This document shows, piece after piece, positions 1 through 64,000 of a DNA stretch of 64,000 nt. Within the stretch, counting starts at the first letter, position 1; every line of letters starts with the position of its first letter. The DNA is from Hydrogenimonas sp. GTDB lineage: Bacteria > Campylobacterota > Campylobacteria > Campylobacterales > Hydrogenimonadaceae. The notes below the pieces were generated by a model. The model was given only the letters and a program-made list of their open reading frames with translations, had not been told where the DNA came from and searched no databases. The stretch spans positions 2,121,747 through 2,185,746 of the forward strand of contig AP019005.1 in NCBI GenBank assembly GCA_003945285.1, in the 5' to 3' direction. A program made the position numbers and the translations under genes.

Positions 1-415
1 CGGATATCAGCAGCTCCGTATTGAAGTATATCTTCTCTATCGCGGCCTCATCCTTCTCGCCCAGTTTGTTTCCGCGGGCATCAAAAAACTTTACTCCGTT
101 ATCTTCATACGGATTGTGGCTCGCACTTATCATGATTCCCGCGTCACACCGCATGTTTTCGGTCAGAAAAGCGATTGCCGGTGTCGGCATGGGGCCTATC
201 TGTATAACATTGTACCCGACGGCCGTCAAACCGCTTACCAGGGCATTCTCTATCATATAGCCGCTTCTGCGCGTATCTTTGCCTACCAGTATCTTGTTTG
301 TCTTTGCATGTTTTCTGAAGTAGACGCCTGCAGCCATAGCCAGCTTCATGGCGACAAAAGCGTCGAGATCCTTGCCGGCGAGTCCCCTTACGCCGTCGGT
401 ACCGAAAAGTTTCAT
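1..415 (-). CDS. glmM: Phosphoglucosamine mutase GlmM, N-terminal part (runs off the window)
   Basis: GlmM interconverts glucosamine-6-phosphate and glucosamine-1-phosphate on the way to UDP-N-acetylglucosamine for peptidoglycan and lipopolysaccharide, in the cytoplasm. The first 138 or so residues are present, starting at an ATG at 413-415. They show the family opening [10 protein letters not shown] and the phosphoserine loop ISASHNP near residue 100, where the Ser carries the catalytic phosphate. The remaining two thirds lie beyond the left edge. It is divergent from rpsT across an AT-rich gap of about 95 bases that must hold both promoters. Confidence 0.95.
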
Positions 416-509
416 TTTTCCCCTTTGCGGAATCCTTACATTTAATTTAAATTTAATAAATTTTAAGCTATGATTCCCCAGAATTTTCTAATGACAAGGA
501 TTATACCAT

Positions 510-779
510 ATGGCACACCATAAATCAGCGATAAAGCGCATCAGACAGACAGTCAAGCGTACGGCTCGCAACAGATACTACAAAACGCGTATAAAAAACA
601 TCACCAAGGCGGTTCTGGCCGCGGTTGAGGCCGGCGACAAAGAGGCTGCCGACAATGCTATGAAAATAGCGAACAGAGAGCTTCACAAATATGTGAGCAA
701 AGGTATCCTCAAGAAAAATACAGCTGCACGCAAAGTAAGCCGCCTGCAGACCAAAGTAAACGCACTCGGCGCCGCGTAA
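510..779 (+). CDS. rpsT: 30S ribosomal protein S20
   Basis: S20 is a small basic primary binder of 16S rRNA in the 30S subunit. The 89-residue product has the family start [13 protein letters not shown] and a lysine/arginine-rich all-helical sequence of normal length. An AAGGA lies nine bases before the ATG. The gene is followed after 37 bases by prfA on the same strand, a common Campylobacterota arrangement that suggests co-transcription of two translation genes. Confidence 0.97.
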
Positions 780-816
780 GCGCGCCTGTGCCGAATCGAA
801 CGGCAACTCCTCCTCT

Positions 817-1887
817 ATGCTGAAAGAGAAACTCCAACCCTTCATCGACAGATACAACGAAATAAACACCCTTCTAAGCTCTCCGGAGATAACCGGTGAC
901 ATCAAGAAGATGACCGCTCTCTCGAAAGAGCAGTCAGACCTCGAACCGCTTGTGGAGAAAGCGAAAGAGTACATAGAGACGGTAGATGCCATAGAGGAGA
1001 ATCGCTCTCTGCTCGCCGATCCGGAGCTTGGGGAGCTGGCTGCCGAAGAGCTCAAGGAGCTCGAACCGAAGCTTGAACAGATGAACGAAGAGATCAAGCT
1101 CCTGCTTCTGCCCAAAGACCCCAATGATGACAAAAATATCTATCTCGAGATCCGCGCCGGAACCGGCGGCGACGAAGCGGCCCTTTTTGTGGGCGACCTC
1201 TTCAAAGCCTATGTCAGATACGCGGAGAACAAGGGGTGGAAGATCGTCATAGAGAGCTCGAACGAGAGCGAAGCGGGAGGCTACAAGGAGATCGTGGCCC
1301 TGATAAAAGGGGACCGCGTATACAGCCGCCTCAAATATGAGGCGGGAACCCACCGCGTACAGAGAGTTCCGGCAACCGAATCGCAGGGGCGTATACACAC
1401 CTCCGCGGTAACGGTGGCGGTACTACCGGAGGTAGAGGATGTAGATGTGCAGATCAACCCGAACGATCTTAAAATCGATGTCTACAGATCGAGCGGATGC
1501 GGAGGACAGTCCGTAAACACGACAGACTCGGCAGTGCGCATCACCCACATCCCTACAGGCATAGTCGTGGCGATGCAGGATGAGAAGTCGCAGCACAAGA
1601 ACAAGGAGAAGGCTCTCAAGATTCTGAAGGCCCGGGTATACGAAAAGCGTATGCAGGAGCAGCTGGCCGCATCCAGCGCCGACAGGAAGGCGCAGGTGGG
1701 CTCAGGTGACAGAAGCGAACGAATACGAACCTACAACTACCCGCAAAACCGCATAACCGACCACAGAATAGGCCTGACACTCTACAGGTTGAACGAAATT
1801 ATGGAAGGCGGCCTTCTGGATGAGATCATCGAGCCGCTGATAGCCCACTTCCAGGCCGAGGCGATCAAAGAGGCGGGGCTGCAGTAG
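817..1887 (+). CDS. prfA: Peptide chain release factor 1
   Basis: RF1 reads UAA and UAG and triggers peptide release on the ribosome. The 356-residue protein is full length. The GGQ hydrolysis motif is at about residues 229-231 (context GCGGQSVN), and the PAT tripeptide that marks RF1 and recognises the stop codon is near residue 186 (PATESQG). It follows rpsT by 37 bases. A GC-rich hairpin follows the stop and separates it from the convergent bax-like gene. Confidence 0.97.
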
Positions 1888-1898
1888 CAGCCGTATGG

Positions 1899-1926
1899 GC
1901 CGGAACCGGTGTTACGGTTCCCCGGC
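1899..1926. terminator. GC-rich hairpin between convergent prfA and bax-like gene
   Basis: Left arm GCCGGAACCG (1899-1908) pairs with CGGTT...CCGGC (1915-1926), giving two 5-bp stems with a 2-base bulge around a 6-base loop. It sits exactly between two convergent genes, so it may stop transcription both ways. There is no U-run on either side, so intrinsic termination is not certain. Confidence 0.5.
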
Positions 1927-1931
1927 ATTCG

Positions 1932-2726
1932 CTAAAAGTTCGCGGCTCTTTTCAAGTCCGTACCGAGAAGCATAGCCAGCTCCCTGCCGCTCTCCGGAGT
2001 TCCGGGCGCACCCTGCGGCATATCGAACAGACTCCACTGATGTTTTCGGATAGTCAGTTTCACCATATGCGTATACCTCTCACCCATCTGCGAATATCTC
2101 TTCAGGTAGGCTGCTGCCACAAAGCCGGTAAAGGGGAGACCTTTCTCTCTCGCCGCCAAGCGCGCCTCGCGGAACTCACTGTATGCCCAGTGCCGGTTGA
2201 GATTGCGCATATATGAGGCTATGGAAGCCTCCAGGGAGGGGAATATTCTTATCTTGTAACGCTCACCTTCGGGCCTGTTTTTAGGAACTATCCCCCTCTT
2301 TCCCCATGTCCACTCGCCGAAGAGGTTGTTGGCCTCCTTCGCAAAGCGGCTCTTGCCCCAGTTGCTCTCTATGGCGGCCTGTGCAAGCACCAGAGAGACA
2401 GGGATCGTATCGATCCTCTTGAGGTACTCACGTTTGTCGTATAGAGATTTTATGCGGTACTTTTTGGCTATTTTGGCAAGCTTTGCCGCAGCTTCTGGGT
2501 TGGCGATGCCGTCTTCCGTAAAGTGTGAAAAGAACGCTTTGACAAAAGCTCTCTCCCGTTTTATCTTCTCCTCCTCTTTGAGGATTAGCGGATAGAGAAT
2601 CTTTACAAAACTCTCCTTCTGCTTCTTGACATCTTTTATCTTGTAGTAGTCCTCCGGAAAGGATTTTAGGGTATCGGCACCCAAAAGAACCGACATAAAG
2701 ATAACTCCGGTAATAAATCTAATCAA
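1932..2726 (-). CDS. Bax-like N-acetylglucosaminidase (secreted peptidoglycan hydrolase)
   Basis: The 264-residue protein has a hydrophobic signal-like N-terminus (residues 1-18) and a glucosaminidase domain of the Bax/FlgJ/COG2992 type from about residue 105. The motif VLAQAAIESNWG carries the probable catalytic Glu near residue 120, followed by NNLFGEW. The family cuts the glycan strand of peptidoglycan in the periplasm. The start is a TTG at 2726 that overlaps the dapF stop by 8 bases, with GGAG seven bases upstream; a later ATG (2696) would shorten the signal peptide. Co-transcription with dapF fits a wall-related role, since diaminopimelate is a wall component. Confidence 0.85.
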   Translation of the reverse strand: MIRFITGVIFMSVLLGADTLKSFPEDYYKIKDVKKQKESFVKILYPLILKEEEKIKRERAFVKAFFSHFTEDGIANPEAAAKLAKIAKKYRIKSLYDKREYLKRIDTIPVSLVLAQAAIESNWGKSRFAKEANNLFGEWTWGKRGIVPKNRPEGERYKIRIFPSLEASIASYMRNLNRHWAYSEFREARLAAREKGLPFTGFVAAAYLKRYSQMGERYTHMVKLTIRKHQWSLFDMPQGAPGTPESGRELAMLLGTDLKRAANF

Positions 2727-3474
2727 ATTTTCTCTCCAATACTGTATCGAATATATGGCGTACCTCGCCTTTGAGGGTCAATGTTTCACCTTTCAGTGCA
2801 AGTTCGAGCTTTTCGCCTCCGGTCGGAATGACTATCGCGCTTTCACCCGCTCTGCCTTCACGATTGGCCCGGTAGAATGCCGCCGCCATTCCGGTTCCGC
2901 AGGCAAGTGTCTCGCCCTCTACACCTCTTTCATATGTGCGCACATGCAGAACGGCGCTGCTGTCGACGGAGGCTATATTGACATTGGCGTCGAATCTGTC
3001 ACGAAGCTCTCTGGCCTCATTCAGATCGAAGTTGTCAACGGTGTCAACTATAGCCACAAGATGCGGTACTCCTGTATCTATAAGCCACCACACCTTGCCG
3101 CCGGCTTCTATATCCTTCTCTATCAACATCGGCGGTGTAAGTTCACTTTCGACAACGTCTCCATCAACATGAGCCTCAATGACACCGGCACCTGTAAGAA
3201 ACCGCATAACACTCCCGGCAAGGCCTTCTTTCAGGGCATAGTGTGCTGCCGCCCTGCTGCCGTTTCCGCACATGGAAGCGACACTTCCGTCAGCATTGTA
3301 AAACTGCCATTCAAAGTCGTACTCCCCATGCGGAAGCAGAACGATAAGACCGTCCGCTCCGACCCCCTCCTGCCTGTGACAGAGTGCTCTGGCCAGTGCG
3401 GACCGCTCTCTTTTGACAAACGTATGAAATATGACGAAGTCGTTTCCGCTCGCCGAATATTTTGCCAGTGTCAT
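2719..3474 (-). CDS. dapF: Diaminopimelate epimerase
   Basis: DapF converts LL- to meso-diaminopimelate for lysine and peptidoglycan synthesis, without a cofactor, using two cysteines as acid and base. Both are visible: Cys69 in MCGNGSR and Cys192 in ACGTGMA. The length, 251 residues, is slightly short but normal for Campylobacterota. AAGGCG lies upstream of the ATG. It is 120 bases after coaE on the same strand and overlaps the following bax-like gene by 8 bases. Confidence 0.97.
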   Translation of the reverse strand: MTLAKYSASGNDFVIFHTFVKRERSALARALCHRQEGVGADGLIVLLPHGEYDFEWQFYNADGSVASMCGNGSRAAAHYALKEGLAGSVMRFLTGAGVIEAHVDGDVVESELTPPMLIEKDIEAGGKVWWLIDTGVPHLVAIVDTVDNFDLNEARELRDRFDANVNIASVDSSAVLHVRTYERGVEGETLACGTGMAAAFYRANREGRAGESAIVIPTGGEKLELALKGETLTLKGEVRHIFDTVLERKFD

Positions 3475-3594
3475 AATCTATCTTCGCCTTTACCGTCCAA
3501 AATTCTGCCGCCGATGCTCTCCACCGGACAAAAAAACGGTGCAATTATACCATAGCTTAAAGTGTGCTTATATTAAGTGGATTTATTAGTTCGA

Positions 3595-4191
3595 TTACCT
3601 GTTTTCGGTGATCTCTTTGAAGATTCGCTCACATTCGCGCTGTAGATGCTTAAGGTTTCCGCTATTGTCGATCAGATATGTGGCCCGCGCCCTCTTCTCC
3701 TCTATATCTATCTGGGCGTTCAGCCTCGCCTCCGCCTCCTCTTCACTCAGACCTTCACGCTCCATCAGGCGCTTTTTCTGTACTTCGCGCGGCGCATAGA
3801 CTACGATCACTCTCTCTATGGGGTATGCACCGGTTTCGAAAAAGAGAGGGATATCCACAATATAGGGGCCGCCGAACCTCTCCTGCTCCTCGCTGCGGCG
3901 GACTATCTCATCCCTTATCTTCGGGTGCAGCAGCTCTTCTAGCATCTTTCTGGCATCTTTGTCGCCGAAGATCAGTCTCCCCAGAGCCTTGCGGTCTACC
4001 TCGCCGTTGACCAGGTACTCTTCACCGAAGAGTTTCGCGATGCTCTTCGCCTCCGACCGGAGGATCTCTCTGGCTATCGCATCGGCATCGATCACTCTCA
4101 ACCCGTAGAGTTTCAGAAGATTGCATGCGGTAGATTTGCCGCTGGCTATGCCCCCGGTAAGCGCAACCGCATGTTCAAACGCCACTCTCAA
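3595..4191 (-). CDS. coaE: Dephospho-CoA kinase
   Basis: CoaE phosphorylates the 3'-hydroxyl of dephospho-CoA, the last step of coenzyme A synthesis, in the cytosol. A Walker A loop GGIASGKST is at residues 13-21, followed by the IDADAIARE segment typical of the family. At 198 residues it is full length. The TTG start at 4191 overlaps the speE stop by 4 bases; a GTG six bases later (4185) is an alternative start. Tight coupling to speE is seen in the sequence; no functional link between the two is implied. Confidence 0.96.
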   Translation of the reverse strand: MRVAFEHAVALTGGIASGKSTACNLLKLYGLRVIDADAIAREILRSEAKSIAKLFGEEYLVNGEVDRKALGRLIFGDKDARKMLEELLHPKIRDEIVRRSEEQERFGGPYIVDIPLFFETGAYPIERVIVVYAPREVQKKRLMEREGLSEEEAEARLNAQIDIEEKRARATYLIDNSGNLKHLQRECERIFKEITENR

Positions 4192-5003
4192 CGCCTTATA
4201 TACTCTTTGAGCTGCTCGAATATCGAGGTCGGCAGAGCGAAACGGGCCGGATGGAGATCACTGTTGTAGTAGCTGTATCCGTCGGTCAGATCCGCTCTTT
4301 GCAGGTTGATGTCGGCCGTAGGGTGGAAAAACCTGCTGCCCATCGCGAACCACCGTTCACCGCCGGGCTGAACCATGGATGTGTAGCAGAACGGCATTAC
4401 GATTTTAAAACCGTCACACAGGGCCGAAAGAGCGGCTTTGTGCCCGGACATATCGAAAAGCTGGCTCGAAGCGTCCGATACGACAAGCCCTTTCGGGGTC
4501 AGAATACGCCCGATATGGGTAAAAAAGGTCTCGTCGGAAAAATCTATCTCGTCGAACCTGTTTAGCAGTACGATATCGTAGCTCTCATCTTCGGCTGAAG
4601 ATACGAAGTGGTCGACACTGCCTACCGTCAACGAAACCCTCTCATTCTCAAGGGCCCGGGTGTAGAGGCCGGCCGCCGATGCCGCCTCGGGTACGGCACC
4701 GTTTCTCTCAACCACGTCTATCTTCACATCTTTGTGCTTCAGAAGCTCATGCGCCAAAGCTCCGTCTCCGCCGTCTACGACAAGTACCCTGGAGGGCTCT
4801 TCGTGTGTGCACATCGCGATATGCGCCATAATCTCGTGGCGCATAGCGCTGTCGTGCTCACAATAGAGCGCCTTTCCGCCGAACAGCAGTATCTTGCCGA
4901 AGTATCCGGAGTCGTAGACCTCGACCCCGTCTCTTTCGAAAACTCTCTCTTTTACGCCGAGCTCGCTCTTCAAGACAGTGTCGGCTTCCTGTATCAACCA
5001 CAT
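4188..5003 (-). CDS. speE: Spermidine synthase (divergent Campylobacterota type)
   Basis: The 271-residue product has the Rossmann methyltransferase-like core of polyamine aminopropyltransferases, which move aminopropyl from decarboxylated S-adenosylmethionine to putrescine. The nucleotide loop reads VVDGGDG at 76-81 and an acidic residue follows in VVERNG. At the usual catalytic DxTDP position the sequence reads LLNRFDEID (146-154), so the standard acidic motif is altered. Helicobacter pylori SpeE is known for a similarly distinct active site, which supports the name. It leads a run with coaE; the small membrane protein upstream is 57 bases away. Confidence 0.85.
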   Translation of the reverse strand: MWLIQEADTVLKSELGVKERVFERDGVEVYDSGYFGKILLFGGKALYCEHDSAMRHEIMAHIAMCTHEEPSRVLVVDGGDGALAHELLKHKDVKIDVVERNGAVPEAASAAGLYTRALENERVSLTVGSVDHFVSSAEDESYDIVLLNRFDEIDFSDETFFTHIGRILTPKGLVVSDASSQLFDMSGHKAALSALCDGFKIVMPFCYTSMVQPGGERWFAMGSRFFHPTADINLQRADLTDGYSYYNSDLHPARFALPTSIFEQLKEYIRR

Positions 5004-5060
5004 TTTACGCTCCGAAATTCAAAATTTGCAAGATTGTAGCAAAATCGCTTTAAAGGGGTT

Positions 5061-5357
5061 TTAACCAAAAACGCTTTTGCCGGCAAGAAAGGATATAAAT
5101 ATGAGGAGCGTCACCGCCCCGAACCTGTTCATATAGCGACGGTTGTTTATGAATACCGAAATAACGGTACCGGCCAGCACAAAAAGGATCAAAATTCCGT
5201 ACAGAATGAAGATGAGGGCAATCTGCTCCTGCGGAAGCTCCATCCTAGGTCCGCCGAAAATGAAGGTCTGAAGAGCCGTCCAGACTATCCACACAAACAG
5301 AATGATCGAAAAGAAGAACAGCCAGAAGAGTACCTGAACTTTACCGCTTTGTTTCAC
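5061..5357 (-). CDS. Small membrane protein of unknown function
   Basis: The 98-residue protein is mostly hydrophobic, with three likely membrane helices (about residues 8-30, 45-67 and 78-95) joined by short loops, one with NNRRYMNRFG. No family was recognised. The start is a GTG at 5357. It precedes speE on the same strand by 57 bases and may share its transcript. Gene status rests on the clean membrane-protein pattern and lack of conflict with neighbours. Confidence 0.65.
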   Translation of the reverse strand: MKQSGKVQVLFWLFFFSIILFVWIVWTALQTFIFGGPRMELPQEQIALIFILYGILILFVLAGTVISVFINNRRYMNRFGAVTLLIFISFLAGKSVFG

Positions 5358-5494
5358 CGTGAACTATTTCCTGCAAAAAGATATCATGCAACTGATGCTG
5401 CGCAAGGCTTGGACAAAGCCCATACTTTGGCCGGGACCGCTCGCCCCCTGCACCACGAAACTGCAGATTTCGAGATTTGGGGTAATATTCAGTA

Positions 5495-5500
5495 TATAAT
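5495..5500 (+). promoter_or_regulatory. Extended -10 promoter for the thiamine-binding protein gene
   Basis: A perfect TATAAT lies 27 bases before the ATG at 5527, inside an AT-rich stretch, followed by AAGGAG (5515-5520) as ribosome binding site. No clear -35 box is seen, which is usual for promoters of this phylum. Confidence 0.6.
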
Positions 5501-5526
5501 ACTCCAAAAAGATTAAGGAGCCCATT

Positions 5527-5832
5527 ATGAGTGCACTTGTGGAGTTCGCGATGTTTCCCACCGACAAAGGCGAGAGTGTAAGCGCCTATGTCAGCAGAAT
5601 CATGAAGATCTTCGACGAAAAAGGTGTTGAGTACCGGCTTACCCCGATGGGGACGATATTCGAGTGCGATAGCGTAGAGGAGGCCACGCGTCTAATCGCC
5701 CTCGCCTACTCCGTTCTCGAACCGGACTGCAACCGTGTATATACCAATATAAAGATGGATATAAGAAAAGGGAGGTCCGGGCGCATGAAACAGAAGATAG
5801 AGTCGATTAAAAAACGGTTATCCGAAAGTTAA
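5527..5832 (+). CDS. Thiamine-binding protein, MTH1187/YkoF (PF01910) family
   Basis: The 101-residue protein has the ferredoxin-like pattern of the MTH1187/YkoF family: an opening strand ALVEFAMFPTDKGESVSAYV, the middle strand YRLTPMGTIFEC, and YTNIKMDIRKG near the end. Family members bind thiamine or hydroxymethylpyrimidine; here no thiamine genes are nearby, so the ligand is inferred from the family only. It has its own promoter and ribosome binding site and is followed, after a second TATAAT, by the DUF2892 gene. Confidence 0.85.
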   Translation: MSALVEFAMFPTDKGESVSAYVSRIMKIFDEKGVEYRLTPMGTIFECDSVEEATRLIALAYSVLEPDCNRVYTNIKMDIRKGRSGRMKQKIESIKKRLSES

Positions 5833-5837
5833 TGTGA

Positions 5838-5843
5838 TATAAT
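5838..5843 (+). promoter_or_regulatory. -10 promoter element upstream of DUF2892-purM
   Basis: A perfect TATAAT five bases after the preceding stop, 33 bases before the ATG at 5876. GGAGG at about 5862-5866 is the ribosome binding site. It would drive DUF2892, purM and the ElyC-like gene together. Confidence 0.55.
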
Positions 5844-5875
5844 TTTGCAAAATTTTACTATGGAGGCTACGATAG

Positions 5876-6115
5876 ATGTGTGCTGAAAGAGTTCAACGGA
5901 TATTGACGGCGATAATGCTCGGTATAGCTCTTATGTTTATGGTCCAGGGAGCCGCCGGCGACGCCCTTTCTCTGAAAATAGGGGTCGCTCTTCAGGTATT
6001 TATCATTATCATGATGCTGATCTGGGCTTTTACAAACTTCTGCCCCTCTCTATGGTTCTTTACCAAGATTTTGGGGCCTTGCGACTTCGGCAAAGAGAAG
6101 AGTTCCGATGAGTAA
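5876..6115 (+). CDS. DUF2892 (YgaP-type membrane domain) protein
   Basis: The 79-residue protein has two membrane helices (about 11-29 and 34-52) and the family pattern NFCPSLWFFTKILG after the second helix, with a Cys pair in the C-terminal half. DUF2892 domains occur alone or attached to rhodaneses; the function of stand-alone forms is unknown. It overlaps purM by 8 bases, so the two are translationally coupled. Confidence 0.8.
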   Translation: MCAERVQRILTAIMLGIALMFMVQGAAGDALSLKIGVALQVFIIIMMLIWAFTNFCPSLWFFTKILGPCDFGKEKSSDE

Positions 6116-7103
6116 CGTCAGCTACAAAGATGCCGGTGTCGATATTGATGCGGGGAACGCCTTCGTCGAGGCGATCAAACCGGCTGTAAAGTCGACTTTC
6201 GATAAAAATGTCATCGGCGGCATAGGCTCCTTCGCCGGAGCCTATGCGGTGCCCGGAGGCTACAAAGAGCCGGTAATGCTCGCGGCTACCGACGGTGTGG
6301 GAACGAAGCTGAAACTTGCGATAGAGAGCGGTAAACTAGACACCGTGGGTATCGACCTGGTCGCAATGTGCGTAAACGACCTGATCTGCAACTTCGGCAC
6401 CCCGCTCTTTTTCCTCGACTACTACGCCACCGGGAAGCTGAAAGTGGAAGAGGCCAAGGCGGTCGTCGAGGGGATAGCGGAAGGGTGCCGCCGGAGCGAA
6501 TGCGCCCTGATAGGCGGTGAAACTGCCGAGATGCCCGGAATGTATAGCGAAAACGATTTCGACCTGGCCGGTTTTTCGGTAGGAATCGCCGAAAAATCGG
6601 AGATGAACCGCCTGAATCATGTCAGAGAGGGGGATGTGCTGGTTGCGCTTCCGAGCAGCGGAATACACTCGAACGGCTTCTCTCTGGTGAGAAAACTGCT
6701 CTTCGAAAAGCTGGGAATGAAATTTGATGACGAGTTCAACGGAAAGCCTCTCATCGAGACCCTTCTGGAGCCCACCAGAATCTATGTAAAGACCTTCAAA
6801 AGGCTCAAAGATAGGATAAACGCCCTCGCACACATAACCGGCGGCGGCCTCGTGGAGAACCTGCCGCGCGTTCTGCCGGAGAATATGCACGCCGTTATAG
6901 ACTCCTCAAAGATAAGAAGCCTGCCCATATTCGATCTTATCGGCAAACATGTCGCAAAGGAGGAGATGTTCAGAACATTCAATATGGGTGTCGGGATGGT
7001 TCTGGTCGTGAGCCCGGAGAATCTGGCAGATGTTCTTGAAAACTGCGACGGCTACGAGATCGGTGAGCTTAAGCTCGGCGAAAAAGGTGTGACCCTCTTT
7101 TGA
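6108..7103 (+). CDS. purM: Phosphoribosylformylglycinamidine cyclo-ligase (AIR synthetase)
   Basis: PurM closes the imidazole ring to make aminoimidazole ribotide, step five of purine synthesis, using ATP. The 331-residue protein starts MSNVSYKDAGVDIDAGN, contains the glycine-rich loop GGIGSFAGAY, ATDGVGTKLKLA, and the signature CALIGGETAEMPGMY near residue 140. All are standard for the family. It overlaps the upstream DUF2892 gene by 8 bases and the downstream gene by 4. Confidence 0.97.
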   Translation: MSNVSYKDAGVDIDAGNAFVEAIKPAVKSTFDKNVIGGIGSFAGAYAVPGGYKEPVMLAATDGVGTKLKLAIESGKLDTVGIDLVAMCVNDLICNFGTPLFFLDYYATGKLKVEEAKAVVEGIAEGCRRSECALIGGETAEMPGMYSENDFDLAGFSVGIAEKSEMNRLNHVREGDVLVALPSSGIHSNGFSLVRKLLFEKLGMKFDDEFNGKPLIETLLEPTRIYVKTFKRLKDRINALAHITGGGLVENLPRVLPENMHAVIDSSKIRSLPIFDLIGKHVAKEEMFRTFNMGVGMVLVVSPENLADVLENCDGYEIGELKLGEKGVTLF

Positions 7104-7876
7104 TCTACGCCCTCTCTAAACTCTTTACGGCGCTTCTTCTGCCTCCGGGCCTTTTTATCCTCATACTGGCCCTTTGCGCCGTTTTTGCAAAGAGGTTCCG
7201 GCGGCCTCTGGCCGGGGCCGCCCTACTGCTCTATCTTATGAGTATCCACCCGGTTGCCGACAGGGTGCTGGCCCTCTATGAAGAGCCCTACCGCAACCTA
7301 AAGCTGCCTGAAACTGCCGATGCGGTGGTCTCTCTGGGCGGGGGTAACATAAGAGGCAACCCCATCCCGCTTGTCGACGAAGCTTTCAAACGGCACATCT
7401 ACGGGCTTGCAATCGCAAAGAGAATGGATATACCTCTAATTGTCAGCGGTAGCGGCGAGAGAGGCTACAACGAATACCTGGCACTTGCCGACTCCCTGAA
7501 AAGACTCGACCCGATTCTTCGTAGCGACCTCAACGAAACCGGCTCTCCGTCTGGGTTTCGCATCATTCCGGAGACAAGAAGCCAAGATACATACGAAAAC
7601 GCGAAACTGTCGGCAGAGCTTCTGGAGAAAAGAGAGCCTGCTCTGATCGTGGTCACATCGGCCTACCATATGAGACGGGCCCTCGCACTCTTTCGCCTCG
7701 CCGGAATAAAAGAGCTCTATCCGGCTGCCGTCAACTTCTATACCGACAGAACGAAAAGAGGTTTCGAAGCGAAAGACCTGCTGCCGTCGATCTGGGCCCT
7801 TCTGAACAGCTACAGGGCGATGCATGAGTTTTTCGGGATGGTGAAAGTGAAAGTGAGAGAAATTGCAAAAGGGTAA
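7100..7876 (+). CDS. ElyC/YdcF-type (DUF218) inner-membrane protein
   Basis: The 258-residue protein has two N-terminal membrane helices (about 8-27 and 33-48) followed by a DUF218 domain: ADAVVSLGGGN, IAKRMDIPLIVSG, ETRSQDTYENA, VVTSAYHMRRA. E. coli ElyC, of this architecture, is linked to envelope and peptidoglycan homeostasis. The TTG start at 7100 overlaps the purM stop by 4 bases. tRNA-Asp on the opposite strand follows within four bases of the stop. Confidence 0.85.
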   Translation: MIYALSKLFTALLLPPGLFILILALCAVFAKRFRRPLAGAALLLYLMSIHPVADRVLALYEEPYRNLKLPETADAVVSLGGGNIRGNPIPLVDEAFKRHIYGLAIAKRMDIPLIVSGSGERGYNEYLALADSLKRLDPILRSDLNETGSPSGFRIIPETRSQDTYENAKLSAELLEKREPALIVVTSAYHMRRALALFRLAGIKELYPAAVNFYTDRTKRGFEAKDLLPSIWALLNSYRAMHEFFGMVKVKVREIAKG

Positions 7877-7879
7877 GAG

Positions 7880-7956
7880 TGGCGCGGTGGACGAGACTCG
7901 AACTCGCGACCCCCGCCGTGACAGGGCGGTATTCTAACCAACTGAACTACCACCGC
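7880..7956 (-). tRNA. tRNA-Asp (GTC)
   Basis: On the minus strand the 77-base gene folds as a standard cloverleaf: acceptor GCGGTGG/CCACCGC, D stem GTTC/GAAT, anticodon stem CCGCC/GGCGG around loop CTGTCAC (anticodon GTC), T loop TTCGAGT, discriminator G and encoded CCA. It lies downstream of tRNA-Lys on the same strand and is probably transcribed with it. Confidence 0.97.
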
Positions 7957-7985
7957 ACCGTTATAAAACAGAAAAGAGTCGTAGC

Positions 7986-8006
7986 GACCCGTGTTGGATT
8001 CGAACC
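7986..8006 (-). repeat. 21-bp duplicate of the tRNA-Lys 3' end (tRNA remnant)
   Basis: The 21 bases are identical to 8145-8165, covering part of the T loop, the T stem and the 3' acceptor strand of tRNA-Lys; the copies diverge immediately on both sides and the CCA is absent. Direct repeats of a tRNA 3' end are what site-specific integration at a tRNA leaves. Only 138 bases separate the copies, so no element remains. Confidence 0.8.
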
Positions 8007-8020
8007 TGAGAAGCATTAAG

Positions 8021-8044
8021 AAAAAGTCAACTGCTTGACTTTTT
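8021..8044. terminator. Perfect 10-bp hairpin between the two tRNA genes
   Basis: AAAAAGTCAA (8021-8030), loop CTGC, then TTGACTTTTT (8035-8044). The stem is A/T rich with a T run on both strands, resembling an intrinsic terminator or a processing signal between tRNA-Lys and tRNA-Asp. Its low GC makes strong termination doubtful. Confidence 0.45.
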
Positions 8045-8140
8045 TAGCTTCGCAAGCCGATTCGGTGTGCACACCTGCACCCGAAGACGGCGTAATAGCG
8101 CCAAGCCTTCCGCTTTCAACTTCGATCAACAGTGATCAAA

Positions 8141-8216
<76 letters not shown>

Positions 8217-8230
8217 TTTAAGAGAGTGAA

Positions 8231-8236
8231 ATTATA
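8231..8236 (-). promoter_or_regulatory. -10 box of the tRNA-Lys/tRNA-Asp transcript
   Basis: TATAAT on the minus strand, 15 bases before the mature 5' end of tRNA-Lys, preceded by A/T-rich sequence. No second good promoter is visible just before tRNA-Asp. Confidence 0.6.
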
Positions 8237-8331
8237 GCCGCTTTTTTTTAAAATCTACTGATATTATGCCAAAGCTTGAGCCAGACCCAAGCCTTGGCGG
8301 GGACTCGCCGCCTCCCTTCACCCCCCTGAAG

Positions 8332-9546
8332 CTAGAATCCAATTATAAACCTGTTCTTTCCGCCGCTGTAGTCGTAGTCGAAACTAAACCCGTGTACTTT
8401 GACTATTTTATCGACGATGTAGAGACCGAGCCCCAGTCCGCTTATGGCAACCTCTCCCTGCGTGTAGGGTCTTGTATAGTACCCGAGAGGATGCTCCAGT
8501 CTCTTACCCCTGCTCTCTACAACTATCTCTTTATCGTCGGCGATGACCTTGAATCGTTTGTCCGGAGAGTATTTGACCGCATTGTCCAGCAGGTTTTTCA
8601 GTGCGATGCTCAGAAGCTTGAAGTCGGCCTCTATACGTACAGGGGCTATTTCGAACTCCCCCCTCTCCCTGTCTATCATGGCGAGGTCCACGGCCTGGTC
8701 AACCAGATCCTGCACCATGACATCCCTCTTCTTCATGGGAAATCTGCCGCTGCTGAGCTGCTCTATGGTGCCGAACTCGTTTATCGCGCCGTCGAGACGT
8801 GCGAAGATACTTTCGAGCCTCTCTTTCTGCTTCGAATCGGGCAGCATCTGCACCGTCAGCACACCTTTCGCCAGAGGAGTCTTGAGTTCGTGCATGATGT
8901 TACGCACAAAGAGGTTCCTGGAGTTTATAAGAGTCCTTATCCTCTCTATCGCCTCGTCAATCGCCTGCGAAACCTGCGCTATCTCGTCACTCCCTTCGAT
9001 TTTACAGCTGACATCGAGATCACCCTCTCCGAACTTCCTGATGCAGCGCTGCAGCGATTTGAGCGGTTTCAGCTTGAGCCATATAGCCCAGTAGATAAGC
9101 AGAAGCAGAAGGGTTGTCAGCGCAAAATAGATCCAGACTATCTTAGGATCGTATGGCTTGAACTTCAGATCCTCGAACAGTAGAAGACGGCCGAAACTGT
9201 TTATAAGAAGATATATTCTGCCGTTTTTCTCCAGCATGTCTATGAAACCGAAAGGTGTGGGCTGGCGCCCCAGAAGCTTCGCCCCTTTCAGCAGCCGAAC
9301 CCCCTCGTTGCGCTCCCTGATCCACTTCATGCCGTACTTCAGGGCCGTATCCCCGATCTCACCGGATGCGTTGCTGCGCTCCATCCGAAGAAGAATATTC
9401 TGTGCGAAGAGTATATTGCGCTGAACCATCATCTGCGAGTGGCGGTACCTGTCACCGACGGAGTAGAAGTAGAAGGCTGTGCCGGCCGCAAGAATGGCGA
9501 TGAAGAATATCGCACTTATAAAGATGAATATCGAGACGCGTCTCAT
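8332..9546 (-). CDS. ArsS/CprS-family sensor histidine kinase
   Basis: The 404-residue protein has a membrane helix at 5-28, a periplasmic sensor segment to about 137, a second helix at 138-156, a HAMP-like region, and a kinase core. The phospho-acceptor is His219 in MHELKTPLA; the N box reads NLLDNAVKYSP and the G box GLGLGLYIV. The 4-base overlap with the response regulator gene shows they form a pair. The order htrA, regulator, kinase matches htrA-cprR-cprS of C. jejuni; the closest named family is ArsS of H. pylori. The signal sensed cannot be read from sequence. Confidence 0.9.
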   Translation of the reverse strand: MRRVSIFIFISAIFFIAILAAGTAFYFYSVGDRYRHSQMMVQRNILFAQNILLRMERSNASGEIGDTALKYGMKWIRERNEGVRLLKGAKLLGRQPTPFGFIDMLEKNGRIYLLINSFGRLLLFEDLKFKPYDPKIVWIYFALTTLLLLLIYWAIWLKLKPLKSLQRCIRKFGEGDLDVSCKIEGSDEIAQVSQAIDEAIERIRTLINSRNLFVRNIMHELKTPLAKGVLTVQMLPDSKQKERLESIFARLDGAINEFGTIEQLSSGRFPMKKRDVMVQDLVDQAVDLAMIDRERGEFEIAPVRIEADFKLLSIALKNLLDNAVKYSPDKRFKVIADDKEIVVESRGKRLEHPLGYYTRPYTQGEVAISGLGLGLYIVDKIVKVHGFSFDYDYSGGKNRFIIGF

Positions 9547-10223
9547 GGAATGAGCCGGTACCCCATGCCGCGGACAGAGCGAATGTAGCGGGGCTGCTTC
9601 GGATTGTCGTGCAGTTTGTGGCGTATCCGGCTTATTATTACGTCTATGCTTTTGAGCGAACTCTCTTCATGGATAGCATCGACGTTGTATATCAGATCCT
9701 CCCTCGAGACGACCTCGTTTGCATGTTCGAGCATGTAGGAGAGTATCCCGTACTCTGCGGCTGTAAGGTGAAGAGGCTCGTTCTTGAAGTAGATCATCCT
9801 TGTATCGGGGTCGATACGCAGATCGCTCTGCCTCTTCTCATCCTCCGCCTGCCTGCCGTCTCTGCCGGTACGCCGAAGAATACTCTTTATACGCGCCACC
9901 AGCTCCCTGGGGTCGTAGGGCTTGGGCAGATAGTCGTCCGCCCCTTTTTCCAGGCCGACTATCTTATCCGTAAGGTCGCTTCTCGCAGAGGAGATCACTA
10001 TAGGAAGATCGCTTCTTTTGCGTATCTCTTCGCATACCTCCAGCCCGTCCATACCCGGAAGCGTCAGATCGAGGATAACCAGATCGAAGTCCTCCGTCTC
10101 CAGTTCGCTCAGACCCAAAAAGGGGTCCGGCACATTCAGGGTCTCTATATTGAAGCGCTGCAGATATTCACTCAGAATCTCCGCAAGCTCTTCATCATCC
10201 TCGATCATCAGAACTTTGGCCAT
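9543..10223 (-). CDS. OmpR-family response regulator (ArsR/CprR type)
   Basis: The 226-residue protein has a receiver domain with the phosphorylation site Asp52 (LVILDLTLPGMDG), acidic pocket residues IEDDEE, and a conserved Lys in GADDYLPKP, followed by a winged-helix DNA-binding domain ending RSVRGMGYRLIP. It is the partner of the overlapping histidine kinase gene. It starts 8 bases after htrA on the same strand, so htrA and the pair are probably one transcript, and in Campylobacter the equivalent pair is linked to htrA expression. Confidence 0.93.
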   Translation of the reverse strand: MAKVLMIEDDEELAEILSEYLQRFNIETLNVPDPFLGLSELETEDFDLVILDLTLPGMDGLEVCEEIRKRSDLPIVISSARSDLTDKIVGLEKGADDYLPKPYDPRELVARIKSILRRTGRDGRQAEDEKRQSDLRIDPDTRMIYFKNEPLHLTAAEYGILSYMLEHANEVVSREDLIYNVDAIHEESSLKSIDVIISRIRHKLHDNPKQPRYIRSVRGMGYRLIP

Positions 10224-10231
10224 ACTCTCTC

Positions 10232-11626
10232 CTAACGCGCGACGAGTATCTTTATCATACCTCTTCTGTTTATGTAGATCCGTTTGTCACCGGGGTACTT
10301 TTTCATCGCCTTTTCTATATCGTCGATCCCTTTGATCATGGTATCTTCAATCTGAATGATAATGTCTCCGGGCATAAATCCCGCTTTATCTGCACGGCTC
10401 TCCGGCTTGACTCCCGTTACGATAACCCCCTCTATATCCTCCGGGATACCCATCTGCCGCCGCATACGCTCTGTCAGGTTTTGAAGTGTCAATCCGTCGA
10501 CGAAGCCCTCTTCACCGCCGCTTTGCATTCTGCTTTTCGGAAACTCCGCCAGCTTCACCTTCACACTCTTTATCTCTCCGTTTCTCTCAAAAGTCAGTTC
10601 GACCGTTTTGCCCGGGGCTATGGATCCGATCGCATTTTTGAGATCGCTTGCATCCTTGATCTCTTCGCCGTTGACCCCGATGATAAGATCACCCCGCTTC
10701 AGCCCCGCTTTTTGGGCAGGAGTGTTTCTCTCTACATCCAGAATGACCGCCCCCGCTTCGCTTTTGTAGACTTTCTGCAGATCGGGAGTGAGATCGCTGA
10801 TACTGACACCGAGATATCCGTACTCGACCTTTCCATGCTCTATAAGCTGGGTCGCGACACGCTTGACCATGTTGACCGGAATTGCGAAGCCTATACCGTT
10901 GTTTGCGCCGCTTCTCGTTATGATGGCGCTGTTGATACCTATCAGGGCACCACGGCTGTCTACGAGTGCACCGCCGCTGTTTCCCGGGTTTATGGCCGCA
11001 TCGGTCTGTATGAAGTTCTCATACTGGTTGATACCCATACTGTCTTTACCGAGCGCGGAAACTATCCCCTGGCTCACACTCTCTCCTACACCGAACGGAT
11101 TTCCGATGGCGAAGACAAGATCCCCCGTTTTCAACTTGTCGGAATCGCCAAGCGAAGCGAACGGCAGCCCCTTTGCTTCGATTTTGATGACCGCTATATC
11201 GGTTTTGGGATCGGTTCCTACAATTTTTGCCGTATACTCTTTCGTGCTTCCCGGAATCGTCACACTTACCTCATCTGCACCGTCTACAACATGGTTGTTG
11301 GTTACGATATAGCCGTCACCGGTTATTATCACTCCCGAACCGAGGGAGTGCTGCTCTCTCTCCCTCGGAAGCGCCTGCCCGTACGGCATATTGAAAAACT
11401 GCCGGAAGAAGGGATCCATGAATGCGGACGGAATGTTCCGCTTTAGCCTCTTTTTGGCGGATATGTTCACTACCCAGTTCCTGGCATCTTTGACCGCTTC
11501 GTTGAAAGAGAGTATCTTGCCGCTTTCAGGCATCACCCTTTCGGCGGTCGGTGCCTCTTTGAAGTGTACGCCGCCGGCCGTCAAAGAGGCCGCCAATATC
11601 GTCGATAGCAGTATTGTCTTTCTCAT
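10232..11626 (-). CDS. htrA: Periplasmic serine protease/chaperone HtrA (Do family)
   Basis: HtrA degrades and refolds damaged envelope proteins in the periplasm. From the ATG at 11626 the product is 464 residues: signal peptide (1-18), trypsin-like domain with triad His112 (TNNHVV), Asp143 (KTDIAVI) and Ser217 (GNSGGAL), then two PDZ domains (about 280-365 and 395-460). The start was chosen because AGGAGATAACATA directly precedes it and a signal peptide begins there; an upstream in-frame ATG would add 36 residues read from the leader hairpin. Two-component genes follow immediately. Confidence 0.95.
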   Translation of the reverse strand: MRKTILLSTILAASLTAGGVHFKEAPTAERVMPESGKILSFNEAVKDARNWVVNISAKKRLKRNIPSAFMDPFFRQFFNMPYGQALPREREQHSLGSGVIITGDGYIVTNNHVVDGADEVSVTIPGSTKEYTAKIVGTDPKTDIAVIKIEAKGLPFASLGDSDKLKTGDLVFAIGNPFGVGESVSQGIVSALGKDSMGINQYENFIQTDAAINPGNSGGALVDSRGALIGINSAIITRSGANNGIGFAIPVNMVKRVATQLIEHGKVEYGYLGVSISDLTPDLQKVYKSEAGAVILDVERNTPAQKAGLKRGDLIIGVNGEEIKDASDLKNAIGSIAPGKTVELTFERNGEIKSVKVKLAEFPKSRMQSGGEEGFVDGLTLQNLTERMRRQMGIPEDIEGVIVTGVKPESRADKAGFMPGDIIIQIEDTMIKGIDDIEKAMKKYPGDKRIYINRRGMIKILVAR

Positions 11627-11649
11627 TATGTTATCTCCTGAACTCTTTC

Positions 11650-11764
11650 GGCTCTCCGCCAGACCCTGCGAGACGAACTGTAAATCTTGGAAGGTCTTGC
11701 ATAGCTGACGCAGGCAGTCAAAAAGGAGGAGCAAAATTTTGCCCGCAGGGCCTGGCGGAGAGCC
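11650..11764 (-). promoter_or_regulatory. Long hairpin in the htrA 5' leader (23-bp inverted repeat)
   Basis: The arms 11650-11672 and 11742-11764 are 23 bases each and complementary at 21 positions. The two other positions are A opposite C on the plus strand but become G-U pairs in a minus-strand transcript, so the stem is fully paired only when read toward htrA. The 69-base loop contains the palindrome GCAAAATTTTGC. The stem ends 23 bases before the htrA start. A regulatory leader is inferred; a mobile inverted repeat is the alternative. Confidence 0.6.
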
Positions 11765-11853
11765 TTTTTCTCACCCTGTATTGTATACACTCCCGGGTAA
11801 ACGGCGACAACGGATAGTAAACGGAGTGTAAACGCCCTTTTCCCGATTTGGGG

Positions 11854-11859
11854 TATAAT
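11854..11859 (+). promoter_or_regulatory. -10 box upstream of the DUF6544-like gene
   Basis: TATAAT in the context GGGGTATAATTTC, 34 bases before the TTG start at 11893. Its presence argues against the longer reading frame starting at the ATG at 11848, which would place the promoter inside the gene. Confidence 0.6.
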
Positions 11860-11892
11860 TTCAGGACTCCAATCCAGAAGAAGGTTACAAAC

Positions 11893-12711
11893 TTGGGTAT
11901 CTTGAAAAAATTAACGGCCGCAATAGTCCTCCTGCTGCTTCTCAACATAGGTTTCGTCTGGTACGGACAGGCCAGTTTCGAAGCTACCGTAAAGACATTG
12001 GCGAAATCTTTCACCGAAGTAAACGCAACTCTCCCGTACCGCACACCGAGTGCGGAAAATATCCGCAGATATCTCGAAAAGAGCGGAGTGGAGGAGCACC
12101 CCTACAGAACCCTCGCCGTTCAGCTGGAGGGGGAGTATAGAAACAAACCCTCGTCCAAATGGGCGAAAATGCACGCCCTCGCCCTGCTCAGACCCTCCGC
12201 CGATATGATGTGGGCCATCAGGCTGGAGAGCAATCCTGTCGTAAAGTTCAATGCGCTGGAGACATATCACGGTGGTCACGCATCTATGCAGATGCTCCTT
12301 TTCGGTATCATTCCCACGGGCGAAATAGAGAACGGGCTCTTCGCGCGCTCGGAGCTTGCAAGAGTGCTGGCATACGGCCTGTACAACCCCGCCCTCCTGA
12401 AACTCGCCTCCATAGAGTATAAAAGGGTAGACGAGTCAAGAACCGAGGCCACGATACATGACGGCAACCTATCGGCGACAGTCACCTTCATAAGCTCGCC
12501 GGAGGGGGATATAGTCGAAGTCTTCAGCGGCGATCGTGTGAGGCCCCTGAAGGGAGGGGGGCTGCAACAGGCTGCCTGGCGCATGAAGATTCTCTCCTAC
12601 GGTGAGTTCGACGGCCTCCGGCTTCCGAAAGATGTAGTGGAGTCGTGGGTAATAGATGGTAACGACCTTGACTACTCCAAAACTGTACTCGACTCCGCAA
12701 AACGGCTGTGA
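11893..12711 (+). CDS. Membrane-anchored DUF6544 (DUF6920)-like protein
   Basis: From the TTG at 11893 (AGAAGG eight bases upstream) the product is 272 residues: one N-terminal membrane anchor (about 7-21) and a predicted periplasmic domain. The pattern RRYLEKSG, a Gly-x-x-R strand, FNALETYHGGHASMQMLLFGIIP, then ENGLFARSELARVLAYGLYNPALL resembles the DUF6544/DUF6920 family, whose function is unknown. The match is from memory of the pattern and is moderate. The stop overlaps the pgeF start by 4 bases. Confidence 0.65.
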   Translation: MGILKKLTAAIVLLLLLNIGFVWYGQASFEATVKTLAKSFTEVNATLPYRTPSAENIRRYLEKSGVEEHPYRTLAVQLEGEYRNKPSSKWAKMHALALLRPSADMMWAIRLESNPVVKFNALETYHGGHASMQMLLFGIIPTGEIENGLFARSELARVLAYGLYNPALLKLASIEYKRVDESRTEATIHDGNLSATVTFISSPEGDIVEVFSGDRVRPLKGGGLQQAAWRMKILSYGEFDGLRLPKDVVESWVIDGNDLDYSKTVLDSAKRL

Positions 12712-13403
12712 AGGCGTTCACACTTTTTACAGACCGTCACGGCGGGGTAAGCCCCGCCCCCTACAGCAGCTTCAACCTGGCCTATCACACCGGGGACGAT
12801 CCGGCACTTGTAGATAGAAACAGGAAAATACTTACAGATATAACGACCCTGCCGCTCATATTCATGGAGCAGGTACACGGCGACGCAATAGCGGTTGCAG
12901 ACGAAAATTCACCCTCTACGATTCCCGGCTGCGACGCCGTAGTCACAACGAGAAGAGATATCGCCCTGGCGGTGATGACAGCCGACTGCATACCGATTCT
13001 GCTCTACGACGAAACAGCCGGTACCGCGGCCGCCGTACACGCCGGGCGGAGCGGCACCTTTCTGAATATCGCCTCAAAGTGTGTCGGGGTGATGGTGGAG
13101 CGCTTCGGGTGCCGGCCCGAAAATATAGCGGCCAGATTCGGCCCCTCCATACGGAGCTGCTGCTACGAAATCTCTGCGGAGATGGCCGAAACGGTTGAAA
13201 AAAGGTTCGGAAAAGAGTATATGAACGGTCGTTATCTTGACCTTCAGAAGCTAAACAGGAATCTCCTGCTCGATGCCGGCCTCGAAGAGGGCAATATCGA
13301 AATATCGGAGATCTGCACCTGCTGCAGCGCAGATCACTTCTCCTACCGAAGGGAGGGCGTGACGGGACGTTGCGCCGGAGTCATATGGATGAGAGAGGAG
13401 TGA
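12708..13403 (+). CDS. pgeF: Peptidoglycan editing factor PgeF (YfiH, laccase domain)
   Basis: The 231-residue protein has the laccase-domain (PF02578) signatures EQVHGD, TADCIPILLYD, VHAGRSG and GPSIRSCCYEI, which supply the metal-site Cys and His. YfiH/PgeF prevents mis-incorporation of L-Ser for L-Ala in peptidoglycan stems; related enzymes show purine nucleoside phosphorylase or polyphenol oxidase activity. The GTG start overlaps the previous stop (GTGA). It converges on rarA with only 7 bases between stops. Confidence 0.92.
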   Translation: MKAFTLFTDRHGGVSPAPYSSFNLAYHTGDDPALVDRNRKILTDITTLPLIFMEQVHGDAIAVADENSPSTIPGCDAVVTTRRDIALAVMTADCIPILLYDETAGTAAAVHAGRSGTFLNIASKCVGVMVERFGCRPENIAARFGPSIRSCCYEISAEMAETVEKRFGKEYMNGRYLDLQKLNRNLLLDAGLEEGNIEISEICTCCSADHFSYRREGVTGRCAGVIWMREE

Positions 13404-13410
13404 GTCCGGC

Positions 13411-14613
13411 CTAACCCCGGCCGCCGCTACCTTTGATCTTCTCAAGCCACTCATCCAGCCGCTTCTCGAAACCCACACCTTTCGATTCGTAGAATTTGAC
13501 TCCTCCTCCGAGATACTCCTGCTCCACCCAGCCGCCGAAGTCGTGGGGGTAGAGGTAGCCCGGGTGGTCAGGGCTTCGCAGATGTTCGGGTACCGGAAGC
13601 AGGTTCCCCTTCTCCACGGACTTTACTGCTCTGTTTATGGCCATGTAGGAGCTGTTCGACTTGGGGGAGGATGCAAGATATACGGCGCACTGCGCAAGAA
13701 TGATCCGCGCTTCGGGATACCCTATGCGGCTTACGGCGCTCATGGTATCTACCGCGATTCCCAGTGCGTTCGGATTCGCGTTTCCGATATCCTCGCTCGC
13801 GAAAATCACCATCCGCCTGGCGATGAACTCCGGCGGCTCACCGCCCGCTATAAGTCTGGCCATCCAGTAAAGGGCGGCATCTATATCCGAGCCCCTGAGA
13901 CTCTTTATCATTGCGCTTATCAGATTGTAGTGGGTATCGGTACTTGCCGAACCGTCGTGAAGCGCGGAGGGGCGAAGGCTCTTCAGGAGGGGCAGGGTCA
14001 CCTCCCCGCCCGCCGCGGCGGCCGCTTCGAGAAGATTCAGCATGGCACGCATATCTCCACAGCTTGAGTCGACAAGATACCTCTGCGCCTCCTCCTCTAC
14101 GCCAAGACCCTCGCTCTCCGCCACTTTTGTGAGCATCTTGCGCATATGCTCCTCCTCGAGCGGCCTGAATTCGAAGAGCAGGGAGCGTGAACGCATAGCG
14201 GCGGTCAGGGAGAAGTAGGGGTTTTCGGTAGAGGCGCCTATGACCAGGGCGTCGTAACGCTCCATAAACGGCAAGAGCACCTCCTGCTGCGTCTTGCTAA
14301 GCCTATGCACCTCATCGATAAAAATGAGCGGCTTTACGAGCGCTCCGGCATACTGTTTGAATATGGAGCGGAGCTCATCCACTCTCATTGTCGTGGCATT
14401 CAGCTCATAGAAGGGTCTCTCGAACCTCTCCGCTATTATACGGGCAAGTGTAGTCTTTCCGGTACCGGGAGGACCGTAGAAGAAGCTGTGCTGCAGCGCA
14501 CCCTCTTCTATCAGGCGCCGCAGCGGCGCGGACGGCGAGATGAGGTGCTCCTGTCCGACAAACTCATCGAGAGAGCCGGGCCGGTAGAGGAGGGCGAGGT
14601 TTCTTGAACCCAT
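13411..14613 (-). CDS. rarA: Replication-associated recombination protein RarA (MgsA), AAA+ ATPase
   Basis: RarA is a clamp-loader-like ATPase that acts at stalled replication forks. The 400-residue product starts with the typical LALLYRPGSLDEFVGQEHL, has Walker A GPPGTGKT at 47-54, Walker B LIFIDEVHR near residue 100, sensor 1 GASTENPYF, and the family C-terminal tetramerisation region with SYMAINRA. It is the last gene of the ksgA-rnj-kdsD-rluB-yjbQ-rarA run, 16 bases after yjbQ. Confidence 0.95.
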   Translation of the reverse strand: MGSRNLALLYRPGSLDEFVGQEHLISPSAPLRRLIEEGALQHSFFYGPPGTGKTTLARIIAERFERPFYELNATTMRVDELRSIFKQYAGALVKPLIFIDEVHRLSKTQQEVLLPFMERYDALVIGASTENPYFSLTAAMRSRSLLFEFRPLEEEHMRKMLTKVAESEGLGVEEEAQRYLVDSSCGDMRAMLNLLEAAAAAGGEVTLPLLKSLRPSALHDGSASTDTHYNLISAMIKSLRGSDIDAALYWMARLIAGGEPPEFIARRMVIFASEDIGNANPNALGIAVDTMSAVSRIGYPEARIILAQCAVYLASSPKSNSSYMAINRAVKSVEKGNLLPVPEHLRSPDHPGYLYPHDFGGWVEQEYLGGGVKFYESKGVGFEKRLDEWLEKIKGSGGRG

Positions 14614-14629
14614 ACTTTCGGACCGGACT

Positions 14630-15025
14630 TTAACCGTGGACTACCTGGACAACCACGGTACGCTCTCTCGGTCCGTCGAATTCACAGAGAAATATACCCT
14701 GCCACTTTCCCAGCATAAGCTTCGCATTCTCCATCGGCACGACGACCCTGGCACCGCAGAGGGTAGACTTGATATGGGCGGCGGCGTTCTTCCCCTCATG
14801 TCGATAGGAGAGGGTAGAGGGGGCTATGCGCCCGAGAGCTTCGAGAAAATCGCGCCTCAGCTGCGGATCGATATTTTCAAAGAGCACAATACTTGCCGTA
14901 GTGTGCGGTACGAAAACCGTAACGAGTCCGCTTTTTACACCCTCTTTGATAACGGCTTCATGCACCATCTCCGTCAAGTCGATCATCTCGGATGTGTGCT
15001 TGGTATCTATTTTCAGTTCAATCAT
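14630..15025 (-). CDS. yjbQ: YjbQ/UPF0047 family protein
   Basis: The 131-residue protein shows the UPF0047 motifs VFVPHTTASIVLFEN, AHIKSTLCGARVVVP, and GKWQGIFLCEFDGPRERTV near the C-terminus. NCBI-style annotation calls the family secondary thiamine-phosphate synthase because members can complement thiE mutants, but the native role is unsettled. The start codon overlaps the end of rluB by 8 bases. Confidence 0.9.
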   Translation of the reverse strand: MIELKIDTKHTSEMIDLTEMVHEAVIKEGVKSGLVTVFVPHTTASIVLFENIDPQLRRDFLEALGRIAPSTLSYRHEGKNAAAHIKSTLCGARVVVPMENAKLMLGKWQGIFLCEFDGPRERTVVVQVVHG

Positions 15026-15803
15026 TCTCTTCCTCCTGTAGCGCCTTTATGAACGCGTGTAGATCGTCGTACTCTCTTTGTGTAAGAAAGCGCGTCTTGC
15101 CCTTGGGCAGATTGTTGAGGCTGATGCCTCCGAAGCTTATGCGGTGCAGATCGAGAACCTCCCTGTCGAAATGGGCGAAAAAGCGGCGGAGCTCACGGTT
15201 TTTGCCCTCACCTATAGCGACACGTATCTTGGAGTAGTTGGACCCGTTTTTGATGATCTGGTACGCAAAGAACGGGGCGAACTCCATCTCCTCTATAGTG
15301 CTCTTTTCGTGGGCACCCTTTTTGCCCCTTATCTTTATGCCGTTTTGCATCGCCCTCTCCATCGACGCTGTTATGGAGCCTCTTATCTTGAGATTGTAAA
15401 CACGCTCGAGGCCGCTTCGCATCAGAAGGTCGGCGACCCGCGGAGAGTCGGTGAGCAGAAGCAGCCCCTCACTTGCAAAATCGAGCCGGCCGACCGGAAC
15501 GAAGTGGGAAAATCTCCCGGGGAGGGAGTCGTATATCGTCTTGCGTCCCATCGGATCTTTTTTGGTCACCAGTTCACCTTTGGGCTTATGGTATACGATA
15601 ACGGTCATCTCGTGCATCGATCTGGGCTTTACAACCCTCCCGTTCAAAACCACTTTGTCGTCACGTTCCACACGGTAGGAGAAATCCTTCACCTGCTTGC
15701 CGTTCACCTGCACCTTACCCTCCTCGATGAGCCTGTCGGCTTCACGTCGGGAGTATTTTGTATTGTGCGATATGAATTTGTTGAGACGTACTCCGCCGCT
15801 CAT
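15018..15803 (-). CDS. rluB: RsuA/RluB-family rRNA pseudouridine synthase
   Basis: The 261-residue protein has an N-terminal S4 RNA-binding domain (about 6-52) and the catalytic core with GRLDFASEGLLLLT, where the Asp is the nucleophile of the RsuA/RluB/E/F family, plus IGEGKNRELRRFF. Target in this phylum is most likely 23S rRNA, as for RluB, but RsuA-type 16S modification cannot be excluded. It overlaps kdsD by 4 bases and yjbQ by 8. Confidence 0.88.
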   Translation of the reverse strand: MSGGVRLNKFISHNTKYSRREADRLIEEGKVQVNGKQVKDFSYRVERDDKVVLNGRVVKPRSMHEMTVIVYHKPKGELVTKKDPMGRKTIYDSLPGRFSHFVPVGRLDFASEGLLLLTDSPRVADLLMRSGLERVYNLKIRGSITASMERAMQNGIKIRGKKGAHEKSTIEEMEFAPFFAYQIIKNGSNYSKIRVAIGEGKNRELRRFFAHFDREVLDLHRISFGGISLNNLPKGKTRFLTQREYDDLHAFIKALQEEEND

Positions 15804-16783
15804 CTCTTTATCCCCGCTTCTACCAGGTCGTGCAGGTGCAGCACCCCTTTTGTGCGCCCCTCTTCGTCAACTATGGGCAGAAGCTGGATCTTGTGGTTCT
15901 CGATCAGCTCCAGAGCTTCTGAGGCGAGCATACGCCTGTTTCTGCAGGTTTTCGGGTTCCGGTTGGCATACTCTACTGCTCTGCTCTCCAGAGAGAACCG
16001 CTCATCCATCAGCGCGCGCCGGATATCCCCGTCGCTCAATACGGCGATAAGCTTCCCCTCTTCATCCTCGATAAGAACGTTTCCGAGGCGCCCTTCACTC
16101 ATCACGACGACCGCCTCTTTCAGAGTGGTGTCGGGCGAAATGACCGGAAGGTTGTCTCTTCTCATCAGGTCTTCGATCTTGACGAAGAGACGTTTGCCCA
16201 GAGAGCCTCCCGGGTGGAAAGAGGCGAAATCTTCCGCCCTGAAATTCCTCTTCTTCATAAGCGCCACCGCCAGGGCGTCACCTATAGCCATAGTAAGCGT
16301 GGTGGAGGTGGTGGGGGCGGCACCGAGCGGGCACGCCTCTTTTTCGACCTTTATCGAAAGAAATATATCGCCATATTTGGCCAGAGTGGAGTCGGGGTCC
16401 CCGGCCATCGCTATCAGGGGGATATCGAAACGCTTTATATGGGGAAGTATCTTTACCAGCTCTTCGCTCTCCCCGCTGTAGCTTATCGCTATCACCAGGT
16501 CATCTTCTCCTATCATCCCGAGATCGCCGTGCAGCGCCTCTGTCGGATGGATAAAGAAGCTCGATGTTCCGGTACTTGCGAGCGTGGCGGCGATCTTGGC
16601 TCCCACAAGCCCCGATTTGCCCACGCCCGTCACGATACATTTGCCTTTCGTTCCATAGATAAGCTCGACCGCTTTGCAGAAGCTCTCGTCCACTTCGGCG
16701 GCCGCATCGAGAAGAGCCTTCGCTTCGCTCTCGAGCACCTCTTTGGCAACGCTTATCATATCGACACTATTCTCTTTGCTCAT
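15800..16783 (-). CDS. kdsD: D-arabinose 5-phosphate isomerase (KdsD/KpsF type)
   Basis: The enzyme turns ribulose 5-phosphate into arabinose 5-phosphate, the precursor of KDO for lipopolysaccharide. The SIS domain shows GVGKSGLVGAKIAATLASTG, and the HP-x-EALHGDLG and SYSGESEE motifs; two CBS domains follow (about residues 195-320). The start MSKENSVDM at 16783 was chosen over an upstream ATG at 16819 that would overlap the rnj stop. 328 residues is standard. Confidence 0.93.
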   Translation of the reverse strand: MSKENSVDMISVAKEVLESEAKALLDAAAEVDESFCKAVELIYGTKGKCIVTGVGKSGLVGAKIAATLASTGTSSFFIHPTEALHGDLGMIGEDDLVIAISYSGESEELVKILPHIKRFDIPLIAMAGDPDSTLAKYGDIFLSIKVEKEACPLGAAPTTSTTLTMAIGDALAVALMKKRNFRAEDFASFHPGGSLGKRLFVKIEDLMRRDNLPVISPDTTLKEAVVVMSEGRLGNVLIEDEEGKLIAVLSDGDIRRALMDERFSLESRAVEYANRNPKTCRNRRMLASEALELIENHKIQLLPIVDEEGRTKGVLHLHDLVEAGIKR

Positions 16784-16808
16784 GATACTTTCACTTCTCT
16801 CGCCGCCT

Positions 16809-18854
16809 CTACAGTACATAGATAGTGGGTACTATCAGCGGGTAGCGCTTCATTTTTCTGAGTACATGTTTCCTGACAGCCTGCCTTATGTCGTTCTCTA
16901 TCGTTCTGGTATCGAGCTTATCAGCCTCTTTCTGGTGCGCCATATAGGTCTCTATAATCGCTTCGATCTCTTTCGCGAACCTCTTGTCCTCTTTGTCGGC
17001 GACCAGTCCGAAGCTGCTTACCCTCGGGTGTCCTATCAACTTGTGGGTAGTCTGGTCTATCTGGGCGACTATCATGATGATCCCTTCGGTCGCCAGCTTC
17101 TGGCGGTCGAGTACGATATCGTTCTCTATCTCGGTGTTGGCCTGGTTGTCGATGTAGGTTTTTCCTGTCTTTATCGTTTTCACCTTCTTGAGATACCTGG
17201 CTGTCAACTCGACCTGGTCACCGTCGCTCATGAGAAGAATGTTTCTCTCGTCCACACCGCAGGAAACAGCCGTTTTGGCGTGTCTGGCTATATGGTTGTA
17301 CTCACCGTGTACTGGGAGGAAAAACTTGGGCTGGGTGAGCCTGAGCATCAGCTTCTGCTCCTCCTGGGCCGCGTGTCCAGAAACGTGAATCTCGCTGAAA
17401 TCCTGATAGGCGACCGTGGCGCCGGCGCGTACGAGGTGGTTCATTATGCGCGATACGCTCGCTTCGTTTCCGGGAATCGCCTTTGCCGATATGATAATCG
17501 TATCGGAGGGCTTAATCTTTATATGGCGGTGTTCGTCGGTAGCCATTCTGAAAAGTGCGCTCATCGTCTCGCCCTGGCTTCCGGTCGTGACTATCAATAC
17601 CTCGTTATCGCTGTATCTTGTAACCTCATGCGCATCTATGAAGATATCTTCCGGAATGTTTATATACCCCAGCTGCCTTGCCGTCTCAAGGTTGCGCTCC
17701 ATCGAGCGGCCGATGACGGCGACCTTGCGGTTGTACTTTATGCCGTGCTCTATCGCCTGGTAGACCCTGTGGACGTTTGAGGAGAATGTGGACATTATCA
17801 CGCGCCCTTTTGCCTTCGCGAAGAGGTGGTCGAATGTGGGTCCTACCGTCTTTTCGCTTCTGGTGATACCGCTCTTGTGCGAATTGGTACTGTCGGAAAG
17901 AAGGCACAGGACACCCTTTTCGCCATACTCGGCCAGCCTCTGGAGATCGGCCGGGTAGTCATCGACCGGTGTATGGTCGATCTTGAAGTCGCCCGTATGG
18001 ATTATAACCCCGGCCGGCGTAGTTATGGCCAGCGAGGAGGCGTCTATGATGGAGTGGGTCATATGGATCCATTCGACCTCGAACTCCCCGATTTTTATAG
18101 GCTTGCGCTTTTCGACGTAACGGAAGTAGCTCTTGTCGTTCTTGAGTCCGTGCTCGTCGAATTTGTTGGAGATCATACCGAGGGGCAGGGGAGTTCCGTA
18201 GATGGGGAACTTGAGCTCCTTGAACAGGTACGGAACCGCACCGATATGGTCTTCGTGCGCATGTGTTATTACTATTCCGGCTATTTTATCTTTTATCGTG
18301 TGGAGATAGCTGAAATCGGGAACCAGAATATCCACACCGTGCATATCTTCGGTGGGGAAACTCATACCCACATCGATGACGATGGCACTCTTTTCGGTCT
18401 CCAGTACCGCTATGTTGCCGCCGATCTCTCCCAACCCTCCAAGGGGCGTGAAGCGTACACGGGCCTTGTTGTTTATGTCGATTTTGGCCGCTGTATCGAG
18501 CCGCTCCCTGTGCACCTCTTTGTTGGCGGCGATCGCCTGGTTTATATCCGTATAGACCCCGTCACTGCTGCGCTTTACGTTTGCGGGAGTCTTGTAGTGG
18601 GCTTCAGGGTTGCGTCCGTTTCCGCGCCCCCTGCCTCTCTGGCCTCCGCGACCGCGTGAAGCTCCACCGCGGGGGCGGCCGTTTTTGCCGCCTCCCTGCT
18701 GCTCTCTGGCGCCCTGCTCGGAGCGCTTCTCTCCCTGTTTCTGTCCGCCGCCCTGGGGTCTCCTGGGTCTGCGGTTGCCGCTTTTCTGGGAGTTGCCCTG
18801 GCTATTTGCCGGTCGGCCTCCCTGACTTTGACTCTTCTTTTCTCTCTCTTCCAT
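16809..18854 (-). CDS. rnj: Ribonuclease J with basic low-complexity N-terminal extension
   Basis: RNase J is a metallo-beta-lactamase/beta-CASP nuclease with 5' exo- and endonuclease activity, the main mRNA-decay enzyme in this phylum. The core has VITHAHEDHIGAVPYL (metal ligands), VIIHTGDFKID, LLSDSTNS and the C-terminal PVHGEYNHI. About 130 residues of RGG/GQ/KR-rich sequence precede it, as in H. pylori RNase J, where the extension is known. ATG at 18854 is preferred because AAGGTG lies six bases upstream; a GTG at 18863 is the longer option. The gene starts within ksgA (53-base overlap). Confidence 0.95.
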   Translation of the reverse strand: MEEREKKSQSQGGRPANSQGNSQKSGNRRPRRPQGGGQKQGEKRSEQGAREQQGGGKNGRPRGGASRGRGGQRGRGRGNGRNPEAHYKTPANVKRSSDGVYTDINQAIAANKEVHRERLDTAAKIDINNKARVRFTPLGGLGEIGGNIAVLETEKSAIVIDVGMSFPTEDMHGVDILVPDFSYLHTIKDKIAGIVITHAHEDHIGAVPYLFKELKFPIYGTPLPLGMISNKFDEHGLKNDKSYFRYVEKRKPIKIGEFEVEWIHMTHSIIDASSLAITTPAGVIIHTGDFKIDHTPVDDYPADLQRLAEYGEKGVLCLLSDSTNSHKSGITRSEKTVGPTFDHLFAKAKGRVIMSTFSSNVHRVYQAIEHGIKYNRKVAVIGRSMERNLETARQLGYINIPEDIFIDAHEVTRYSDNEVLIVTTGSQGETMSALFRMATDEHRHIKIKPSDTIIISAKAIPGNEASVSRIMNHLVRAGATVAYQDFSEIHVSGHAAQEEQKLMLRLTQPKFFLPVHGEYNHIARHAKTAVSCGVDERNILLMSDGDQVELTARYLKKVKTIKTGKTYIDNQANTEIENDIVLDRQKLATEGIIMIVAQIDQTTHKLIGHPRVSSFGLVADKEDKRFAKEIEAIIETYMAHQKEADKLDTRTIENDIRQAVRKHVLRKMKRYPLIVPTIYVL

Positions 18855-19659
18855 CAATATCACCTTGCAAAATAGATTTTAGGTGGTGATAGAGGGATGT
18901 TCCTACTTCATGTGGACGGACTGTCGAAGGCAGGCCCAAAGAAGCGAGCGCGGAGAGTACATCTTTTTTGTCAAACCCGGCAGAGAGATTCTTCGCCAGG
19001 GTTTTTCTCGGCTGAGTGAAAGCCGTTCTCAAAAAATCCTCAAACAGCGGATCGTCGAGCGAACTCTCTTTCCGAATCTGAAGTACCGACGACATCACTT
19101 TGGGGGCCGGCACGAAAGCTTCAGGGGGTACATCGAAGCAGATATGCACCTCCGCACAGCTCTGAGCCAGAACCGAAAGTGCAGAAAACTGCCTCTCTCC
19201 CGGTTGTGCGCTGAACTTTTCAGCCACCTCTTTCTGCACCATGACGAGCATGCTTCTGCAGTTCGGGTCTTTCAGCGCCCTCAAAATAATATTCGTAGCG
19301 ATGTAATAGGGCAGGTTGGCGACGATACGGTAGGGTCGCCCAACCAGGCTCTTTTGCTTCCAGTGGTCCAGAACATCCCCGCAAACGAGCCTGAATCTTC
19401 CGCTCTTTTCGAAAGATGCAAACTTTTTGCGAAGATGCCCGCACAGATCTTTGTCCACCTCATAAGCGGTGACATCCTTAATCTCGACCAGATAACCGGT
19501 CAAATCACCTAACCCAGGCCCGATCTCGACAACGGGAAGGTCGTCGCCGGGCATCGATTCGATGATCCTCTGAAGTACGGTCTCATCTTTCAGGAAATTC
19601 TGGCCAAACTTTTTTTTGGCGATCTTTTCACTGTTTTGATGAAAATTGGATTCAATCAT
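18802..19659 (-). CDS. rsmA: 16S rRNA (adenine1518-N6/adenine1519-N6)-dimethyltransferase
   Basis: RsmA/KsgA dimethylates two adjacent adenines near the 3' end of 16S rRNA during late 30S assembly. The 285-residue product opens with KKFGQNFLKDETVL, has motif I VEIGPGLGDLTG and catalytic NLPYYIAT. The C-terminal ~18 residues, rich in charged residues, are encoded in the region that also encodes the start of RNase J in another frame. It is the first gene of the six-gene minus-strand run. Confidence 0.96.
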   Translation of the reverse strand: MIESNFHQNSEKIAKKKFGQNFLKDETVLQRIIESMPGDDLPVVEIGPGLGDLTGYLVEIKDVTAYEVDKDLCGHLRKKFASFEKSGRFRLVCGDVLDHWKQKSLVGRPYRIVANLPYYIATNIILRALKDPNCRSMLVMVQKEVAEKFSAQPGERQFSALSVLAQSCAEVHICFDVPPEAFVPAPKVMSSVLQIRKESSLDDPLFEDFLRTAFTQPRKTLAKNLSAGFDKKDVLSALASLGLPSTVRPHEVGTSLYHHLKSILQGDIDGRERKEESKSGRPTGK

Positions 19660-19735
19660 ACTGAAACTTTTCTTAAAAAGAGATTACATTTTTAAAGAAT
19701 GCTTAAACTTTTCCAAACATAGCGTCCGATTTCGC

Positions 19736-19741
19736 TATAAT
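19736..19741 (+). promoter_or_regulatory. -10 box for the leader or RNA upstream of hisF
   Basis: TATAAT in the context TTCGCTATAATTTCGC. It would start a transcript near 19748, about 260 bases before the hisF start, an unusually long leader for this compact genome. Confidence 0.55.
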
Positions 19742-19747
19742 TTCGCA

Positions 19748-19997
19748 AGCATTATACCAGTTTGGAGAGTTACTGCAACAGGGACGCCAAAACCCCGATC
19801 TCGAAATAGAGTAGTTTGAAACCGTCGCGATGGCGGTGCTCAGGCGGTTTCTGGAAAATTTGAAGCACCCCTCAGGTGCATCGACGGTTTTCCCCAAAGC
19901 GCATGGCTGCAACGGTCGTGACGGGCTCCTCTATCTCTTTTTCGAGAGAGGGAAAACCGTATATTTCTGAAAGGTGTGCCGCAGCGGCTGCAAACGA
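19748..19997 (+). ncRNA. Candidate structured leader RNA or small RNA upstream of hisF
   Basis: No gene fits this 250-base stretch, but it holds several strong stems on the plus strand: a 7-bp stem 19818-19824/19845-19851 (GAAACCG/CGGTTTC), a hairpin GCACC-CCTCA-GGTGC at 19865-19879, a perfect 11-bp long-range stem 19884-19894/19950-19960 (ACGGTTTTCCC/GGGAAAACCGT) and a small GC hairpin near 19979-19988, just before the hisF ribosome site. It may be a hisF leader or an independent RNA such as 6S RNA. No known riboswitch consensus was recognised. Confidence 0.45.
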
Positions 19998-20009
19998 AAG
20001 AGAGAAGAG

Positions 20010-20771
20010 TTGGAAACATTTGCAAAACGCATTATCCCCTGCCTGGATGTAAAAGAGGGCCGGGTAGTCAAAGGTGTAAACTTTGTCGGCCTGAAAGATG
20101 CGGGTGATCCGGTCGAGGTTGCCAAGCGCTACAATGAAGAGGGTGCGGACGAGGTGACATTTCTCGATATCACTGCCAGCCATGAGAACCGTGACACTAT
20201 CGTCCATATCGTCGAAGAGGTGGCGAAAGAGGTTTTCATACCCCTTACCGTAGGAGGGGGAATACGTAAACTCGATGACATCTACGCACTGCTGAATGTC
20301 GGATGTGACAAAGTTAGTGTAAACTCCGCTGCCATAAAACGGCCCAACTTTATAGACGAGGGGGCAAAGAGATTCGGATCTCAGTGCATAGTCGTCGCCA
20401 TCGATGCCAAGAGGATAGCTCCCGGAAAGTGGAACGTATTCATCAACGGGGGGCGCATAGATACCGGTATAGACGTCATAGGCTGGGCGAAAGAGGTCGT
20501 TCAGAGGGGGGCGGGGGAGATTCTTCTTACATCGATGGACGCCGACGGCACCAAGGCGGGCTACGACAATGAACTGAACAGCTCTGTCAGCAGGGCTGTA
20601 AACGTTCCGGTCATCGCTAGCGGAGGCGCCGGCACGATGAGAGATATACTGGACGCATTCAGAGCCGGTGCAGACGCCGCCCTGGCCGCCTCCATATTCC
20701 ACTTCAAAGAGATCGAAATCATGGAGCTGAAACGCTACCTCCATAAACATAACATACCGGTACGGCTATGA
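20010..20771 (+). CDS. hisF: Imidazole glycerol phosphate synthase cyclase subunit
   Basis: HisF uses ammonia from HisH glutaminase to form imidazole glycerol phosphate and AICAR in histidine synthesis. The (beta/alpha)8 barrel carries both phosphate-binding and catalytic landmarks: [21 protein letters not shown] (Asp11-type catalytic residue), [10 protein letters not shown], and [16 protein letters not shown] with the second catalytic Asp. The TTG at 20010 with GAGAGAAGAG upstream gives the usual [10 protein letters not shown] start, 253 residues. No other his gene is adjacent. It overlaps the next gene by 4 bases. Confidence 0.95.
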
Positions 20772-21355
20772 TTGTTTCAGCAGGCAACAACGAAACTTTT
20801 CCCTTCGCTTTACCGATAGGTATAGGTCTCTGTGAAAGTGCTTCGAACCTAACTCGTCTTGCAATGTTACAGCCCCCGGAATTCCTGCTCTTTATCGGAA
20901 GTGCCGGTACATATGGAAGACATGAGATTTTCGATATAGTAGAGTCAAAAGCCGCCTCTCAGATAGAGCTCTCCTATCTTTTGAAGAAGAGCTACACCCC
21001 GCTGGAGGATAACCTGATTGTATCGGACGAGACTGTTTCACGTGAAACACCAATCTCGTCACTGACATCGGGAGGCAAGCCCTCGATAGTCAACTCGAGC
21101 AACTACATCTCGACCGATATTGAGTTGGCGGGAAGACTCAACAGGCTCGGTATCGGACTGGAAAATATGGAGTTCTACTCCGTCATGAAAGTAGCGAAAA
21201 TGTTCAATATTCCATGCGGCGGCATATTTGTCATAACGAATCGCTGCGATGAAAGTGCGCATACGGACTTTGTAAAAAATCACGAAAAAGCGATGTATAC
21301 ACTTGTAAAACATCTGCAAAAGAGGGTGCCGAACCTTGAAACCTTCAATACTTGA
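20768..21355 (+). CDS. Nucleoside phosphorylase-like protein (PNP/MTAN fold)
   Basis: The 195-residue protein has features of the purine nucleoside phosphorylase/MTA nucleosidase fold: a core strand [12 protein letters not shown] and a late motif [34 protein letters not shown], where the ENME(F) segment is in the nucleoside-binding position. It is short for an active enzyme (usually about 230 or more), so activity is uncertain. It is coupled to hisF (4-base overlap) and rlmN (20-base overlap). A perfect parS sequence lies inside the gene. Confidence 0.7.
21034..21049. promoter_or_regulatory. parS site (ParB-binding palindrome), copy 1
   Basis: TGTTTCACGTGAAACA is a perfect 16-bp palindrome identical to the bacterial parS consensus bound by the chromosome-partition protein ParB. 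It lies inside the nucleoside phosphorylase-like gene and reads as Thr-Val-Ser-Arg-Glu-Thr there. Confidence 0.92.
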
Positions 21356-22400
21356 CTTTACCCAGGAGGAGCTTGAGAAGCTCTTCTCCCCCAAATTCAG
21401 AGCGAAACAGATATTCAACTGGATATACCAGCAGCATGTAGATAGATTTAGCGAGATGGAGAATATTCCGAAAAAGCTGAGAGCAGAGCTCGATGAAAGA
21501 TATACTATCTCACCCCTGGAGATCGTACAGAAACAGAAAAGCAGAGACGGAAGCATAAAGTACCTCTTTCGTCTGCACGATAACCACACTGTCGAAGCTG
21601 TACTTCTTAAGATGAAAGAGGAGGAGTATGACGAAAAGGGAGAACTTCTCCACCATGCGAAATTTACCATCTGCGTATCGAGTCAGGTTGGGTGTAAGGT
21701 GGGTTGCGCCTTCTGTCTGACTGCAAAAGGGGGATTCATAAGAGATCTGAGTGCAGGAGAAATAGTCGGGCAGGTATTGGAAATAAAGAAAGACAATGAC
21801 ATTGCAAGCAATAGGCGTGTCAACATTGTCTACATGGGAATGGGGGAGCCTCTCGACAATCTTGACAATCTCGCCAAGGCGATAAAAATCTTTTCAAACG
21901 AAAATGGTCTCAGCATATCTCCAAAGAGACAGACTGTGTCAACCAGCGGCATAAGCAGCAAAATCAAAAAACTCGGTAATCTCGATCTTGGAGTACAGTT
22001 GGCAATCAGTTTACATGCCGTTGACGATGAGTTAAGAGAGCAGTTGATTCCTATGAACAAGGCTTACAATATCGCTTCCATCATCGATGCCGTCAGGGAG
22101 TTTCCTGTAAATACCAGAAAGCGTGTTATGTTCGAGTATCTTGTCATAAGAGATGTAAACGATGACCTGAAGAGTGCCAAGAGGCTGGTAAAACTGCTGG
22201 AAGGGATAAAATCGAAAGTGAATCTGATATATTTCAATCCATACCCGGGAACAGCCTTTGAACGCCCGGAACCTGAAAAGATGAGAGAGTTTCAGGAGTA
22301 TCTCCTGAAACGTGGACTGCTCTGTACCATTAGAGAGTCAAAAGGTATCGATATAAGCGCCGCATGCGGACAACTAAGAGAGCAGGAGATAAGCAGATGA
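21336..22400 (+). CDS. rlmN: 23S rRNA/tRNA adenine-C2 methyltransferase RlmN (radical SAM)
   Basis: RlmN methylates C2 of A2503 in 23S rRNA and A37 in some tRNAs. The 354-residue product has the radical SAM cluster motif CKVGCAFC (C-x3-C-x2-C), the sequence GMGEPLDN, and the C-terminal resolving cysteine in ISAACGQL. The start is a TTG at 21336 overlapping the previous gene by 20 bases. Its stop overlaps the start of a 30-codon reading frame (ATGA). Confidence 0.95.
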
Positions 22401-22489
22401 GTTACACGGACTATGGGTTGATACTTTTTCTTATTATTGTAACGGTGGTTGGGATTGGCGGCTTCATAATAGCGAATCGAGAGGATTGA
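22397..22489 (+). CDS. 30-residue single-pass membrane peptide (small ORF)
   Basis: ATGA overlap with the rlmN stop starts a 31-codon frame encoding [19 protein letters not shown]... and ending IIANRED. It has a short polar start, one strong membrane helix (about residues 7-25) and a charged tail, the shape of bacterial membrane microproteins. AGGAG upstream (in GAGCAGGAGATAAGCAG) is well placed. The last 26 bases overlap the convergent pseudouridine synthase gene. Function unknown; gene status rests on coupling and composition. Confidence 0.6.
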
Positions 22490-23405
22490 ACCTGGCTGAC
22501 GGCAAAGCTATCTCTCTCTTCTCCTTTTCGAACTCTATATTCGATCTTATGCGATATCGGGCTCCTCGATATTCGAAATCGAGCTCCTCTGCATGAAGCA
22601 TAAGCCTTGATGCGCCGGTTATCTTCATACGCTCTTCACTACTCATTACCCTGTCAAGGTACGAAATTGCCGCCTCAGTCGAGACGCCGTAGATAGGGTC
22701 TCCTAGAATCGGATGTTTCACGTGAAACAGGTGGAGCCTGATCTGGTGCTGACGTCCGGTATGCGGAGTGGCTCGTATCAGCGTGGCGTCCAGCTCTTCG
22801 TCATACTTCAACGGAGAGAAGTGTGTCAAAGAGGGTTTGCCGGCGGGATCGACTACCATTTTCAGTTTTATCTCGCTGTAGTCGCTGTTTCTCAAAATGG
22901 GGGCATCAACACTGAACGGTTCTGAAAGCTTACCGCGTACCCACGCAAGATAGCTCTTTTTTACCCGTCTCTCTTCGAACATCATCTTAAGCCTGCGCTC
23001 TGATGCCTTGTCTCTGGAGACAAGCAGAAGTCCGCTGGTCTCCATATCGATTCGGTGGATGTTGTTCGCACTCTTTCCGTAGCAGTGACGGATGTCATCC
23101 AGAAGAGAGTAGGGGGTTCTATGTGTCTTTGGGTGTACGAGCAACCCACTGGGCTTGTCGAATAGTCCGAAGTCGGGTGTGGTGAAGATCGGTGCGAGCC
23201 CGCGCGGTTCGGGTATGAACTCCTGGACGACTATATCTCCGCATATCTTTTGGCCGCTGCTGCTGCACCTTACACCGTTTACAAGCAGTCTCCCTTTTGC
23301 GACAATCTTTTGGGCCTGCCCCTGTGTGACTCCGATGTATCGCATAAGAAAAAGGAAAGCGGGCATCTCGATATCGAGGCTGTAACTTATGTTGCGGAAA
23401 GCCAC
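22464..23405 (-). CDS. RluA-family pseudouridine synthase
   Basis: The 313-residue protein has an N-terminal S4-like domain (about 18-65) and the RluA/RluC/RluD catalytic motif HRIDMETSGLLL, with Asp as nucleophile, then TGRQHQIRLHL and HPILGDPIYG. It acts on rRNA or tRNA; which uridine cannot be told. It contains the second parS palindrome in the codons for LFHVKHP, a naturally conserved stretch. It is convergent with rlmN and the small membrane ORF. Confidence 0.88.
   Translation of the reverse strand: MAFRNISYSLDIEMPAFLFLMRYIGVTQGQAQKIVAKGRLLVNGVRCSSSGQKICGDIVVQEFIPEPRGLAPIFTTPDFGLFDKPSGLLVHPKTHRTPYSLLDDIRHCYGKSANNIHRIDMETSGLLLVSRDKASERRLKMMFEERRVKKSYLAWVRGKLSEPFSVDAPILRNSDYSEIKLKMVVDPAGKPSLTHFSPLKYDEELDATLIRATPHTGRQHQIRLHLFHVKHPILGDPIYGVSTEAAISYLDRVMSSEERMKITGASRLMLHAEELDFEYRGARYRIRSNIEFEKEKREIALPSARFNPLDSLL
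22714..22729. promoter_or_regulatory. parS site (ParB-binding palindrome), copy 2
   Basis: A second perfect TGTTTCACGTGAAACA, exactly 1680 bp from the first, inside the RluA-family gene. No further copy was found in the window. Paired parS sites usually lie in the origin-proximal part of a bacterial chromosome. Confidence 0.92.
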
Positions 23406-23487
23406 TCTTTTTTACCTCTTTTTAACAGTAATTTGACTAAAATCATTAGACTTTAGGAAGAGGAATTATACTCCAAAAAGGATAGCA

Positions 23488-24819
23488 ATGGTAGAACGGT
23501 ATGCCCGCGAAGAGATGAAGTCTAAATGGACGATGCAGGCGAAGTATCAGGCCTGGCTGGATGTTGAGATAGCGGCTGTGAAAGCGTGGAACAGGCTGGG
23601 TCTCATACCCGATGAGGATGCGAAAAAGATAGAACGGAACGCCTCGTTCAGCGTAGAGAGGATAGACGAAATAGAGAAAGAGACCAGGCACGATGTGATC
23701 GCCTTCCTCACTTCGGTAGCGGAGAGTCTGGGTGAAGAGAGCAGGTGGGTGCACTACGGCATGACAAGCTCCGATACAATAGACACGGCAGTCGCCCTTC
23801 AGATGAGAGATAGCCTGAAGCTTATTATGGAAGATGTCAAAAAGGTGATGTCTACCATCGAGCGAAGGGCTATGGAACATAAGATGACACTGATGGTAGG
23901 AAGGAGCCACGGAATCCACGGAGAGCCGATAACCTTCGGATTGGTGCTGGCTATATGGTACGACGAGATGAAGCGTCATCTCAAAAACCTGGAAGAGACA
24001 TACGAGGTTATAAATGTAGGAAAGGTGAGCGGTGCTATGGGAAATTTCGCCCATGCCCCGATAGAGCTTGAGGAGTATGTGTGCGAAGAGCTGGGGCTGA
24101 AGCCGGCACCGGTATCCAACCAGGTCGTTCAGCGCGACAGGTATGCGCGGCTTATGAGCTCTCTCGCCCTGTTGGCATCGACCGTCGAGAAGATCGCGGT
24201 GAATATACGTCATTTCCAGAGAACCGAGGTGTATGAGTGCGAAGAGTATTTCCACAAGGGGCAGAAGGGAAGCTCCGCCATGCCGCACAAAAGGAACCCG
24301 GTATTGAGCGAAAACCTGACTGGTCTTGCACGAATGGTAAGAAGCTACTGTATGCCGGCTATGGAGAATGTCGCACTCTGGCATGAGCGTGACATAAGCC
24401 ACAGTTCGGTCGAACGGTTCATACTTCCGGACGGTTTCATAACTGCCGACTTCATGCTGATCAGGCTGGACGGCCTACTTGACAAACTGGTCGTCTATCC
24501 GGAAAACATGATGAAAAACCTCAACCTTACAGGCGGGCTTGTCTTTTCTCAGCGGGTACTTCTTGAACTTCCCAAAAAAGGACTTTCAAGGGAGGATGCG
24601 TATAAAATCGTCCAGCGCAACGCGATGCGGGTTTGGGAGGATCTTCAGAGGGGAAAACCGGCCCTCAACGAGAAGGGCGAGAGCCTCTATCTGCAGTATC
24701 TGCTCTCTGACGAGGAGCTCAGAAGCAGACTGAGCGAAGAGGAGATTCGTGATTGCTTCGACTACGGTTACTATACAAAAAATGTCGACCGGATTTTCGC
24801 CCGCGTATTTGACAACTGA
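23488..24819 (+). CDS. purB: Adenylosuccinate lyase
   Basis: PurB removes fumarate from SAICAR and from adenylosuccinate in purine synthesis. The 443-residue product has the fumarase/aspartase superfamily signature GSSAMPHKRNP near residue 260 with its catalytic Ser, the HYGMTSSD segment, and GRSHGIHGEP carrying the general-acid His. A TATA-like AATTATACTCC region and AAGGATAG lie just upstream. nrdA follows on the same strand after 22 bases, so nucleotide synthesis genes are grouped. Confidence 0.97.
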   Translation: MVERYAREEMKSKWTMQAKYQAWLDVEIAAVKAWNRLGLIPDEDAKKIERNASFSVERIDEIEKETRHDVIAFLTSVAESLGEESRWVHYGMTSSDTIDTAVALQMRDSLKLIMEDVKKVMSTIERRAMEHKMTLMVGRSHGIHGEPITFGLVLAIWYDEMKRHLKNLEETYEVINVGKVSGAMGNFAHAPIELEEYVCEELGLKPAPVSNQVVQRDRYARLMSSLALLASTVEKIAVNIRHFQRTEVYECEEYFHKGQKGSSAMPHKRNPVLSENLTGLARMVRSYCMPAMENVALWHERDISHSSVERFILPDGFITADFMLIRLDGLLDKLVVYPENMMKNLNLTGGLVFSQRVLLELPKKGLSREDAYKIVQRNAMRVWEDLQRGKPALNEKGESLYLQYLLSDEELRSRLSEEEIRDCFDYGYYTKNVDRIFARVFDN

Positions 24820-24841
24820 ATTTTAAAGGGGAGGTTTGTAT

Positions 24842-27220
24842 ATGTCACGTGGAGTATTGACAGTCATTAAAAGAAACGGGCGTGCCGAGCCGCTCGATAT
24901 TACAAAAATCCAGAAATACACCTCCGCTGCGGTAGAGGGTCTAGAGGGTGTAAGTCAGAGTGAACTGGAGGTTGACGCCAAGATACAGTTCAGGGACAGA
25001 ATAACTACGGAAGAGATACAGCTTACACTCATCAAGACCGCAGTTGACAAGATAGACATTGACAGACCTAACTGGACATTTGTGGCCGCCAGACTCTTTC
25101 TTTATGACCTTTACCACAAGGTAAACGGCTTTACAGGGTATTGTCACCTCAGAGAATATTTCGAAAAGGGTGAAGCGGAAGGGCGTATTGTGCTCGGCCT
25201 GAAGGAGAAGTACGATCTGGATGATCTAAATAACTACATCAGGCCGGAACGGGACCTCCAGTTCACCTATCTCGGAATCCGTACCCTATATGACAGGTAT
25301 CTCATAAAAGACCGGGAGAACAATCCGATAGAGCTTCCGCAGCACCTCTTCATGGCTGTTGCGATGTTCCTTGCACAGAACGAGCTCAACTGCCAGGAGT
25401 GGGCCAAGAAGTTCTACGACGTAATAAGCAAGTTCGAAGTGATGGTAGCTACACCGACACTCTCCAATGCTAGAACGCCTCGCCACCAGCTCTCATCATG
25501 CTACATCGGGAGCACACCAGACAAGATAGAGGGGATATTCGACGCCTACAAAGAGATGGCGCTGCTCAGCAAGTTCGGCGGCGGGATTGGATGGGACTGG
25601 AGCAAAGTGCGGGGGATGGGCAGCTACATAGACAGCCACAAAAATGCCGCCGGAGGAATAGTCCCTTTCCTGAAGATCACCAACGACATCGCGATAGCTG
25701 TAGACCAGCTGGGAACGCGCAAAGGGGCGATAGCGGTCTATATAGAGCCCTGGCACATAGATGTCTGGGACTTCATCGATCTCAAGAAGAACTCGGGAGA
25801 GGAGCGCAGACGTGCCCACGACCTCTTCCCCGCACTCTGGATAAACGACCTCTTCATGAAGCGAGTGGAGGAGGACGGGGTATGGACACTTTTCGACCCC
25901 TACGAGACGGCAGACCTTACAGACCTTCACGGCGAGGAGTTCGAAAAGCGCTACGTGGAGTACGAAAATAACCCCGACATCCTGAAAGAGAGGGTGAAGG
26001 CGAAGGAGCTATGGCGTAAGATTCTCATGAGCTACTTCGAAGTGGGCAACCCGTTTCTCTGCTTCAAAGATACGGCGAACAGGGTCAATCCAAACGACCA
26101 TGCAGGAATCATCAGGAGCTCAAACCTCTGCACGGAGATTTTCCAGAATACCGACCCCAACCACTACAGGGTGCAGGTGAAGTTCGTCGACGGTTCGGTC
26201 GCCTACTTCGAAGAGGAGGAGGATGTAACGGTCGACAGCGGCATAACGAAGAAAGCGAAAAAGATAACGGCTCTCGACTCGATAGACGGCAAAGATATCT
26301 ATATTGTCGAAAAGGTTGGAGAGGACGGCAGGACAGCGGTGTGCAACCTGGCCAGCATCAACCTTTCGAAGATAAACACCAAAGAGGATATAGAGAGGGT
26401 TGTGCCTATAGCCGTTCGTATGCTCGACAATGTCATCGACCTCAACTTCTACCCTCTGGAAAAGGTCAAAAAGACCAATGAGCGCTCAAGGGCTATCGGG
26501 CTAGGCGTAATGGGTGAAGCGCAGATGGTCGCCGAAAAGCGGCTGAAGTGGGGGAGCACGGAACATCTCAACGCTATAGACGAGGTGATGGAGATGATAA
26601 GCTACAACGCGATAAAAGCATCTTCGAACCTCGCCATAGAGAAGGGGGCCTACCCCGATTTCGAAGGGTCGAAATGGAGCAGGGGAATCCTTCCCATCGA
26701 CAATGCGAACCCGAACGCACTTGCACTTACGGACAGGGGCGGGCTGTTCGGTTACATATACGACTGGGAGGAGCTGCGCAGAAAGGTCAAAGAGGACGGC
26801 ATGAGAAACGGCTACCTGATGGCCATAGCCCCTACAAGCTCCATCTCGATCCTTGTAGGAACGACCCAGACGATAGAGCCGGTCTACAAGCGCAAATGGT
26901 TCGAAGAGAATCTAAGCGGCCTGATTCCGGTCGTGGTTCCGAACCTCAGCCCCGATACGTGGGAGTACTATACACCCTCGTTCGAGCTCGACCAGAGAGT
27001 TCTGGTCAGGGCGGCGGCCGTCAGGCAGAAGTGGATAGACCAGGGGCAGAGTCTGAACATCTTCATGTCTCTCGACAAAGCGAGCGGCCGCTACCTGCAC
27101 GAGATATATACGGAGGCGTGGAAACTGGGTATCAAATCTACATACTACCTGCGCAGCCAGTCGCCCGAGATGACGGAGGAGGTTGCGGACAGAAGCATGG
27201 AGTGCATGGGCTGTCAATAG
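24842..27220 (+). CDS. nrdA: Class Ia ribonucleoside-diphosphate reductase, alpha subunit
   Basis: NrdA reduces ribonucleoside diphosphates to deoxy forms with a radical supplied by NrdB. An ATP-cone allosteric domain occupies about residues 4-90 (TVIKRNGRAEPLDITKI), then the ten-stranded barrel with TPTLSNART, SSCYIGS, NLCTEI (catalytic Cys) and NLASINL. The last residues ECMGCQ give the C-x2-C redox tail. The ATG at 24842 has GGGGAGG seven bases upstream; a TTG six bases earlier is less likely. 792 residues. Confidence 0.96.
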   Translation: MSRGVLTVIKRNGRAEPLDITKIQKYTSAAVEGLEGVSQSELEVDAKIQFRDRITTEEIQLTLIKTAVDKIDIDRPNWTFVAARLFLYDLYHKVNGFTGYCHLREYFEKGEAEGRIVLGLKEKYDLDDLNNYIRPERDLQFTYLGIRTLYDRYLIKDRENNPIELPQHLFMAVAMFLAQNELNCQEWAKKFYDVISKFEVMVATPTLSNARTPRHQLSSCYIGSTPDKIEGIFDAYKEMALLSKFGGGIGWDWSKVRGMGSYIDSHKNAAGGIVPFLKITNDIAIAVDQLGTRKGAIAVYIEPWHIDVWDFIDLKKNSGEERRRAHDLFPALWINDLFMKRVEEDGVWTLFDPYETADLTDLHGEEFEKRYVEYENNPDILKERVKAKELWRKILMSYFEVGNPFLCFKDTANRVNPNDHAGIIRSSNLCTEIFQNTDPNHYRVQVKFVDGSVAYFEEEEDVTVDSGITKKAKKITALDSIDGKDIYIVEKVGEDGRTAVCNLASINLSKINTKEDIERVVPIAVRMLDNVIDLNFYPLEKVKKTNERSRAIGLGVMGEAQMVAEKRLKWGSTEHLNAIDEVMEMISYNAIKASSNLAIEKGAYPDFEGSKWSRGILPIDNANPNALALTDRGGLFGYIYDWEELRRKVKEDGMRNGYLMAIAPTSSISILVGTTQTIEPVYKRKWFEENLSGLIPVVVPNLSPDTWEYYTPSFELDQRVLVRAAAVRQKWIDQGQSLNIFMSLDKASGRYLHEIYTEAWKLGIKSTYYLRSQSPEMTEEVADRSMECMGCQ

Positions 27221-27225
27221 GAGCG

Positions 27226-27244
27226 GGGGAGGCGAAGCCTCCTC
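27226..27244 (+). terminator. GC hairpin between nrdA and nrdB
   Basis: GGGGAGGC, loop GAA, GCCTCCTC, an 8-bp stem with one G-T pair, six bases after the nrdA stop. It is followed by TGTATTAAATTTATTT rather than a clean T run, so it may stabilise the nrdA 3' end or partly terminate ahead of nrdB, which has its own AT-rich upstream region. Confidence 0.5.
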
Positions 27245-27350
27245 TGTATTAAATTTATTTATGATTCTCTGCTTCACCTTTTGTTAAACAACTTTAGGCT
27301 AAAATCGATCTCCATCCAAAACAAACTCACACAAGAGGTATACTCAAGCT

Positions 27351-28373
27351 ATGAAGAAGAAGCTATACAGCACAGAGTGCGACACTACGCGCTCTACAAC
27401 CTCTATCATCAACGGCTGCACCGCCGGTATCATAAATCTCAACAGATGCAGCTACGACTGGGCCTACAACCTCTGGGAAGTTATGATGGCGAACACATGG
27501 TTCCCCAAAGAGGTTGACCTGACGGAGGACGCCAGGGACTACAAGCACCTGCTTCCCGCGGAACGGCGCATGTACGACAAAGTTCTTGCACAGCTTATCT
27601 TTATGGACTCGATACAGACGAACAACACCGTTGACAATGTCAACCCCTGGATTACAGCTCCCGAAGTCAACATGTGTCTCGTGCGACAGGCGTTCGAGGA
27701 GGCTCTTCATTCGCAGAGCTACGCCGTTATGGTAGACAGCATCTCGATAAATACGGACGAGATATACGACATGTGGAAATCGGACCGCGAACTGCTTCGC
27801 AAAAACTCTTTCATAGGCGATGTATACGAAGAGTTCGGCGAAAAGGCGCAGGATGACGACGAGGCGAAACTCTATATGCTCGTAGCGAACCAGTGCCTCG
27901 AAGGTATCTACTTCTACAGCGGTTTCTCGGCGATGTATGCGCTTGCAAGAAGCGGTAAGATGCTCGGAAGCGCCCAGATGATCCGCTTTATACAGCGGGA
28001 CGAAGTTACCCATCTGGCCCTCTACAGCAACATCATAAAAGAGATAAAAAAGGAGTATCCGCAGCTCTTCAACGAGCGTGTCGTCTCCAATATGAGAGAG
28101 ATGTACCGCCAGGCGTATGAGCTGGAGAGGAACTGGGGCTGGTATGTGACGGAAGATCAGATACTCGGGCTCAACCAGCAGATAATAGACCAGTATGTCC
28201 AGTACCTGACGGACAAGCGCCTGAGAGCAATAGGCCTTGAACCGATGTTTGGAGCCGACAACCCGATCAAGTGGGTCGACAGCTTCTCAACGTTCAACGA
28301 CCAGAAGACCAACTTCTTCGAGGGGAACGTTACCAACTACTCGAAAGGGAGCATCAGCTTTGACGACTTCTAG
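27351..28373 (+). CDS. nrdB: Class Ia ribonucleoside-diphosphate reductase, beta subunit
   Basis: NrdB holds the diiron-tyrosyl radical that starts catalysis in NrdA. In the 340-residue product the iron ligands can be placed as Asp86 (FMDSIQ), Glu117 and His120 (EEALHSQSY), Glu184 (NQCLEG), Glu218 and His221 (RDEVTHL); the radical Tyr124 is in HSQSY. So it is a normal radical-bearing type, not a Tyr-less class Ic. The gap of 130 bases from nrdA holds a hairpin. Its end overlaps the nitrilase-like gene by 14 bases. Confidence 0.96.
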   Translation: MKKKLYSTECDTTRSTTSIINGCTAGIINLNRCSYDWAYNLWEVMMANTWFPKEVDLTEDARDYKHLLPAERRMYDKVLAQLIFMDSIQTNNTVDNVNPWITAPEVNMCLVRQAFEEALHSQSYAVMVDSISINTDEIYDMWKSDRELLRKNSFIGDVYEEFGEKAQDDDEAKLYMLVANQCLEGIYFYSGFSAMYALARSGKMLGSAQMIRFIQRDEVTHLALYSNIIKEIKKEYPQLFNERVVSNMREMYRQAYELERNWGWYVTEDQILGLNQQIIDQYVQYLTDKRLRAIGLEPMFGADNPIKWVDSFSTFNDQKTNFFEGNVTNYSKGSISFDDF

Positions 28374-29103
28374 CCCAAAATGGAAAACCTTCGCCATACA
28401 GATGGCAACCAGTGAAAATTTCGACGAAAATATCGCACATCTGCTCGAGCTAGTGGCGAACCTGCCGAAACACTCGATAATCGTCACGCCCGAGGTGTGC
28501 ATAACAGGCTTCGCATACGACAGGATGAACGAAGCGGCCGAAGCCGGACTCTACGCACTCGAGCAGATAAAGCGTGTAAGCGACGGGAAGATAATAACGT
28601 TGACAACCATCGCCAAAGAGGGTGAAGATTTTGTCAACCGCACCGACGTCGTTTATAACGGCGAAGTTATACATACACAGCACAAAGTGAAACTCTTTCC
28701 CCTCGGAAACGAACACCACCACTTCAAAGCAGGCAGCGAAGAGGAGATAAAGATATTCGAAATCGACGGCATCAAGTTCGGCCTCATCATCTGCTTTGAA
28801 CTGCGCTTTACCGAACTCTGGCTCAAACTGAGAGGGGCAGACATCATACTCAACCCTTCACTCTGGGGAAAACCCAGAAAACAGCACTACGAGATCCTGA
28901 CACGGGCGCTGGCCATCACCAACCAGTGCTTCGTGGTCGCCGCCGACAGTGCCAACCCGGATATGGCCAGGAGCAGTGCGATTATCGATCCCAACGGAAA
29001 GGCGATTAGCGACGACTATGCGGAAGTCATAGAGGGTGTCTTCGATCCGAGAGAGGTGAAACGGATAAGGCGATATATAGATATGGATCTCTTTCATGGA
29101 TAG
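28360..29103 (+). CDS. Carbon-nitrogen hydrolase (nitrilase superfamily)
   Basis: The 247-residue protein has the Glu-Lys-Cys triad of the superfamily: Glu in VTPEVCITGF, Lys in QHKVKLFPLG and Cys in GLIICFELRF. Substrate unknown; it resembles small omega-amidase or carbamoylase-like members. There is no early in-frame ATG. The TTG at 28360, eight bases after AAGGGAG inside the end of nrdB, is the best start. Its end overlaps pcm by 8 bases, making nrdB-nitrilase-pcm one coupled run. Confidence 0.88.
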   Translation: MTTSSPKWKTFAIQMATSENFDENIAHLLELVANLPKHSIIVTPEVCITGFAYDRMNEAAEAGLYALEQIKRVSDGKIITLTTIAKEGEDFVNRTDVVYNGEVIHTQHKVKLFPLGNEHHHFKAGSEEEIKIFEIDGIKFGLIICFELRFTELWLKLRGADIILNPSLWGKPRKQHYEILTRALAITNQCFVVAADSANPDMARSSAIIDPNGKAISDDYAEVIEGVFDPREVKRIRRYIDMDLFHG

Positions 29104-29752
29104 AGCGAAGCAGATAAAGCTTCAGAATTTTGCAGACGACATAGCGGACGAGGTAGAGCTGACACCGGCCATATACCGTGCATTCTGCCAGGTGGAGCGG
29201 GAGCTCTTCGTGCCTCCCGGCTTTCGCCACCGGGCGTATAGACTGGATGCCCTTCCTATGGGTGCGAACCAATGGATCAGCTCACCGGTTACAGTCGCCA
29301 AAATGACGGTATACCTGGAACCGGAGGGTGCCGACAACGTACTGGAGATCGGTTGCGGAAGCGGCTACCAGGCGGCTATACTGAGCCGTCTCTTTCGGCG
29401 AGTCTTTACGATAGAGCGGGTCGAAAACCTTCTTAACGAAGCCAAAGCGCGTTTCAAGAAGCTCGATATTCACAACATTCACACCCGTCTCGACGACGGC
29501 CGCAGGGGGTGGAGAGAGTTTGCTCCATACGACAGGATTCTCTTCTCCGCATCTACACCCGATATTCCGGAAGAGATCTTCGAGCAGCTTGCGGAAGGGG
29601 GCATTCTTGTAGCGCCGATAGAGACCGGCTCCGAGCAGATCATAACAAGGTTTACAAAAAGAGAGGGCGCTATCTGCGAGAGTCCGAAGGAGAGTTGCCT
29701 CTTCGTTCCCGTAAAAGAGGGGGTCGAGCAGAGGGCCGGCAGAAGCACCTGA
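29096..29752 (+). CDS. pcm: Protein-L-isoaspartate O-methyltransferase
   Basis: Pcm methylates isoaspartate residues that arise by protein ageing, starting their repair, with S-adenosylmethionine. The 218-residue product has motif I VLEIGCGSGYQAAIL (about 81-95), the pre-motif ISSPVTVAKMT with its conserved Ser and Thr around the substrate pocket, and LDDGRRGW. It overlaps the nitrilase-like gene by 8 bases. Confidence 0.94.
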   Translation: MDRAKQIKLQNFADDIADEVELTPAIYRAFCQVERELFVPPGFRHRAYRLDALPMGANQWISSPVTVAKMTVYLEPEGADNVLEIGCGSGYQAAILSRLFRRVFTIERVENLLNEAKARFKKLDIHNIHTRLDDGRRGWREFAPYDRILFSASTPDIPEEIFEQLAEGGILVAPIETGSEQIITRFTKREGAICESPKESCLFVPVKEGVEQRAGRST

Positions 29753-29831
29753 CAGCCCTTTTACAACACCGATATCACCCTTTACACATTCAAAAACACC
29801 CACTTACGGCACTTTGTGTATATCATTTTGG

Positions 29832-29837
29832 TATAAT
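29832..29837 (+). promoter_or_regulatory. -10 box upstream of the coiled-coil HTH gene
   Basis: TATAAT in TTTTGGTATAATGTG, 27 bases before the ATG at 29864. It separates this gene from the pcm run. Confidence 0.6.
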
Positions 29838-29863
29838 GTGACAAACTGTCAACGGGGTCAACG

Positions 29864-30568
29864 ATGCAGCAACTTGTCAAGCCTTCAGAGTATGCGCAGA
29901 TGCACGGTCTTTCTCGCCAGAGTGTCTACGCCAAGATAAAACGCGGTACGCTTCCTTCGAGAAAAATCGACGGCAGATACTATGTCATTGTCGCCGAAGA
30001 TATCGAACCGCAGGTTGACAAAGAGGGTGGACAGGAGCCGATAGAGCACGTCTCTTTGATCAACGAGTACAGGGAGATCCTGAAGGCGAAAGATGAGACC
30101 ATCTCCGTTCTAAAAGCATCGATAGAGGACCTGAAAGAGGCAAATGCACAGATCACAAAGACTCTGCAGGAGGAGATAAACCTGCTCAAACAGGCCTTCA
30201 ACGAGATGAGGTCGATCTACAAAAGTGAGCACCACCTGGCCCATATAAAAGAGGAGAGGGTCGCGAAAGAGGAGGAGCATATAGAGGCGGAGACGGACGA
30301 AGAGCCCTCCGATACGCAGACCGAAAGCGAAAAACCGGCTGCAAAAGAGAAGAGAGAGAAGAGAAAGAAAAAGGGTGATGAGAGAGAGGAGGATTGCTGG
30401 ATTCCTCTCGGAGACCTCATTCAGCGCAAACAGTACAACTACAACCGCGCCAAACAGGTTGTCAAGCGTTTCAAAAAGGCTTACAAAAAGGGTGACAAGC
30501 GTATAAAGAAGCAAAACGGCATATATTTCATATCATGCTACGACTTCTACGAAGATATACTGGAGTAA
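29864..30568 (+). CDS. DUF3972-like protein: N-terminal excisionase/MerR-type HTH plus coiled coil
   Basis: The 234-residue protein begins with a small winged-helix-like segment, VKPSEYAQMHGLSRQSVYAKIKRG, followed by TLPSRKIDGRYYV, as in excisionase/MerR-like DNA-binding domains. Residues about 60-130 are a heptad-rich coiled coil, then an acidic-to-basic linker with a long Lys/Arg run (about 155-175), and a C-terminal domain ending FISCYDFYEDILE. The layout recalls a Campylobacterales family, DUF3972, of unknown role. It may bind DNA and self-associate; that is inference. Its own promoter precedes it. Confidence 0.65.
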   Translation: MQQLVKPSEYAQMHGLSRQSVYAKIKRGTLPSRKIDGRYYVIVAEDIEPQVDKEGGQEPIEHVSLINEYREILKAKDETISVLKASIEDLKEANAQITKTLQEEINLLKQAFNEMRSIYKSEHHLAHIKEERVAKEEEHIEAETDEEPSDTQTESEKPAAKEKREKRKKKGDEREEDCWIPLGDLIQRKQYNYNRAKQVVKRFKKAYKKGDKRIKKQNGIYFISCYDFYEDILE

Positions 30569-30594
30569 CCCCTTGAAAGATATCGAATATTTGG

Positions 30595-30600
30595 TATAAT
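30595..30600 (+). promoter_or_regulatory. -10 box of tRNA-Pro
   Basis: TATAAT in TTTGGTATAATTGC, 18 bases before the tRNA 5' end. Confidence 0.65.
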
Positions 30601-30618
30601 TGCACTCCACTTTGATGT

Positions 30619-30696
30619 CGGGGTGTGGCGCAGCCTGGTTAGCGTGCTACCTTGGGGTGGTAGAGGCCGCGGGTTCAAATCCCGCCACTCCGACCA
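30619..30696 (+). tRNA. tRNA-Pro (GGG)
   Basis: A 78-base cloverleaf with acceptor CGGGGTG/CACTCCG (one G-T pair), anticodon stem CTACC/GGTAG, loop TTGGGGT, T loop TTCAAAT and encoded CCA. Positions 34-36 read GGG. It has its own promoter and is followed by about 190 bases without a gene. Confidence 0.95.
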
Positions 30697-30888
30697 TTTA
30701 CTCCGATTTTTGAGTATCCCAATCCCTGTTTTCTCTCCCCAAAGATACCCGGTCCTATAAAACTAGATATTATCCATGCGTCGTACCATTTAGGTTTTTC
30801 CTCTTGACCGACTCATCATAATCACCTTACGGAAACATTTTGACTGTGCCTGGCCAAACGACGGCAAAAGACCACCGTTTCAAGCACT
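30697..30888. other. Intergenic stretch after tRNA-Pro with no recognised content
   Basis: Between tRNA-Pro and the stop of the minus-strand diguanylate cyclase gene. No convincing reading frame, repeat or strong hairpin was found; it probably holds only 3' ends. Confidence 0.5.
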
Positions 30889-32400
30889 TCACTCCCTCTT
30901 TTCAGCCTGTTTGCCCGGCACAACCCTGTTTCTTCCTTCGCTTTTCGCTTTGTAGAGGTTTTTGTCTGCACGGGCTATCAGTGAGCCTATCGACTCGTTT
31001 CTCCCTCTAACGGCAACTCCTATACTTACCGTGAGGTCACCCACCTTTTCGAAGCGGTGTATCTGTATATGTTTTCTAAGCTTTTCGGCTACAGCCGCCG
31101 CCTGGGCTTCGCTGGCATTGGCTACGAAGAGTAGAAACTCCTCCCCGCCGTGGCGGCAGAATACATCATCTTTTCTGATGTGCGCAGAGATGATGTGAAC
31201 GACCTCTTTTAAAACCATGTCACCTGTTTCATGGCCGAACGTATCGTTTATACGCTTAAAGTGGTCTATATCAATATATAGCAACGCATATCTTTTGTCA
31301 CCGCTTTTGAGGCGCTTCAGACACCCCCTCCGGTTGTAGATACCTGTAAGAGCGTCTATATCGGCCGCGTGTGCTTTTGCCCTGTAGATATGCACCATTA
31401 TAGTGAGGACCAGCGAGACAAATACCATAAGCGCCAGGGCCCAGTAGGCGATGCCGGCTATGGACATAACCTGCGCAATGGCTCCGCTGTCTTTATGGAC
31501 GACTATATAGTATCCGGCCATGTCGCCATCTATGAGAGTAAGCGGTATGAAACCGACCGTATAGTACAGCTCCTGCTGCGTACTCTCATCCTCCAGCACG
31601 GTGTAGAACTCCCTGTACGGCAGAAGCTCTACCCTGTATTTTGCCTTTTTCAGCACCTCCAGATCCCCAAGCATATCTTCTCTTACGGCGAATGCGGGAT
31701 CTATGAAACTCTGTGTGTAGCCTTTCAGGGCACTCTTCTGCAGGCTCTTTTCAAGGAGGTCGTATCGGATGGCAAGCGTAAACCTGCACGCTCTTTCACT
31801 AACATCCTCCAGCGCCCTCTTCAGCTCCTCGAACTTGAAGGAGATCTCGGCACTGCCCGCATACTCGCCCCTGTAAAAGAGCGGATAGAGGGCACGGTAG
31901 CCGCCCCCTTCACGATCCAAACCGAAACCATATAGCGGTCTCCTGCCCTTTTTCAACACTCCGGCCGCGGATGAAGAGTAGAAGCGTGACTCTCCCGAGA
32001 GATTTGTATCTTCTACGCACAAAAGGGTGCTTCCGTCACCAAGGCGGAACCGCAGACGGTTGAGCCCCTCTCCCGATAGCTTTACGAATAGAGGGAAATA
32101 CCTCTCCTGCAGTTCTCTACCGACTCTCGCGCGCTCGAGCGGCCTGCGGTCGGCTTCATATATCTTTTCGAGCAGCTCATCATCCAGAATCAGGGAGGCG
32201 ATAATATCGGACTCCGACCCGAAAGCCCTCTGCTGCAGGGATATGAGACGCTTCTGCGTAAGAAGTGTCCTCTCCGCTATAGAGTCGACCTCCACCCTGC
32301 TGTAAGACTCTATACCAAAGTAGAATACGAGCCCGGCCAGTACTATCAGAGCGCACTTCGCCAGCGTTATGGGCCATAGGTTTTTATTATACTGTTTCAT
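30889..32400 (-). CDS. Membrane diguanylate cyclase with periplasmic sensor domain (GGEEF)
   Basis: The 503-residue protein has membrane helices at about 10-28 and 312-335 framing a roughly 280-residue periplasmic region of double-Cache appearance, then a GGDEF domain. The active motif is GGEEF at 418-422, and an RxxD I-site (RKDD) lies just upstream, so product inhibition by c-di-GMP is likely. DALTGIYNRRG and SIGVAV are also standard. The ligand of the sensor is unknown. It stands alone between a tRNA and a gene-poor gap. Confidence 0.93.
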   Translation of the reverse strand: MKQYNKNLWPITLAKCALIVLAGLVFYFGIESYSRVEVDSIAERTLLTQKRLISLQQRAFGSESDIIASLILDDELLEKIYEADRRPLERARVGRELQERYFPLFVKLSGEGLNRLRFRLGDGSTLLCVEDTNLSGESRFYSSSAAGVLKKGRRPLYGFGLDREGGGYRALYPLFYRGEYAGSAEISFKFEELKRALEDVSERACRFTLAIRYDLLEKSLQKSALKGYTQSFIDPAFAVREDMLGDLEVLKKAKYRVELLPYREFYTVLEDESTQQELYYTVGFIPLTLIDGDMAGYYIVVHKDSGAIAQVMSIAGIAYWALALMVFVSLVLTIMVHIYRAKAHAADIDALTGIYNRRGCLKRLKSGDKRYALLYIDIDHFKRINDTFGHETGDMVLKEVVHIISAHIRKDDVFCRHGGEEFLLFVANASEAQAAAVAEKLRKHIQIHRFEKVGDLTVSIGVAVRGRNESIGSLIARADKNLYKAKSEGRNRVVPGKQAEKRE

Positions 32401-32660
32401 TGTCCTATTGTAACATGTTGTAGTGTCGCAGACAAACGGTTATCAACCTTAAAATCGAAACAGAAACAGTAGGCTTGTCACAATTGCCGCAGCCATGCAT
32501 TTCCGCGACTGACGGGGAGAGACAGATGAAAACCGCCGATATTGCTATTTGGGCCGCAACGGGGTGTCCCGCAGGGCGTATCCCGTTCTAAGTGCAGGTT
32601 TTACGTAAGGTAAGAATATAATTTGGCCCGGAAGCAAACAATCAGATACCCCGACAGGTC
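32401..32660. other. 260-base gap with a possible 21-codon reading frame
   Basis: This gap between two minus-strand genes must hold the cyclase promoter. On the plus strand GGGGAG stands six bases before an ATG at 32526 that opens a 21-codon frame to 32591 (MKTADIAIWAATGCPAGRIPF). TATAAT occurs near 32616 in AAGAATATAATTTGG. Nothing else was recognised. Confidence 0.35.
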
Positions 32661-32978
32661 TCACACCTCGAATAGCCGCCGGTACGTCCGCTCCAGCAGC
32701 TCTTCGACACGTCTGCACACTTCAGTCTCATCTGCATCGACAGAGGCGGAGAGAGGGCGGTATTTCAGATAGACCTTCCATGTCCTCAGGGCAGCCTCTC
32801 TTCTACCTCTCTTTAGCAGTTCAAAAGCCGTCGAGGCGTTGATGTACCCCTTTATCAGCCGTATACGCGGATCCTTTTCGAAGCGTCTGGGATACCATAG
32901 ATCCTCCAGAGCTTCATGTGCCTCGTAGTACTCTCCCTCCTCGACGAGAGACATAAACTTTTCGCACGCCTCTTTCAT
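32661..32978 (-). CDS. DUF309 family protein
   Basis: The 105-residue all-helical protein carries the DUF309 signature GEYYEAHEALEDLW near the N-terminus followed by RLIKGYINASTAFELLKRG. The family function is unknown. The gene overlaps the upstream rhodanese-like gene by 4 bases and is the last in a run with it and, 8 bases further up, yajQ. Confidence 0.85.
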   Translation of the reverse strand: MKEACEKFMSLVEEGEYYEAHEALEDLWYPRRFEKDPRIRLIKGYINASTAFELLKRGRREAALRTWKVYLKYRPLSASVDADETEVCRRVEELLERTYRRLFEV

Positions 32979-33292
32979 GCCAGACTCTCAAGTCTCATAC
33001 TCTTGCGCCAGTAGCCCCTTCCGCCACGCAAAGAGATGCAGATCTTACCCGGGAATCTCCCGCGAAACTCTTCGAGCCTCTCCTTCGTCTCCTTTCCCGT
33101 ATCGCAGTAGAAGACCAGAACCGTCCCCTCGGGCAGTGCTTCGAGCTCGTACGGGTTGTACAAAAAGGTATCCGCCCCCTCGATCTCCTTGGCTATAGTA
33201 TCTACCAGAAGCACTCTTCTTCCTTCCGCTTCCAGCTCCTTTTTGGCCCGCAGAAACTCCTCCTGGCTCCACTCATCCACGAATTCGACCAC
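32975..33292 (-). CDS. Rhodanese-like small protein
   Basis: The 105-residue product has a rhodanese-like C-terminal half: the strand TVLVFYC, a loop CDTGKET in the position of the active-site Cys loop, and ISLRGGRGYW, the GG-x-x-x-W ending seen in rhodaneses. The first 60 residues form the matching alpha/beta half. If active it would carry persulfide sulfur on the Cys; substrate unknown. It lies between yajQ and DUF309. Confidence 0.65.
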   Translation of the reverse strand: MVEFVDEWSQEEFLRAKKELEAEGRRVLLVDTIAKEIEGADTFLYNPYELEALPEGTVLVFYCDTGKETKERLEEFRGRFPGKICISLRGGRGYWRKSMRLESLA

Positions 33293-33300
33293 AGCAAAAC

Positions 33301-33798
33301 CTACCGATAGTTCCCGAAACTGATCGGAAAATCGAAATCGAGAGATTTGAGGTGGGCCATGACAGCCTGAAGATCGTCCAGGGACTTTCCGCTTACCCTG
33401 ATCTCATCCCCCTGTATTGCGGCCTGAACCTTCAACTTCATGGACTTTATCTCTTTTACTATCATCTTCGCATCATCTTTACCTATCGAGTCTACGATAG
33501 CGAAGTGGGCCCTTCTGGTACCGCCGGAGGCATCTTCCCTGCCGGTCTCCTTCAGGGTCTTTACGGAGAGGCCCCTCTTTATCAGCTTTCCGGTCACTAT
33601 ATCTATCAGTGCATCCAGCTTGTTGTCGCTGGAGCTTGTGACGGTTATAGTCTTGGCCTTTTCGTTCAGATCTATATCTTTGACGATCCCTTTGAAATCG
33701 TAGCGGTTCTCAGCCTCTTTGCGAGCCTGCTGCAGCGCGTTTTTGATCTCCTGCATATCCGCCTTCGCACTTATATCGAAGCTATGCTCTTTTGCCAT
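33301..33798 (-). CDS. YajQ family cyclic di-GMP-binding protein
   Basis: The 165-residue protein matches the YajQ/DUF520 family: the start EHSFDISAKADMQEIKNAL, YDFKG, VTSSSDNKLDALIDIV and the C-terminal QGDEIRVSGKSLDDLQAV. Members bind nucleotides or c-di-GMP in some species, which would fit with the cyclases in this window. It overlaps the upstream gene by 28 bases. Confidence 0.92.
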   Translation of the reverse strand: MAKEHSFDISAKADMQEIKNALQQARKEAENRYDFKGIVKDIDLNEKAKTITVTSSSDNKLDALIDIVTGKLIKRGLSVKTLKETGREDASGGTRRAHFAIVDSIGKDDAKMIVKEIKSMKLKVQAAIQGDEIRVSGKSLDDLQAVMAHLKSLDFDFPISFGNYR

Positions 33799-34274
33799 TT
33801 CTCCTCCTTTTTCAATACTGAAATACCTGTATAATCTTCAGCAGGCCGCGACTTGGCACGTATAAGCAGTATCTGCATCTTTCTTATCAGCTTATCGTTC
33901 GTCTTTTTCAGATCGTCGTAGTAGGCTTTCGCCCTGTCCAGATCTTCCTGCGCCACCTTTTTGCGGCCGAAAAGGCGCCCAAAAACACCTTTTCTCTCTC
34001 CGTTGAGCCGTACAATATCGCATATTCTGCCGTTTTCGTCAAGCCTGACGGCGTGCAGCCTTACAAGTTCCTCCAGTGTCGTTTTTCCGAAGAGTTTCAG
34101 TATCCACTCCCTGTTGGACTCCAGCCAGCTGTCGAATCCGCACTCCGTAACATAGGTGGATAGCACCTCCTGCTTCAGGTCAACACCGGCTATCAGGTAA
34201 GCCATGTACTTCATCTGCGCTTCCAGGGAAGCCATGGCCCCCTCTATACTCTCTATCGCAGCTTTTTTATCCAT
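33771..34274 (-). CDS. Uncharacterised helical protein with CZB-like Cys/His pattern
   Basis: The 167-residue protein is predicted all-helical. The stretch TECGFDSWLES followed by TLEELVRLHAVRLD resembles the C-x-x-x-x-W(L/Y) and His parts of chemoreceptor zinc-binding (CZB) domains, but the first His ligand expected earlier is not evident, so this is weak. A basic segment GVFGRLFGRKK divides it from a C-terminal helix. It overlaps yajQ by 28 bases. Confidence 0.55.
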   Translation of the reverse strand: MDKKAAIESIEGAMASLEAQMKYMAYLIAGVDLKQEVLSTYVTECGFDSWLESNREWILKLFGKTTLEELVRLHAVRLDENGRICDIVRLNGERKGVFGRLFGRKKVAQEDLDRAKAYYDDLKKTNDKLIRKMQILLIRAKSRPAEDYTGISVLKKEEKWQKSIASI

Positions 34275-34459
34275 CTTCCGCTTCCGGCCCCCTTTGTCTC
34301 TTTGGGCAGATTATAATATCTTTTTAATTAAAAAGATAATACCATCACATAAAAATTTATAATACTCTATCCGATAATGTTTTTTATAGGTATTTCTTCC
34401 CGATTCCCGGAACAAAACGGTTTGAAGCTATACATAATCTGTTGAAAAGGAGATAAAAC

Positions 34460-35023
34460 ATGGAACGTCCGACACCCATAGACGAAGAGATAGTACTGGA
34501 CCCGAAGCGTTACATTGTAAGCAAAACGGACAAGAAGGGTGTCATAGAGTACGGAAACGACTACTTCGTGCAGATAAGCGGCTACAGCGAAGCTGAACTC
34601 ATAGGAAAGCCGCACAGCATTATAAGGCATCCCGACATGCCGAAGATTCTTTTCAAAATGATGTGGGAGAGGATTCTGAACGACCAGAATATAATAGCCC
34701 TGGTAAAGAACCTGGCCAAAGATGGGCGCTACTACTGGGTAGTAACTGAGTTCGAGACCAAAAAGGACCCCATAAGCAACCAGATAACAGGGTTCACAGC
34801 ATTCAGAAAGGCGGCCCCCAGAGATGCCGTCAAAGAGATAGAGCCTCTATATGCGAAGCTTCTGGAAATCGAAAAAGTCGGCGGTATGGAGGCTTCCGAA
34901 AAGTATCTGAGAGGATACCTCGAAGATGCCGGGATGAGTTACGACGAATATATCGACGACCTTATCGGCAACAAAGGGATGTTCAAACTCTTCTTCAAGA
35001 TGATGAAGGCTCTTTTCCGATAG
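34460..35023 (+). CDS. PAS-domain redox/energy sensor protein (CetB/Aer-like)
   Basis: The 187-residue protein is a PAS domain (about 18-125) of the Aer/CetB type: TDKKGVIEYGNDYFVQISGYSEAELIGKPHSIIRHPDMPK, then NLAKDGRYYWV. Such domains bind FAD or heme and, in Campylobacter CetB, pass redox signals to a partner transducer. A helical tail of 50 residues follows. No methyl-accepting domain is attached and no chemotaxis gene is nearby. AAGGAG lies ahead of the ATG. Confidence 0.85.
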   Translation: MERPTPIDEEIVLDPKRYIVSKTDKKGVIEYGNDYFVQISGYSEAELIGKPHSIIRHPDMPKILFKMMWERILNDQNIIALVKNLAKDGRYYWVVTEFETKKDPISNQITGFTAFRKAAPRDAVKEIEPLYAKLLEIEKVGGMEASEKYLRGYLEDAGMSYDEYIDDLIGNKGMFKLFFKMMKALFR

Positions 35024-35045
35024 GGCCGAAACCGTCAAAAGAGCG

Positions 35046-36257
35046 TCAAAGCCTCTCTTTCGTACAGGCCCTCAGCCTCTTGAAGCCCTCCCTCGCCTTT
35101 ATGCGGAGCGGAATCTTGTAGAGCTTCTCTATCGCCTTTTTCCCAAGGTAAGCGACCAAGCCGTAGATTCTGAACTTCCCTGCATCGATAACCGCATATG
35201 TTCCGCCGAGGGCGATAGCCAAACCTCTCAGCTTTATATTGCTGACAAAGAGCTGCCTCTTCTCTATATGGGCCAGGATGTTCTCCGCCGCATCGACCCC
35301 GCTCTGCTCCGCGGACTGCGCGGTAGGCGGCACCCTCTTTCCGCCGGCATCTTTAAGATCCGCGGCGTCTCCTACCGCAAAAACCTCTTCATGCCCCGGA
35401 ATCTGCAAAAACGGATTCACTACCAGCTGCCCTATGCGGTTGTGCTCCGCTTTGAGCCCCTTCACAAATGGAGCGGCGGTAATACCGCCTGTAAAAACCA
35501 TGAAGTCGAAAGGTATCTCCTCTCCGCTCTCCAAGGTGGCTACCTTCTCTTCCACCTTCGTTATGTGGGCGCCCGTATGAAGGATGACTCCCAGGTTCAG
35601 AAGCCGCTTTGTCGCCGCCTTTATAACGGAGGGGTGGAGCCCTTTCAGTATCGTCTCGCCTCCGCTTACCAGATGGATCTGCAGTTTTCCGCATGAGAGC
35701 GCGTTGGAGCGGTAGTATCGGTTGAAGTATGCCTGCATCTCGGCTGCGATTTCAACACCGGAGAGTCCGGCTCCTCCGATCAGTATCGAGTAGCACTCCC
35801 TGGCATGGGCGGCATTTTCGAGCCTCTTGTAGAGCTCCTGTTCGAAAAACTCTTTCAGTTTCAGTGCACTGCGCAGACTTTTGACTCCGTAGGAGTAGTT
35901 GCGAAGCCCCTCGATACTCTCGAAAAAACGGGTCACCGCCCCGGCGGCTATTATCAGGTAGTCGTAGGAGAGCGGCTCCCCCTCCTCGAAAATCACCTTT
36001 TTGGTCTCGAAGTCTACATCTTTGGCGACGGCGTGCAGATACTCCACATTGTCGCCGAATCCGGCACAAAGGGACCTGAGACCTATTATTGTGGAGTCGA
36101 AAGGTACTTTTCCCGCTATCAGGTCGTACCCTTCAGTCTGAAGAAAATGGTAGGGGTGACGGTCTACCAGCGTAACCTTGATACCCTTTTTGCCGGCCAG
36201 AACTCCCAGCGCTTTGAGACCTCCGTAACTCCCCCCGATAATAACCACATGGTGCAT
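35046..36257 (-). CDS. NDH-2-like FAD/NAD(P)-dependent oxidoreductase
   Basis: The 403-residue protein has an N-terminal FAD-binding fold (VVIIGGSYGGLKAL), a central NAD-binding fold (SILIGGAGLSGVEIAAEM), and the second FAD motif EVFAVGDAADLK. This layout is shared by type II NADH dehydrogenase and sulfide:quinone reductase; the typical Cys pair of the latter is not evident, so NDH-2-like is preferred. An amphipathic C-terminus (from about 365) suggests peripheral membrane binding. ATG at 36257 follows AAAGGGG; a TTG five codons earlier is possible. Confidence 0.85.
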   Translation of the reverse strand: MHHVVIIGGSYGGLKALGVLAGKKGIKVTLVDRHPYHFLQTEGYDLIAGKVPFDSTIIGLRSLCAGFGDNVEYLHAVAKDVDFETKKVIFEEGEPLSYDYLIIAAGAVTRFFESIEGLRNYSYGVKSLRSALKLKEFFEQELYKRLENAAHARECYSILIGGAGLSGVEIAAEMQAYFNRYYRSNALSCGKLQIHLVSGGETILKGLHPSVIKAATKRLLNLGVILHTGAHITKVEEKVATLESGEEIPFDFMVFTGGITAAPFVKGLKAEHNRIGQLVVNPFLQIPGHEEVFAVGDAADLKDAGGKRVPPTAQSAEQSGVDAAENILAHIEKRQLFVSNIKLRGLAIALGGTYAVIDAGKFRIYGLVAYLGKKAIEKLYKIPLRIKAREGFKRLRACTKERL

Positions 36258-36375
36258 CTTATCCCCTTTCAATCCGGTATCGATACAGATTTGAAAACAT
36301 TATAGCATAGAGGATAGTCGGTTTAATAGGAGTTACAAATGCCCAAATCCATAGGGGCCGAAGCCCCTTTTGAAA

Positions 36376-37008
36376 TCACTGCGGTTTGTGGCAGAACCAC
36401 CAGTCGAAACATTCATAGTTTTTGGTGCGCTCTTCGGCGGTTTTGCAGTCTGTAGCCGGCGGAATTATGACCCTGTCGCCGATAAGTTCATTCTCGGGCC
36501 AGTCGGCCGGCGTGGCTACTCCGTCGGCATCGCTCTTCTGCAGGGCTTTTACCACCCGTACAATTTCGCCGATGTTGCGTCCTATCTCCTGCGGATAGTA
36601 GAGAATGGTACGCACCACCCCTTCGGGGTCGATGACGAATACCGCTCTAACCGTGTTGGCCCCCTTCGCCGGATGGAGCATGCCGATCTTTTCGGCGAGC
36701 GTATCGGTGCCGGCTATTATCGGGAACTCTATATCCACATCGAGCTTCTCCTTTATCCACTCCACCCACTTGATATGGCTGAAGACCTGATCTATGGAGA
36801 AGCCCACCAAATCTGTCCCTATCGCATCGAACTGCTCCTTGTGCTTCTGGAAGGAGACGAACTCTGTCGTACAGACGGGAGTGAAGTCGGCCGGATGGCT
36901 GAAGAGCACTACCCATCTACCCTTTTTGTCTTCCGGAAACTTCATGGCTCCGTGTGTAGTCTGAACCTCTATCGATGGAAACTTCTCTCCAAGCAAAGGC
37001 ATACCCAT
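36376..37008 (-). CDS. Peroxiredoxin, Prx6-type with archaeal-like C-terminal Cys pair
   Basis: The 210-residue thiol peroxidase reduces hydrogen peroxide and organic peroxides. The peroxidatic Cys46 is in [10 protein letters not shown]. At the C-terminus Cys200 and Cys206 lie in [10 protein letters not shown], as in archaeal thioredoxin peroxidases of the ApTPx type, where these cysteines resolve the oxidised site. It is monocistronic, with a purine-rich ribosome site in TATAAGGAGGTTGTC just before the ATG. Confidence 0.92.
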
Positions 37009-37118
37009 GACAACCTCCTTATAATATGGTTTCGGTATAGAGAATTGTACTGCGGCAACGGTTAACGAACGTTACCGGCAGCCGTTGCCATATTTGCGCG
37101 ACTGCGGTTTACAATTTT

Positions 37119-37568
37119 TCATACGGTAAGATCCAACACCCTGAACGCCCTTTTGAGCTCATCTTCCGACACGAGGTTGTCGCCCGGTGAGAACTCTTTC
37201 GTTATCTTCGCAAGAATATATATGAGAGTCCCCGCAATTTCCGGCAGCCTCTTCTCCAGCGCCACCTCCAACTCATATTTCAAAGGGGGGCGTGAGGCCA
37301 GCTTCTCCAGCAGAGGCTCCAGCTGCAGCTCCTCCTCCAGCTCCCTGAACTTCATCATGGAGTCTTTCATAGCCTTCGTAAGCGGAACATCGCTCAGCCA
37401 TATGACGTCTCTGGCGTTGTATCCGGCACTCTCTTCCGCCGTTACGAGCATATCGTAGAGCTTTGAGTCCACCTTCTGCTCGATCTCGGCCACCTTGTTT
37501 TTCGGAAGCCGCAAACCTGCTGCGGCTTTGAATATCTGTTCGATCTTGTATGCACCCTCTATCTTCAT
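37119..37568 (-). CDS. DUF1931 tandem histone-fold protein
   Basis: The 149-residue protein matches DUF1931 (PF09123) over its whole length: AAGLRLPKNKVAEIEQKV, YDMLVTAEESAGYNARDVIW, then LPEIAGTLIYILAK and the ending ELKRAFRVLDL. The known Aquifex structure of the family contains two histone-fold motifs in one chain. Whether it binds DNA is unknown. It overlaps hdeD by 4 bases and is the last gene of yfdX-hdeD-DUF1931. Confidence 0.85.
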   Translation of the reverse strand: MKIEGAYKIEQIFKAAAGLRLPKNKVAEIEQKVDSKLYDMLVTAEESAGYNARDVIWLSDVPLTKAMKDSMMKFRELEEELQLEPLLEKLASRPPLKYELEVALEKRLPEIAGTLIYILAKITKEFSPGDNLVSEDELKRAFRVLDLTV

Positions 37569-38170
37569 TTTTTGCTCTCCATATGTGAATTTTCCGATTT
37601 CTCGTCTCCGGCCGCCAGTTTACGCGCACCCAGGCCGAACGCTATGAGTGCCACGCCGTCGAAAAAGAGACTGATTCCCACGAAAAGCCCGACCAGAACA
37701 AGCGATCCGACCGGCCATGTCGCAAGAAGAATGGCGGCCAGCAGAATCGACAGGAGCCCGTTGACAATCATCATCCACCACCCTCTGTTGGGCCTGTACT
37801 GCCATCCGAACGTTATGCTCGAATATGCGTCTATCAGCAGGTATACAGCGAGCAGCATCCCTACCGCCGCTACCCCTTCGACGGGAAACACCAGAAGCAG
37901 AACAGAGGCCACGAGCGAGAGCAGGGGCTTCAGCCAGGCGCTGAACGACCTTCTGTAGCTCTTGTACGTCGCATACCCCTGAACGATGGCACTGAATAGA
38001 AAAAGCCATGCAAGAAAGCTGACCACGGCAAGCGAAAATATCGACGGAGCGACCATCCCGGCCACCCCTATCAGCACCATGACAGCCCCCATTGCTATCG
38101 TCAGGGAACTATATTTTTTCAGTGTATCTTTGTCAAACATGAAGCCGACTATCGTTACTTTCGGCTCCAT
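37565..38170 (-). CDS. hdeD: HdeD family acid-resistance membrane protein
   Basis: The 201-residue protein has six membrane helices in three pairs, with the repeated DUF308/HdeD pattern (IAMGAVMVLIGVAGMVAP, WLFLFSAIVQGYATY, PNRGWWMMIVNGLLSILLA). E. coli HdeD supports survival at low pH and high density. The start overlaps the yfdX stop by 1 base (TGATG) and its end overlaps DUF1931 by 4, so the three are one operon. Confidence 0.9.
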   Translation of the reverse strand: MEPKVTIVGFMFDKDTLKKYSSLTIAMGAVMVLIGVAGMVAPSIFSLAVVSFLAWLFLFSAIVQGYATYKSYRRSFSAWLKPLLSLVASVLLLVFPVEGVAAVGMLLAVYLLIDAYSSITFGWQYRPNRGWWMMIVNGLLSILLAAILLATWPVGSLVLVGLFVGISLFFDGVALIAFGLGARKLAAGDEKSENSHMESKK

Positions 38171-39051
38171 CAGCTACCCTTTTTGCCCTCGACGCTCTTC
38201 AGCGCCTTCTCTTTGAACTCTTTGAGTTTCTGCATCAGCTCTTCGAAGAGCTTTTCCGCCCTGTTTTTGCCTTTTATCTCTTTCTCTACGGCCTCTATGG
38301 CATCATCGAGCATCTTATAGGTTGTATCGCTGTCGCTCGTATAGCCCAGAGCTTCGGCTATCTTGAGCTCTCTTCTGGCCGCATCCAGGTGCCTGAGAGC
38401 CTGCTCTTTATCCTTTTTGGCGATTTTGCTCGCCGCCTCTATCAGCGACTGCGCCTTAAGGATAGGCAGGGGGATTATCGTCTCGCTTCTCACTAGGGTG
38501 CCAAGGGCCATCTCAAGCACATCTTCAGCCTCTTTGACCTTTCCCTCGTTCAGATATCTTGCAGAGAGCTTCAACGCCTGCGGATAGGATATGAGCGGCA
38601 GACTGACGGTAACGATGTCTATCTCGCTCTGAAGGGTGTCAAGAAGCCTTCTCGCCTCCTGCACTTTGCCTACGGCAAGAAGCTTCTTCACCGCAGAGAG
38701 GGTCTCTTTTATACTCTTCAGGTCTCCTATATACTCCGTCGCCGTAACGACCGAATCTATAGGCAGAAGAGCCGGGGCATCTTTGTGTGCAAGAACCACT
38801 TCCAGCTTTCCTATAGCCTTCTCAAGTTCGCTTTTCGCCCTCTTCACATCACCTTTGTCCAACGCATCCAGAACGTTCTGCGTAAACAGTACCGCACTCA
38901 CCGCCTCCTCGACAACTTTGAGCTTCCCGCTCTCGGCTTTCATCTTGGCGCTTTTTACCGCATTTGAGGTTACATTCGCCGAACTTTCGGCCATCAGACC
39001 GGTATTGGCCAGCAGTGCGGCCGCCGCGATCGATACAATTACTCTTTTCAT
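38170..39051 (-). CDS. YfdX family periplasmic stress protein
   Basis: From ATG at 39051 (GAAGGAG upstream) the product is 293 residues with a signal peptide (1-18) and a long helical domain of YfdX type: VLDALDKGDVKRAKSELEKAI, LPIDSVVTATE, GKVQEARRLLDTLQSEIDIVTVSLPL, and RSETIIPLPILKAQSLIE. In E. coli YfdX is induced by the acid/drug-resistance regulator EvgA. Co-transcription with hdeD supports an acid or envelope stress role. A pair of direct repeats lies upstream. Confidence 0.88.
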   Translation of the reverse strand: MKRVIVSIAAAALLANTGLMAESSANVTSNAVKSAKMKAESGKLKVVEEAVSAVLFTQNVLDALDKGDVKRAKSELEKAIGKLEVVLAHKDAPALLPIDSVVTATEYIGDLKSIKETLSAVKKLLAVGKVQEARRLLDTLQSEIDIVTVSLPLISYPQALKLSARYLNEGKVKEAEDVLEMALGTLVRSETIIPLPILKAQSLIEAASKIAKKDKEQALRHLDAARRELKIAEALGYTSDSDTTYKMLDDAIEAVEKEIKGKNRAEKLFEELMQKLKEFKEKALKSVEGKKGS

Positions 39052-39127
39052 CTTCTCTCCTTCATTATTTTTTGTATATCCGGGCTTCAATCGAAGCACC
39101 TAAGTCCAATACGCTGATATAATTTTA

Positions 39128-39167
39128 GCTACTTGGTATCAAACTGTTCTGCTACCTGGGTATCAAA
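39128..39167 (-). repeat. Tandem imperfect direct repeats upstream of yfdX (candidate operator)
   Basis: Read toward yfdX the motif is TTTGATACC then AAGTAGC at 39143-39128, and TTTGATACCCAGGTAGC at 39167-39151. The copies are 23-24 bases apart, close to two helical turns, 80-115 bases before the yfdX start and adjacent to a TATAAT-like ATTATAT. This looks like a dimer-pair binding site; the regulator is not known. Confidence 0.6.
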
Positions 39168-39245
39168 AAGTGGGGAAAGGTCAGTTAATAAATAGAGCTT
39201 AGTAGGGTGGGGAAAAACCGGTCGCCGGGGGAGCTGCCGGGCGGC

Positions 39246-39923
39246 TCAATACTCCTTCTCGACCTTTTCGAGTAACTTTTTTACATTGTTTACGGCGAGC
39301 TTTTTCCGCTCTATGTTCAAGATGCCCTCCCTCTTGAGCTGTTGGAGATGGCGGTTTACTACATGGCGAACGGTACCGATCATGGAGGCTATCTCATCGT
39401 GTGGTAGATTGTGCAGAAGCCCGAGATGCTTCACAGGGTTACTCATATCCAGGTTTTTGAGAATGAGCTTCATCAATCTGGTAGAGGTGTCATACAGGGA
39501 GAGATCGCCTGCAAGCTCCTCGACCTGCCGCATCTGGCGGGCCATATAGGGGAAAAATGCGCGGTTGAAGGCGGGGTTTGTCTCGAGCCACTCCCTTACC
39601 TTCTCTATGGGAAGCTCCAGCACCTTCGCATCGTCTATCGCTTCTGTCATCACCTCGTGTCTCTCTCCGTCAAGAACGGTGAGCACGTCGAACATATCTC
39701 TGGGGCCGAGAAGATAGAGTGTCTGCTCCCGATTGTTCCTGGGGTTGTACCTGTATACCTTTATACGCCCCTCCAGGACAATATAAAAATTCTTCATAGT
39801 ATCGTCCGAGTCCATCGCCGGCGAACCTTTGGAGTAGCTTCTTATCTTCCCAACCCTGTTGATCTCCTCTATCAGCTGAGAGCTTATACCCTCGAAGGGC
39901 TCGAGTTTCGTAAGGTGCAGCAT
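39246..39923 (-). CDS. Crp/Fnr family transcription regulator
   Basis: The 225-residue protein has a cyclic-nucleotide-binding-type domain (about 20-130, with MKNFYIVLEGRIKVYRYN and the GPRDMFDVL segment), a dimer helix, and a C-terminal helix-turn-helix (HNLPHDEIASMIGTVRHVVNRHLQQL). There is no Cys cluster of the FNR type, so oxygen sensing by an Fe-S cluster is unlikely. The ATG at 39923 overlaps the sdhB stop by one base; a longer frame would run inside sdhB. It may regulate the adjacent reductase operon. Confidence 0.9.
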   Translation of the reverse strand: MLHLTKLEPFEGISSQLIEEINRVGKIRSYSKGSPAMDSDDTMKNFYIVLEGRIKVYRYNPRNNREQTLYLLGPRDMFDVLTVLDGERHEVMTEAIDDAKVLELPIEKVREWLETNPAFNRAFFPYMARQMRQVEELAGDLSLYDTSTRLMKLILKNLDMSNPVKHLGLLHNLPHDEIASMIGTVRHVVNRHLQQLKREGILNIERKKLAVNNVKKLLEKVEKEY

Positions 39924-40633
39924 CAGAAATCCAGTCCGAAGCTGCCGAAGCTTCCCATGTTCGGGTCCATGCGTCCCATCTGCGTACTCTTTGTGCGGAG
40001 CATGAGAATATCCCCCTTGGGGTCGATTCCCTGCGGGCATACGGCTGTGCATTCGCCGCACAGGGTGCAGTCCCATATCCCCTTTTGCTGAACCGTATCG
40101 ATCTTCTCATCGACTGCCGCCTCTCTAGGATCCGCCGCATAGCGCCATACGCGCGTAAGGGCGAACGGCCCCAGGAAAGCGGGATCGGCCTCCAGCACCG
40201 GGCAGGCGCTGTAGCAGGAGCTGCAGAGTATGCAGTCGCTCTGTTTCTCCGTGCGCTTCTCATCTTCGGGCTTGACAACCGCCCCCTCTTCCGGCCGCCC
40301 GAGCCACGCCTTCGCCGACTTCAGGGTCTCGAAAGCCGCGCTCTCGTCTACCACCAGATCCTTGATGACCCCGGCAAACCTCCTCGGCTCGACAAGATCA
40401 CCGTTTTCGGGCTTGTAGGCGCAGGCGAGAACCTCTTTGCCGTTCACCCTGACGGAGCAGCTGCCGCATACGCTGCTTCTGCACCCTGAGCGGAATGTGA
40501 GGGTGGGATCTTTTTCGCACTTTATGCCGCTGAGCGCCTCGAGCAGCGTCAAATCCTCTTCAACCTCCCACTCCTGGACAATCTCCTGCGGCTCTCTGGA
40601 GGCATGAAAACGCCTTATCCTTATTGTAATCAT
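39923..40633 (-). CDS. Succinate dehydrogenase/fumarate reductase iron-sulfur subunit, all-Cys third cluster
   Basis: The 236-residue protein has an N-terminal [2Fe-2S] ferredoxin domain (CRSSVCGSCSV, then a later Cys in VLAC) and two cluster motifs, CILCSSCYSACP and CTLCGECTAVCPQGIDP. In quinone-linked enzymes the second Cys of the last motif is replaced and the site holds [3Fe-4S]; here all four Cys are present, predicting [4Fe-4S]. The start overlaps the 51-codon gene by 4 bases. No cytochrome b or anchor gene is nearby. Confidence 0.9.
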   Translation of the reverse strand: MITIRIRRFHASREPQEIVQEWEVEEDLTLLEALSGIKCEKDPTLTFRSGCRSSVCGSCSVRVNGKEVLACAYKPENGDLVEPRRFAGVIKDLVVDESAAFETLKSAKAWLGRPEEGAVVKPEDEKRTEKQSDCILCSSCYSACPVLEADPAFLGPFALTRVWRYAADPREAAVDEKIDTVQQKGIWDCTLCGECTAVCPQGIDPKGDILMLRTKSTQMGRMDPNMGSFGSFGLDF

Positions 40634-40785
40634 CTATCCCGCCTTTCGCCCTTCGTGCTCTCCGCCTTTTCGCTCTCATCAATCTCCTTTTTGATCGACT
40701 CTATCAGCTTTTCGGTCTCCTGAAGCTTCTTCTCCGCCTCCTCCAGCTCCCTTTCTAGCCTCTTCGCATTCAACTCTTCACTCAT
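40630..40785 (-). CDS. 51-residue coiled-coil protein encoded between the sdhA-like and sdhB-like genes
   Basis: The frame runs ATG at 40785 to TGA at 40630 and encodes a highly charged single helix: MSEELNAKRLERELEEAEKK, then heptads through about residue 38 and a basic tail KGERRDR. Both junctions are ATGA overlaps, with the flavoprotein stop before it and the iron-sulfur start after it, and GAGGGG lies upstream. Translational coupling on both sides is strong evidence for a real gene. No family was recognised; an assembly or scaffold role is a guess. Confidence 0.75.
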   Translation of the reverse strand: MSEELNAKRLERELEEAEKKLQETEKLIESIKKEIDESEKAESTKGERRDR

Positions 40786-42395
40786 TTCATCCCCTCAAAC
40801 TCGTTGCAGAGCACCCCCTGCTCTTTCCACGACAGCGAGTGTACGCCGCCGAACTTCTCGTCATCCTCTTTCGGAAAATCCTCTCTCTGGTGCGCCCCCC
40901 TGGACTCGTTTCGCCCTATCGCACACACCAGAACTATCTCCGCCAGCTCGACCATGTTTCCGAACTCTATGAACTCCAGCAGGTTGGTATTGTACTCCCT
41001 GCTCTTGTCGGCTATACCCATGAAGGGGAGCTCCTTCTGCATCTGCCGTATTACCGAAAGGACCCCCTTGAGCCCCATCTCGTTTCTGACTATACCGGCG
41101 TTTCTATAGAAGATCTTGCCCATGAAGTCGCGTTTTTCGTAGAAGTCTATCTGGTTGGTAAAGTTCGGTATCGCGGCGACGAAAGCGCTGTCTTTTTCAA
41201 ACTGCCCGGTAGAAGATACCTTTTCGGCTCCGTTCTCTCCGGCGAACTTTGCCGCATTCTCTCCCGCTTCCCTTCCGAATACGACCGTCTCGAGCAGAGA
41301 GTTGCCGCCCAGCCTGTTGGCGCCGTGCAGGTAGGCGTTTGCACACTCCCCGGCGGCGAAGAGCCCTTTCACTTTCGTCATATGGTCGCTTCCTACCTCT
41401 ATGCCCCCCATCGTATAGTGCGCCACAGGTTTTACCGGAATCAGATCGGTTACGGGGTCGACGCCCTCGTAGAGCTTCGCAAGTTTACGCTCCTGCGGCA
41501 GGTTCTCCTCTATGAAAGCCTCTCCGAGGTGCCTGATATCAAGATACACATCGCTGCCGCTCTCGATCTGCTCCCAGATGGCTTTGGCAACCTCGTCTCT
41601 CGGCTTCAGCTCGTCGACGAAGCGCTCTTTGGCCGAGTTGAGCAGATAGCCTCCGGCTCCGCGTGCGCTCTCGCTTATGAGTACGCCGCTTCTTTTCAGT
41701 GCGGTCGGGTGAAACTGTATAAACTCCATATCGCTCAGAACACATCCGGCCCTGACGGCTGCCGCGAGGGCATCCCCCGTTGCGGCCGAAGAGTTGGTGG
41801 TGAAGCCGCGGTATATACCGCTGTATCCGCCTCCGGCGACGACAACGCTTTTGGCCCCGATAGCCTTCACCTCTCCGCTCTTCATCTCGATAGCCGTCAC
41901 TCCGAGAACGCGATTCTCTTCGACTATGAAGTTGAGCATGAAGAGTTCGTCCAGAAACTTCACACCCATCTTAAGGGCGGTGTCGTAGAGAGTGTGCAGA
42001 AGCTTGAGCCCGGTATAGTCCTGGGCGTAGCAGGCTCTCTTCGCGCTGGCTCCACCAAGTCTTCTCTGCGCCACCGCTCCATTTTCCAGCCTGCTGAACG
42101 GAACGCCTATCGAGTCGAGCCAGGCTATGGTGCGCGGAGCCTCTTCACAGAGGCGCCTGATCATCTCCTCGTTTCCCAGCGTATGGGAAGATTTGAGTGT
42201 ATCCGCTATGTGGGCCTCCACGCTATCCTCGCCTACATTGCCCAGAGCGGCGTTTATGCCGCCCTGCGCCATGGAGGTCTGCGATCTGGTCGGGTATGTC
42301 TTGCCCAGAACGGTTACGCTCGCCCCAGTCTCACGTGCGGCTATTGCCGCACTCAGGCCGGCCCCGCCGCCTCCTATTATTAAAACATCACTCAT
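40782..42395 (-). CDS. Succinate dehydrogenase/fumarate reductase flavoprotein subunit, Gln at the flavin-linkage site
   Basis: The 537-residue protein has the FAD fold (DVLIIGGGGAGLSAAIAA), TRSQTSMAQGGINAAL, the active-site pieces FIQFHPTAL and ISESARGAGGYLLN, and VAHYTMGGI. The His that normally binds FAD covalently is Gln39 here, so FAD is probably non-covalent. No Tat signal is present, so the enzyme is cytoplasmic. ATG at 42395 fits family starts and follows AAGGCGGGAGTG; an ATG seven codons earlier lacks a ribosome site. A TCA-cycle or reductive-TCA role is inferred. Confidence 0.9.
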   Translation of the reverse strand: MSDVLIIGGGGAGLSAAIAARETGASVTVLGKTYPTRSQTSMAQGGINAALGNVGEDSVEAHIADTLKSSHTLGNEEMIRRLCEEAPRTIAWLDSIGVPFSRLENGAVAQRRLGGASAKRACYAQDYTGLKLLHTLYDTALKMGVKFLDELFMLNFIVEENRVLGVTAIEMKSGEVKAIGAKSVVVAGGGYSGIYRGFTTNSSAATGDALAAAVRAGCVLSDMEFIQFHPTALKRSGVLISESARGAGGYLLNSAKERFVDELKPRDEVAKAIWEQIESGSDVYLDIRHLGEAFIEENLPQERKLAKLYEGVDPVTDLIPVKPVAHYTMGGIEVGSDHMTKVKGLFAAGECANAYLHGANRLGGNSLLETVVFGREAGENAAKFAGENGAEKVSSTGQFEKDSAFVAAIPNFTNQIDFYEKRDFMGKIFYRNAGIVRNEMGLKGVLSVIRQMQKELPFMGIADKSREYNTNLLEFIEFGNMVELAEIVLVCAIGRNESRGAHQREDFPKEDDEKFGGVHSLSWKEQGVLCNEFEGMK

Positions 42396-42487
42396 CACTC
42401 CCGCCTTTTCATACACTTCGGTGCTATTTTTAGGCCAATTATAACAAGCCTATATGCTATACTATATAAAAAAACGGATAAAGGTGT

Positions 42488-43159
42488 ATGGGCAGATTTT
42501 TTTTCCCTCTCATTCTGGTTCTGGTGATATCCGGCTGCACGACCGACAACAGCGGTAACGGCGGCTTCGAGAGCAGAGAGCCCCCTGCGCAACAGAGAGG
42601 CAAGTACCGCACTTTCATCAGCGACGAAGAGCTGAAGACACAAAAAGAGCTGGCGCAGATCGAAGCGAAGAAGAGTGTCGAAATAGAGAAGATAAGCAGC
42701 GAAACGAAGCTGAAGGAGCTCGAACTCCGAAAGAGGGCCGAACTTGAGCTGATGCGCGAAAAGGAGAGGATGCTCAGGATCGAGCACGAGCAGTCGATGG
42801 AGCGCTACATGCTGCTCGGCGCTATTTTGCTGCTTCTGCTCGCGGGGGCGGCACTGCTGTGGTACTTCGACCGCAGGCGGAAAGACAAACTGCGGGCCTA
42901 CGAAGACAACCTGAAGAAATATTTCCACCAGAAAGAGAATGAATCTCGCATTAAGATAGCCGAAAAGATTCTGGATACGGTGGCCTCGAAAGATCTAAGC
43001 AGCGAACAGCGGGCAAAACTGATAGAGGCACTTCACGGCTCCTCCGGCCGAATAGTCGAGAGGAGGGAAGAGGTGGACCCGGCAGACCGTGAGGAGAGCG
43101 AAGAGGCGATTTTGATAGAGACGGAGGATAAGGAGAGAGACGATGGAACAAAAAAATAG
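42488..43159 (+). CDS. Lipoprotein with coiled coil and internal membrane helix
   Basis: The 223-residue protein starts with a lipoprotein signal ending VISGC (lipid Cys17). A charged coiled coil rich in Glu/Lys follows (about 50-105), then a strong membrane helix (about 106-126) flanked by RRRKDK, and a charged C-terminal region. The lipid anchor plus one helix predicts a periplasmic coiled coil and a cytoplasmic tail. No family was recognised. It overlaps the EI24 gene by 17 bases. Confidence 0.75.
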   Translation: MGRFFFPLILVLVISGCTTDNSGNGGFESREPPAQQRGKYRTFISDEELKTQKELAQIEAKKSVEIEKISSETKLKELELRKRAELELMREKERMLRIEHEQSMERYMLLGAILLLLLAGAALLWYFDRRRKDKLRAYEDNLKKYFHQKENESRIKIAEKILDTVASKDLSSEQRAKLIEALHGSSGRIVERREEVDPADREESEEAILIETEDKERDDGTKK

Positions 43160-43973
43160 CGGCTACACGGAGGGCGCCCTCTTCACAAAGAGCCTATCCG
43201 ATTTTTTAACGACTAAGTTTCTGGCACTGAGTACGGCCCCGTTTTTCATAACAATGCTGATATCTCTCATCTTCCTCTACTATCTGTCGGGGGAGTTTTT
43301 CCAGATGCTCGACGTAGCCGCGCAGGTTTCACAGAACCCCGATGCGGCGCAGGCACAGAACGAACTGGCACAGTTTGCGCAGGAGTACCCCATAATGTCG
43401 GCGATCCTTGGAAGCTTCATCTTCAAGGCTATAGCCGGAACACTCTTCTACCTTATAGGCGGGGGATTCGCGGTACTGGTATCGGTCATACTGGCTGTCA
43501 TCATCATAGGTTTCTTCACACCCTATATCGTAGCAGAAGTACAAAGGAGACACTATCCCGATATCGAGAGAAAGGCCACGGTTCCCATTGTCGACTATCT
43601 CTTTTTCCTTCTCAGGCAGTTCGGCCTGTTTCTTCTATTCTTCTTGGTATCCCTGCCCTTCTACTTCGTTCCGGTGCTCAATATAGTCGCTATGAACGCC
43701 CCCTTCTACTTCCTGTTTCATACACTTCTTACACGTGACGTGGCGGGGGAGATACTCGATAAAGAGGAGCAGAAGATCGTCTTTAAAAAAGCGAAGTGGC
43801 GCATCGCGACGACTACCGCGATCCTCTATCTGCTCTCCCTGATTCCGGCCGTTGGTATTTTGGGTCAGGTATTTTTCGTAATAGTGCTGGCGCACCAGTT
43901 TTTCCAGGAGGCCGCGCGGGTGAGAAACGCACAGATATATGGGATGGCAGAAAGAGAGGCTATCACGCACTAG
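43143..43973 (+). CDS. EI24 domain (CysZ-like) membrane protein
   Basis: The 276-residue protein has about six hydrophobic segments and the EI24/CysZ pattern: SLSDFLTTKFLALSTAPF at the start, LFFLVSLPFYFVPVLNIVAMNAPFYFLFHTLL in the middle, and VGILGQVFFVIVLAHQFF at the end. E. coli CysZ transports sulfate; other EI24 proteins have unrelated roles, so transport here is not certain. It is coupled to the upstream lipoprotein gene. Confidence 0.85.
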   Translation: MEQKNSGYTEGALFTKSLSDFLTTKFLALSTAPFFITMLISLIFLYYLSGEFFQMLDVAAQVSQNPDAAQAQNELAQFAQEYPIMSAILGSFIFKAIAGTLFYLIGGGFAVLVSVILAVIIIGFFTPYIVAEVQRRHYPDIERKATVPIVDYLFFLLRQFGLFLLFFLVSLPFYFVPVLNIVAMNAPFYFLFHTLLTRDVAGEILDKEEQKIVFKKAKWRIATTTAILYLLSLIPAVGILGQVFFVIVLAHQFFQEAARVRNAQIYGMAEREAITH

Positions 43974-43991
43974 ATATCGGACTTGGGCTCT

Positions 43992-44372
43992 CTACCACCT
44001 CAGCCCGATGCGTCCGCCCCCGATCAGCACAATCGCAAGCGCACCGATCAGAAAGAGAAGAGGGGTTTCGATTACCCATCCGCCGAATTTTCCGAGAGAG
44101 AAGAGGCTTCCGCCGTAGGCCAGCGCTATGGCGGCCGCCATGTTGAACGCTATCACCCCCGCGGCGATACGGCTGTAAAAACCGACGATAAGCGCTATCG
44201 GGGCCAGCACCTCGCCCAGGTATACCCCGTAGCCGATCCACTCCGGAAGAGAGTGGGCGGCAAGCATCGCCTTTACGCCGCCTATACCGTAGACAACTTT
44301 ATGGATACCGTGAAAGAGGAGCAGCCCTCCGACACCAAGCCTAAGCAGAAACTTTCCCCACTCTTCTCTCAT
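43992..44372 (-). CDS. DoxX family membrane protein
   Basis: The 126-residue four-helix membrane protein has the DoxX pattern LLRLGVGGLLLFHGIHKV, EWIGYGVYLGEVLAPIALIVG and IAAGVIAFNMAAAI. DoxX relatives are linked to quinone, thiol or oxidative-stress functions, mostly unproven. It starts 21 bases after the M14 peptidase gene, so it may be the last gene of that operon, or simply its neighbour. Confidence 0.85.
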   Translation of the reverse strand: MREEWGKFLLRLGVGGLLLFHGIHKVVYGIGGVKAMLAAHSLPEWIGYGVYLGEVLAPIALIVGFYSRIAAGVIAFNMAAAIALAYGGSLFSLGKFGGWVIETPLLFLIGALAIVLIGGGRIGLRW

Positions 44373-44393
44373 CTCTTCTCCTCTTTCGCAACA

Positions 44394-46982
44394 TCAGTTC
44401 GGAATATACTCCAGCACCACCGGTTCACTGAAGTTCGGAACGTCATCGTATGTGAAGAGGGCATAGTACTTCTTCACATCCAGTGCCCCGAAATCGTCGT
44501 ACGTCCAGCTGTCCGGGCCGCCGTAGAGTTTGTCGCCGTCGTATGGAGATATCGGCACCCTGAACGGATTTTTTATAACGAAAACCCCTCTGAAATCCGG
44601 GTCGTCGGGATTTTTCCAATCCAGTCTCACCTTCCCGTTCTCTATCCTGTAGCGCAGATCGCTCACGGCGGCCACCGGGCGGCGTCTTTTCTGCAGGTAC
44701 TCCACCACGAGCCTGGGGGTAAACTCAGGATGGGAGCTGTGCCACTCAACGACGGAGTTTTTCACAAGCTTCTGGGCGGCGCTGGGGCGGAGCAGAAATG
44801 CGATACCCTTTCCGCTTCTTAGCATATTTCCAAGCTCCTGTATAGCGTATGTATCGAACACGAAGACCTGCTCGCCGCTCTTTAGGTCTCCCGCACTGAC
44901 GTCGTAGCCTATATTCTCCACGATACGACGCTCTTTTATCGCACCGTAGTCCCTCTCGGTTTCGGGGTCTATCATCTCCAGATGGAAACGGATATTCTCC
45001 TTTACATATACCTTGACCGGTTTCAGCACGACGTAGGCCCTGGTGATCTGCATAAACTCCGGGTCGGGAAGCGAGCCCAGCTCGAAGTCGAACGTCGAGT
45101 AGATCTTTCTTCCCTCGCCGTCGAAACCGGCCGAAATTCTCCCCTCTTCCACACCGTCGGCCCTTACCGTGAAGCTTCGCTTCGGGTAGAGCTCCAAATC
45201 TTTACCGGCGAGTGTGTACGTTATCTCCAGGTGGGGTCGGAAAGCGAGTCCGCCGCCGAACTTCCCGTAGCCGATATCCCACTGCATCATCTGCGAACTT
45301 CTTCCCACATTGAGTCTTTTGGGGCCCTCTATCCGGAAAACGACCTCTTTGCCGGCTATCTGCTCCTGGAGAGCGCGGCACTCAATCTCGCTGAACTCCC
45401 AGCTTCTCCAGATGCCCTGCGTAAGATGGTTGGAGGGGGTGGGGCGCCCTACATATGTGAGGAGCCGCATATTTTCCACATCTTCAAACTCCGTAATATC
45501 GCCAACGGTTCGAGGGTCCGCTATCGCAGCGTTCCACTCCCCGTACTTTTCGACGGTGACGCCCACCCTGTTCATAGGGTAGAGGCGCAGACGGGCCCGC
45601 TTTATCACCGCATTTTCCGGAATGGTCCTGAGGGGTATCGTGATCACCGCATAGCTGACCCCCTTGGCTTCGCTTACACCGACAAAAAGGGAGTTGACCC
45701 CAAAGTGGGAAGCGTTCTCTTTCACCTTTTCGGCGACATACCCGGTCTTGGAGGGGAGGGGGAAGTAAGTACGGTGGAACTCGTCGTCGGCCACATGTGT
45801 CCTGACGGCAAGCACCGGAGCGTATGGAGATTTCCTGCCGCTGCTTTTGTCTACGGCCCTTATGTGGTAGAAGTAGAGCGTGTCGCTCTCTAGATTGTTG
45901 TCGCAGAAACGGTTCGCCTGTGTAATTCCCATCAGGTTGAAGCGGCGGCAGTAGGACTTTTCGCGCCTGCTGCGGTAGATTTCGAAATAGATATCCTCCC
46001 CGCTCTCTCCGTAGGGCTCCCATTCGAGTGTCACGTTTTCGATGCCTACGTGGGTCGCGCGGAAATTCCCGGGCCTGGGCATGAGGCTTCGGCGTGAGTA
46101 GTTGGGCGCCTCCATAATAGCCGCCACAAGTGCGGGAATGTGCTCTCTTATATGCTCTATCATATCGTCAAGGTAGTCGGAGATGTTTCTGGTTCCGACC
46201 TCGACGACACTTGCGAGTATCCCTTTGGAGTAGTAGAACTCCCTGCCGCTGCCGCTTATCAGCTTCGCGGGCGGCTTGCCCTGGTGGATACCGTACTCCC
46301 TGTCGCTGACCTTTCGTATCTCTTCCGCCATGTTGGCGCATAGGACATTCATGTCGGTCGTATCTATCGTATCTTCGTGCCTGAAGTCGTGCGCCGGGAA
46401 AAAGACGTTCCCCTGCGAATGGTAGTCGAGGGCTATCGATATGTTCGGATGCGACTCCACGAAGTCTCTCAGGGCCCTTGTTTCGGGCTCGCTGAAAGGC
46501 TCGGGGCCGCCGTATATGTTGGATGTAGGCTTGTTGGACTTCACGAAGCCTATCGGAAAGTTCCTGTTGAGGTCGACCCCGTAGCTGCCGTCGGCATTCT
46601 GCCTTCGGTTTTTGCGCCAGAAGGAGAAGTGGTTGCGCGAATACTCGAAACCGTCCGGGTTGGCACACGGAACCATATATATGGCGGCATCCTCCAGCGC
46701 TCTTTGCAGATCGTGATCGTACTCGATATTTCTCTCTACATACTGCGCGAAGCCGATAGCCAGTTCGAGGCCTATCCACTCTCTCGCGTGTACCGTTCCG
46801 GTAAAAAAGAGGGCGGGCTTCTGCGACGCATTCTCTACCGACTTCGAGACTGTGACGGCGATTATGTCGCGCTTCTCCCATGTAGTGCCTATGACTTCGA
46901 CGGCGAAAAGATCGGGCCGCCTCTTGGCGAGTTCACCGAAAAGGGCGACCGCTTCATCGTATGAGTGGTAGAGCTGTTTCAA
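44394..46982 (-). CDS. Large cytoplasmic M14 zinc carboxypeptidase with FN3 and DNRLRE-like domains
   Basis: The 862-residue protein has an N-terminal M14 domain (about 1-295) with zinc ligands His65, Glu68 (VHAREW) and His188 (LDYHSQ), substrate residues in WRKNRR and DLNRNFP, and catalytic Glu261 (VVEVGTR); all key residues are present. An FN3-like domain follows (about 310-395), then two DNRLRE/CBM-like beta regions (about 420-590 and 600-755) and a last FN3-like domain. No signal peptide or anchor is visible. M14 enzymes trim C-terminal amino acids. It starts 8 bases after the ATP-grasp-HhH gene. Confidence 0.88.
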   Translation of the reverse strand: MKQLYHSYDEAVALFGELAKRRPDLFAVEVIGTTWEKRDIIAVTVSKSVENASQKPALFFTGTVHAREWIGLELAIGFAQYVERNIEYDHDLQRALEDAAIYMVPCANPDGFEYSRNHFSFWRKNRRQNADGSYGVDLNRNFPIGFVKSNKPTSNIYGGPEPFSEPETRALRDFVESHPNISIALDYHSQGNVFFPAHDFRHEDTIDTTDMNVLCANMAEEIRKVSDREYGIHQGKPPAKLISGSGREFYYSKGILASVVEVGTRNISDYLDDMIEHIREHIPALVAAIMEAPNYSRRSLMPRPGNFRATHVGIENVTLEWEPYGESGEDIYFEIYRSRREKSYCRRFNLMGITQANRFCDNNLESDTLYFYHIRAVDKSSGRKSPYAPVLAVRTHVADDEFHRTYFPLPSKTGYVAEKVKENASHFGVNSLFVGVSEAKGVSYAVITIPLRTIPENAVIKRARLRLYPMNRVGVTVEKYGEWNAAIADPRTVGDITEFEDVENMRLLTYVGRPTPSNHLTQGIWRSWEFSEIECRALQEQIAGKEVVFRIEGPKRLNVGRSSQMMQWDIGYGKFGGGLAFRPHLEITYTLAGKDLELYPKRSFTVRADGVEEGRISAGFDGEGRKIYSTFDFELGSLPDPEFMQITRAYVVLKPVKVYVKENIRFHLEMIDPETERDYGAIKERRIVENIGYDVSAGDLKSGEQVFVFDTYAIQELGNMLRSGKGIAFLLRPSAAQKLVKNSVVEWHSSHPEFTPRLVVEYLQKRRRPVAAVSDLRYRIENGKVRLDWKNPDDPDFRGVFVIKNPFRVPISPYDGDKLYGGPDSWTYDDFGALDVKKYYALFTYDDVPNFSEPVVLEYIPN

Positions 46983-46990
46983 TAATTTTC

Positions 46991-48511
46991 CTACTTTATG
47001 GCGATATGGTCGCGGATTTTAGCCAATCTCTTTTTACCGAGACCTTTTATTTTCAACATATCTTCGATCTTTTCGAAAGGGCCGTTCTCTTTTCTGAAAT
47101 CGACTATCTTCTGCGCGAGCTTCTTCCCTATCGCCTCTATCCTGCTCAGGGTTTTGTACCCGGCCCTGTTGATATCGACCCTGTCGTGAAGATCCTCCGC
47201 CCACACTTTGAGCGTCTGTTTGTCGATACCCTCGAGCTCCAGAAGTTCCTCTATGCTCTTTATGTCGCGGCTCTTTATGTAGCGTATAACCTCTACGGCT
47301 ATCTCCTCTTCCATTCCGTGAAGCGTCATCAGTTCGGTCAGCGTGACACTCCCGAGCGACATTTCGCCGTCTTCGAGCTCATCGCGAACCTTCTCGCCGC
47401 TTCTCGACTCTTCGAGGACAGCCTCCGGCAGATCCTCTTCACTCTCTATGCGCCCGTGAAGATGCGAATCGTCCGGTATATCTTCGGGGAGGCTCTCTTC
47501 GGCCAGCTCCATATCCCATCTGCCCTCCCTGTCGTTTACATAGTATGCACCGTCCGTAGAGGGGGTGTACCTGCTGAAACCTATGTGGCGCATGGTTCTA
47601 AGAAGAGAGGAGTCTATCTTGCCGAGCTCTTCCCAGCTGTAGAGCGGCACGTGGGGCTTCTCAAAACGCCCCTCCGAGAAGTCCCACATTAGATACTGGC
47701 CTATCCAGTCACGGAAGTATGGGAATGCGGCGAAAGCGGTAGCGCACTCGAGTATGTAGTACTTTCCGTCATATTCAGCTATATCACAGGCCCAGTATTC
47801 GGCCTTCGCCGCTTTCGATGCCTCGACCGCCAGCTCCAGCGCACCCATAGGCACCCCTTCGTAGGTCATATAGCCGCCCTGCGAAGTGTTGGTAAGGTCC
47901 ATATCCTCCCCTGCCACTCTCCAGAAGGCGCACGCAGGCTTGTGGCCGATGAGCATCACCCGTATGTCGGCCCGCAGCGGAATGCACTCCTGTATATACA
48001 TAGGCATATACCTCTTCTCATCGAAGAGCTTTTTGGCCTCCTCTTCGGTTTTGACCTTGTGGACATAGTAGCCGCCGTAGTTGGAGGGTCCGTAGCTCCG
48101 CTTTATTATCACCGGATAGTCGCACTCTTCGAGGTAGCGGTAACCCTCTTCACGGTCGTAGAATATCTTTGTCTTCGGGTGCGAGAGGTTGTGCTTTTCG
48201 CAAAAGAGCGTAACGTTCTCCTTGCTCTTGTTGGGGAACTGCGTCTCCAGGGAGGGGACGAAACGGACGTGTGGAAGCTCTTTCGCTATCTCCCTGAAGG
48301 TCTCGTATGCGGTGGCTGGAATATTTCCGATCAGAATATCGATCTTCTTCTTTTTCACCTCCTCTATAAACCTCTTCTTGTCGTTGCCCCAGTGGTAGAC
48401 CACATGCTCTATCTTGTCGGGCCACCCTTTGAAGTTCGATCTGTCGAAAAACCTCAAAACGTAGTCGAGGTACAGCAGTCCCAGCTTCGGAAGTTTGCTC
48501 TTTTTGGCCAT
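46991..48511 (-). CDS. ATP-grasp domain protein fused to tandem ComEA-type helix-hairpin-helix repeats
   Basis: In the 506-residue product residues 1-290 are an ATP-grasp region: VIIKRS with Lys137, MYIQECIP (171-178), DIRVML (182-187). At the metal-binding position it reads LECA (254-257) instead of LEVN, so the conserved Asn is missing. An acidic linker (about 330-385) leads to two HhH units (388-440 and 445-503); the second, DINRAGYKTLSRIEAIGKKL with NGPFEKIEDML, is typical of ComEA DNA-binding repeats. ATP-grasp enzymes join carboxylates to amines. The fusion is unusual and could tether a ligase, or a dead ligase, to DNA. Confidence 0.8.
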   Translation of the reverse strand: MAKKSKLPKLGLLYLDYVLRFFDRSNFKGWPDKIEHVVYHWGNDKKRFIEEVKKKKIDILIGNIPATAYETFREIAKELPHVRFVPSLETQFPNKSKENVTLFCEKHNLSHPKTKIFYDREEGYRYLEECDYPVIIKRSYGPSNYGGYYVHKVKTEEEAKKLFDEKRYMPMYIQECIPLRADIRVMLIGHKPACAFWRVAGEDMDLTNTSQGGYMTYEGVPMGALELAVEASKAAKAEYWACDIAEYDGKYYILECATAFAAFPYFRDWIGQYLMWDFSEGRFEKPHVPLYSWEELGKIDSSLLRTMRHIGFSRYTPSTDGAYYVNDREGRWDMELAEESLPEDIPDDSHLHGRIESEEDLPEAVLEESRSGEKVRDELEDGEMSLGSVTLTELMTLHGMEEEIAVEVIRYIKSRDIKSIEELLELEGIDKQTLKVWAEDLHDRVDINRAGYKTLSRIEAIGKKLAQKIVDFRKENGPFEKIEDMLKIKGLGKKRLAKIRDHIAIK

Positions 48512-48559
48512 CTTTTTATATCCTTGTATATAATTTTTTCGGAGTCTATTAAAACTCTG

Positions 48560-49471
48560 TTACCGTCCGGTTGCAGTTTTCCTGTCAATCAGATCGACAA
48601 TCTTCTCTATCTTTCTGTCATTGAAGTCGAGCCCCGCCTTCTCCTGTTCGGGTGTGGCGAATGCCGGGATTCCGTTGACCTCCAGTACCAGGTACTCTTT
48701 TCTCTTTCTGTCATATATGATGTCAACGCCCGCTATCTCAAGCCCGACAATCTTTGCGGCCCTTTTGGCAAGATCGACAACCTCCTCTTCCGGTTCACGC
48801 AGAAATACGCTTCCGCCGCTGGTGATATTCGTACGCCAGTCGGTACCGCCCGCTTTTCGGCCGTAGCAGCCGACGAACTCGCCGTCTACAATATCCACAC
48901 GGTAGTCGGTGCGGTCGTAGTCTATAAACTTCTCCACGTAGAAGAAGCGAAGATCCATCTGGTTCAAAAAGGGCAGCAGCGTATCGAGTGTCGCTTCGTT
49001 GTCTATCTTGGTAAGGCCGACTCCGCCCCATCCGTCTGTCGGCTTGTAGACCATCTGCTTCCAGCTCCTGATGAACTTCTTAAGCCTCTTGGAGTCGTCC
49101 CTGTGGCATAGCCTGAAATCCGGTGTATTGACACCGCTGTTTCTAAGCAGGTAACTGGTCTGGAACTTGTCTTCACTAAGTTCGAAGGAGTCGTAGTTGT
49201 TGATGCAGGGAATCATACGGTTGAGCACCCTGTAGAGATACATCTGATACTGTGTCTGCTCACCGGCATTATAGCTGAAAAAGAGATCGAGCTTATCCAT
49301 ATTTATTCCGTGGCAGCGGATATGGCTGCTCTTTACGTAGGCGTCGCGCAGATTCAGCCCGGTAATGCTCTCTATTCCCCGCTCCCTGAGTTTTTTTACA
49401 ATTTTCTTCTCGATCCTCTCACCGCCCCCGTTTCGGTACATCCATATCCCTACCCGTCTCTTTCTAGCCAC
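48560..49471 (-). CDS. RimK-like ATP-grasp ligase
   Basis: The 303-residue protein has a complete ATP-grasp core: MVYKPTDGWGGVG (140-152, ATP loop), YVEKFID (178-184), DYRVDIVDGEFVGCYGRK (189-206), DWRTNITSGGSV and the metal site VLEVNGIPAF with Glu264 and Asn266. This RVDIVDG...RTN..SGG layout is that of RimK/F420-glutamyl ligases, which add amino acids through acyl-phosphates. Substrate is unknown. It overlaps the M20 gene by 8 bases and precedes a second, degenerate ATP-grasp gene. Confidence 0.88.
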   Translation of the reverse strand: MARKRRVGIWMYRNGGGERIEKKIVKKLRERGIESITGLNLRDAYVKSSHIRCHGINMDKLDLFFSYNAGEQTQYQMYLYRVLNRMIPCINNYDSFELSEDKFQTSYLLRNSGVNTPDFRLCHRDDSKRLKKFIRSWKQMVYKPTDGWGGVGLTKIDNEATLDTLLPFLNQMDLRFFYVEKFIDYDRTDYRVDIVDGEFVGCYGRKAGGTDWRTNITSGGSVFLREPEEEVVDLAKRAAKIVGLEIAGVDIIYDRKRKEYLVLEVNGIPAFATPEQEKAGLDFNDRKIEKIVDLIDRKTATGR

Positions 49472-50597
49472 AGATCACTCCTCTCTTTTGATGGTATGCA
49501 AGAACCTTCCTCATCAGCTCTATCCTCTCTTCGAAACTCCTTTTCAGGGCCCTCTCTTTCAGCGTATGGTCGCCGTCCCCGTAGGGGCCGAGTCCATCCA
49601 GGGTCACCACGCCCGCGGAAGCGACAATATTGGCGTCGCTGACACCGCCGCGCATCTCGGTCCCTATCTTCACTCCGGCGATCCGCTCCATCGACTCCAC
49701 AAGCTCCCTCTGCCAGGCGTTCGGCTCCATGACGTCACGCTGAATCGAGCCGCCCAGCCTTGCGGACGTACCCTCTACGTATGAACTGCCTACGATCTCG
49801 TCGAGGGCCGAAAGCAGCCTCTCACGCTCCCTGTTGTCGGCATACCGCAGCTCCAGCAGCAGTTTCGCGTGGGGGCTGATCGTATTGGCGCCTACGCCCC
49901 CCTCCATCCTGCCGACATTGACCGTAGAGCCCTTTTTGAAATCGGTCAGCGAGACGAGCTTCTGAAGTTTCAGCGCCGCCTCCAGGTTGGCGTCGCACCC
50001 CTTGTCGTAGGATGTCCCGGCGTGCGCACCCTTTCCTTCGATCGCTATTTCGAACGTGCCTATCCCCTTGCGGCCAACCACCACCTCCATCTGCGGACCT
50101 GCCGCTTCGAACACGAAGCACTTGTCATACTCTTTCGCCAGATCCCGGGTAAGCTGCCTCGAGTCGTCGCTTCCCGTCTCCTCGTCGCTGACCAGAAGAA
50201 AGTCGATATCCTCGATGCGCCCGAACTCTTCATAGAGACCCCTCAGCGCTTCGAGCGCCACTATATTGCCGCCCTTCATGTCGCACACACCGGGCCCGTA
50301 TACCCACTCTTCATCCTCTTCGAAGCCCTCGAAAGAGCCCGGGGGAAATACCGTATCCAGGTGGCCCAGAAGAAGTATCTTCTCCCTATTCGGCGTTTTT
50401 TCCGAACAGAAGAGCAGATGGTCGCCTATCAACTCCCTTTCGAACCTCTTTCTCTCCAGCCCTATCTCTTCCAGCCACGAGGCGAAGATATCTCCCACTC
50501 TGTCGACGCCCGCTTTGTTATGCGTATATGAGTTGACTCCTACGACCCTCTCCAGCTTCTCTCTCCATCCCATTCCTATACCACCCTTTTGTCTCAT
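49464..50597 (-). CDS. M20 family metallopeptidase (glutamate carboxypeptidase/ArgE-DapE type)
   Basis: The 377-residue protein has the dizinc motifs of M20 enzymes: LLGHLDTVFPP, GPGVCDMKGGN, VSDEETGSDDS with the general-base Glu, and a dimerisation domain starting GKGAHAG. It resembles carboxypeptidase G2-like enzymes that remove C-terminal Glu or hydrolyse short peptides in the cytosol. GGGAAG lies just before the ATG at 50597; ATG at 50573 is an alternative. It is the first gene of the ATP-grasp operon and is divergent from the GGDEF/EAL gene. Confidence 0.9.
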   Translation of the reverse strand: MRQKGGIGMGWREKLERVVGVNSYTHNKAGVDRVGDIFASWLEEIGLERKRFERELIGDHLLFCSEKTPNREKILLLGHLDTVFPPGSFEGFEEDEEWVYGPGVCDMKGGNIVALEALRGLYEEFGRIEDIDFLLVSDEETGSDDSRQLTRDLAKEYDKCFVFEAAGPQMEVVVGRKGIGTFEIAIEGKGAHAGTSYDKGCDANLEAALKLQKLVSLTDFKKGSTVNVGRMEGGVGANTISPHAKLLLELRYADNRERERLLSALDEIVGSSYVEGTSARLGGSIQRDVMEPNAWQRELVESMERIAGVKIGTEMRGGVSDANIVASAGVVTLDGLGPYGDGDHTLKERALKRSFEERIELMRKVLAYHQKRGVICG

Positions 50598-50814
50598 CTT
50601 CCCTATTCTATCATCTTGTACTTTAACCGCTCCGGCAAAGTGCCGATATTTTTATAATCTATCAGATACGAACTTCGCGCGACAGTTCTGCTGCATTGCT
50701 AGAGAGTCGGAAAGTTTTACGGCTGAGCTATTTTTTGCTATTATTAATAATCGGGTTCGGTTAAAAACCCAAGTCTATATCACCATTCAACTTTGGAGTG
50801 GGCCAGGGAGTTTT

Positions 50815-53502
50815 ATGGATATGAGAGCACTGGAGATATCCCGACAAGAGATTGAACAGATATCGGCTCTATTCGACATTCAGAACGGAGAGAGCGGAGT
50901 TTCGGGAGAGTTGGCGCGTATAGCGGGCAGATACAGAGAGAGGCTCGCCGGGCTTTTTGCAGAGCAGACGAAGGGGCTGCTTTCAAAAAAGAGGAGAGAG
51001 GAGCTGCCTCGCGGCCTGACGGAGAGTATCGGCAGCTATCTGGCCGACATCTTCGAGAGACGGCTGGATGAGGAGTCCGTTGAAAACCGTATAGCCGTAA
51101 TCTACTCGCTGATGGATGCCGGGTTGAACCTTGAAGAGGTCTGCTCCATATTCTCCTCTCTTTTCAAGGCGGTAACGGAAGCCATTCTATCCGAAGAGTA
51201 CGGCAAAGAGAAGAGTGCACAACTCTGCACGCTGCTCAACCGCATTCAGCTTCTGGAGCTCTCCATAGTCGCCAGGGGTTTCGAACATGAAGAGAGCAAC
51301 AGATACAGGAGATTGGCCCAAACCTACAGAACTGTTCTAGATGCCATGCATGACGGTATGGTTGTAATCAATGCCGATACCGACAAAATCGTGGAGGTGA
51401 ACCGCCGAATAGAGAATATGACTGGTCTCTCAAGAGAGGAGCTTCTCGGCAGCGAAGTATTCATTCTTCACCCTCCCGAGTTCAGAAAAATCGTTACGAG
51501 GACACTGGCGGAAGCGAAAGAGAGAGATTTCGGCCTGATTCCGGAGATATATCTGCTCAACAGCAAAAACGACGAGTATATCCCTGTCGAAGATACATAT
51601 TCACAGTACCGGCTGGATGAAGAGAGGTTCATAGTAAAAGTGGTCAGGGATATTACCGACAGGTTGAGCTCTCAAAAGAAACTTAGCCGCCTCAACAGGC
51701 TCTACAGGGTGCTGAGTGCAGTCAATGAGCAGATTATACGGACCACCTCCAAGGCCGAACTCTACCAGAATATCTGCAGGATAATCGTAGAGGAGGGCGG
51801 GTTCAAATTCGCCTGGATAGCGGAACTGAAAAATGAGTCAGAGGTAGAGCCCGTAGCATACTCCGATACCTCATACTTCTACGAGAACATAAAAGAGGCG
51901 CTGGAGGTATCCGGCAAAAGCGACATAAGCGAAGTGGTAAAGCAGCTCAAGCGTGACGGATACAGAAAGTGCAGGGAGTGTATCAGTAACGGATCCGGCG
52001 AGGAGAAGCTCACGATACCTATCTGGCATGATCGTGAAAAGATAGGAATCCCCCTCCACAGCGGAGCGGAGATAAGGGCCATAATGAAGATATACACGAT
52101 CGAGGCCGATTTTTTCGGTGATGAAGAGATAAGACTTTTCAAAGAGATAGCCGACGATATCTCCTATGCGGTAACCACCCTAGAACACAAAGAGAGGGTA
52201 GAGTTCCTGACCAACTTCGACCTTCTTACCCGGCTCCCGAACCGCCACCTCTTCAAGGCGAGGCTCGATATGGCCGTTCAGAGCGCAAATTACAAAAAAG
52301 AGGTCTTTGCGGCGGTACTTGTAGATATAGATCAGATGCGATACATAAACGACAGTTACGGATTCGGATTCGGGGACAAGCTGGTGATGAAGGTGGCAAG
52401 AGAACTGAAAACCCTCATCCGCCCCCAGGACGAACTGGCCCGCTTCGGCAGCGACGAATTTTCGATTCTCTTTTTCGATATCAAAAACAGGGAGCAGATT
52501 GTGGAGCTGGTAAAAGAGATCTCCGCCATATCCCAACACCCCGTTCAGATAGACGGAGCGGAGATATATATGAGCATCAGCATCGGCGTCGCGCTGTTCC
52601 CGAAAGATTCACACCTGCCGGACGAGATAATAGCTGCCGCGGAGGCGGCTCTGGAGAGGGCAAAAAAACAGGGCGGCAACTGCTACGTATTCTACTCGGA
52701 AGAGATGAACAGCGAAGTGCAGTCGAAAATACGCCTCCAAAACGAACTCTTCAAAGCCTACGAAAACAGCGAATTCGAGCTATATTACCAGCCGCAGATC
52801 TCGAGCGGCTCGAAAAAGATAACGGGTGCCGAAGCACTGATAAGATGGAACCATCCCGAAAGAGGGTTGGTATCTCCCGGTGAGTTCATCCCCATACTGG
52901 AAGAGAGCTCACTCATAGAGAGAGTCGGGGCGTGGATAATAGAAGAGGCGTGCCGGCAGATCAAAAGATGGTCCGAAAACGGCATAAATATTCCGATATC
53001 TATCGCGATCAACATCTCAGCCAAACAGATATCCCGGGACAGTTCGTTCTTCGAGAAACTGCTGGATACAGTGAAAAACTCGGGAATCGACCCCTCTCTT
53101 CTTCATCTGGAGATAACAGAGTCGGTAATAATGGAGAGTCTTCCGCAGATGGAGAGGGGCCTGGCCCTTCTCAAAGAGCACGGAATCCTCTCGGCTATCG
53201 ACGACTTCGGAACGGGCTACTCATCTTTGAGCTATCTCAAGAGGCTGCCCGTCTACGCGCTCAAGATAGACCGCTCTTTCATCAGCGGACTTCCGGAGAA
53301 CGGTGAAGATGCAGCCATAGTCGACGCGATCATAGCGATGGCGAAAAGATTGGAAAAAGAGACTATCGCCGAAGGTGTCGAAAGCGGCGAGCAGCTCAAG
53401 TTCCTGGAGCAGCACGGATGCGACACGATCCAGGGATATCTCTTCGCAAAGCCTATGAGCTCCGGAGATTTCGAGGAGTTTTTCAAAAAATATAAAGTTT
53501 GA
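50815..53502 (+). CDS. GGDEF/EAL protein with globin-sensor-like N-terminus, PAS and GAF domains
   Basis: From the ATG at 50815 (GGGAG four bases upstream) the protein has 895 residues. Residues 1-165 are a helical bundle resembling sensor globins (RLDEESVENRIAVIYSLMDAGLNLEE), but the position of the heme-binding His is occupied by Tyr97/Ser98. PAS (about 170-290) and GAF-like (about 305-455) domains follow, then GGDEF with GSDEF instead of GGDEF, likely inactive, and an EAL domain with EALIRW, EITESV and DDFGTGYSS intact. It should degrade c-di-GMP. The longer open frame upstream is antisense to the M20 gene. Confidence 0.9.
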   Translation: MDMRALEISRQEIEQISALFDIQNGESGVSGELARIAGRYRERLAGLFAEQTKGLLSKKRREELPRGLTESIGSYLADIFERRLDEESVENRIAVIYSLMDAGLNLEEVCSIFSSLFKAVTEAILSEEYGKEKSAQLCTLLNRIQLLELSIVARGFEHEESNRYRRLAQTYRTVLDAMHDGMVVINADTDKIVEVNRRIENMTGLSREELLGSEVFILHPPEFRKIVTRTLAEAKERDFGLIPEIYLLNSKNDEYIPVEDTYSQYRLDEERFIVKVVRDITDRLSSQKKLSRLNRLYRVLSAVNEQIIRTTSKAELYQNICRIIVEEGGFKFAWIAELKNESEVEPVAYSDTSYFYENIKEALEVSGKSDISEVVKQLKRDGYRKCRECISNGSGEEKLTIPIWHDREKIGIPLHSGAEIRAIMKIYTIEADFFGDEEIRLFKEIADDISYAVTTLEHKERVEFLTNFDLLTRLPNRHLFKARLDMAVQSANYKKEVFAAVLVDIDQMRYINDSYGFGFGDKLVMKVARELKTLIRPQDELARFGSDEFSILFFDIKNREQIVELVKEISAISQHPVQIDGAEIYMSISIGVALFPKDSHLPDEIIAAAEAALERAKKQGGNCYVFYSEEMNSEVQSKIRLQNELFKAYENSEFELYYQPQISSGSKKITGAEALIRWNHPERGLVSPGEFIPILEESSLIERVGAWIIEEACRQIKRWSENGINIPISIAINISAKQISRDSSFFEKLLDTVKNSGIDPSLLHLEITESVIMESLPQMERGLALLKEHGILSAIDDFGTGYSSLSYLKRLPVYALKIDRSFISGLPENGEDAAIVDAIIAMAKRLEKETIAEGVESGEQLKFLEQHGCDTIQGYLFAKPMSSGDFEEFFKKYKV

Positions 53503-53526
53503 ACGAAATTTTTCCACTCAAATACC

Positions 53527-53561
53527 CGGGCTGACAAATTTTGCGTAAAGTCAGGTGCCCG
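53527..53561. terminator. Hairpin at the end of convergent GGDEF/EAL and bioC-like genes
   Basis: CGGGCTGAC (53527-53535) pairs with GTCA...GCCCG (53550-53561) across a 14-base loop, with a 3-base bulge. Its right arm includes the bioC-like stop. Position between convergent stops suggests bidirectional termination. Confidence 0.5.
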
Positions 53562-54240
53562 TAACCGCTCTCACCACTTCGAACTCCAGATAGGGAAGTC
53601 TATAGTCCTGCAGAACTTTTTTCGTCTGAGCATAGGTTAGCCGCCGCTTTCCGCCGCTAACCCCGCTGCGTTTTATGTAACGCAACATCGAGAGGCTATC
53701 TTCAAAGTATAGTTCATATCTTAAAATATCAATTTCTGCATCAAAGTTTTTCTCCAAGGCGGCTATCGTCTCCTCTTTGGTGCGTATCGGAGAGCTTATA
53801 CCTGCCGTTTTGTGCAGAGTCTCGAACGTGCCGGAGGTGAATATGGCGAATGCGCTCGGCCTGCCCAGCGCGGCGATGCGCCGAAGTACCAAGTCGAGAT
53901 CTCTGCTCCACTGAAGTGCCGACGAAGAGACCAGCAGGTCGAAATCGCTCTCCGCAAGCCTGCCGAAAAGTTCCGGATCGTCGAAATCCCCTCTCATCTT
54001 TACGACCCCGGGAGCCTCCGGGTGCAGTTCGAGCATCTCGTCGGATATATCTACGGCGAGATACCTGGTGAACGGATGTTCATATGCCCTGAAGAAGCCT
54101 CCGCTGCCGCATCCGAGGTCCACTACTCTCGCGAAGGGCTTCCCTATCTTGCCGGCCAGTGCTTTGGCCACCCGGTCCTGTATGAGGCTGTAGCGCCCGT
54201 AATCAGAGGCGAATCGCCGGAACTCTCTGTGTGGTTGCAT
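53551..54240 (-). CDS. bioC: BioC-like malonyl-ACP O-methyltransferase
   Basis: BioC methylates malonyl-ACP to start pimeloyl synthesis for biotin. The product, about 229 residues from the ATG at 54240, opens with the BioC-like RRFASDYGRYSLIQDRVAKAL, has the SAM loop VVDLGCGSGGFFRAY, LAVDISDEML and LLVSSSALQWSRDL. The Trp-containing post-motif segment favours BioC over other class I methyltransferases. A TTG at 54252 is a second possible start. No other bio genes are in the window. Confidence 0.75.
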   Translation of the reverse strand: MQPHREFRRFASDYGRYSLIQDRVAKALAGKIGKPFARVVDLGCGSGGFFRAYEHPFTRYLAVDISDEMLELHPEAPGVVKMRGDFDDPELFGRLAESDFDLLVSSSALQWSRDLDLVLRRIAALGRPSAFAIFTSGTFETLHKTAGISSPIRTKEETIAALEKNFDAEIDILRYELYFEDSLSMLRYIKRSGVSGGKRRLTYAQTKKVLQDYRLPYLEFEVVRAVTGT

Positions 54241-54258
54241 ATTGACTTTCAATTTGGA

Positions 54259-54264
54259 TATAAT
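54259..54264 (+). promoter_or_regulatory. -10 box facing secG
   Basis: TATAAT in TTGGATATAATATCGCG on the plus strand, about 195 bases before secG. The resulting leader would contain the GC hairpin at 54379-54399. Confidence 0.45.
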
Positions 54265-54378
54265 ATCGCGCTAATTATCCCCAAACTTCCAATAGAGTTT
54301 GCTGAACAGAAGTCGTCGTATACTTAACTCAAGGTTTTTCGGCGCATTTTTCGATATAAAAAGACTTCCGCCCCCAGG

Positions 54379-54399
54379 GGCCGGCTTTGGCGGCCTTTT
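54379..54399 (+). terminator. Terminator-like hairpin in the secG leader
   Basis: GGCCG, loop GCTTTGG, CGGCC, then TTTT. This has the form of an intrinsic terminator on the plus strand, but lies inside the leader of secG rather than after a plus-strand gene. It could be an attenuator for the secG-frr-pyrE run. Confidence 0.5.
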
Positions 54400-54458
54400 G
54401 CGACCCCGCACTACAAAGCCGTAGCAAAAAGAGGTCTGTTAAAGAAGGATTTCATAAA

Positions 54459-54800
54459 ATGATCACCGCTTTGTTTGTTACACAGATTGTTTTGACGGTC
54501 ATACTGACTGTCCTGGTACTGCTTCAGAAGAGCTCCTCCATAGGTCTCGGGGCATACAGCGGCTCCAACGAATCGGTATTCGGTGCCAAAGGGCCGGCCG
54601 GTTTTCTTGTGAAAGCGACGTTCACGGTCGGGCTCGTTTTCGTTCTCAACACCATTGTTCTGGGATACCTCTACAACAAAACCCACAACGAATCGGTGGT
54701 AGATACCATCAAAACCCAGAGCGGGGCCGTCCCCTCCGCACCCGCTCTGCCTACAGCACCTTCGGCTCCGGCCGCTCCGCAGGCTCCGGCGGAAAAATAA
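54459..54800 (+). CDS. secG: Preprotein translocase subunit SecG
   Basis: SecG assists SecYE in moving proteins across the inner membrane. The 113-residue product has two membrane helices (about 4-23 and 50-70), the family loop KSSSIGLGAYSGSNESVFGAKGP between them, and an Ala/Pro-rich tail. ATG at 54459 follows AAGGA; a longer frame starting at 54387 begins within the GC hairpin. First gene of the secG-nodB-frr-pyrE-RDD-MFS run. Confidence 0.93.
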   Translation: MITALFVTQIVLTVILTVLVLLQKSSSIGLGAYSGSNESVFGAKGPAGFLVKATFTVGLVFVLNTIVLGYLYNKTHNESVVDTIKTQSGAVPSAPALPTAPSAPAAPQAPAEK

Positions 54801-55747
54801 TGCGTCCGCTCCTGGGGCTGTGGCTTCTGGCCGTAACCCTCCTGGCCGACGCCCACATATTCGTTTACCACCGCTTCGGCGATACCCGCTACCCCTCTAC
54901 TGATACAACCATAGAAGTTTTGAGAGAGCAGTTCGACTACTTCAGGGAGCACGGCTACGAAGTTGTCCCGCTCAGCCGCCTGGTCGAAGCACTAAGGAAG
55001 GGTGAAAAGATACCCGACAGCTGGGTCGCCCTGACCATAGACGACAGCTTCAGAAGCTTTTACGACAACGGCCTTCCCCTCTTCAGAGAGTACGGATACC
55101 CCTTCACCCTCTTCGTATACACCCGCGGCACCGAAAACGGCTACGGGGACTACATGAGCTGGGAGCAGATAAGAGAGAGCATGAGATACGGGGAGATAGG
55201 CTTCCACTCCCATACACACCCTCATATGGTCTCCAAGAGTGACGAATTTCTGAAAAAAGATTTCGAAAAAGGGCTCGAGCTGATAGAAAAGAGGCTCGGC
55301 ATGAGACCGCGCTATTTCGCCTACCCCTACGGGGAGTACGACGACCGGGTCAAAGCCCTGGCCGAGAGCTTCGGCTTCGACGCTATTTTCAACCAGAATG
55401 TAGGGGCCGTATCCGAAGAGTCAGACCCCATGGATCTCGACAGAATCGCACTTACAGGAGATCCCGACCTGAAGCAGAAACTGAAAATAGAATTTCTGAA
55501 GGCCGAGTGGCTGGAGCCGAAAGAGTGGCCCGAAGGAGGAGTGGTCGAAAGGGTCCGCATAAAAACATCCGATAAGAGAGCGAAGAGAGGGTGGCTCTAC
55601 CTCACCGGCTACGGCTGGCAAAGAGTCGAGCTGAAGGGTGGAGAAGTCGACACCTCTTTGGGTCTTGAACTGAAAAACCGCAGAAGCCGTCTCATTTTAA
55701 AGCTTGAAAAAGATAGAATATCGACAAAAATATTGGTTAAACCGTAA
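54800..55747 (+). CDS. Secreted polysaccharide deacetylase (NodB family)
   Basis: The 315-residue protein has a signal peptide (1-18) and a NodB homology domain with [12 protein letters not shown] (catalytic Asp pair) and HSHTHPHM (metal His residues), plus [11 protein letters not shown]. Family members remove N- or O-acetyl groups from surface glycans in the periplasm. The C-terminal 70 residues form a beta-rich add-on. It overlaps secG by one base (TAATG) and is 10 bases before frr. Confidence 0.9.
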
Positions 55748-55757
55748 GGAGAGAGTT

Positions 55758-56321
55758 ATGGAAGAGCTTAACGAAGTTTACGAATATGCAAGAGAGCATA
55801 TGGAAAAGAGCCTCGAGGTTCTTAAAAAAGATTTTTCCACGATAAGAACCGGACGCGTTTCGACACACATCGTCGACAACATAAAGGTAGACTACTACGG
55901 CACCCCGACACCTCTGAACCAGGTGGGAAGCGTCATAGCCACGGATGCACAGACGATAACCATAAGCCCCTGGGAGAAGAACCTGCTTCCCGAGATAGAG
56001 CACGCCATACAGCAGGCAAACATAGGAGTAAACCCCAACAACGACGGCGAAACCATAAAACTCTTCTTCCCGCCGATGACGGTCGAACAGCGCCAGGAGA
56101 GCGCCAAGCAGGCCAAGGCGATGGGCGAGAAGGCGAAAGTGGCCATCAGAAACATACGCCGTGACGCCAACGACAAGATAAAGAGACTCGCAAAAGAGAA
56201 AGTGATAACCGAAGATGAAGAGAAGAGGGGACACGATCAGATTCAGAAGATCACCGACGAATATGTCAAGAAGGTCGACGAGCTTGTAAAAGCCAAAGAA
56301 GCGGAAGTACTGAAGGTCTGA
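55758..56321 (+). CDS. frr: Ribosome recycling factor
   Basis: RRF splits the ribosome after release, with EF-G. The 187-residue product has the family segments [26 protein letters not shown], and [22 protein letters not shown] at 55758 follows TAAGGAGAGAG; the upstream in-frame ATG at 55704 lies within the deacetylase gene and would add 18 residues foreign to the family. pyrE begins 2 bases after its stop. Confidence 0.96.
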
Positions 56322-56323
56322 TT

Positions 56324-56932
56324 GTGGATATAAAAAAGATCTATATGGATGCCGATGCGCTTCTGCACGGCCACTTCAAGCTCAGCAGCGGCAACCACTC
56401 CGAGTACTACCTTCAGTCGGCCAAGGTGCTTGAAGACCCCAAAACAGCTGAGCTGCTGGCGAACGAGCTGGCAAAACAGATCAGAGAGTACGGACTCGAG
56501 GTCGATACTGTCTGCTCTCCGGCGATAGGGGGGCTGATCGCCGGGTTCGCACTCGCATCGGCTCTCGGATGCAGATATATCTTCACCGAGCGGGTCGACG
56601 GCAAGATGACCCTTCGAAGAGGGTTCGAAGTGAGCGAAGGCGAAAAGGTGCTCATTTGCGAAGATATCATAACTACAGGCGGCTCGGCCATGGAGGCCGC
56701 CGCCGAGGTTGAACGGCTGGGAGCCGAAGTGGTCGGCTTCGCCGCACTGGCAAACCGCGGTTTCTGCCGACGCGAGGGTAGCGGCATAGAGCGCAAGCCG
56801 AACTGCAGACTCCCCGAGAACAGACCCTTTTTCGCACTGGCGGATTTCGACTTTCCGATGTACCCGCCCGAAGAGTGCCCCATGTGCAAAGCGGGGAGCG
56901 AAGCTGTAAAACCGGGCAGCCGCGGTAACTGA
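56324..56932 (+). CDS. pyrE: Orotate phosphoribosyltransferase
   Basis: PyrE joins orotate and PRPP to form OMP in pyrimidine synthesis. The 202-residue product has the PRPP motif [18 protein letters not shown] and the flexible-loop segment [14 protein letters not shown]. The start is a GTG at 56324 with GAAGG seven bases upstream. Cys residues near the C-terminus (ECPMCKAG) are typical of this longer PyrE subtype. The gap to frr is 2 bases. Confidence 0.95.
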
Positions 56933-56940
56933 GGAGAGAG

Positions 56941-57429
56941 ATGAGCCGCTGGAGAGATGTCAAGCAGGGTAGAGCCGAAACTCCGAAAAAGCGGGAAGAG
57001 AGCCCAAAAGAGGGTCAACACCCCGCCTGCGCACCGGTAGGGCTGCGCCTAAAGGCCTTCCTGACAGACACATTCATGATAACCATGCCGATTCTCTACA
57101 TAATCGTATACCTCATCATGGGGAGCAGAGAGGGGTTCAGGGAGCACCTGGCCGAAGGGTGGTTCTACATCATCGTCGTACATATGGCCATAGTCCTGAT
57201 GCTGTGGAGACTCAAAGCCCAGACTCCCGGTATGAAAGCCTACGACCTGTACCTGGTAGATCCGCAAAACGGCAATGAAAAGCCGGGCTGGCTGAAGTGC
57301 TTTCTGCGCTACGTGATGATGCAGACGGCGATACTTTCTATTTTCGGACTCATACTTCCGTTCATCATGAAAGGGAAAGAGGGGCTCCAGGACCTCGTAT
57401 CCGGAACCTGTATAATCCACAAACCCTAA
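56941..57429 (+). CDS. RDD family membrane protein
   Basis: The 162-residue protein has a charged cytoplasmic start, then the RDD motif region VGLRLKAFLTDTFM and three to four membrane helices, with QTPGMKAYDLYLVDP after the second, as in the family. Some RDD proteins act in ion or metabolite transport, but the role here is unknown. It is 8 bases after pyrE and 15 before the MFS gene. Confidence 0.87.
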   Translation: MSRWRDVKQGRAETPKKREESPKEGQHPACAPVGLRLKAFLTDTFMITMPILYIIVYLIMGSREGFREHLAEGWFYIIVVHMAIVLMLWRLKAQTPGMKAYDLYLVDPQNGNEKPGWLKCFLRYVMMQTAILSIFGLILPFIMKGKEGLQDLVSGTCIIHKP

Positions 57430-57444
57430 AGCGGAGCCGACGGT

Positions 57445-58554
57445 ATGTTTCTGCGAATCTCCGCATTCTACCTCTTCTATTTCGCGATTATCGGCGTATA
57501 TGTCATCTTCTTCCCGAAAGCCCTCCAGATGGCCGGCTACGGCAGCGCAGAGATAGGCCTGCTCCTTTCGGCGGCTCCACTTATGAGGTTCGTAGTCCCA
57601 TTCTTCTTTCTGAAACATGTCAGGCTGGACGAGAAGAGCTTCTCCGTTTCGCTGGCCGTCCTGTCGGCATCGGTTCTTCTCTTCTATCCGGCTCTCGACT
57701 CTTTCTGGCCGCTTCTTGCGGTCAACCTTCTCTTCGGAGCCTCCATAAGCATTTCACTCCCTTTCGTGGAGGCACGCGCACTCGAAATTCTCAGCAGGCA
57801 TATCTACGGCAGGTCGAGACTCTTCGGCTCGATAGGCTTCATGATCATAGCGCTCTGGCTCGGCAAAGTGCTGGAGACTCCGACAGACGCCCTTCACTAC
57901 CTTGCCGCCACGACGATTCTTACCGCCTTGAGCGGTGCTGCGGTAGTCTATATATCCCACGGCGCCGGGGAGAGGAGAGCTCCGTCCGAAAGCGGGGAGA
58001 GCTTCTCCGTTATGCGCTACTGGCCGCTCTGGCTCAGCTTTTTTCTGATGCAGGTAAGCTTCGGCGGCTTCTACAACTTTTTTACCATCTACGAAACGGC
58101 CCACGGTATAAGCCTGGAGATGACCAGCCGGCTCTGGAGCTTCGGAGTGCTTTGCGAAATTGTAATGCTCTACTTCCAGGGCCCCCTCCTGCACAGAAAT
58201 CTTCTTACGGTGCTTAGAGTCACAATATTCGCCACATCACTCAGGTGGCTTCTTCTGTGGCTCTTTCCGGACTCTCTGCCCGTCACCTTTCTGGCACAGA
58301 GTCTCCATGCTCTCAGCTTCGCTCTCTACCACAGTGCGGCCATTACGCTTCTATATACGCTCTATCGCCAAAAAGCGCTGGCGCAGCAGTTTTTCCTCGG
58401 AATTTCTTACGGCCTCGGAGGCTTCGTCGGGGCGATCGTAGCGGGACAGCTATATGGAGAAAACCTCTTTTTGGCCGAATCTCTCATAGCTTTTGCCGCT
58501 TTTTTGATTCTGTTAAAGGAGCGTTCATCCCGGTATAAAAAGTCCGGAGTATAA
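57445..58554 (+). CDS. MFS transporter (HcaT/MFS_1-like)
   Basis: The 369-residue protein has eleven or twelve membrane helices. The first, LFYFAIIGVYVIFFPKALQ, and the loop SRLFGSIGFM resemble the HcaT/nucleoside-permease-like branch of the major facilitator superfamily. The substrate cannot be told. It ends the secG run; a hairpin AATATCGG/CCGATATT begins at the stop (about 58553-58578). Confidence 0.85.
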   Translation: MFLRISAFYLFYFAIIGVYVIFFPKALQMAGYGSAEIGLLLSAAPLMRFVVPFFFLKHVRLDEKSFSVSLAVLSASVLLFYPALDSFWPLLAVNLLFGASISISLPFVEARALEILSRHIYGRSRLFGSIGFMIIALWLGKVLETPTDALHYLAATTILTALSGAAVVYISHGAGERRAPSESGESFSVMRYWPLWLSFFLMQVSFGGFYNFFTIYETAHGISLEMTSRLWSFGVLCEIVMLYFQGPLLHRNLLTVLRVTIFATSLRWLLLWLFPDSLPVTFLAQSLHALSFALYHSAAITLLYTLYRQKALAQQFFLGISYGLGGFVGAIVAGQLYGENLFLAESLIAFAAFLILLKERSSRYKKSGV

Positions 58555-58706
58555 TATCGGGGCGCATTTTGCCGATATTTCATTACAGAACCGACCCGCA
58601 GGCCCAAAAGCCGATGCTACACAGCAAGAGTAACATCGCCGAAATCTGCGATTTCATGGCTCAGGGCGGTTTGGGAGAACACTTAACATCACTCAAAGGA
58701 TAAAAT

Positions 58707-59468
58707 ATGAAGAAAAGATTTTCTGTCGCAGCATCCGCACTGCTCTTTTTCGCAGCCGCTGCCGCCAATGCAGATACCATAGGAGGGGAGGTCGCTGCAG
58801 GAGGATGGAACCACGATCCTAGCGGATGGGTTCAGTATCCGACCGGCTCGGACAAGATCGATCTCGACAGCGATCTTAACCTGGACACCAGAAGCGAGCT
58901 ATACCTCAGAGCCAAAATAGAGCACCCTGTTCCCGTGCTTCCCAATATAAGGCTTGCATTCACGCAGAACAGAAGCAGCGGTGACGGATCGATAACGAAG
59001 AGTTTCAGCTTCGGCGGCATCACCTTTACAGGCGGAGAGAGGGTCCACACGGAGACTCAGCTCGACAGCTACGACGCCACATTCTACTACGAAATAGTGG
59101 ATACCGGTCTCGATTTCGATCTGGGACTTACCGCAAGATATATCGACGGGTATGTCGATATAAAGAGCCTGACTACCGGCATAAGGGATAAAACGGAGTT
59201 TACAGGAGTTTTCCCGATGCTCTACGGTAACGTAAGAGTGCCGATTCCCACCCTGGGAGGGCTCTCCGTAGGGGCGGAAGGGAGCTACGTAACCTACGAC
59301 GGCAGTACACTCTACGACCTTCAGGCGGATGTCAGATACGAGTTCGCAATGGGCCTTGGGCTCGAAGCGGGCTACCGTTCACAGAAGATCAAGCTCGACG
59401 ACGTCGAAAACACCAGTACCGATGTAGATATCGAAGGATTCTTCATAGGGGCGGTCTGGGACTTCTAG
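58707..59468 (+). CDS. TIGR04219-type outer-membrane beta-barrel protein
   Basis: The 253-residue protein has a cleavable signal peptide ending AAANA (1-22), alternating beta-barrel strands, and a C-terminal Phe (GAVWDF) for BAM-dependent insertion. GGEVAAGGWNHDPSGWVQY and the ending DVDIEGFFIGAVWDF fit the TIGR04219 family. Function unknown. AAAGGATAAAAT precedes the ATG. The stop overlaps that of the convergent nitroreductase by 4 bases. Confidence 0.87.
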   Translation: MKKRFSVAASALLFFAAAAANADTIGGEVAAGGWNHDPSGWVQYPTGSDKIDLDSDLNLDTRSELYLRAKIEHPVPVLPNIRLAFTQNRSSGDGSITKSFSFGGITFTGGERVHTETQLDSYDATFYYEIVDTGLDFDLGLTARYIDGYVDIKSLTTGIRDKTEFTGVFPMLYGNVRVPIPTLGGLSVGAEGSYVTYDGSTLYDLQADVRYEFAMGLGLEAGYRSQKIKLDDVENTSTDVDIEGFFIGAVWDF

Positions 59469-60088
59469 CGATACTCCACTATCTCATCCAGAGGCAGCCT
59501 TATCTTCTCGGGCGCCTCGTTGACCCTGTATCCGAAAGCGACCATAAGGGCCAGCTCCTCATGGGCCGGATCGATATCCAGAAGCGCCTCCGCCTTCTCC
59601 TTCTCGAAACCCTCTATCGGGCAGCTGTCTATGCCCATCATCGCGGCACCTGTCATCATATTGGCCGCGGCTATGTAGCATTGGCGCGAACTCCAGCAAA
59701 AGAGCCCTTCCGTCGCCAGCTTGTGGGCCGAGAAGTCATCATAGATCTTGAAGTATGCCTCGATCTTCTCCTTCGGAAGGTCCCGTCTCGAGAGCATACT
59801 TCTGCTATATTCACTCCCCGGCGCCAGCGGCGCGACTATCGACTTTATAATGACCAGGTCGCTGCATGTCGTTATCTGCGGCTGATTCCAACAGAGGGGC
59901 TGCAGACTCTCTTTGAGCTTTCGATCCCTCACAACGAGAAACCTCCACGGCTCCATACCGAAGGATGACGGACTCAGACGGCCGAACTCCAAAACAGCCT
60001 CCATCTCACTCTTCCCGATCTCTCTGTTTTCGTCGAAGAGTTTACAGGCGTGGCGATAGTGCATCGCTCTAATAAAGGCATTTTTCAT
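59465..60088 (-). CDS. NAD(P)H-dependent nitroreductase family oxidoreductase (NfsB-like)
   Basis: The 207-residue FMN enzyme has the nitroreductase pattern MHYRHACKLFDENREI (FMN phosphate contacts), SPSSFGMEPWRFLVV, and MMGIDSCPIEGFEKEKAEALL. It transfers hydride from NAD(P)H to nitro or quinone compounds in the cytoplasm. It follows DUF3137 by 3 bases, so it is the last gene of the lemA run. Confidence 0.88.
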   Translation of the reverse strand: MKNAFIRAMHYRHACKLFDENREIGKSEMEAVLEFGRLSPSSFGMEPWRFLVVRDRKLKESLQPLCWNQPQITTCSDLVIIKSIVAPLAPGSEYSRSMLSRRDLPKEKIEAYFKIYDDFSAHKLATEGLFCWSSRQCYIAAANMMTGAAMMGIDSCPIEGFEKEKAEALLDIDPAHEELALMVAFGYRVNEAPEKIRLPLDEIVEYR

Positions 60089-60091
60089 CTC

Positions 60092-61033
60092 TCACTCCTT
60101 GCTCCAGATTCTGCGGTTTAGATTCAGCTCCTCTACAATACTAAGAATTAGATTAAGATTTTCTATATAACCTCTGAAAACATCCAAGGAGAGGAGGGAT
60201 TTGAATAGTACGGGCTCGAACCATTTGCCGCCGTTTTTTATTGCTATGAAGAGCCTGTTGTATCTGAAGGAGATGTAGACCGGAGCGTCGGCCTCTCTTC
60301 TCAGCTCCACAAGCCTCTCCATGATTACGGGAGTCAGAAGGTAGTGCGCCTCTACGGGATCTTCCGAGTAGACCTTGAACTCCTTCTCGAAGGCCGGGCT
60401 GTCCATGCGGACGAGTCCGGAGCTTACCATGCCCTGCACCCAGCTTCCCGCCACACCGAAATACTTCTCCGCCAGGTCGGGATAGATCAGCACCGGTTTT
60501 TGGAAGTGTTTATGAAATTCGGTCACGATGAATGTGCCGCTGAAAACGGTCTCTTTGTATTTACGCCCTTTCGAATCCTCCACAATCCTCTGAACGGTCA
60601 GATTACTGAACTCTATGGGAGTCTCTCCGATTCTCCCTCTTATCAGATCTTCTCCGCGGTAGAAGTCTATATCTGTATCGAAAAGGCCGCTCATAACGAA
60701 AATTTCGCGGGGAATCCCCCCGACAGGGTTGTAGACGAGAGTAGGGTCGATACTCGCTACCAGTTCGCCTAAAACTCTCTTTTTGAATCTCCTGCGATAC
60801 CCGGAGATAAACCATCTAAACGCAAAACCGCCCGCCGCAAAGGCGGTAATACCGGTCTCGACAAGATACTCACCGCCGCTGTAATAGAGGAAGAGCAGTG
60901 TCGCAACGACTATGAGAGCCGAAGAGGCAACGACCTTTTTGGCGGCACTTTTTCTCTCCTCCTCAAGCTTCTGCAGCCTCGGATAGAGCTCATCGTAATA
61001 GAAGTCTAGAAGATCCGAGGCTCTGACCGGCAT
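60092..61033 (-). CDS. DUF3137 membrane protein
   Basis: The 313-residue protein has two close membrane helices (about 34-52 and 56-75) and a large cytoplasmic domain with FSGTFIVTEF and ISFRYNRLFIAI, the DUF3137 pattern. Members often sit next to LemA, as here (7 bases). Function unknown; an envelope role is inferred from the pairing. Confidence 0.87.
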   Translation of the reverse strand: MPVRASDLLDFYYDELYPRLQKLEEERKSAAKKVVASSALIVVATLLFLYYSGGEYLVETGITAFAAGGFAFRWFISGYRRRFKKRVLGELVASIDPTLVYNPVGGIPREIFVMSGLFDTDIDFYRGEDLIRGRIGETPIEFSNLTVQRIVEDSKGRKYKETVFSGTFIVTEFHKHFQKPVLIYPDLAEKYFGVAGSWVQGMVSSGLVRMDSPAFEKEFKVYSEDPVEAHYLLTPVIMERLVELRREADAPVYISFRYNRLFIAIKNGGKWFEPVLFKSLLSLDVFRGYIENLNLILSIVEELNLNRRIWSKE

Positions 61034-61040
61034 CTGGCGA

Positions 61041-61598
61041 TTACCGCTTCAGAAGCTCTTTGATATCTATATTTTCACGTTCGGTCTCCGGAATCTCGAA
61101 GAGCGGCCTGGGTTCGAAGCTGAACCGGTTGGCAATTAGAGAGGAGGGGAACATTTCGCGTGCATTGTTGTAGTCTGTAACCGCCTGGTTGTAAGCTCGC
61201 CTGGCCGCCGCTATCTGCTCCTCTATTTCGTTTATGGATCTCATGAGCTGCACGATGTTTTCATTCGCCTTGAGCTCCGGATAGTTCTCGACAGCCACCA
61301 TGATTCCGTGCAGAGGCTGTGTCAACTCGTCGGCTATGGCCATCTTCTGTTCAGGCGTAAGATCCTGCTGCATCGCTTTCGCTCTAAGCTCCGTAACCTT
61401 TTCGAGAAGTCCCTTCTCATATTTCATCGACTCTTTCATAAGTGTCACGAGATTCGGGATGAGGTTGTAGCGCTTTCTCAAAAGAGCGTCGATAGTTGCG
61501 AATATGTTGTCACACTGGTTTCTTCTGGATACGAGTGTGTTATAGATAAGAACACCGATGAGTAAAACAATAGCGGCGGCGATCAGAAACTGCATCAT
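61041..61598 (-). CDS. LemA family membrane protein
   Basis: The 185-residue protein has one N-terminal membrane helix (3-23) and a helical domain with NTLVSRRNQCDNIFATIDALLRKRYNLIPNLV, then ARRAYNQAVTDYNNAREMFPSSLIA, the LemA hallmarks. It may act as a scaffold in the envelope. It begins the lemA-DUF3137-nitroreductase transcript on the minus strand. Confidence 0.93.
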   Translation of the reverse strand: MMQFLIAAAIVLLIGVLIYNTLVSRRNQCDNIFATIDALLRKRYNLIPNLVTLMKESMKYEKGLLEKVTELRAKAMQQDLTPEQKMAIADELTQPLHGIMVAVENYPELKANENIVQLMRSINEIEEQIAAARRAYNQAVTDYNNAREMFPSSLIANRFSFEPRPLFEIPETERENIDIKELLKR

Positions 61599-61658
61599 AG
61601 CGGACTCCGTTAGATGGGTTCTGTAAGTATATCGACATTACGCAAAATTTTGTATGTA

Positions 61659-61686
61659 AGGGCGGGGGGCTACAGAGTCCCGCCCT
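61659..61686 (-). terminator. GC-rich hairpin between typA and lemA
   Basis: AGGGCGGG (61659-61666) pairs perfectly with CCCGCCCT (61679-61686) around a 12-base loop, after the typA stop. The downstream run on the minus strand is TACATACAAAATTTTG, not a clean U tract, so termination is likely but not certain. Confidence 0.55.
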
Positions 61687-61740
61687 CTTGCGGGCCTCGC
61701 CCGGAGATCTAGTGATAAGCGGAAGTAAAAACGGTCTTCG

Positions 61741-63549
61741 CTACTTCTTCTGCTTCTCCATCCTCTTCCTGACATGCGGATCCAGATAGCGCTTGCGGAT
61801 ACGGATATTTTCGGGGGTGACCTCCACGAGCTCATCCTCCTCTATCCACTCCATCGCACGTTCGAGGTTCATCTCGCGCGGCGGCACGAGGACGATGGCG
61901 TCATCCGCCCCGGATGAGCGGACATTGGAGAGCTTCTTGCCCTTTATCGGATTGACCTCCAGGTCGTTGGGCCGCGCATGCTCGCCTATGATCATGCCGA
62001 CATACACTTCAGTCTGCGGCTTTATGAAGAGAGTGCCGCGCTCCTGGAGGTTGAAGAGCGAGTAGCCCAATGCCTTTCCGTTCTCCATCGAGATCAGGGC
62101 GCCGTTCGCACGGTGTTCGACATTTCCGACGAAGGGGCGGTAGGCGAGAAACGAGTGGTTCATTATCCCCTCGCCTTTGGTGTCTGTCAGGAACTGGGTC
62201 CTGAAACCGATAAGCCCGCGTGCCGGAATCTCGAACTCTATCCTCGTGGTACCGTCTGGCATAGGGTTCATAGAGGTCATCTCCGCCTTTCTGCGTCCCA
62301 GCTTCTCTATGACGGAGCCGCTGAACTCCTCGGGTGTGTCGATAACAAGATGCTCATAGGGCTCGAGACGCACACCGTTCTCCTCTTTTATGACGACTTC
62401 GGGTCTGGAGATGAGAAACTCATACCCTTCACGACGCATGTTTTCAGCCAGAATCGATATCTGCAGCTCCCCGCGGCCGGAGACCTTGAAGCTCCCTTCA
62501 CCCATCTGCTCGAGACGCATCGCAATATTTGTCTCCATCTCCCTTTCAAGACGCTCTTTGAGCTTGTTGGCCGTTACGAACTTACCTTCACGGCCGGCGA
62601 ACGGACCGTCGTTTACGCTGAAGACAACCGAAAGTGTCGGCTCCTCTATATGGAGCGGATCTAGAGGTTGCGGATCGTTGGGGTCGGTAACGGTGTCACC
62701 CACATCAATCTCGTTGAACCCGGCAATCGCCACGATATCGCCAGCTTCCGCCTCATCTATCTCGATACGCTCCAGGCCCAGGAAGCCGATGAGCTTGCTG
62801 ATACGGCCCTTTTTATGTTCGCCGTCGCTTTTCGCCAGAAGCACCTGCTCCCCGGCTTTGATACGGCCGTTGAATATTCGTGCGATACCGATACGACCGA
62901 CATAGTTGTCGTAGTCGAGTGTAAAAACCTGTGTCTGCAGGGTATTTTCGGCACTCCCGTCAGGGGCGGGCACATACTCTAAAATCGCCTCGAAAAGCGG
63001 AGTCAGGTCGCTGTTTTCGTCATCCATGTTCCATTTGGCGTAGCCGTCCCTGGCGGCGGCGTAGAGAACCGGAAAGTCGAGCTGGGTCTCGTTCGCTTCA
63101 AGCGCTACCAGTAGGTCGAATACCTCGTCAACGACCCTTTCGGGCTCCGCGGCGGGCTTGTCTATCTTGTTCACGACCACTATCGGCCGCAGACCGAGCT
63201 CTATCGCCTTCTTCAAAACGAATTTGGTCTGAGGCATTACACCCTCCTGGGCATCGACAAGAAGAAGAACCCCGTCAACCATCTTCAGAACCCTCTCCAC
63301 TTCACCTCCGAAGTCGGCGTGGCCTGGTGTATCTATGATGTTGATCTTGTAGTCGTTGTATCGGATCGCGGTATTCTTGGAGAGTATCGTAATGCCGCGC
63401 TCCCGCTCTATGTCGTTGCTATCCATCACACGCTCGGCGACCTCTTTGTGCGCCTCGAACGTTCCGGACTGCTGCAGGAGGCCGTCTACGAGCGTAGTTT
63501 TACCGTGGTCGACGTGGGCGATTACGGCGATATTTCTTATGTTTTGCAT
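61741..63549 (-). CDS. typA: Translational GTPase TypA/BipA
   Basis: BipA is a ribosome-associated GTPase needed for growth at low temperature and under stress. The 602-residue product has G1 [11 protein letters not shown]3 DTPGHADF, G4 NKIDKP, two beta-barrel domains and the typical ending region [22 protein letters not shown] perfect -10 box precedes the ATG. The gene stands divergent from a flagellar-type promoter, as typA does next to Cj0040/fliK in Campylobacter jejuni. Confidence 0.96.
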
Positions 63550-63586
63550 ATGTGTGTAGTCCTAGTAGAAGTGTAGTATTTCGCGC

Positions 63587-63592
63587 ATTATA
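63587..63592 (-). promoter_or_regulatory. -10 box of typA
   Basis: TATAAT on the minus strand in GGATATAATGCGCG, 38 bases before the typA ATG. Confidence 0.6.
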
Positions 63593-63798
63593 TCCAAAAA
63601 GAGTTCATAATATATCTTTTTTAGAGTCAAAAAGAGGATTGCAGCCGGGAACGCCGGAGATTTTCTCTAAGAACCTACCTTCACTTCCGGGAAAAAAAGA
63701 GACACATGATGAGACTCTGCAGGTATTTTTTAAATCTCCGACAATGGCATCCTGCTTTTTCTCAAGGATTTCACTCTTCCGGCTCAAAACAGAGTTAA

Positions 63799-63814
63799 AG
63801 GAACGGATATTGCT
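63799..63814 (+). promoter_or_regulatory. Sigma-54 (RpoN) promoter
   Basis: AGGAACG-GATA-TTGCT matches the sigma-54 consensus TGGCACG-N4-TTGCT at 10 of 12 defined positions, with GG and GC exactly 10 bases apart. The predicted start near 63826 is about 30 bases before the ATG at 63857. In this phylum sigma-54 drives hook and basal-body flagellar genes. Confidence 0.75.
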
Positions 63815-63856
63815 TGATTTTAAAAAATCGATAATACTTCCGGTGAAAGGCTATAG

Positions 63857-64000
63857 ATGACCTCTCTATCTCCAATGCCGCTGCTGGCGAAGCTAGAAGA
63901 GCTGGATACCGTTTCAGGCAAGCTGCCGGCATCCGAAAAGGATCCGGGGCTCTTCAAAGAGCTTCTACAGCTTCTGCAAAGCGACGAGGCCGACCCGAAG
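63857..64000 (+). CDS. Start of a probable flagellar gene (FliK or Cj0040-like), cut by the window edge
   Basis: ATG at 63857 follows GAAAGG by six bases and opens a frame that stays open to the window end (48 codons): MTSLSPMPLLAKLEELDTVS..., helical and charged with repeated Leu. It lies behind a sigma-54 promoter and beside typA, the place of Cj0040 and fliK in C. jejuni. The visible part is too short to confirm either by sequence. Confidence 0.6.
   Translation, partial: MTSLSPMPLLAKLEELDTVSGKLPASEKDPGLFKELLQLLQSDEADPK

Follow-up and report, generated by a model that had tools for sequence, protein, structure and literature searches.

Two ATP-grasp proteins, an M14 zinc carboxypeptidase and an M20 metallopeptidase are encoded together in Hydrogenimonas sp. 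and constitute a conserved four-gene module. We suggest that this module serves to attach short peptide tags of glutamate (acidic residues) in the cytoplasm, most likely to a cellular protein, and to take them off again, and estimate the probability of this reading as slightly below one half (about 0.48). The module was analyzed in a window of 64,000 nucleotides (here and below, the window is the whole analyzed stretch of DNA) from a genome represented by a single contig of 2.19 Mb.

The preliminary description listed five minus-strand open reading frames in the order M20, RimK-like, ATP-grasp–HhH, M14 and DoxX, with junctions of –8, 48, 8 and 21 bases, and both the order and the junctions follow from the coordinates. 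The M20 metallopeptidase (49464..50597, minus strand, 377 aa) matches Peptidase_M20 and M20_dimer (PF01546, 1.2e-20, and PF07687), and the RimK-like ATP-grasp ligase (48560..49471, minus strand, 303 aa, GTG start) matches PF08443 (2.9e-18). The ATP-grasp–HhH protein (46991..48511, minus strand, 506 aa) combines the RimK domain PF08443 with PF12836 (HHH_3), the M14 zinc carboxypeptidase (44394..46982, minus strand, 862 aa, TTG start) matches PF00246 (3.2e-56), and the DoxX-family membrane protein (43992..44372, minus strand, 126 aa) matches PF07681. All these assignments are above the Pfam gathering cut-offs and agree with the domain families named earlier. The four enzymes were also said to lack an export signal, and none of them has a hydrophobic N-terminus, the best N-terminal 15-residue hydropathy stretch reaching only 0.27–0.89. 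Divergently from the module, at 50266–53502 on the plus strand, there is a large open reading frame that reads as a GGDEF/EAL cyclic-di-GMP protein; the activity of Pseudomonas RimK responds to c-di-GMP. A plus-strand gene at 43143–43973, convergent with the operon end, encodes an EI24/CysZ-like membrane protein (PF07264).

Relatives of the ATP-grasp–HhH protein were gathered from public genomes and from related genomes, and open reading frames in the resulting 69 loci were clustered. The four enzymes are adjacent in most of these loci, and the conserved-neighborhood check proposed earlier thus finds them together in distant genomes of three phyla. The carriers belong to Campylobacterota, Desulfuromonadales and Gammaproteobacteria (Pseudoalteromonas, Endozoicomonas, Sansalvadorimonas, Veronia, a Photobacterium plasmid, whose annotation yields no gene names, and a Cycloclasticus-like genome), and many marine taxa are found among the record titles. 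The RimK-like gene immediately precedes the ATP-grasp–HhH gene in almost every locus; as a rule, M14 immediately follows this pair and M20 is located on its upstream side. The placement of M20 in the operon is correct for the window and holds for Hydrogenimonas, Arcobacter-type and Desulfuromonadales loci, whereas in most other relatives M20 is divergent and directly upstream. DoxX had been counted as a part of the unit; it adjoins the module in only two of the 69 loci, those of the two closest relatives, and was rejected as a member. It is a local neighbor, and the conserved module comprises the other four genes.

No further family is widely conserved beside the module among the clustered open reading frames of the 69 loci; the most common non-module family, a generic response regulator or ABC protein, occurs in ten of them. 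A hidden small gene for the target inside the cluster was considered and rejected, as none is conserved in these loci and scattered copies of the module genes have differing neighbors. The set is present in only 8 out of 296 genomes of the order holding Pseudoalteromonas, and the ATP-grasp of Desulfuromusa is closer to the window copy (63% identity) than that of Nitratiruptor (59%), which makes transfer of the module between phyla likely.

The four genes are inherited together both with and without linkage. Out of 100 Campylobacterales genomes, 35 contain all four genes, 61 none, and 4 a mixed set; the full set is present in ten families, and the pairwise Fisher p for co-occurrence of the four genes, not corrected for phylogeny, ranges from 1e-22 to 1e-26. 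Of the mixed genomes, three are incomplete in different ways: G018 (L146) has M14 and M20 without either ATP-grasp, G025 (L145) has only M20 and the RimK-like protein, and one has M20 alone. In the fourth, a 79%-complete assembly, only M20 is missing.

In all checked genomes where M14 does not adjoin the other genes, it is encoded at another site (14 handles; G041 and G655 represent one assembly, and L109 and L053 are included although M14 adjoins the module there). In four genomes (G067, G079, G091 and G027) the four genes reside on four different contigs; three of these scattered copies were inspected and have unrelated neighbors and open frames. In G032, M20, the RimK-like gene and M14 are at 1.64 Mb, and the ATP-grasp, next to efp and dnaE, is at 0.80 Mb. 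This efp/dnaE site (L147:7237-7437, L130:7000-8418) contains an intact HhH ATP-grasp gene in G032 and its decayed pseudogene in the relative G088, where the RimK-like, M14 and M20 genes are all absent.

The retention of the genes after scattering means that linked transfer alone is insufficient as an explanation. Given the adjacency in most of the 69 loci and the near-coincident profiles in the 100 genomes, the grouping of the genes is far beyond chance, and a common process for all four proteins is highly probable. The suggestion that the ligases and the C-terminal-trimming peptidases act in one cytoplasmic process hence gains from both observations, neighborhood in distant genomes and co-occurrence of unlinked genes. 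Anti-phage defence was rejected as such a process: PADLOC yields no matches for the four enzymes, and no phage homologue of the ATP-grasp was found.

In the RimK-like protein, the metal triad D250/E264/N266 and the ATP lysine K143 are invariant in 61 out of 61 relatives, and the nearest solved structures are those of Pseudomonas RimK, ArgX and E. coli RimK. The protein is below all named equivalog cut-offs (RimK, LysX, MptN, CofF), e.g., it scores 52.6 bits against the S6--L-glutamate ligase RimK equivalog, with the cut-off at 331. We propose from these similarities that 48560..49471 encodes a glutamate ligase, the superfamily being a glutamate-adding one. Still, free poly-glutamate and cofactors are also among the products of the RimK family, a point against the protein-tag reading.

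One alternative of this kind, which we consider improbable, is a small-molecule pathway, in which a cofactor or metabolite would receive glutamate (or some other residue) from the ligases and be matured or recycled by the peptidases (cf. MptN, CofF and folate polyglutamylation). MptN is indeed the top-scoring family for the RimK-like protein (1e-39), and CofF is matched as well, both below the cut-off, and M20 enzymes of the carboxypeptidase G2 type act on folate glutamates. Against this, no further biosynthetic gene is conserved near the module in the 69 loci, and a carboxypeptidase of 862 aa would be unusual for a small metabolite. Moreover, the LysW carrier (TIGR01206), positive in 4 out of 14 controls, is missing in all 60 genomes analyzed, including that of the window, and this excludes the LysW amino-group carrier pathway.

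The second ATP-grasp consists of a RimK-like domain (approximately residues 1–330), a variable linker and a C-terminal helix-hairpin-helix domain. The ATP-grasp domain is almost frozen across relatives, and the predicted model matches LysX, RimK and ArgX, with low confidence in the linker; HHH_5 is identified in 27 out of 33 relatives, with divergent motifs. In all 69 proteins the E-x-N metal motif reads E255-C-A257, that is, D243 and E255 are kept and the asparagine is replaced by Ala257. Stand-alone ATP-grasp relatives from Desulfobacterota (L122–L128; approximately 28–35% identity, mostly about 260 aa) retain the canonical E-x-N, and hence the loss of this metal ligand appears to be specific to the module. 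No peptidase neighbors were found for these stand-alone proteins, and they were not accepted as related modules. The HhH protein may act as a modified ligase or, alternatively, as a partner that binds ATP, and its HhH domain could participate in binding of the target or of nucleic acid. In addition, a relative from a Cycloclasticus-like MAG (L108:8001-9650) has a C-terminal DUF1643 in place of HhH; this domain was matched in one ATP-grasp member (1e-38), and the L108 sequence has a divergent C-terminal extension.

The M14 protein combines a domain of the carboxypeptidase A/B (CPA/CPB) fold (approximately residues 1–295) with about 570 aa of beta-rich, fn3 and DNRLRE-like, domains; fn3 is present in 20 out of 33 relatives, and the DNRLRE match is weak. 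The predicted model has pLDDT 86 and matches the CPA/B fold with TMt 0.83. Residues H65, E68 and H188 (zinc ligands), R123, N139, R140 and E261 are invariant in 57 out of 57 sequences, and so is arginine at R247, which aligns with I255 of CPA4, the specificity position. A hydrophobic residue at position 255 corresponds to CPA, aspartate to CPB, and arginine to carboxypeptidase O (CPO) and removal of acidic residues, with other pocket residues contributing, so that residue 255 alone does not fully set specificity (PMC9925722). In line with this caution, a Burkholderia M14D enzyme with a lysine pocket fitting glutamate cleaved a glutamate test substrate poorly (PMC3940198). With these limits, we propose from the pocket residue that the M14 enzyme trims acidic residues specifically. 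Its beta domains resemble extracellular domains, which is a point against tagging in the cytoplasm.

Cell-wall peptides are substrates of certain bacterial M14 enzymes, and the role of the module might accordingly be recycling of peptidoglycan or other peptides, with residues re-attached by the ligases. We regard this explanation as very improbable, since the window enzyme is CPA/CPB-like in both fold and sequence, with all CPA catalytic residues and arginine at position 255, no cell-wall gene is conserved nearby in the 69 loci, and the module is dispensable in 61 out of the 100 related genomes.

For the M20 protein, the nearest solved relative is carboxypeptidase G2, an enzyme that releases glutamate (1cg2, E 1.9e-28, near full-length alignment). 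In NCBIfam, the protein matches PRK07338 and the glutamate carboxypeptidase family (PRK06133, 178.8 bits, cut-off 349), in no case reaching the curated cut-off. By this relationship, we propose that M20 removes the last or branch-point glutamate. The invariant arginine at the acidic-specificity position of M14, together with the kinship of M20 to carboxypeptidase G2, argues for glutamate as the residue added and removed.

These features allow for a division of labor in the proposed tagging cycle. The RimK-like ligase and its HhH partner would couple L-glutamate to a target carboxylate at the expense of ATP and extend the chain, the HhH protein being either the initiating ligase or an ATP-binding, target-recognizing subunit. 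The M14 enzyme, with arginine in the S1' pocket, would trim acidic residues one by one from the chain end, and the carboxypeptidase G2-like M20 would take off the last or branch-point glutamate, resetting the target. The cycle of peptide addition and removal suggested in the preliminary description is consistent with the coupling of ligases and peptidases, and its glutamate specificity is further backed by both peptidases, while the second ATP-grasp, devoid of the metal-binding asparagine, fits it less well.

The strongest rival explanation is a free product, poly-alpha-glutamate or a Glu-rich peptide, serving as a storage compound, osmolyte or signal, which the ATP-grasps would make and M14 and M20 degrade in a cyanophycin-like manner. 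RimK of Pseudomonas and E. coli yields free poly-alpha-L-glutamate in vitro, and RimK of strain SBW25 does so in vivo (PMC11957791). An M14 enzyme with an acidic pocket and a CPG2-like M20 would digest such a polymer to glutamate, the RimK-like protein matches cyanophycin synthetase, and the marine carriers also fit. We nevertheless consider this explanation unlikely, as by itself it accounts neither for HhH on the second ATP-grasp nor for the large beta-rich extension of M14, and the module is not accompanied by any conserved transporter or regulator.

Returning to a tag on a cellular protein, ribosomal protein S6 is no obvious target and was rejected, as in the genome of the window it ends with ...PAETAGETA, not with glutamate. 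In a more specific and more tentative version of the tagging reading, the module could be a transferable glutamylation code, in which two cooperating ATP-grasps write acidic tags on a specific protein recognized or positioned by HhH, and the M14 trimmer and the M20 branch-point remover erase them, similarly to eukaryotic TTLL/CCP and with different enzymes.

No description of the exact four-enzyme set was found in the searchable literature. The ATP-grasp neighborhood review by Iyer et al. 2009 reportedly proposed tagging systems combining ATP-grasps and peptidases, and in view of this earlier proposal the general type of system is not new. A text related to such systems is available (PMC4431377). 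The earlier claim that no system with this exact set is described stands in that no matching characterized pathway was found and LysW is excluded; it does not extend to the kind of system, given the RimK/RimB precedent. Overall, the literature points to a glutamate add-and-remove cycle already known in bacteria (RimK/RimB, PMC7343187) and to a four-enzyme set that is apparently undescribed. If the tagging reading is true, the module would be a second set of writers and erasers, with unrelated erasers, spread between phyla and kept whole when scattered, indicating repeated evolution of such cycles in a compact, genetically testable system. To our knowledge, few cases of proteins being reversibly tagged with amino acids occur outside eukaryotes, and RimK/RimB is the only established bacterial glutamate cycle that we have found.

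Several known systems share a part of this composition. The LysX/LysK–LysW and ArgX carrier pathways also combine a RimK-like ligase with an M20 hydrolase, and both module ATP-grasps are close to LysX, ArgX and RimK; unlike these pathways, the module contains M14, and LysZ, LysY and LysJ are not conserved beside it. Vertebrate carboxypeptidase O has the same M14A fold and arginine at position 255, specific to acidic C-terminal residues, but is a secreted intestinal digestive enzyme with neither a beta-rich extension nor a ligase partner. Carboxypeptidase G2, the closest solved relative of the module M20, is periplasmic and acts on folates, whereas the module M20 has no export signal and is well under the cut-off of the glutamate carboxypeptidase family.

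In eukaryotic TTLL/CCP systems, ligases of the ATP-grasp fold are likewise opposed by acidic-specific M14 carboxypeptidases. However, the module M14 is CPA/CPB-like (M14A type) rather than CCP-like, TTLLs belong to another ATP-grasp branch, and the module has no tubulin and an additional M20 peptidase.

In the RimA/RimB/RimK system of Pseudomonas, RimK adds glutamates to RpsF and RimB removes them, leaving a tail of approximately four residues; an additional, resetting protease has been postulated (PMC7343187). The module differs from it in the peptidases, M14 and M20 instead of the retropepsin-like aspartic protease RimB, in the second, divergent ATP-grasp with HhH, and in that the Pseudomonas target RpsF ends in glutamate and the local S6 does not; no RimA or RimB gene is conserved beside the module among the clustered open reading frames of the 69 loci. 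What the two systems have in common is a RimK-type ligase genetically paired with a cytoplasmic glutamate-removing protease (putatively so in the module) and a scattered, transfer-like distribution (PMC7343187, PMC11957791).
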